Below are positions 1-21,110 of a DNA stretch of 21,110 bases, piece after piece; position 1 is the stretch's first letter; each line of letters starts with the position of its first letter. The stretch lies in contig JAITBO010000322.1 of assembly GCA_031283505.1 (NCBI GenBank), positions 1 through 21,110 on the forward strand, written 5' to 3'. The DNA is from Treponema sp. Its GTDB lineage: Bacteria; Spirochaetota; Spirochaetia; Treponematales; Breznakiellaceae. The translations under genes and the position numbers were made by a program. The notes under the pieces were generated by a model. It did no database searches, was not told the origin of the DNA, and saw nothing but the letters and a program-made list of their open reading frames with translations.

Positions 1-150
1 CATACCCGTAACTTTCGGAACCGGTGCGCTCCCCCTTTCGTAACGTGTTGCCGTTGGATACCACAGATGGTAAAAACAGGGGGGCGTTTCAAAAGTAATT
101 GACGGTACGCTAAACGCGCGGTTTTGGAACCGCCTCGAGTAATAAAAAAT

Positions 151-179
151 TTGACTTTGGGCAGGGAGTGATCTAAAGT
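151..179 (+). promoter_or_regulatory. Candidate sigma70 promoter of the sugar ABC transporter operon
   Basis: TTGACT at 151-156 matches five of six -35 consensus bases. It lies exactly 17 bp from TAAAGT at 174-179, which matches four of six -10 bases. Transcription would begin near 186, giving a leader of about 150 nt before the start codon at 340. This is a pattern match only. Confidence 0.4.
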
Positions 180-311
180 ATTAATATTGTGTAACATCAG
201 CGGGAAAACCGGTCTCCGGGGGACGGAAGATACAGTTTGGATCGGCAAAAGTAGTAATTATGCCGCGTATAACCGGCGGATCTTTCCGGCGGGCGGCCTA
301 AAAATTAAAAA

Positions 312-326
312 GATGTTTTAAACATC
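312..326. promoter_or_regulatory. 15-bp palindrome abutting the Shine-Dalgarno, possible operator
   Basis: GATGTTT-T-AAACATC is a perfect 7-bp inverted repeat with a one-base centre. It ends directly before the AAAGGAG ribosome binding site (327-333) of the sugar-binding protein gene. It could be a repressor operator or a small RNA fold limiting ribosome access. No regulator gene lies next to it. Confidence 0.35.
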
Positions 327-339
327 AAAGGAGTTCTTT

Positions 340-1824
340 ATGAAAAAAATTGTTCTCGTAGCAGCTGTCGTATGTATGGCGGCGGTTCTCTTTTTCGGAT
401 GCAGCAAAAAGACCGCCGCTGACAGGGGGTATGACATCTACATCTTCAACGCCAAGGGAGAAAACGCCGCGCAGGTAGAGGCTATGGCAAAAGCCTATCA
501 GGACGCGACGGGTGTACGGGTCAAGAGCTTTTCCATCGGCGCCGGCGCGGACCAGACAGCGCCAATGAATACGGAAATGAATTCAAAAAATATGCCTACG
601 ATTTATTCCATCCAGGGGATCAACAACCTGGCCATGTGGCTTGAAGGCGGCTATGTGCAGGATTTTTCCGCAGTAGAAAACAATCCCGCGTTTACCAAGC
701 TGGCTTCGGATATAGCGCCCGATCTCAGGCTCTCCTTGGGCGGGACCACCAACTATGGTATTCCCTATAACGTTGAAGGCTACGGCTATATTGTGGATAA
801 GAAGATGCTGGCGGAACTTTTCGGCGTTTCCGATCCTGCCGGGATTATCAAGGACATCAAGACCGCGACATACGCTGAATGGGAAGGCCTGGTCAATGTA
901 GTAGACGCCTGGATTAAGCAGCCTCATGCCGCGCCGGTTACCGTCAGCGGAAAAACCTATAACCTGGCGGCATCTAAAACCGATTTGACAGGAAAGCTGA
1001 ACGGCGTCATGGCCGTTATGGGTTCCCAGCGCTGGACCTATGGAGATCACTTCATCAATGTGGCTATCAACGCTACGTTTGCTACTATTAATGATTCTCT
1101 CAACGCAAAGGAAGCGGATATACGCAGGATCCGGGGTCCTCTGGTGGCTTATGCCAAAGCCCTGGATTTTAAGACACGTCATCTGGCCGGGAAAAACGGA
1201 CCGGCCCAGCGGGGTCAGGATCTGGTTTCCGAAGCGAACTTCGGTTATGACCAGACCGTGCAGATATTCGCCGAAGGGAAGGCACTTTTCTTTAAGCAGG
1301 GCAACTGGGCATACAATAACATTGCCGTAGTTGACAAGGAAGCGGCGGAACGGCTCTATTTCCTGCCGGTCAAAATGCCCTTCAAGCCGGGTGATGTTAC
1401 CGCTCCCGGCATGACCATCGAAAAACTGGAACGTTCAATACCGGTTTTTGTACCGAATTACTACGCGGTAAACGCCCGCTGCGCGGAAGATGAAAAACAG
1501 AAAGCCTATGACTTCCTGGTATGGATGAACACGGATCCTGTTGCACAGCGCTTTATAATCGAAGACATGGCGTTTATTCCCTATAACGCCGATCCTGCGG
1601 TAACATCGGTACCCAACTCCCTGGGGAATTCCATCCTGGAATATATGAAGGACGGGGATACTATCGGGGACCGCTATCACGGCGCTCCCGGACCCTGGGC
1701 CGGGGATACGGTGGGGGCGTTCCTGATGGAACAGTACCTTGTAAAACCCGTCTGGACAGAGACTGATTACGAGGCCATTGCTGATTACGGCGTGAATAAG
1801 TGGATAGAGTTGCTTAATCAATAA
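340..1824 (+). CDS. Carbohydrate ABC transporter substrate-binding lipoprotein
   Basis: This 494-residue protein has a lysine start, a hydrophobic segment and a lipobox ending LFFGC with Cys21 as the lipidation site, so it should be a membrane-anchored lipoprotein facing the periplasm. Length, an aromatic-rich mature part and two downstream MalF/MalG-like permeases place it in the family 1 solute-binding proteins that capture mono- or oligosaccharides. The start is well supported: AAAGGAG lies 6 bases before ATG. It is the first gene of a three-gene operon. Ligand specificity cannot be read from sequence. The facing nagA-nagB operon makes N-acetylglucosamine-containing sugars the best guess, which is inference. 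The gene is followed by an intercistronic stem-loop that may give it higher expression than the permeases. Confidence 0.88.
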   Translation: MKKIVLVAAVVCMAAVLFFGCSKKTAADRGYDIYIFNAKGENAAQVEAMAKAYQDATGVRVKSFSIGAGADQTAPMNTEMNSKNMPTIYSIQGINNLAMWLEGGYVQDFSAVENNPAFTKLASDIAPDLRLSLGGTTNYGIPYNVEGYGYIVDKKMLAELFGVSDPAGIIKDIKTATYAEWEGLVNVVDAWIKQPHAAPVTVSGKTYNLAASKTDLTGKLNGVMAVMGSQRWTYGDHFINVAINATFATINDSLNAKEADIRRIRGPLVAYAKALDFKTRHLAGKNGPAQRGQDLVSEANFGYDQTVQIFAEGKALFFKQGNWAYNNIAVVDKEAAERLYFLPVKMPFKPGDVTAPGMTIEKLERSIPVFVPNYYAVNARCAEDEKQKAYDFLVWMNTDPVAQRFIIEDMAFIPYNADPAVTSVPNSLGNSILEYMKDGDTIGDRYHGAPGPWAGDTVGAFLMEQYLVKPVWTETDYEAIADYGVNKWIELLNQ

Positions 1825-1836
1825 CATTGCCGAAGT

Positions 1837-1895
1837 CATACGCGATACTCCTGCACGGCGATGCTGTTTCTGGTATCACCGTGTTGGTGCGTATG
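1837..1895 (+). promoter_or_regulatory. Intercistronic stem-loop between binding protein and first permease
   Basis: CATACGC (1837-1843) pairs with GCGTATG (1889-1895), and inside it GATAC (1844-1848) pairs with GTATC (1873-1877). The unmatched right-arm segment ACC-GTGTT-GGT can itself form a small hairpin. Stem-loops at this place in sugar ABC operons are known to protect the binding-protein message and lower permease expression. That role here is inferred. Confidence 0.4.
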
Positions 1896-1917
1896 GCTCC
1901 TTAATTCGGAGGTTTTT

Positions 1918-2850
1918 ATGTCCCTGGGGAGAAACAAATCCATTTATCATGTATGGTTCTGGCCTTTTGTGATACCGGCGTTGATATTTTTTGTTGCGGT
2001 GATTGTCCTTCCTTTTATTGTCGGGGTATTCAATTCTTTTACGTTTTGGCGGGGGACTTATTATTTTAACCCTGTAACCCGGACCAGGGCGGAATCGGTT
2101 TTTGAATCAATCAACGGATTAACCAACTATGTGAACGCCCTAAAGGATGCGCGGTTTACCCAGGCCCTGTGGTACACGGTCCGTTATACGCTGGTTGCGG
2201 TGGTAGTCATCAATGTGGTTTCTCTGGCTCTCGCTTTGCTTGTCAATAAGATGGCGGCGCAAATCGCCGGAGTCTTTCGTACCGTGTTTTTTCTGCCCAA
2301 TATGCTGGGCGGGCTGGCACTGGGATATATTTTTCAGTTCGTCTTCCAGATTATTTTTACGGATATGATCTTCGGTCCTGAGGGGATCATTCACATTGAG
2401 GCTTTGCGTTACATGACCCAGAACAGCGTTAAGGCCCTGTTTGCCCTGGCGATTCTGACTACCTGGCAGTCGGCTGGATATATGATGCTGATATATATTG
2501 CGGGACTCAATATTATTCCCCAGGATTACTACGAGGCGGCAAGCATAGACGGCTCTTCCGCCTGGCATACCTTTTGGAAAATAACCGTACCCATGCTTAT
2601 GCCTTCTTTTACGGTAGTTTTCTTTATGACCCTGGCGGGAAGTTTCAAATTGCTGGATCAGAATGTGGCTCTTACGGACGGGAATTTCAATACCCGTATG
2701 CTGGCCTACCAGATACTCCGCACGATTCGGGATACCAACCCATCGGATTACGGCAAGGCCCAGGCTCAGGCGGTAATCTTTTTCGTCATTGTCGCGGTTA
2801 TAACCCTAACCCAGGTGTACCTTACCAAAAGGAAGGAGCTTGAAGCATGA
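1918..2850 (+). CDS. Sugar ABC transporter permease, MalF-like
   Basis: This is an integral inner-membrane subunit of a carbohydrate importer, 310 residues from the start chosen here. An in-frame ATG exists at 1861, but the ATG at 1918 has a good ribosome binding site (GGAGG, 6 bases upstream) and gives the expected short cytoplasmic N-terminus before the first membrane helix (WFWPFVIPALIFF). Several hydrophobic helices follow, and the ABC permease coupling loop is visible as EAASIDGSSAWHTFWKITVP, which contacts the ATPase. The stop codon overlaps the next permease start (ATGA at 2847-2850), showing translational coupling. It would form a heterodimeric channel with the following gene product. 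Confidence 0.9.
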   Translation: MSLGRNKSIYHVWFWPFVIPALIFFVAVIVLPFIVGVFNSFTFWRGTYYFNPVTRTRAESVFESINGLTNYVNALKDARFTQALWYTVRYTLVAVVVINVVSLALALLVNKMAAQIAGVFRTVFFLPNMLGGLALGYIFQFVFQIIFTDMIFGPEGIIHIEALRYMTQNSVKALFALAILTTWQSAGYMMLIYIAGLNIIPQDYYEAASIDGSSAWHTFWKITVPMLMPSFTVVFFMTLAGSFKLLDQNVALTDGNFNTRMLAYQILRTIRDTNPSDYGKAQAQAVIFFVIVAVITLTQVYLTKRKELEA

Positions 2851-3698
2851 TTGCGAAAAACTATTTTTTTACACGGCGTATGCAGGCTTTTCTTCGTTAC
2901 TGCGTAACAACGGCAGGAGCGCTGTTGACCCTGGCGCCCCTCTGGATACTCGTGGTAAATTCATTCAAGTCCCAGTCCGCCATTATAGGCAACCCTGTTG
3001 CGCCCCCGGCAGTCTGGGATTTCCGGTACATTGTCAACGCCTTTGGACAGCTTCAATTCCTCAAGTCCATAGGATTTACGTGTATCATAACGCTGTTTTC
3101 TGTTGGGTTGATAGTGTTGATTTCTTCCATGGCGGCGTGGATAATGGTACGGACCAAAACAAAAATTTCCGGCGTCATATTCATGGCCTTTGTGGCGGCC
3201 ATGCTCATTCCCTTCCAGGCCATCATGTACCCCCTCATTCAGATTTTTGACGCCGCCGGGCTTAAAAATTTGGGCGGTCTGGTCCTGATGTACGGCGGGT
3301 TCGGCCTTTCCATGTCGGTGTTCCTTTACCACGGCTTTGTAAAGGGCGTTCCCATGGGGGTCGAGGAAGCTGCCTTTATAGACGGGTGCAATATTTTTCA
3401 GATGTTCTTTCTGATTGTCATGCCCCTTCTAAAATCCATTACCGTTACGGTTATCATCATCAATGCCATGTGGATTTGGAACGATTACCTTTTGCCCTTC
3501 CTGGTTATCGGTAATTCGGAAAACAAAACACTGGTACTTTCGCTGTATTTTGCCCAGATTGTGGCCGGGCAATACGGCAATCCGTGGCAGCTTATTTTCC
3601 CTGCGGTTTTGATAACCATTGCTCCGATAGTACTTGTATTTCTGTTTTTGCAGAGGTTTATTGTTAAAGGTATAAGCGCCGGGGCGATTAAGGCGTAA
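2847..3698 (+). CDS. Sugar ABC transporter permease, MalG-like
   Basis: This 283-residue inner-membrane permease is the partner of the preceding subunit. Hydrophobic helices start near residue 13 and continue to the C-terminus. The coupling loop reads EEAAFIDGCNIFQMFFLIVMP, with the conserved EAA and downstream G typical of MalG-type proteins. Its ATG overlaps the upstream stop codon (ATGA). It is the last gene of the operon, followed 14 bp later by a strong terminator. No nucleotide-binding subunit is encoded in the operon, so the importer probably uses a shared MsmK/UgpC-type ATPase encoded elsewhere. That is common for family 1 sugar importers but unproven here. Confidence 0.9.
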   Translation: MIAKNYFFTRRMQAFLRYCVTTAGALLTLAPLWILVVNSFKSQSAIIGNPVAPPAVWDFRYIVNAFGQLQFLKSIGFTCIITLFSVGLIVLISSMAAWIMVRTKTKISGVIFMAFVAAMLIPFQAIMYPLIQIFDAAGLKNLGGLVLMYGGFGLSMSVFLYHGFVKGVPMGVEEAAFIDGCNIFQMFFLIVMPLLKSITVTVIIINAMWIWNDYLLPFLVIGNSENKTLVLSLYFAQIVAGQYGNPWQLIFPAVLITIAPIVLVFLFLQRFIVKGISAGAIKA

Positions 3699-3712
3699 CC
3701 GGTCATTAGCAG

Positions 3713-3749
3713 AGCTCCCCCGCCAGGGTTACTACCGGGGGAGCTTTTT
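3713..3749 (+). terminator. Rho-independent terminator of the sugar ABC operon
   Basis: AGCTCCCCCG (3713-3722) pairs perfectly with CGGGGGAGCT (3736-3745), with a 13-nt loop, and is followed by a run of T at 3745-3749. The same bases on the other strand encode the last residues and the stop codon of the convergent gene. Confidence 0.85.
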
Positions 3750-4907
3750 GACAGCCTCTTGGATGACACGCAGGCGTACTACCCGGCCACCCCCGAATTC
3801 GGGATAGGCCCGGTAGCGATCTCCGTCATCGGAGAAGGGCGGCGCCAGTTCCCCCGGAAAGGGGGGAAAGCGCTTCTGCGTCCAGACAACCGAAGGATCG
3901 CTCAAGCGGGTTTTGGGGTGTGCGGGATCAAAATAGATGAAGGATTCATGGGCGCCCCGTTCGTCCAGGGGCGCTTCGTCCGTACTTTGCAGGTAGCGGA
4001 TCACTCCGGATGTAAAATTCACCGATTGAATGATCGCCGAATGAACGGCTTCGCCGTCCTCCCCCCTAAAGAGCAGAATGTCCGCAGGCTTTAGGCTGCG
4101 GATCTCGTCTTCTACCGGAATGATTTCCCGTGTCCGGGAATTGAAAAATTTACTCCCTACATAATAGGAAAGGTTTCCGTTCCGGGGCGCTCCGACGGTA
4201 CGCCGCAGGACACGGCCCAGGTCCGTCCCGGCGGCGGCGGCGATATGGGAAAGGATGTTCCACACAAAACCGGAACAGTCCATACCCAGGCGGCCCACGC
4301 AGTAAATGTAGTTGTACACATCGCTTTCCTCCACGCCCTTGCCGGAAACCAGAACGTAAGGCCGGTGGGGTAGGCCGCGGTAGGATCCCGCCTTCATCCG
4401 GGCTATATCGAAAAGGTCCAGAGACACCGACCAGGTTTGGGTGGGAATGTCCAGGATGACGATCTTTTCCCTGCCGTCGCCCAGAACTGCGGTGTACCGG
4501 GCAAAATCCCCGGTATAGAGAAGCCCGCCTATCTCCGCCCAGAGGGACGCGGGGTCTGCCTTGCCGCTCCCCCGAATCTCCCAACCCCGGTCTGAAAGCT
4601 CTATACGTTCCCGGTTCTCCGCAAAGGGCATCCTCAGGTTCATTACCCGGTTACCTATGATGTAGGTTTTAAGGCTCTTCCGGTAGGCATCCTCTATGAC
4701 CGCCTCCACGCCCTTTCCCCAGAGCCGTGCAGGATCGGAAAAGGCAGCCAGGTAGTTCCCACCTTTTGCGGCGGAAGCAGATGATGCGCGGATGTCCGGC
4801 GCAATCGTGTCCGGAACAGCCCGGACAGGAAAGAGGAACAAACCGCATACCAGAACCGTCACCGCAGGAAAGACCGTCCCAGACCGTCCGCAGGAGAACA
4901 GACCCAT
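3732..4907 (-). CDS. Secreted NlpC/P60-like cysteine hydrolase
   Basis: This 391-residue protein has an N-terminal hydrophobic segment (about residues 10-30, ending VRA) that looks like an export signal. The C-terminal half has the NlpC/P60 pattern: MDCSGFVWNI with the presumed nucleophile Cys211, then LKPADILLF, then AVHSAII with presumed catalytic His289. This family cleaves peptidoglycan stem peptides or related amide bonds. The N-terminal 200 residues match nothing I recognise. The gene lies 23 bp after nagB on the same strand and is probably co-transcribed with nagA-nagB, which fits a role in cell-wall amino-sugar salvage (inference). Its last codons and stop lie inside the terminator hairpin of the convergent operon. 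Overall similarity to well-studied NlpC proteins is low, so the exact substrate is open. Confidence 0.7.
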   Translation of the reverse strand: MGLFSCGRSGTVFPAVTVLVCGLFLFPVRAVPDTIAPDIRASSASAAKGGNYLAAFSDPARLWGKGVEAVIEDAYRKSLKTYIIGNRVMNLRMPFAENRERIELSDRGWEIRGSGKADPASLWAEIGGLLYTGDFARYTAVLGDGREKIVILDIPTQTWSVSLDLFDIARMKAGSYRGLPHRPYVLVSGKGVEESDVYNYIYCVGRLGMDCSGFVWNILSHIAAAAGTDLGRVLRRTVGAPRNGNLSYYVGSKFFNSRTREIIPVEDEIRSLKPADILLFRGEDGEAVHSAIIQSVNFTSGVIRYLQSTDEAPLDERGAHESFIYFDPAHPKTRLSDPSVVWTQKRFPPFPGELAPPFSDDGDRYRAYPEFGGGRVVRLRVIQEAVKKLPR

Positions 4908-4940
4908 ATTCAGAGACCCCCTTATATTATTCAGAGACCC
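4907..4940. repeat. 13-bp direct repeat joining nagB stop and next gene start
   Basis: TATTCAGAGACCC occurs at 4907-4919 and again at 4928-4940, a period of 21 bp. One copy spans the nagB stop codon and the other touches the start codon of the NlpC/P60 gene. It looks like a short tandem duplication that created or enlarged the intercistronic gap. Confidence 0.85.
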
Positions 4941-5713
4941 TCAATGTCCTTAAAATACCGGACCGTACCGACCTTGAGTTCGTCCGTGGCATCCTCGTCA
5001 CAGACGATGATGGCCCTGGGATGCATTTGCAGACAGGACAATGTCCACATATGGTTGACGCCCCCCTCCACCGCCGCCTGAAGCGCCCTGGCCTTGTTAT
5101 GACCGGTCACCAGGATAAGAACTTCCCTGGCATCCATCACGGTTCCGACCCCGACGGTAAGGGCGGTCAAGGGCACCTGATTGACGTTTCCGTCAAAAAA
5201 CCGGGCGTTGGCAATGCGGGTATCCCTGGCCAGGGTTTTTATCCTGGTCCGGGAATAAAGGGAAGAACCGGGCTCATTGAAGGCGAGGTGACCGTCCGCC
5301 CCCATGCCCCCCAGAAACAACTCAATTCCGCCTGAGGAACGGATCCGATCCTCATAGGCTTCACATTCCAGCGTTAAATCCGGGGCCATGCCGTCCAGAA
5401 TATGGATGTTTTCTTTGCGAATATCAATATGAGAAAAGAAATTTTCCCACATAAAAAAGTGATAGCTCCGGGGGTGATCCTCCGGCAGCCCTACATATTC
5501 GTCCATATTAAAGGTGACGACTTTATCAAAGGAAACCCGCCCCTCTTTGTGGAGCCGTATCAGTTCCTTATAAGTCTCCAGAGGGCTGGAGCCGGTCGGC
5601 AGACCCAGAACAAAAGGGCGGTCTTTACAGTTGAAGGTGTTGATCCGGTTTACAATGTAACCGGCGGCCCATCTGCCGGCATCTTCGGCGCTCTTGTGAA
5701 TCAGTAAACGCAT
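4931..5713 (-). CDS. nagB: Glucosamine-6-phosphate deaminase
   Basis: This cytoplasmic enzyme converts glucosamine 6-phosphate to fructose 6-phosphate and ammonia, feeding amino sugars into glycolysis. Its 260 residues align along the whole length with E. coli NagB (266). Hallmarks are LGLPTGSSP (phosphate site), FNMDEYVGL with Asp71, [17 protein letters not shown] with Asp140, His142 and Glu147, and SRTRIKTL. These are the known catalytic residues with a one-residue shift. The start has a good ribosome binding site (AGGGGAAA). It follows nagA after only 8 bp and precedes the NlpC/P60 gene by 23 bp, so the three form one operon. Whether the allosteric GlcNAc6P site is functional was not assessed. 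Confidence 0.97.
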
Positions 5714-5721
5714 AATTTCCC

Positions 5722-6891
5722 CTATAAAAGATTGTATTTGAGTATACCCGCAACGGTAACCGCCAGGGCATTAAAATTCTGGTCAAACACCACGAGGTCG
5801 GCGTCGTTGCCGGGAATGAGGGAACCTTTGCCCCGGTACCGCATCACCTGGGCAGGGTTGAAGCTGGCGGCCTTTACCGCGTCCTCCAGGCTGAACCCAA
5901 AAGCCTCCAGATTTTGAACCCCCCGAATCATGGTAAGCCCCGATCCGGCGATGACATCATCGGCTTTCCGGTGGAACATACCATCTTTGAAGAACACTTC
6001 CTCCCCGTTGGCAAAGAAGGGGCCTTCCTGCTGTCCCGTAGGTTTCAGGCTGTCGGTGACCAGCACAATCTTGTCGATAGGCTTATCCCGCAGAAGCAGC
6101 TTGAACAAGTCCGGGTGTACATGATAACCGTCGGCAATGATTTCGCAAGACATTTCCGGGTGGATCAGGATGGCCCCCACGGCATTGGGGTTGCGGTGAT
6201 CCATCTTGCTCATGGCGTTAAAGAGATGGGTCGAATGGAGTATCCCCGCCTGCATACCCTCCACCATGTTTTCGTACCTGGCGTCCGTGTGTCCCGCCTG
6301 GAGGATTATCCCCTTCTTTATGCAGTAAAGGGCCAGTTCTCTCATGCCCTTGATCTCCGGGGCAACGGTCATGTTGACGATGTGTCCGCCCGCCGCCTCC
6401 CACAACCTTTCCATGTAAGGAATGTCCACAGCCTTGAGGGTTTCCGGCCTCTGCACCCCCAGGCGGGACGGAGACAGGAAGGGGCCTTCCAGATGCAGCC
6501 CCATGATCCGTGCGCCCGGTTCCCTGCCTATAGCCGCCGCCACATTCCGTACCGCATCGATCATCTCCTCCGATCCCGTGGGGTACAGGGTCGGATTGAA
6601 GGCGGTTACTCCGCTTTTGGTCAGGTTTCGGGACATTTCGATCACCGATTCGGTCGAAGCGTCGTCGGTCCCATATCCTCCGGTCCCGTGGATGTGGGTG
6701 TCGATGAATCCCGGGGCTATATACGCGCCCCCCACATCCAAAATTTCGGTAGAAGCGGGGAAACGCTTCTGTTCAAAACGTTTTTTGGAAAAAACATCCG
6801 ATACCACGCCGTCTTCAACAAGCACCGCGCATTGTTCCATGACGGCAAAACTCGTCAATACTGTTCCGTTGTGCAGACAAATGGGGTTCAT
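5722..6891 (-). CDS. nagA: N-acetylglucosamine-6-phosphate deacetylase
   Basis: This cytoplasmic amidohydrolase removes acetate from GlcNAc-6-phosphate, giving the NagB substrate. Its 389 residues are the usual length. Visible motifs are [11 protein letters not shown] with the HxH pair His66/His68, [10 protein letters not shown] with Glu135, QAGHTDA with His201, HSTHLFNAM with His222, ADGYHVHP, and [10 protein letters not shown] with catalytic Asp280. The start is supported by GGAG, 7 bases upstream of ATG. It is the first gene of the minus-strand operon with nagB. No nagC- or nagR-like regulator is adjacent. Confidence 0.97.
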
Positions 6892-6909
6892 AATAACTCC
6901 GTTACTTTA

Positions 6910-6937
6910 AATATAAGGGATAATCGCCGGAATACAA
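6910..6937 (-). promoter_or_regulatory. Weak candidate promoter of nagA-nagB
   Basis: Reading the minus strand, TTGTAT (6937-6932) is followed after 16 bp by TATATT (6915-6910), five of six bases matching the -10 consensus. The -35 match is poor, so this call is tentative. It would give a leader of roughly 15 nt before the start of nagA. Confidence 0.25.
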
Positions 6938-7025
6938 ATCTAGGGTAAACGCATAGAAAATCACCTTCATCCGGGAAGCGGGAGGTTTGACAGCCTGTAT
7001 CTATAAAAGCCGCCGCCCCGTTGTA

Positions 7026-7078
7026 GGATAAACGCATAAGAATTTTAACCACGAAATACACGGAGTTTTTATTACTAA
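7026..7078 (-). repeat. 53-bp dispersed intergenic repeat, copy 1
   Basis: Its reverse complement matches 15290-15342 in about 44 of 54 aligned columns, running from TTAGTAATAAAAAC through CCGTG and CGTGG to TATGCGTTTATCC. Both copies lie in intergenic debris. A shortened relative sharing TAAACGCATAGAAA lies at 9937-9950. Confidence 0.75.
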
Positions 7079-7279
7079 TCGGGTTTCATCTCCATAAAAC
7101 TCCGTGGTTTTTTCCACGAAGTACCGCCAGATCCCAAGGGTACTGTGCCCTTCGATGGTTATTAGCCGAACAATTTAGACATACTCTCATTTCTATGCGT
7201 TTATCCTGACCCCGTTGTAAAGGGGCCTGCCTTTCCCGGTATTTCCAGGCCGTTAGTCCATCTGCGCCGGGCAGATCCC

Positions 7280-8347
7280 TTAGAATTGTTCCGGCGGCAG
7301 ACTGTCCGCCGGCGCCCGCACGGCTTCCCGATAGAGTTCCCGGTTGAGCATGGAGAGGATGAGGATTGACTCCGGGGGAAGCTGATAAGGCAGAGTGAAT
7401 TCGCCGCCGGGGAATTCTACCTCCGCCAGGAGCAGGTGTTCCCCGTCGGGGAGCAGCGCCTCAAGACGTACCGGCAGGGGGTAGGGGTTTTCCGGCAAGG
7501 TATACCTGAAAAGGGCGAAGACCTCGCCGTTCAAAATTCCATCCGCCGGGGCGGTTATCAGGATAGAAATGGGCTGCTTCTTGTCTATGACCTCCAGGGC
7601 CTCAGGTTCCTGGTAAATCACCATTCCCGTTTTTTCGCTTCCCTGGCTCTGTCTTAAATCGAATAAAAAGTTAATACCCAATTGCCGGATCCGATCTATT
7701 GTTCCGGCAACCGTAAGGCCCGCAAGGTCCGGTACGGTAATCACGGTGCGTTCCGGACCCCGGCTGACCACAAATTCCAGAGTGGTAGGGCCGGAAATGT
7801 CGGTCCCCGGGACCGGCTTTTGCTGTAGAATGGTTCCCGCCGGTTCGGAGGAATATTCGTACATGAAGGGCTCTTTCAGGAAGAAGATGGACTGTTCCCC
7901 TCCGGATGCATTGGCGGCTGTGGCAAACAGAGTTCTGAGGTCCATCTTCACTTCGTCTATGTTTCTACCCTTGTAATTTTCCACCGTGTTGATCACCGTC
8001 CCCTGGCTTACTACAAGACGGATGCGGCGGCCTGCCTTGACGATAGTCCCGGGCCGGGGGTCCTGGTCCAGGATAGTCCCTTTGTCCATGTTCGATTGGG
8101 AATACCTAAGCTGAATTCGGGGGTAGAGTTCCTTGACCTGTAATTCCAACAAGGCTGCGGTGAGTTCCTTGGTCCGCACATCGGGCGTCATGGTTTCCTC
8201 CGCTCCCCTTACGGCTATAAAAAAGACCACAACGGCAACTATCCCCATAAAGAGGAGAATGCCTAACGCCAGGGAAATAAAGAGCCTAAGACGACCCGCA
8301 ACATATCCTTCGATGGAATCCATGTTAAATTTACTGAATATCGACAT
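7280..8347 (-). CDS. Membrane-anchored PASTA-domain protein
   Basis: This 355-residue protein has a short cytoplasmic N-terminus, one transmembrane helix (about residues 22-47) and an extracytoplasmic part. Three PASTA-like units can be seen near residues 52-116, 118-197 and 202-266, each with the pattern of a lipid- or wall-facing strand, GTIL.Q.P.PGT and a closing VSxG. A further beta-rich region of about 80 residues follows. PASTA domains bind peptidoglycan or beta-lactam-like ligands in kinases and penicillin-binding proteins, but here they stand alone without kinase or transpeptidase. It lies 19 bp after fmt, so it is probably the third gene of a def-fmt-PASTA operon. The ribosome binding site is AGGGAG just before ATG. 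Confidence 0.82.
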   Translation of the reverse strand: MSIFSKFNMDSIEGYVAGRLRLFISLALGILLFMGIVAVVVFFIAVRGAEETMTPDVRTKELTAALLELQVKELYPRIQLRYSQSNMDKGTILDQDPRPGTIVKAGRRIRLVVSQGTVINTVENYKGRNIDEVKMDLRTLFATAANASGGEQSIFFLKEPFMYEYSSEPAGTILQQKPVPGTDISGPTTLEFVVSRGPERTVITVPDLAGLTVAGTIDRIRQLGINFLFDLRQSQGSEKTGMVIYQEPEALEVIDKKQPISILITAPADGILNGEVFALFRYTLPENPYPLPVRLEALLPDGEHLLLAEVEFPGGEFTLPYQLPPESILILSMLNRELYREAVRAPADSLPPEQF

Positions 8348-8366
8348 TCTCCCTCTCTGAAAACAC

Positions 8367-9389
8367 CTATGTTAACCGGGAACCGGTAAATCCCGGAGCG
8401 CCGTTTAAAAAAGAACGCCAATCCAGGGCTTTTTTGGTACGGTATTGCAGCTTTTCGGCTGCATAAATCCCATTCCCCGTTTGTATCAATATACCCCGGC
8501 CTTTGTCTATGCCCAGCACCGTCCCCGGCGGTTCCGTCACGGTTCCCCCGGAATTCACCGCTTTAGATGCTGCGTCCTCCTCCCAGGGCCGGCCCTCCAG
8601 GATATAAAGGTCCGCTTCCCCGTGACGAGTCAAGCAGAGAGGCCAGGGCGTAAAAGCCCTGATCCGGGCGTCTATTTCCATGACGCCGGCATTCCAGTCT
8701 ATACGCCCATCCTCTTTTTTAAGAAGGTGACAGTACACCGCTTCCGCGTGGTTTTGGGGGATTCCGGCGATCCCACCCCCGGCGAATCCCCGGATAAGAG
8801 CGGCCAGCAGGACGGCGCTTTTCCGGGCCGCTATCCCGCTTAAAGACGCGGCGGTTTCCCGGCCCGTCAACGAGAGCCGCTCCTGCGTCAAGATGTCCCC
8901 GGCGTCCATTTGAAGCGCAATCCGCTGTATGCTGATCCCGGTTTCGGCGTCCCGGCTCAGGATGGCCGCCTGAATGGGGGTAGGTCCCCGGTATCTGGGA
9001 AGCAGGGAGGGGTGTACATTGATCCCCCCCATGGGAAAGAGGCCCAGGAACCTGGGACCGAATATCCTGCCGTAAGCGAAGGAAACCAGAAGGTCCGGCT
9101 TTAGGGCGCTGACCGCCTCCCGAACTTCCGCGCCGAGCTTCTCCGGTTTCAGTATCACAAAGCCGGGCTTTCCCCGTTCCCCCAGAGCCGCCGACAACAC
9201 CGTAGCTGCGACGCCCACTTCGGTGGGTTCCGGCGTCCCGCGCCGTCCTTTGGGGGTATCCGCATTGGTAAGCACCCCCACAACTTCGCACACATCCTCC
9301 ATGCCGGAGGCGGCCAAGGCTTCCAGCGCCGGCACAGCTATCCCCGGACTTCCCGCAAAGAGTACGCGCAAACATATTTGTGTCCCCAT
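8367..9389 (-). CDS. fmt: Methionyl-tRNA formyltransferase
   Basis: This enzyme formylates the initiator Met-tRNA with 10-formyltetrahydrofolate. The 340-residue protein shows the N-terminal LRVLFAGSPGIAVPALEAL, the catalytic stretch INVHPSLLPRYRGPTPIQ (Asn124, His126) and MDAGDI (Asp162), then the C-terminal tRNA-binding domain with FTPWP. The ATG follows the def stop directly (TAGATG). The family usually begins at the residue equivalent to the TTG codon at 9371, so that codon is a possible alternative start giving 334 residues. There is no strong ribosome binding site for either, so coupling to def translation is likely. Formylation here pairs with deformylation by the upstream gene product. 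Confidence 0.95.
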   Translation of the reverse strand: MGTQICLRVLFAGSPGIAVPALEALAASGMEDVCEVVGVLTNADTPKGRRGTPEPTEVGVAATVLSAALGERGKPGFVILKPEKLGAEVREAVSALKPDLLVSFAYGRIFGPRFLGLFPMGGINVHPSLLPRYRGPTPIQAAILSRDAETGISIQRIALQMDAGDILTQERLSLTGRETAASLSGIAARKSAVLLAALIRGFAGGGIAGIPQNHAEAVYCHLLKKEDGRIDWNAGVMEIDARIRAFTPWPLCLTRHGEADLYILEGRPWEEDAASKAVNSGGTVTEPPGTVLGIDKGRGILIQTGNGIYAAEKLQYRTKKALDWRSFLNGAPGFTGSRLT

Positions 9390-9875
9390 CTATGCCCGCT
9401 GCTTCTTTTCAAATTTCGTCAAAATCCTGTTCCGTTTCGGCTCGGAAATCCGGTCTATAAAGAGGACCCCTTCCAGATGATCGTATTCATGGAGTATCAC
9501 CCGGGCCAGAATTCCCGCAGCTCCCAAGGTGAATGGCCGGCCCTTCTCGTTCCAGGCCTGAACCCGTATATGGGAAGGCCGGGCCACATCAGCCCAAAGT
9601 CCGGGTATAGAAAGACAACCTTCCTCGTATTTAACCTGATCCGTGGAAGTCTCAATAATTGAAGGATTGATGAATACCCGGGGTATGTCGCCTTCAATAT
9701 GAACCACAAAAATCCGCTTCATCAGTCCTATCTGGGGCCCCGCAAGGCCGACTCCCTTGCCTCCATGCAGAGTCTCAATCATGTCCTCGGCTATCTTCCT
9801 GTACTGAGCGTCTATGGGTCTAATCGTTTCCGCCTTTTGCCGTAAAAGCTCGTTTCCAAGGATTAATATCTCCAT
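9390..9875 (-). CDS. def: Peptide deformylase
   Basis: This metalloenzyme removes the N-formyl group from new proteins. Its 161 residues are normal length for a type 1 enzyme. All three active-site motifs are present: GVGLAGPQIG (residues 41-50, with Gly where Ala is usual), EEGCLSIPG with metal ligand Cys87, and HEYDH with His129 and His133 as metal ligands and Glu130 catalytic. It is the first gene of the def-fmt-PASTA operon. The upstream region on the minus strand is AT-rich, with no clear ribosome binding site and no convincing promoter hexamers. Confidence 0.96.
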   Translation of the reverse strand: MEILILGNELLRQKAETIRPIDAQYRKIAEDMIETLHGGKGVGLAGPQIGLMKRIFVVHIEGDIPRVFINPSIIETSTDQVKYEEGCLSIPGLWADVARPSHIRVQAWNEKGRPFTLGAAGILARVILHEYDHLEGVLFIDRISEPKRNRILTKFEKKQRA

Positions 9876-10242
9876 ATACCAAAAATATTACACAAAAAAA
9901 GAGAACGGGGAAAGCCGGTGACACAGAGATGCGGAATAAACGCATAGAAATTTTTATCCACGGATTAACACTGATGACGAAAATCCACTGCAAATTAAAG
10001 CCCCGCGAGACGTATAGCGCTTTAACCTCCGCGAGACATTAGGAACTGTACATATTTTGCGGATCAAATTTAGCGTATATATTCGGACAGGATACTCCGC
10101 CGCTTACCCTTACTTAACTCATGTTACGCAGGAAGAATAATATAAACCACTAACCACACGAACTTTTGAGGTTAAGCCCATAGTTTATTCGTGAAGTTTG
10201 TGGTTAAATTTCTTCAATTTTGGTTCCGGTGCGTAAGGTGAG
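9876..10242. other. Repeat mosaic between def and pta
   Basis: I see no gene. From left to right it holds a TAAACGCATAGAAA repeat (9937-9950) followed by a TCCACGGATTAACAC-type stretch, a TTAGGAACTGTACATA repeat (10039-10054), and a 131-bp segment (10115-10245) bounded by imperfect 16-bp inverted repeats with a hairpin inside. It appears to be a patchwork of small mobile repeats. Confidence 0.65.
10039..10054 (+). repeat. Dispersed TTAGGAACTGT repeat, copy 1
   Basis: TTAGGAACTGTACATA recurs as the reverse complement at 11401-11417 with one base changed, and partly at 14171-14184. In copies 1 and 2 the core is followed by a TTTTGCGGAT stretch, closer to the core in copy 1. Copies 1 and 2 flank pta in opposite orientation. 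Confidence 0.75.
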
Positions 10243-10245
10243 TTA
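10115..10245. mobile_element. MITE-like 131-bp element at the 3' end of pta
   Basis: TAACTCATGTTACGCA at 10115-10130 and TGCGTAAGGTGAGTTA at 10230-10245 are inverted repeats agreeing at 14 of 16 positions. The right end includes the pta stop codon. The interior contains a second imperfect inverted repeat (AACCACACGAACTT with AAGTTTGTGGTT). A near-identical terminal motif lies at 15277-15292 beside the intron remnant. No coding capacity is seen. The element call is inferred from structure alone. Confidence 0.45.
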
Positions 10246-11241
10246 CTTAACCCGCGCCAGGGTAACCGCCGCGGTAACCACAATGTCTTCTACCGAAGCG
10301 CCCCGGGAAAGGTCGCTGATGGGTTTGGCAAAGCCCTGGAGGAAGGGGCCGAAAGCTTCGGCCTTGCCCAGACGCTGGACCAGTTTGTACCCTATGTTAC
10401 CCGCCCCCAAATCAGGGAAGACCAGGGTGTTGACTTTTCCCCTGATGGGGCTGCCGGGGGCTTTCTTGTCCGTTACCGAAGGAACCAGGGCCGCGTCCGC
10501 CTGGATTTCTCCGTCAACGATAAGATTGGGGGCCTTGGCCTTTATTATATCCAGGGCTTCCTTTACCTTGAGTACATTAGGATGATCGCCGCCTGAACCT
10601 TTGGTTGAAAAGGAGAGAAGGGCAACCACCGGCTCCGCGTCCAGAAATTCCCGGCAGGACTGGGCGGCGGATATGGCGATTTCCGCAAGTTGTCCGGCGA
10701 CAGGGTCCGGAACAACGGCGCAGTCCGAGAAGATAAAGGCCCCGTCAATTCCCCAAGAACTGTCGGGGGTCTGCATGACAAAGCAGGAAGAAGCGGTTTT
10801 GGAACCCGGAGTAGTCCCGATGATGGTAAGCCCTGCCCGGAGTACATCGGCGGTGGCACTTTCCGCCCCGGCTACCATGGCGTCCGCGTCCCTCGTATGG
10901 ACCATCATGGCTCCCCAGCGCAGAAAATGCAGGACATCCTTTTTCGCCTGTTCTTCGGTTATGCCTTTACGTTTCCGCAGTTCAAAAAATTCATGGGCAT
11001 ATTTTTCCACCAACGGAGATTGTACGGGGTCCGCCAGGGCAATACCGTTAAGGTTAACCCCTTCCGCAGCGGCGGCTTTCTGAATTTCCGCTTCGGCTCC
11101 CACCAGGGTAACCGAGGCCGCAAGGCCCTCATCAACAATGATCCGGGCGGCTTTAATGGTCCGCGGTTCAGTTCCTTCAGCCAGAACCAGCCGTTTTTGC
11201 AGAGTCCTGGCCTTATTTTTCATATCTTTGACAAAATCCAT
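10243..11241 (-). CDS. pta: Phosphate acetyltransferase
   Basis: This cytoplasmic enzyme interconverts acetyl-CoA plus phosphate with acetyl phosphate plus CoA. It serves acetate production for ATP in fermentative treponemes, or acetyl-CoA synthesis in acetogenic ones. The protein aligns throughout with short bacterial Pta enzymes: RLVLAEGTEPRTIKAA at the start, ADAMVAGAESATADVLRAGL, and the C-terminal block VFPDLGAGNIGYKLVQRLG ending in PISDLSRGASVEDI. I chose ATG at 11241 (332 residues) because AAGGAG lies at ideal distance, whereas the longer frame would start at a TTG upstream of that site. No acetate kinase gene is adjacent. Its stop codon lies within a repeat-like inverted end. Confidence 0.95.
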   Translation of the reverse strand: MDFVKDMKNKARTLQKRLVLAEGTEPRTIKAARIIVDEGLAASVTLVGAEAEIQKAAAAEGVNLNGIALADPVQSPLVEKYAHEFFELRKRKGITEEQAKKDVLHFLRWGAMMVHTRDADAMVAGAESATADVLRAGLTIIGTTPGSKTASSCFVMQTPDSSWGIDGAFIFSDCAVVPDPVAGQLAEIAISAAQSCREFLDAEPVVALLSFSTKGSGGDHPNVLKVKEALDIIKAKAPNLIVDGEIQADAALVPSVTDKKAPGSPIRGKVNTLVFPDLGAGNIGYKLVQRLGKAEAFGPFLQGFAKPISDLSRGASVEDIVVTAAVTLARVK

Positions 11242-11283
11242 GATCTTCTCCTTATTCAAGCGGGAATAGTATGTTTGATGTAT

Positions 11284-11312
11284 AGCATACTCTGTTCCGC
11301 GCCTGTTTGCAA
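11284..11312 (-). promoter_or_regulatory. Candidate pta promoter
   Basis: On the minus strand TTGCAA (11312-11307) and TATGCT (11289-11284) are 17 bp apart, matching the -35 and -10 consensus at four bases each. An inverted pair AGTATG (11268-11273) and CATACT (11286-11291) overlaps the -10. The evidence is weak to moderate. Confidence 0.35.
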
Positions 11313-11400
11313 GCTGAAAGTACGGTATGTCAGGACCAGCACATATAAACCTTTATTCTTCGACTTATGAAACCAATCCGCAAAAATCCGTGCATTTTAT

Positions 11401-11417
11401 TTATGCACAGTTCCTAA
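11401..11417 (-). repeat. Dispersed TTAGGAACTGT repeat, copy 2
   Basis: The minus strand reads TTAGGAACTGTGCATAA, matching the copy at 10039-10054 in inverted orientation. A TTTTTGCGGAT stretch follows about 20 bp further along on the minus strand. The two copies bracket pta. Confidence 0.75.
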
Positions 11418-11516
11418 CTGCCCTGGATTATTACGAAAGGGGACAATGCTTTGACAGAATGTGTATTTTTTGCATTTTAAAATATACGCCAATTTTTTCA
11501 TATATTGTAATATTAG

Positions 11517-11693
11517 AGTTGTTTAGAAACTTCAGTTTCTAAACAACTTCCGCTAAAAAACGCGGTTTTGCAAGGCTTTAGCCTAAAAAACCGCAAGACT
11601 TGTGAGACAACCAACCGGGTTATCGAACAAGTCTATTGATAGAGGATTTCCCAAAACCGTGCGTGTTAGCGCACAAGTCAATTAGTTTTGGGA
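11517..11693 (+). other. Dense hairpin region in the 611-bp gap upstream of the chemoreceptor gene
   Basis: The gap 11242-11852 contains no gene, but this stretch has successive strong inverted repeats. They are AGTTGTTTAGAAACT/AGTTTCTAAACAACT (11517-11531 with 11534-11548), GCGGTTTT/AAAACCGC (11562-11569 with 11587-11594) enclosing AGGC/GCCT, AGACTTGT/ACAAGTCT (11596-11603 with 11627-11634), and TCCCAAAAC/GTTTTGGGA (11649-11657 with 11685-11693) enclosing GTGCG/CGCAC. A second ACAAGTC at 11673-11679 could pair alternatively with the third helix. It may be a structured leader or small RNA, or a cluster of inserted repeats. The remainder, 11694-11852, is AT-rich and probably holds the receptor promoter. 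Confidence 0.5.
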
Positions 11694-11852
11694 CAGGATC
11701 GATGCCGCCTGATACTTTATGATGCTTTTAGATTGGTGATACATTTCGTTGTATTGTCTTTTTTTCATATTTTAATAGCCGAAGTTATTGTTTTAAAAAT
11801 CTTTCAAAACCATAATTTTAAGAGGGGATATTCATTTATATAAGGATCGTTT

Positions 11853-14060
11853 ATGAAACTAAAATATCGTTTAAGCCTTATCGTTATTACGATTGTGGTA
11901 GTAGTAGCAGCGGCCATATCCATCATTTTGTTGAACCGCGCGTCTTCTTTACAGATGGACACCGCGCATACAAGCCAGGAACGGCTTGCCGCGGAACAGG
12001 CCAGGGCCATTCAGATACGTTATGAAGCCTATTTTCGTACCGTTCATACCCTGGCGGATACCTTGTCTGATTTTGACAAGACCGACGTAGGCAGGCAGCG
12101 CAACCGTTTCGATCAATTTATGGAATCGATTTTGCAATCCGAAGACCGTCTGGTCGCCATCTTTGTGGTCTTTAAGCCTAATACTATTGATCCCGGCATG
12201 GACGCTACTTTTGCGGGGCTGCCCGGTAATACCGAAACCGGTCAGTGGGCCAACTGGTATACCCGGCACTCCGGAGTGATTGAACACCTCACCTATGAGG
12301 ACATAGCGACGATTATGAATGACATCACCGGAGAAAACGCCCAGAAGGATTTGATGTACGATCCGATACTCCAGGTTGTAGCTGGCGAGAATACCTATAC
12401 GACAAAGATCTCCGTACCGGTGATTCGCCGCAAGACCAACGAGGTGGTAGGCAGGATCGGCGTGAATATCAATATGGCCTATATCCAGCCGGTAGTGGAC
12501 GCTATCATTAATAACCTGGCTGATATTACCGCCATGACGATTTATTCCCATAACGGTACGGTTATTGCCAGTTATGCCGAGGAGCATATCGGAAAAACCC
12601 TCAAGGAGGCACAAGGCAGCCTCTATGACAAGAATGCCGATGAGGCCCAGCAATCTATACTCCTGGGAGAAAAAAAAAGATTCTCGGTATATTCGTCAAT
12701 TCTCAAGAAAGATTTGGAACTCATCCTCTATCCCTTCCCTATAGGCGAAACCGGTTTTACATGGTCCCTAATGCTGGGTACGGAAAAGAACGTCATCCTG
12801 GAGGACATCAACACCCTGACCGGCTTTACCATTATCCTGGGGGTGGCTTCGGCGCTTGTCGCGGTGGTCATCATCTTCTTTGTTGCCGGAAATATTGCCA
12901 AGCCCATCGTCAAGGTGGCCCTTACCCTCAAGGATATATCCGAAGGCGAAGGAGACCTTACCAAAACGGTAGCCATCCATTCCAAAGACGAAATAGGCGA
13001 CATGGCCCGGTATTTTAACGCAACCCTGGAAAAGATTAGAACCCTGGTAGTTACCATCAAGAAACAGGCCATTGCCCTTTTCGATGTCGGGAATGAGCTT
13101 GCCGGGAACATGACCGAGACCGCCTCGGCGATCAACGAAATCACCGCCAATATCCAAAGTATCAAGGGGCGGGTTATAAATCAGTCTTCTTCGGTAACCG
13201 AAACCAACGCAACTATGGAACAGATCACCTTCAACATCGACAAGCTCAAAGGCCATGTGGACCGCCAGAGCGACAGCGTGGCCAAGTCATCCTCCGCCAT
13301 TGAGGAAATGCTTGCCAATATCCAATCCGTTACCCAAACCCTGGTTAAAAACGCCGTTAACGTCAAAGAATTAATGGCGGCCTCCGAGGTAGGGCGTTCC
13401 GGGCTTCAGGAAGTGGCAACGGACATCCAGGAGATCTCCCGGGAGTCCGAAGGGCTTTTGGAGATCAATGCGGTGATGGAAAATATTGCCAGCCAGACAA
13501 ACCTCTTGTCCATGAACGCCGCCATAGAAGCCGCCCATGCCGGGGAAGCGGGTAAGGGTTTCGCGGTAGTGGCCGATGAGATACGGAAACTGGCGGAGAA
13601 TTCCGGGGAACAGTCCAAGACTATCAGCGCAGTTCTCAAGAAGATCAAAGACGCTATTGACAAGATAACCCGGTCAACCGACAGCGTTCTTAACAAGTTT
13701 GAGGCCATAGACAACGGAGTACGGACCGTATCCGATCAGGCGGAGAACATCCGTAACGCCATGGAGGAACAGAGCGTGGGGAGTAAACAGATTCTGGAGG
13801 CCATAGGTCAATTGAACGAGGTTACCCATGTGGTCAAGAGCGGGTCCGAAGAAATGCTTGAGGGAAGCCGGCAGGTAATAGAAGAGAGTAAAAATCTGGA
13901 AATGGTAACCGAGGAGATAAGCAACGGGATGAACGAGATGGCCACCGGGGCGGATGAGATCAATGTGGCGATAAACCGGGTGAACGCCATCAGTGGAGAA
14001 AATAAAGAAAATATTGAAGTGCTGGTCCAGGAGGTATCGAAATTTAAGGTTGAAAGTTGA
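11853..14060 (+). CDS. Methyl-accepting chemotaxis protein with dCache-type sensor
   Basis: This 735-residue transmembrane chemoreceptor passes ligand signals to CheA/CheW to steer swimming. Visible parts are TM helix 1 (residues 8-28), a periplasmic region of about 290 residues ending [14 protein letters not shown] as in dCache_1 sensors, TM helix 2 (322-345), a HAMP domain (346-400, with P351 and EGEGDLT), and a long coiled-coil signalling domain. The signalling tip near 538-582 carries the highly conserved [20 protein letters not shown] and [14 protein letters not shown]. It ends VSKFKVES without a CheR-binding pentapeptide. AAGGAT lies upstream of ATG. The gene stands alone, with a hairpin-rich gap before it and repeats after it. 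The ligand is unknown. I could not see the amino-acid-binding motif typical of some dCache receptors. Confidence 0.95.
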
Positions 14061-14274
14061 GCTGGTTTCAAAACCTGGCTGGCAGGTTGATTAATCTAAA
14101 TGTACCGATATATCAATTACGCAAGGCATAACGATAAGGGAAAGCTCTTATTCTTATATCGTTTTGTGCCTAAGGAACTGTACAGAAATAATGGCCATTT
14201 GGCCATGTTATTTCCTTATGTGATAGCCTTCACCTATACATTAATAATGCGGAGGTATCCCCAAAGGATATCCC
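14061..14274. other. Downstream region of the chemoreceptor with three hairpins
   Basis: AACCTG/CAGGTT (14072-14088) lies just after the receptor stop and may be a weak terminator, although no T-run follows. A longer imperfect inverted repeat spans 14124-14172 (AGGCATAACGATAAG against CTTATATCGTTTTGTGCCT). GAAATAATGGCCA (14185-14197) pairs with TGGCCA and TTATTTC (14200-14214) apart from a two-base bulge. A partial TAAGGAACTGTACA repeat is at 14171-14184. I see no convincing gene. Confidence 0.55.
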
Positions 14275-14412
14275 TTAGGTCAAATACAGAAAGATGAGTT
14301 TCAGCAAATCTTCCCGTGCCCACTGTAACGTGCCCGGTTCCTTCGCTTTTGCTCTCCACAACTCCGGCAGTATCGCCGCCAGATCTTCGAAGGTATAGTT
14401 GTCCTCTCCCAT
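14275..14412 (-). pseudogene. 45-codon orphan ORF, possible transposase N-terminal remnant
   Basis: The minus strand from ATG at 14412 to TAA at 14275 encodes a leucine-rich, amphipathic 45-residue peptide containing TFEDLAAILPELWRAK and REDLLKLIFLYLT. It looks like the start of a larger protein rather than random sequence. The pattern reminds me of the N-termini of some treponemal transposases, but I cannot confirm that. In a neighbouring frame, LLKQLAKQFSPDKLG lies just upstream (14413-14459), which suggests a frameshifted remnant. It sits next to the broken intron, fitting a mobile-element scar. The 58 bp to the intron remnant hold only a TAAACGCATA repeat. Confidence 0.35.
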
Positions 14413-14470
14413 GTCCCCAGTTTATCCGGTGAGAACTGTTTTGCCAACTGCTTAAGTAAACGCATATGGA

Positions 14471-15181
14471 CTAAAGTCCGAGATCCCTCTGGCTTACTAT
14501 GCCCTCCGCCATTATTCCGCTCTTGAGGAACTTCTTTATCAGGCTTATCACCGCTTCGTCCTTCACCGTCTCCCTCACCATCTTTATCAACAGGTCGTGA
14601 TTCACCGTGTCAAAGTATTTCTCCAAGTCCAGGTCTACTACATACGTATACCCTTCCTCGTAGTACCCCTTCGCGTGTTCTATCGCTTGATGGGCACTTC
14701 GTCCCGGTCTGAACCCGTAACTGCTGTCCGAGAAGGTCTGCTCGAATATCGGTTGCAGGATTTGTACTACCGCCTGTTTGCGGAAACAAAGTTTCCGAAC
14801 CATCCGGTCTATCACCGTCAGTATTCCCAACTGCCGTTCCCCTCCGTCCGGTTTCGGGATTTCCACCCTCCTCACCGGAGCGGGTTTGTACCATCCGTCC
14901 TCAATGCATAGTTCCCGGTACTATTTGATACGGTACGGTTGCAGTTCCTCCACCCTCATCCCGTCTACTCAGGCGGCCCCGCCGTTTCCTACCACCCGCT
15001 CGCAGGCGTCAAACATATTATCTATGTTCAATACCTTTCCGAGCAGTTCCGCACTGCCCACTACCATGGCCTCCGGTGTCCCAATGCTCCGCTCTCCCTT
15101 TGGTTCTTCGGGTTCCACCCTATCCCCCAAAGGAAAGCCAAAGTCAAGTTCCCCTGGCTCTGTTTTCTACTCTCCACACAT
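14471..15181 (-). pseudogene. Truncated, stop-interrupted group II intron reverse transcriptase
   Basis: Reading the minus strand in one frame from ATG at 15181, the sequence follows the start of a bacterial group II intron-encoded protein. It shows SIGTPEAMVV, LLGKVLNIDNMFDACERVV, VDGMRVEEL, YRELCIEDGWYKPAPVRR, VEIPKPDGGERQLGI, FEQTFSDSSYGFRPGRSAHQ and YVVDLDLEKYFDTVNHDLL (reverse transcriptase blocks up to about RT3). In-frame stops occur at 15167-15169 (TAG), 14969-14971 (TGA) and 14921-14923 (TAG). The frame ends at 14471 before the expected YADD active site, maturase and endonuclease parts. A 7-residue palindrome-encoded insert, RKLCFRK, disrupts the stretch after DRMV. The longest open piece starts at a GTG at 14875 (134 residues), but it is not a functional gene. 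Confidence 0.88.
14781..14797. repeat. Palindromic insertion inside the reverse-transcriptase remnant
   Basis: CGGAAAC-AAA-GTTTCCG is a perfect 7-bp inverted repeat that encodes the extra residues RKLCFRK on the minus strand. Group II proteins usually run straight from DR(M/V) to QQA at this point. The core GAAACTT...GTTTC is shared with the hairpin at 11517-11548. Confidence 0.55.
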
Positions 15182-15266
15182 CGTTCCACCTTCCTCTCAC
15201 TCGTGAGTCTCCGTGCGAACTATTGTTCGCCTTGTTCGGCCCTTCCCGCTCTGTTCGTACTCCCGC

Positions 15267-15289
15267 TTATTCTTCCTGCGTAACATGAG
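15267..15289 (-). repeat. 23-bp exact inverted match to 10118-10140
   Basis: The reverse complement of 15267-15289 (beginning CTCATGTTACGCAGG) is identical to 10118-10140 over 23 bases and diverges on both sides. One copy borders the intron remnant and the other lies in the MITE-like element after pta. It probably marks a shared element end. Confidence 0.85.
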
Positions 15290-15342
15290 CTAGTAATAAA
15301 AACCCCGTGTTCCTCCGTGGTAAAATTCCTATGCGTTTGTCC
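15290..15342 (+). repeat. 53-bp dispersed intergenic repeat, copy 2
   Basis: It matches the reverse complement of 7026-7078 in about 44 of 54 aligned columns, from CTAGTAATAAAAAC to CTATGCGTTTGTCC. It lies between the intron remnant and nth, in a gap of about 100 bp that otherwise holds no gene. Confidence 0.75.
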
Positions 15343-15392
15343 TGCCTGAATCCGGGATAGTATATGCCCCTCATTTCGGATTAATATGCCTT

Positions 15393-16043
15393 ATGAAGGT
15401 CCCCGAATCCCAGGAGGTAAAAACCCGTCTTGCCGGAATCATGGCCGTTCTCGGCCCCCTGTACCCGGACCGCAAGCCCCTTTTGGATTATACAAACCCT
15501 TTCCAACTCCTGATCGCCACGGTACTGGCCGCCCAGTGTACGGACGCGGCGGTGAACCTTGTCACCCCCGCCCTTTTTGCCCGGTTTCCGAACCCGGCGG
15601 CCCTTGCGGAAGCCCTCCTTCCGGAGATTGAAACCCTGATCCATTCCACCGGGTTCTTCCGGGCCAAGGCCCGAAACATCAGGGCCCTTTCCCGGCAGCT
15701 TGAGGATCGTCATGGAGGCGAAGTCCCGCAGACCATGGAGGAGCTTACAGCGCTTCCGGGGGTTGGCCGGAAAACAGCCGGGGTGGTACTCTCCACCTTC
15801 TTCGGCGTTCCCGCCATCATCGTGGACACCCATTTCTCCCGGGTCACCCGCCGTCTGGGGCTTACCGAATCGGACCGGCCCGAGGTCATAGAGCGGGACC
15901 TGGGGGTCGCCGCGTCCAGAGAACAGTGGACCGCCGTAAGCCACGTCCTCAACCGCCATGGACGGCTCTGCTGCCACGCTCGCAAGCCTTCGTGCAATAC
16001 CTGCGCGGTAACCAATCAATGCCCTAAAGTTTTAACGATTTAA
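15393..16043 (+). CDS. nth: Endonuclease III (DNA glycosylase/AP lyase)
   Basis: This base-excision repair enzyme removes oxidised pyrimidines and cleaves the abasic site. Its 216 residues match the family length. Hallmarks are LLIATVLAAQCTDAAVN, the helix-hairpin-helix LPGVGRKTAGVV with catalytic Lys127, VDTHFSRV with catalytic Asp145, and a C-terminal 4Fe-4S cluster loop Cys194-x6-Cys201-x2-Cys204-x5-Cys210. No strong ribosome binding site precedes the ATG at 15393. An AGGAGG lies inside the gene (15412-15417) without a start at proper spacing, and the chosen start gives the expected N-terminal length. It overlaps the convergent ribF by 4 bp at the stop codons, with no terminator between them. 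Confidence 0.96.
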   Translation: MKVPESQEVKTRLAGIMAVLGPLYPDRKPLLDYTNPFQLLIATVLAAQCTDAAVNLVTPALFARFPNPAALAEALLPEIETLIHSTGFFRAKARNIRALSRQLEDRHGGEVPQTMEELTALPGVGRKTAGVVLSTFFGVPAIIVDTHFSRVTRRLGLTESDRPEVIERDLGVAASREQWTAVSHVLNRHGRLCCHARKPSCNTCAVTNQCPKVLTI

Positions 16044-16900
16044 CAACAGCCTGAAGACGCCGAATCGGAGAGAAACTCAACATATTCCCAATCCACGCCG
16101 CCTGTGTTTTCGGCGAAAGCGGCGGGGATACGGATGATTCCCGGTTCAATGAGGGCTTCCGTCCCCAGGGAGGTCCGGTCTGAGCCGTTCCTGCCATGGA
16201 GCAAAACCGGATAACTGCCCAACGGCGGCAGAATTTGCCCACTGGAGGCAAAATCCCAGGTAAGGCCGGGTCCGCTTGAAGGGACAAAGGCGCCGGAAAT
16301 ATCGGCGGTATAATTGCGGCCAAGCATGGACGCGGCTTCCCGCAGGCTTCCCCCGGCAATAGCGTTGCGGATACGGCTGGAACTTATGGGACATGAGCCT
16401 TCCAGCAGGGCCTCCACAATATCGGTAGGGATGCCCCGCAGGGCGTTCCTCTTTTGAATCGCCGGAGCGCCGGTATCCAGATGATAGCCGCAACGGAAGT
16501 CACTTCCCACCGCGAGGAAGCCCATGTTTCCGTGTTCCTCCAGGAGCCGGATAAATTCCAGCCCCGGCAGGCGCCGGAAAGACTCCGAAAAATCAATGAC
16601 CAGAATAATCGCCGCGCCCAGGCTTTCGATGAAGGCGGTTTTCTGCCGGAAACTGAGAATGTCCCCCCAATAGCCGTGCCCTTTCCTGGCTTTTTTATGG
16701 TTCTGTCTGAAGGTAATAATCACCGGCGTGAAACGGTCATCGTGACGGACTATACGTTCAATAAGAACCTGGTGTCCCCGATGTACCCCGTCGAAGACCC
16801 CGATGGTCATGGAAGTGGGTTTATCCCCTGAGGACAGTCCATCTTTAAGAAATTGGGGCCATTCAATTATTTGCATAGCAGTTTGTTGCACTTCGTACAT
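16040..16900 (-). CDS. ribF: RibF-like FAD synthetase with degenerate riboflavin kinase domain
   Basis: The N-terminal part is a typical FMN adenylyltransferase: GVFDGVHRGH (residues 34-43) for ATP binding, VGSDFRCGYH and SSSRIR (173-178), so it should make FAD from FMN. The C-terminal 85 residues lie where the riboflavin kinase barrel should be. However, the hallmark G-x-T-x-G-x-PTAN stretch is missing, GVY appears as GSY, and the sequence is poorly conserved. Total length is 286, short of the usual 305 or so. Kinase activity is therefore doubtful, and FMN may have to come from another enzyme or from uptake. The ATG at 16900 lies 6 bp from a 31-bp palindrome and lacks a ribosome binding site. 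ATG at 16876 is an alternative start. It converges on nth with a 4-bp overlap. Confidence 0.88.
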   Translation of the reverse strand: MYEVQQTAMQIIEWPQFLKDGLSSGDKPTSMTIGVFDGVHRGHQVLIERIVRHDDRFTPVIITFRQNHKKARKGHGYWGDILSFRQKTAFIESLGAAIILVIDFSESFRRLPGLEFIRLLEEHGNMGFLAVGSDFRCGYHLDTGAPAIQKRNALRGIPTDIVEALLEGSCPISSSRIRNAIAGGSLREAASMLGRNYTADISGAFVPSSGPGLTWDFASSGQILPPLGSYPVLLHGRNGSDRTSLGTEALIEPGIIRIPAAFAENTGGVDWEYVEFLSDSASSGCC

Positions 16901-16906
16901 AAAATA

Positions 16907-16937
16907 GTATAAATATTCATAAAATGAATATTTATAC
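16907..16937. promoter_or_regulatory. Perfect 14-bp inverted repeat at the ribF promoter region
   Basis: GTATAAATATTCAT, a 3-base AAA spacer, and ATGAATATTTATAC form a perfect AT-rich palindrome ending 6 bp before the ribF start. On the minus strand it contains TATACT (16911-16906), a good -10 element. It is a candidate operator over the ribF promoter, or a hairpin in the leader. Confidence 0.6.
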
Positions 16938-16970
16938 CTTCTAAACTGTGTAATAAGTCCGATAATCGGG

Positions 16971-16998
16971 GAATTTTTGCATAAACATACAAAAATTC
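16971..16998 (-). terminator. Weak hairpin downstream of the polyprenyl synthase gene
   Basis: GAATTTTTG (16971-16979) pairs perfectly with CAAAAATTC (16990-16998) around a 10-nt loop, 38 bp after the synthase stop codon. The stem is AT-rich and lacks a classical GC stem plus T-run, so a terminator role is only possible. Confidence 0.3.
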
Positions 16999-17035
16999 TA
17001 CAAGTGCGACAGGTTCATAGGGATACAGCATCCGC

Positions 17036-18001
17036 CTATCGTTCCCGAATCAGAAGCCGCCGGGCTAAGGTTTCCAGTATGTCCCTGTTCTTTCCCGGCG
17101 GAAGAGCGCCGATTTCCCTAAGCGCCCGGCCTGTATAGTTTTCCGCGTATCTGCCCGCAGCTTCGGCCCCCCCGGTTTGGCGCACCAGGTTAAAGACACG
17201 CTCCCCTTCTTCGGCGGTAAAGGCCGCCCTGGAAAAAATATCTCGCAGGGTCCCGGTGTTGTCCAGCGGCAGGGCGCAAAGCACCGGCAGAGTAATAAGT
17301 CCCGCAGTGATATCGTTCCCTAGGGATTTCCGCACCAGTTCCTGATTTCCCGTATAATCCAGAATATCATCAATAATCTGGAAGGCAATACCTATATTAT
17401 AGCCTATCCGCCTGAGCCTCCGGCATACTTCTTTGGGAGCCTTTGCCTCATGAGCCCCGGCATAACAGGCCAGGGAAAAAAGCAGCGCCGATTTCCCCAT
17501 GATCTTTCGCAGATAACTGCGCAGAGAAACATTGCTCCTGAACCGGTCGTTGTTCTGTTCAATTTCCATGGTACAGATAATCGAAATAAGCCGGGCCAGG
17601 TTGAGGGCGTTTTGAGGGGAAGTATACTCCGCAGTAATAAGGAAACAGCGGGAAAGGAGGTAATCCCCGATAAGAACCGCGTCCCGTTTCCCGAAACGGT
17701 TATGTACCGAGGGAAGCCCCCGGCGCAGGGGAGAATCATCGATTACATCATCGTGGATAAGGGTAGCCATGTGAAGCATTTCCAGGGCGGCTGCGAGATC
17801 GTAATGTTTTTCTTGAAGTTTACCGAACCGTGCGGCTATAAGGAACAGTCCTGGCCGGAGCAGTTTACCCTTACCGTCAAAAAGAGCGGTAAGCCCATCG
17901 GAAATAACCGGGTTTTCCGATGCCGATGCACTTCGTATAATGCCGGAAACCTTTTCCAGGGCTTCCGGCATTCCGTAAAAATCATTCCAGTAAGAAGTCA
18001 T
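17036..18001 (-). CDS. Long-chain polyprenyl diphosphate synthase
   Basis: This trans-prenyltransferase builds an all-trans polyprenyl diphosphate from IPP and a short allylic primer, usually as the side chain of a quinone. Its 321 residues show GKLLRP (45-50), the first Asp-rich motif HDDVIDDSPLRRG with DDxxD at residues 84-88, and the second motif QIIDDILDYTG with DDxxD at 211-215. Small residues (Ala79, Thr80) precede the first motif, a feature of long-chain rather than farnesyl enzymes. It starts 15 bp after the NDH-2 fusion stop and is the third gene of the flavoprotein operon, which points to tail supply for a menaquinone-type carrier. That link is inference. Chain length cannot be read from sequence, and no other quinone gene is in the window. 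Confidence 0.92.
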   Translation of the reverse strand: MTSYWNDFYGMPEALEKVSGIIRSASASENPVISDGLTALFDGKGKLLRPGLFLIAARFGKLQEKHYDLAAALEMLHMATLIHDDVIDDSPLRRGLPSVHNRFGKRDAVLIGDYLLSRCFLITAEYTSPQNALNLARLISIICTMEIEQNNDRFRSNVSLRSYLRKIMGKSALLFSLACYAGAHEAKAPKEVCRRLRRIGYNIGIAFQIIDDILDYTGNQELVRKSLGNDITAGLITLPVLCALPLDNTGTLRDIFSRAAFTAEEGERVFNLVRQTGGAEAAGRYAENYTGRALREIGALPPGKNRDILETLARRLLIRER

Positions 18002-18016
18002 CGGCTGTACGGATAC

Positions 18017-20119
18017 TTATTTTGACGGCCCATCGAGATACCAGTAGCGCTGGCGGGCGAACTTGGTTCCGTTCCACCACTTCTTGAATAGGGGAACCAC
18101 CCAGCAGTCCAGCCCGAAGGCCCTGCCGGCGCCGCCGAGCAGGAGGAATCCCGCAAAGAGGAACCAAACCTGATTCCAGGCAAACATTCCGGAAAGGGTG
18201 AATACCAGACACAAGACTATCGAAACCGCCGCCGCCCACCAGGTAAAGAGGCCGCCCATCATGGCAAGGCCGATAAGGATTTCTACCAGAACAACTGTTA
18301 ACTGGAACATCTGGAAGGGAATGTGGGCGGCAATGCCATCCATAAAGGTAGTTCTGAACCAGGTTGCCACCACTCCATTGGAGTCAAAAATGGACTTGCT
18401 CAAATCCCAAACCCCCTGGAAGGCGCTCTCCGCCGCTCCCGATGCGGCGCTTACCGCATCCGCAACACCGCCAGAGAGATCGCCCACTGTATCCGCCGCG
18501 CTTCCAAAGAGGTCTTCCGCCCCGCCACCGAAGAGATCGCCCGTAGCGTCCGCCGCGCTTCCAAAGAGGTCTTCCACCCCGCCGCCGAAGAGATCGCCCG
18601 CAACGTCAACCGCACCGCCGGGAAGGTCCCCTGCGGCACTCGCGGCGCTTAGGGCTTCCGCCCCGGACTGCACTACGCCGGAAGAGAACATCCAGCCCGA
18701 TTTACTGCCCAGACTCCAGGAAAGCCAGCCTTCACCTATCTTATTGATCCCTTCAAAGACCCACATAAGCCCCAGCCAGAACCGGAGAGGAAGGAGCCAG
18801 TAACCCCTGGTTTTGTACGCCCCAAAACCACGGATAAAAGAACGGCCCTGCCGCATATCCAGGAACTCATGTTTGATGTATTCCCAGCACTGGTTAAACC
18901 CGGCAACCTCGATAAGGTAGTGGAGGTTGACGATATGCTTCATGGCCATGGCGAAAAAGCCCGAAAGCTTAATACCCATGGCGTTGGAAACCGCGTACTT
19001 GCCTCCCACGGAAACCATAAACCCATGGTAATTTGATTTAAATTTTTTCGCCGTCTGCCCTTCAATATCCGCGATGATGTTATGGGCCGCAGTTTTGCCG
19101 GTCTGCACGGCGGTCTCCACGATTTGAGGCAGGGGTTTTTCATTTTCGATGAACCAGAGGTTATCTCCCACCGGGAACACGTTGGGATGATCCTCTGAGC
19201 GGATTTCACCGGTAACCAGGAGTCGTCCCCTGCGGTTCCGCTTTGGAGGGCCGTCCCCGGAATTTTCAAGATTCCTGCCAAAGGGTCCTTTGGCAAGATC
19301 CAGGGAGTCGGCAAAGGCGCAACCCGTGACGCCGGCGGTCCAGATGAAGGTACCGGTTTCAAGGACGGAACCGTCCTTGAGCTTGACCATTCCCGGATCA
19401 GCCCCAACAATGGGCGTGTTGACCAAAAGTTCCACCCCGTGATGCTTCATATAATAAACGACCTTTTCCCTCAGTTCCTCTTCCAGCATGGGCAGAATAT
19501 TCGGCAGGGCTTCCACCACCACAATATGCACCTCGTTTTTGGCTATCAGCCACTTGGCGCACATGGCATCCCGCCATTCCAGAAGTTCCCCGGCCATTTC
19601 AATCCCCGTAAAGCCCCCGCCGGCCACGACAAAGGTAAGCATCTTCTGACGCTTGACCCGGTCCTGTTCGGCCACCGCCTTCTCAAAAATATCGTCAATA
19701 TGATACCGGAGCTTCATGGCGTCATCAAAGGACCAGAGGGTAAAAGAATTTTCTTTAATTCCCGAAATCCCGAAGAATTCCGGCTCGGCGCCGCTGCCCA
19801 GAATCAGATAATCGTAATCGTAGACCCTTACTGAGGACCGGGCCTGTTTCTTGTCAAAATCAACGGAAACAACAGTGTCAAGGACTACCTTAACTTTGGA
19901 GGCCCCGAATATCTTGGCATAGGGAACCCGCACCGAATCGGGTTCAACCCGGTGTCCCGCGACTTCGTGGAGTTCCGTCATCAGGGTATGAAAAGGATGC
20001 CTGTCTATAAGGGTGATAGTAACCCCGTCATTGTGTTTGTACTTTTTCGCAAGCCTTTTAGCCGCCGCGATTCCCCCATACCCGCCGCCGATAATGAGAA
20101 TATTCTTTCCATTCCCCAT
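18017..20119 (-). CDS. NDH-2 type NADH dehydrogenase fused to a DoxX-like membrane domain
   Basis: This 700-residue protein has two parts. Residues 1 to about 430 form a two-dinucleotide-fold flavoprotein: FAD site IIGGGYGGIAAA (9-20), NADH site VVAGGGFTGIEMAGEL (164-179) and the second FAD contact FPVGDN (315-320). This part should oxidise NADH and reduce quinone at the cytoplasmic membrane face. The C-terminal part has membrane helices near 441-457, 604-622, 625-647 and 648-664, resembling a DoxX-type unit. Between the first and second helix lies an insert of about 100 residues rich in Gly, Ala and Asp, with 19-residue repeats (DLFGGG, EDLFGSAAD). A good ribosome binding site (AGGAG) precedes the ATG. 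It lies 17 bp after the FMN-binding protein gene. Electron acceptor and repeat function are unknown. Confidence 0.88.
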   Translation of the reverse strand: MGNGKNILIIGGGYGGIAAAKRLAKKYKHNDGVTITLIDRHPFHTLMTELHEVAGHRVEPDSVRVPYAKIFGASKVKVVLDTVVSVDFDKKQARSSVRVYDYDYLILGSGAEPEFFGISGIKENSFTLWSFDDAMKLRYHIDDIFEKAVAEQDRVKRQKMLTFVVAGGGFTGIEMAGELLEWRDAMCAKWLIAKNEVHIVVVEALPNILPMLEEELREKVVYYMKHHGVELLVNTPIVGADPGMVKLKDGSVLETGTFIWTAGVTGCAFADSLDLAKGPFGRNLENSGDGPPKRNRRGRLLVTGEIRSEDHPNVFPVGDNLWFIENEKPLPQIVETAVQTGKTAAHNIIADIEGQTAKKFKSNYHGFMVSVGGKYAVSNAMGIKLSGFFAMAMKHIVNLHYLIEVAGFNQCWEYIKHEFLDMRQGRSFIRGFGAYKTRGYWLLPLRFWLGLMWVFEGINKIGEGWLSWSLGSKSGWMFSSGVVQSGAEALSAASAAGDLPGGAVDVAGDLFGGGVEDLFGSAADATGDLFGGGAEDLFGSAADTVGDLSGGVADAVSAASGAAESAFQGVWDLSKSIFDSNGVVATWFRTTFMDGIAAHIPFQMFQLTVVLVEILIGLAMMGGLFTWWAAAVSIVLCLVFTLSGMFAWNQVWFLFAGFLLLGGAGRAFGLDCWVVPLFKKWWNGTKFARQRYWYLDGPSK
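18478..18600 (-). repeat. 57-bp in-frame tandem repeat within the NDH-2 fusion gene
   Basis: Units begin with GATCGCCC at 18478, 18535 and 18592, a spacing of exactly 57 bp (19 codons). Two full copies differ at only a few bases, and a third begins then diverges. Each encodes the block DLFGGG-x-EDLFGSAAD plus joining residues. Flanking DLPGG and DLSGG segments look like older, decayed copies, so copy number may vary between strains. Confidence 0.9.
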
Positions 20120-20136
20120 AAAAAACTCCTATCCGG

Positions 20137-20904
20137 TTATCTGGCCGACGTAAGGGCCCGCTTTACGGTATCAAGGTAATCCTTGACCTGTATGGATACG
20201 CCAGAAATACCGTCGGGCGTACCATTGGACTTGATCTTTATCTTCTCCGGGTCCTGGGCTTTAATCAGGGCGGCGGCGAAGAGATTGGCCTGTTCGTGCC
20301 ACAACTTTTTTGCCCCCGCCATGGGATAGCCTTTGGCCCTGGAGGTGATCATCTTGGAAGGATTGACACTGGCGGGCATACCCTGAAGTATTCCGTTCCA
20401 GAGTACATCCACAATGGTTCCGTTTACCACAGTGATGATGGTGGAATTTTTGGTATGGTACTCATCCGACGCTGCGGCTTCAGCATAATACCAGCCGTCC
20501 TTATAGGCGCCCTTAGCAACAGCCTTGTCCTTTAAGGCCTTGGCCGCTAGGTCAAAGAAAGGTTTTGCATTGGCAGGCCCTCCTTCCACGGAAACAGCCG
20601 CCGTATCCTGGGTCGAAACCAGATGCTGCTCCACTGCGACGGACTGGGTTGCCCATGCGGTGGCGGCGGGTACGGCGCCCGAAGCGGCGATGGTTTTAAG
20701 ATCTTTGGTCCCCGCGTTAAGGCTCAGAATATTCCATGAGGCGGAAGCGATTTTGCCTCCCTTAACCTCAATAACCACCTGATTCTTCTGATTATTGACA
20801 TAATCCGCATCCTGGGCAAAGTAAAACCCATCCTTATAGTTCTGGGCGGATACCGCCGCAACGCAGAACACGGCAAGCGCCGCAAATATACCTAATTTCT
20901 TCAT
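20137..20904 (-). CDS. Exported tandem FMN-binding domain protein
   Basis: This 255-residue protein starts at ATG 20904, chosen because AAGGAG lies just upstream and the residues that follow form a clean signal peptide cleaved near AVSA-QN. An upstream in-frame ATG at 21078 would give an unlikely leader. The mature part holds two related halves, each opening YKDG(F/W)Y(F/Y)A (residues 23-30 and 134-141) and each with a V-x-x-G-x-I core, as in FMN_bind domains. The second half ends PDGISGVS (230-237), close to the [ST]GA[TS] site at which ApbE/Ftp enzymes attach FMN covalently. The first half has QDTAAVS (99-105) there, without the SG. It is the first gene of the operon with NDH-2 and polyprenyl synthase, and is probably a periplasmic electron carrier. 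Confidence 0.82.
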   Translation of the reverse strand: MKKLGIFAALAVFCVAAVSAQNYKDGFYFAQDADYVNNQKNQVVIEVKGGKIASASWNILSLNAGTKDLKTIAASGAVPAATAWATQSVAVEQHLVSTQDTAAVSVEGGPANAKPFFDLAAKALKDKAVAKGAYKDGWYYAEAAASDEYHTKNSTIITVVNGTIVDVLWNGILQGMPASVNPSKMITSRAKGYPMAGAKKLWHEQANLFAAALIKAQDPEKIKIKSNGTPDGISGVSIQVKDYLDTVKRALTSAR

Positions 20905-20944
20905 GATGTTCTCCTTAAAACAAAAATAAACCTTGGTATCTTTA

Positions 20945-20973
20945 ATAATATTCCTTATGAAAAATCCTGTAAA
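20945..20973 (-). promoter_or_regulatory. Sigma70-type promoter of the flavoprotein operon
   Basis: On the minus strand TTTACA (20973-20968, five of six -35 bases) and TATTAT (20950-20945, five of six -10 bases) are separated by exactly 17 bp. Transcription would begin near 20938, giving a leader of about 33 nt with the ribosome binding site AAGGAG. Confidence 0.6.
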
Positions 20974-21110
20974 GCCGGTATGGTACGGGGGCAGGGCAAC
21001 GTCATTTAACTTAGCCGAACAGTGCGTGATAAAGGAAATCGTCGCTGAAGGTAGCCCGGAACATTTTTCTCCGGACACTGAATCGTTTTTCAGCCACGGC
21101 GGTCTTTCGC
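20957..21110 (+). CDS. Possible partial gene running off the right edge
   Basis: From ATG at 20957 the plus strand stays open for 51 codons to the window edge, with a plausible but unrecognised sequence (MKNPVKPVWYGGRATS, later SPEHFSPDTESFFSHGG). There is no clear ribosome binding site, and the ATG lies inside the promoter of the divergent operon. The real start may therefore be further on, or the frame may be chance. The minus frame over the same bases is also open, which weakens the coding argument. Confidence 0.25.
   Translation, partial: MKNPVKPVWYGGRATSFNLAEQCVIKEIVAEGSPEHFSPDTESFFSHGGLS

Follow-up and report, generated by a model that had tools for sequence, protein, structure and literature searches.

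The 21,110-nucleotide stretch of Treponema sp. DNA analysed here (the window) carries a minus-strand gene set that raises the question whether a spirochaete moves electrons out of the cytosol by way of flavins, as Listeria and Clostridium do. A first-pass annotation had proposed genes for an FMN protein, an NDH-2, a prenyl synthase and an FAD synthetase in this set, and an open reading frame was found at the position given for each. The features of the locus are as follows.

20945..20973, minus strand: promoter-like sequence, TTTACA-17-TATTAT, ahead of the FMN gene (consensus only)
20137..20904, minus strand: exported two-domain FMN_bind-like protein, 255 aa (predicted from the open reading frame, homologues, PDB 2kzx and a structure model; export signal by eye)
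20194..20214, minus strand: candidate flavinylation motif DGISGVS, residues 231-237, with Ser237 as the predicted FMN acceptor (alignment)
18017..20119, minus strand: NDH-2-type NADH dehydrogenase with a C-terminal membrane part, EET-type Ndh2, 700 aa (Pfam, PDB matches, hydropathy)
18422..18661, minus strand: low-complexity Gly/Ala/Asp loop of NDH2, spanning roughly residues 487-566 and containing a duplicated 57-base unit (alignment and TRF)
17036..18001, minus strand: trans-prenyl diphosphate synthase of DmkB/HepT-like type, predicted to be long-chain, 321 aa (family matches; adjacency to NDH2 in relatives)
16040..16900, minus strand: FAD synthetase (RibF-like, FAD_syn domain only), 286 aa (family match; weak link to the operon)

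The closest protein matches came from Treponema and Spirochaetaceae MAGs. The top matches from named species were to Leadbettera azotonutricia (73%) and Breznakiella homolactica (72%), both termite- or cockroach-gut species. The FMN gene and the NDH2 gene are separated by 17 bases, NDH2 and the prenyl synthase gene by 15 bases, and the prenyl synthase and FAD synthetase genes by 135 bases; judged by the spacing of 15–17 bases, the first three genes probably form one transcript. The promoter-like site has 10 of 12 consensus matches, in a region with 10 such sites compared to 3.4 in shuffles. The 206 bases left beyond the FMN start, at the right edge of the window, contain no EetA-like frame. 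All parts of the system other than the four window genes are known from relatives' genomes and not from the window's own, and the MAGs are incomplete.

The dehydrogenase matched Pyr_redox_2 (7e-35), and the PDB matches to about residues 5-410 were NDH-2 enzymes. Beyond this domain lie the low-complexity loop, which varies among the aligned homologues and in which TRF detected a unit of 57 bases in 2 copies, and a conserved hydrophobic part with hydropathy peaks of up to 2.29 at residues 598-647. The structure model of this protein was too poor to use (pLDDT 59). The C-terminal part matched DoxX weakly (E 0.018), and MauE and DoxD were weak matches too. An NDH-2/DoxX fusion had been put forward as a sign that the locus is a variant of the known systems. 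However, the Ndh2 of Clostridium drakei has the same weak DoxX/MauE/DoxD matches, and the operational definition of extracellular electron transfer (EET) in the relevant section of PMC8238504 is an NADH dehydrogenase with a transmembrane helix inside a flavinylation gene cluster. The fusion is therefore normal for this kind of Ndh2, and on the same two observations the idea that the membrane extension is an invention of spirochaetes was rejected. As far as examined, the window locus fits this definition, with NDH-2 identity judged from Pfam and PDB matches, the helix from hydropathy and the flavinylation context from the neighbouring exported FMN_bind-like gene, where PMC8238504 used KEGG family K03885 for the dehydrogenase.

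The prenyl synthase matched polyprenyl_synt (5e-59), and its best NCBIfam match was heptaprenyl diphosphate synthase component II, under the strict cut-off. From its sequence and its place after NDH2 in relatives we assign it as the DmkB-type partner of Ndh2, as in flavin-based EET systems. Gene order was compared in a scan of one genome per species, using the best 80 of 252 stretches, many of which are closely related. In 71 of the 80 loci a prenyl synthase gene follows NDH2 on the same strand at a distance of less than 400 bases; 3 loci end at a contig edge (L015, L051, L071). Among the six exceptions, L062, L068 and L073 have EetA-EetB between the two genes, L080 and L017 show no prenyl synthase, and L049 fails with NDH2 in two pieces. 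The pairing of NDH2 and prenyl synthase exceeds chance. The FAD synthetase matched FAD_syn (2e-25), and no riboflavin-kinase domain was matched in it by Pfam. It adjoins the prenyl synthase in only one of the 80 loci (L013), so that its link to the operon is weak and doubtful.

Of the three-gene order proposed for the operon, NDH2 with prenyl synthase is far better conserved than the flavoprotein gene: NDH2 is immediately preceded by a window-type FMN gene of the same strand in only 6 of the 80 loci, which counts against an electron-transfer operon. A further 8 loci start at a contig edge, and in 50 of the 80 none of the examined genes was present within 1.5 kb upstream of NDH2. It could be argued, from these 50 loci and from the far better conservation of the pair than of its FMN neighbour, that NDH2 and prenyl synthase are an ordinary NADH:quinone module, for instance for oxygen scavenging or redox balance, and that the flavoprotein is unrelated or serves iron uptake. 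We regard this as improbable, in view of the published EET definition (PMC8238504), which fits as far as examined, and of the company this NDH2 keeps elsewhere. In three Clostridium loci (L062, L068, L073) the same NDH2 is part of a cluster that also contains EetA, EetB and ApbE. EetA and EetB lie between NDH2 and prenyl synthase in C. drakei, C. zeae and C. folliculivorans; in C. drakei, whose NDH2 and prenyl synthase are homologous to those of the window, the genes follow one another in the order NDH2, EetA, EetB, prenyl synthase, ApbE. In genome G014, the FMN-NDH2 genes (L092, on the same contig as L015) are divergent from and back to back with eetA-eetB; L009 and L083 are arranged likewise, and in L011 eetA-eetB is about 3.5 kb away. 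The L004 contig, with an NDH2 77% identical to that of the window, carries ApbE, UbiD, MqnP, UbiX, an importer, NDH2 and prenyl synthase, with EetB opposite and cut by the contig end, and has no window-type FMN gene. The Breznakiella chromosome has the parts at widely separated places.

ApbE and EetA/EetB-like genes, the partners that the first-pass annotation expected elsewhere in the genome, were searched for in 46 relatives' genomes (4 of them Firmicutes), drawn from 48 of the 80 loci, and most of these genomes had them, which also speaks against an ordinary module. ApbE was over the cut-off in 41 genomes (absent from G003, G013, G016, G017 and G034), EetA-like PF07009 in 42 and EetB-like PF07456 in 42. 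UbiA-family prenyltransferases were over the cut-off in 41 (absent from G002, G003, G010, G016 and G017), FMN_bind domains in 45 and prenyl synthase in all 46, with at least two matches in 37. The nearest relative examined, G001, with an NDH2 89% identical to that of the window, has ApbE, EetA, EetB and UbiA. The genomes without ApbE or UbiA are partly small MAGs, but not all of them are small, and this weighs against the electron-transfer reading.

For the exported protein, the export signal was present and a lipobox absent, both judged by eye, and many of its homologues are named 'membrane-anchored lipoprotein' in the homologue listing. Pfam FMN_bind did not match the window protein even with E up to 10, again a point against the electron-transfer reading. 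However, PF04205 is carried by 6 of the 120 listed homologues, NCBIfam gave a partial PplA match (E 3e-5, far under the cut-off), residues 135-254 match PDB 2kzx (E 3e-18) and structure prediction gave a confident model; on these grounds the protein is predicted to have the FMN_bind fold. A tandem FMN_bind protein had been claimed. Two FMN_bind-like domains were indeed recognised, but the acceptor motif is kept in the C-terminal one only and in a non-canonical form. A loose form of the motif drawn from the alignment itself, D-x-[IV]-[STA]-G-[VAC]-[ST], fits 42 of 42 aligned rows, and a pattern fixed beforehand was present in 38. The canonical D-x-x-[ST]-G-A-[ST] occurs in 3 of the 42 and an N-terminal motif in 11, the window being among neither. 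The window motif DGISGVS has Val at the canonical Ala position and Ser for Thr. According to the results given in part of PMC12052999, both replacements lower flavinylation, which counts against the proposed system.

Gene content, the motif-like site, the predicted fold and the conserved neighbourhoods in relatives together make it likely that this spirochaete operon supplies Ndh2, the prenyl synthase and the flavoprotein for flavin-based extracytosolic electron transfer of the type known from Listeria and Clostridium. The core idea of the first-pass annotation, that electrons pass from NADH through a quinone to a flavinylated exported protein, gains support from ApbE, EetA, EetB and UbiA in relatives, from the C. 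drakei cluster and from the definition in the cited section of PMC8238504. From this basis we infer each electron-transfer step, the covalent FMN, the identity of the quinone and the parts that the window's own genome would have to supply. Ndh2 would oxidise cytosolic NADH at the inner membrane and reduce a demethylmenaquinone-like quinone, for which the prenyl synthase would make the tail. Electrons of the quinone would pass to FMN on Ser237 of the exported protein, the FMN being attached by ApbE from FAD that EetB may help to export. From the flavoprotein they would go on to flavin reductases of the periplasm or to different acceptors, and NAD+ would thereby be regenerated. Most relatives may not build the quinone ring de novo but take it up as a carboxylated naphthoate, which enzymes of the MqnP/MqnL/UbiX (or MenA) type would complete.

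Parts of PMC9973259 on Listeria report that EetB-FmnA exports FAD, and that EET is normal after deletion of eetA, which argues against a strict need for each part. Similarly, part of PMC10746273 describes L. plantarum mutants in dmkA, eetB/dmkB or eetA in which EET with DHNA persists, although somewhat less. In several relatives a third gene follows eetB. A role for it as ECF-T partner was not borne out: no NCBIfam match was obtained (1 protein scanned) and no meaningful Pfam match in 5 relatives with E up to 10. On present evidence the FAD exporter is therefore incomplete.

The acceptor side of the route allows another arrangement, to which we give a chance only a little short of even: anaerobic respiration that is periplasmic and not extracellular, in which electrons pass from the FMN protein to secreted FMN_bind/FAD_binding_2 enzymes resembling fumarate or urocanate reductases, with no transfer across the outer membrane. 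Such an arrangement agrees with the FMN_bind domains of 45 of the 46 genomes, many of which were in frames of about 580-820 aa among the matches listed, and with several neighbourhoods. In L012 the FMN gene is preceded by genes for two FMN_bind + FAD_binding_2 proteins, one such reductase was found in L009 (by similarity) and one near eetAB in L082, and in C. drakei an FMN_bind + FAD_binding_2 protein directly precedes NDH2. With these reductases near the locus, periplasmic acceptors are at least as likely as extracellular ones. On the other hand, Pfam recognised no such reductase among the 8 window proteins scanned, and many of the reductases are far from the locus. Periplasmic respiration is as much a branch of the electron-transfer reading as a rival to it.

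The quinone raised a separate problem. The early steps of quinone synthesis were searched in the 46 genomes by means of MenD, MqnC and MqnA/D. MenD was over the cut-off in none of the 46, with matches under it in 41 (controls, 7 of 14 over), and MqnC in none, with 26 below it (controls, 2 of 14 over); MqnA/D was over the cut-off in 4, all weak. By these searches the relatives showed no de novo route to the quinone. The result that the first-pass annotation had named as refuting, a lack of ApbE and of a quinone pathway, was not observed in relatives: ApbE (41 of 46), UbiA (41 of 46) and the late quinone steps were found, but the de novo pathway was not.

UbiD was present in 31 of the 46 genomes, and all six UbiDs scanned were over the TIGR03701 menaquinone-decarboxylase cut-off, i.e. 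MqnL-type. UbiD adjoins an MqnP-like UbiA in 29 of the 31; in the exceptions the contig ends (G002) or the genes are on different contigs (G008). In 20 of the 31 genomes an ABC importer of the NMT1 type was located no more than 8 kb from UbiD or, for G008, on the contig that carries MqnP. The importer proteins, picked by similarity, comprise 23 distinct sequences that are 27-72% identical to the Breznakiella one. For the 15 genomes without UbiD, the six UbiAs scanned (G006, G015, G022, G025, G043, G045) were nearest to MenA families, under strict cut-offs; MenA of C. zeae was over the cut-off, and in L097 a MenA-family gene is divergent from an NMT1-type importer. Among 194 genomes of Breznakiella's order, MqnL was over the cut-off in 43 and NDH2 (E 1e-80 or better; the same draw assumed for both searches) in 63. 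Both were present in 40, MqnL only in 3, NDH2 only in 23 and neither in 128 (Fisher p 1.4e-21, kinship-uncorrected). Without two NDH2 matches that lack the membrane part, the counts were 40, 3, 21 and 130 (p 1.9e-22, kinship-uncorrected), and in the 'NDH2 only' genomes G076 and G088 MqnL is in pieces under the cut-off.

The absence of MenD and MqnC over the cut-off, together with an MqnL-type UbiD that goes with NDH2 and often has an importer nearby, suggests demethylmenaquinone made from scavenged naphthoate. The quinone is probably demethylmenaquinone from imported naphthoate, and the MqnL-type decarboxylases point to 1,4-dihydroxy-6-naphthoate as the precursor. A wider proposal, which we offer tentatively and as one possibility among several, is that termite-gut and other spirochaetes respire via a flavin-based system with a quinone they do not make themselves. 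The NMT1-type ABC importer would take up 1,4-dihydroxy-6-naphthoate from neighbours (the 2-isomer where MenA replaces MqnP), and MqnP/MqnL/UbiX would convert it to demethylmenaquinone with the Ndh2-linked tail, a dependence on cross-feeding. Against salvage weighs the nearest relative examined, G001, which has no importer beside UbiD although the gene is not at a contig edge; it is one of 11 UbiD genomes without an importer nearby, at least 3 of which end at a contig edge (G002, G014, G030).

These 11 genomes also favour the view that the MqnL/MqnP/UbiX and ABC cluster serves something else (aromatic acid decarboxylation, or uptake of a thiamine precursor or sulfonate) and that the EET quinone arises by another route. 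Family searches place the importer in the broad NMT1/THI5 group, with scores under the SsuA cut-off, the L048 importer has no Pfam match, importer PDB matches include THI5, and MqnP-specific models were under strict cut-offs. We nevertheless think such another purpose rather unlikely, given the TIGR03701 scores of the UbiDs and the divergent MenA-family gene of L097, and given that Vallitalea (L080) has the cluster together with NDH2, EetA and EetB, while L004 and L048 have it next to NDH2. It is also disfavoured by the lack of any Rfam match at gathering scores, and so of a TPP riboswitch near the importer, in the window and 8 loci.

Published work bears on parts of the salvage proposal. The section of PMC4746308 (2016) on MqnP/MqnL/MqnM proposes them as the last steps of the futalosine menaquinone pathway and says that transporters of quinone precursors are still to be annotated. 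None by title among the literature matches listed concerned such a transporter, and no precedent for the importer was found in that literature. The relatives share with the late futalosine pathway (PMC4746308, same section) an MqnL-type UbiD over the TIGR03701 cut-off, a UbiA-like prenyltransferase and UbiX; they differ in early steps that were not found, in the link to EET genes and, often, in the ABC importer. Dependence on outside quinone has a precedent, since L. plantarum is described in part of PMC10746273 as a quinone auxotroph that performs EET with outside DHNA. Among the matches listed for EET and futalosine genes none names futalosine, and those for termite treponemes, menaquinone and electron transport held nothing on the topic by title.

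Compared to EET/FLEET of Listeria, Enterococcus, Lactiplantibacillus and Clostridium, the same parts recur: an Ndh2 with a membrane part, a DmkB-type prenyl synthase and, among relatives, EetA, EetB, ApbE and a flavoprotein. In contrast, the spirochaete host is diderm, the genes are spread over several loci in many relatives, the window FMN protein combines two domains with a single acceptor motif and, judged by eye, lacks a lipobox, most relatives have MqnP/MqnL/UbiX in place of MenA, and the gene after eetB in relatives has no family match to the ECF-T partner (FmnA). The presence of such genes in spirochaetes is not wholly new, because PMC7074142 already noted in 2019, by gene neighbourhood, a Cad/ApbE/NADH dehydrogenase cluster with the same core gene set and a 'Spirochaete' representative among its carriers. 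The section of PMC7074142 on this cluster names no spirochaete species, no MqnP/L/M and no importer. None of the matches listed for EET and spirochaetes names spirochaetes, although PMC8258643 and PMC6896113 contain both words and the pie charts of PMC8238504 and PMC9973259 may include some. The mention of spirochaetes in the relevant part of PMC7005843 is not about EET genes.

Most descriptions of flavin-based EET concern Gram-positive bacteria. If the system works in diderm spirochaetes akin to termite-gut species, which are fermenters and acetogens, it would give them a respiratory-like outlet for NADH. The link to late quinone steps and an importer makes a published guess, that microbes exchange soluble quinone precursors, open to testing through named genes in species that have them in their genomes, for example Breznakiella homolactica.

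The low-complexity loop of the NDH-2-type NADH dehydrogenase (NDH2), whose length was found to differ between homologues in the alignment, contains a duplication, and two further features were recorded away from the operon:

18492-18607, within the NDH2 gene: 57-base duplication in the loop
14471-14875, minus strand: reverse transcriptase fragment (Pfam RVT_1, profile positions 1-107 of 205), presumably group II intron-like
3732-4907, minus strand: reading frame for an exported-looking protein of 391 aa, for which a Pfam search at E 1e-3 gave no match

In L004, a locus of a relative, inspection by eye showed that an exported-looking reading frame (8945-9968) occupies the place of the window-type FMN gene. 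This frame contains a DAVTGAS motif and stops early. Clostridium zeae and C. folliculivorans each carry a MenA-type EET cluster plus a separate UbiD-MqnP-UbiX-importer cluster (loci L125 and L126, with the EetA-EetB loci L068 and L073).

In the relative G012 (L083:10580-12565), a short exported protein has three CxxCH motifs in the portions of sequence inspected and has as its neighbours ResB/CcsA-like genes together with part of a flavin reductase, all labelled by eye. This protein is a possible c-type cytochrome, which would be unusual in a treponeme.
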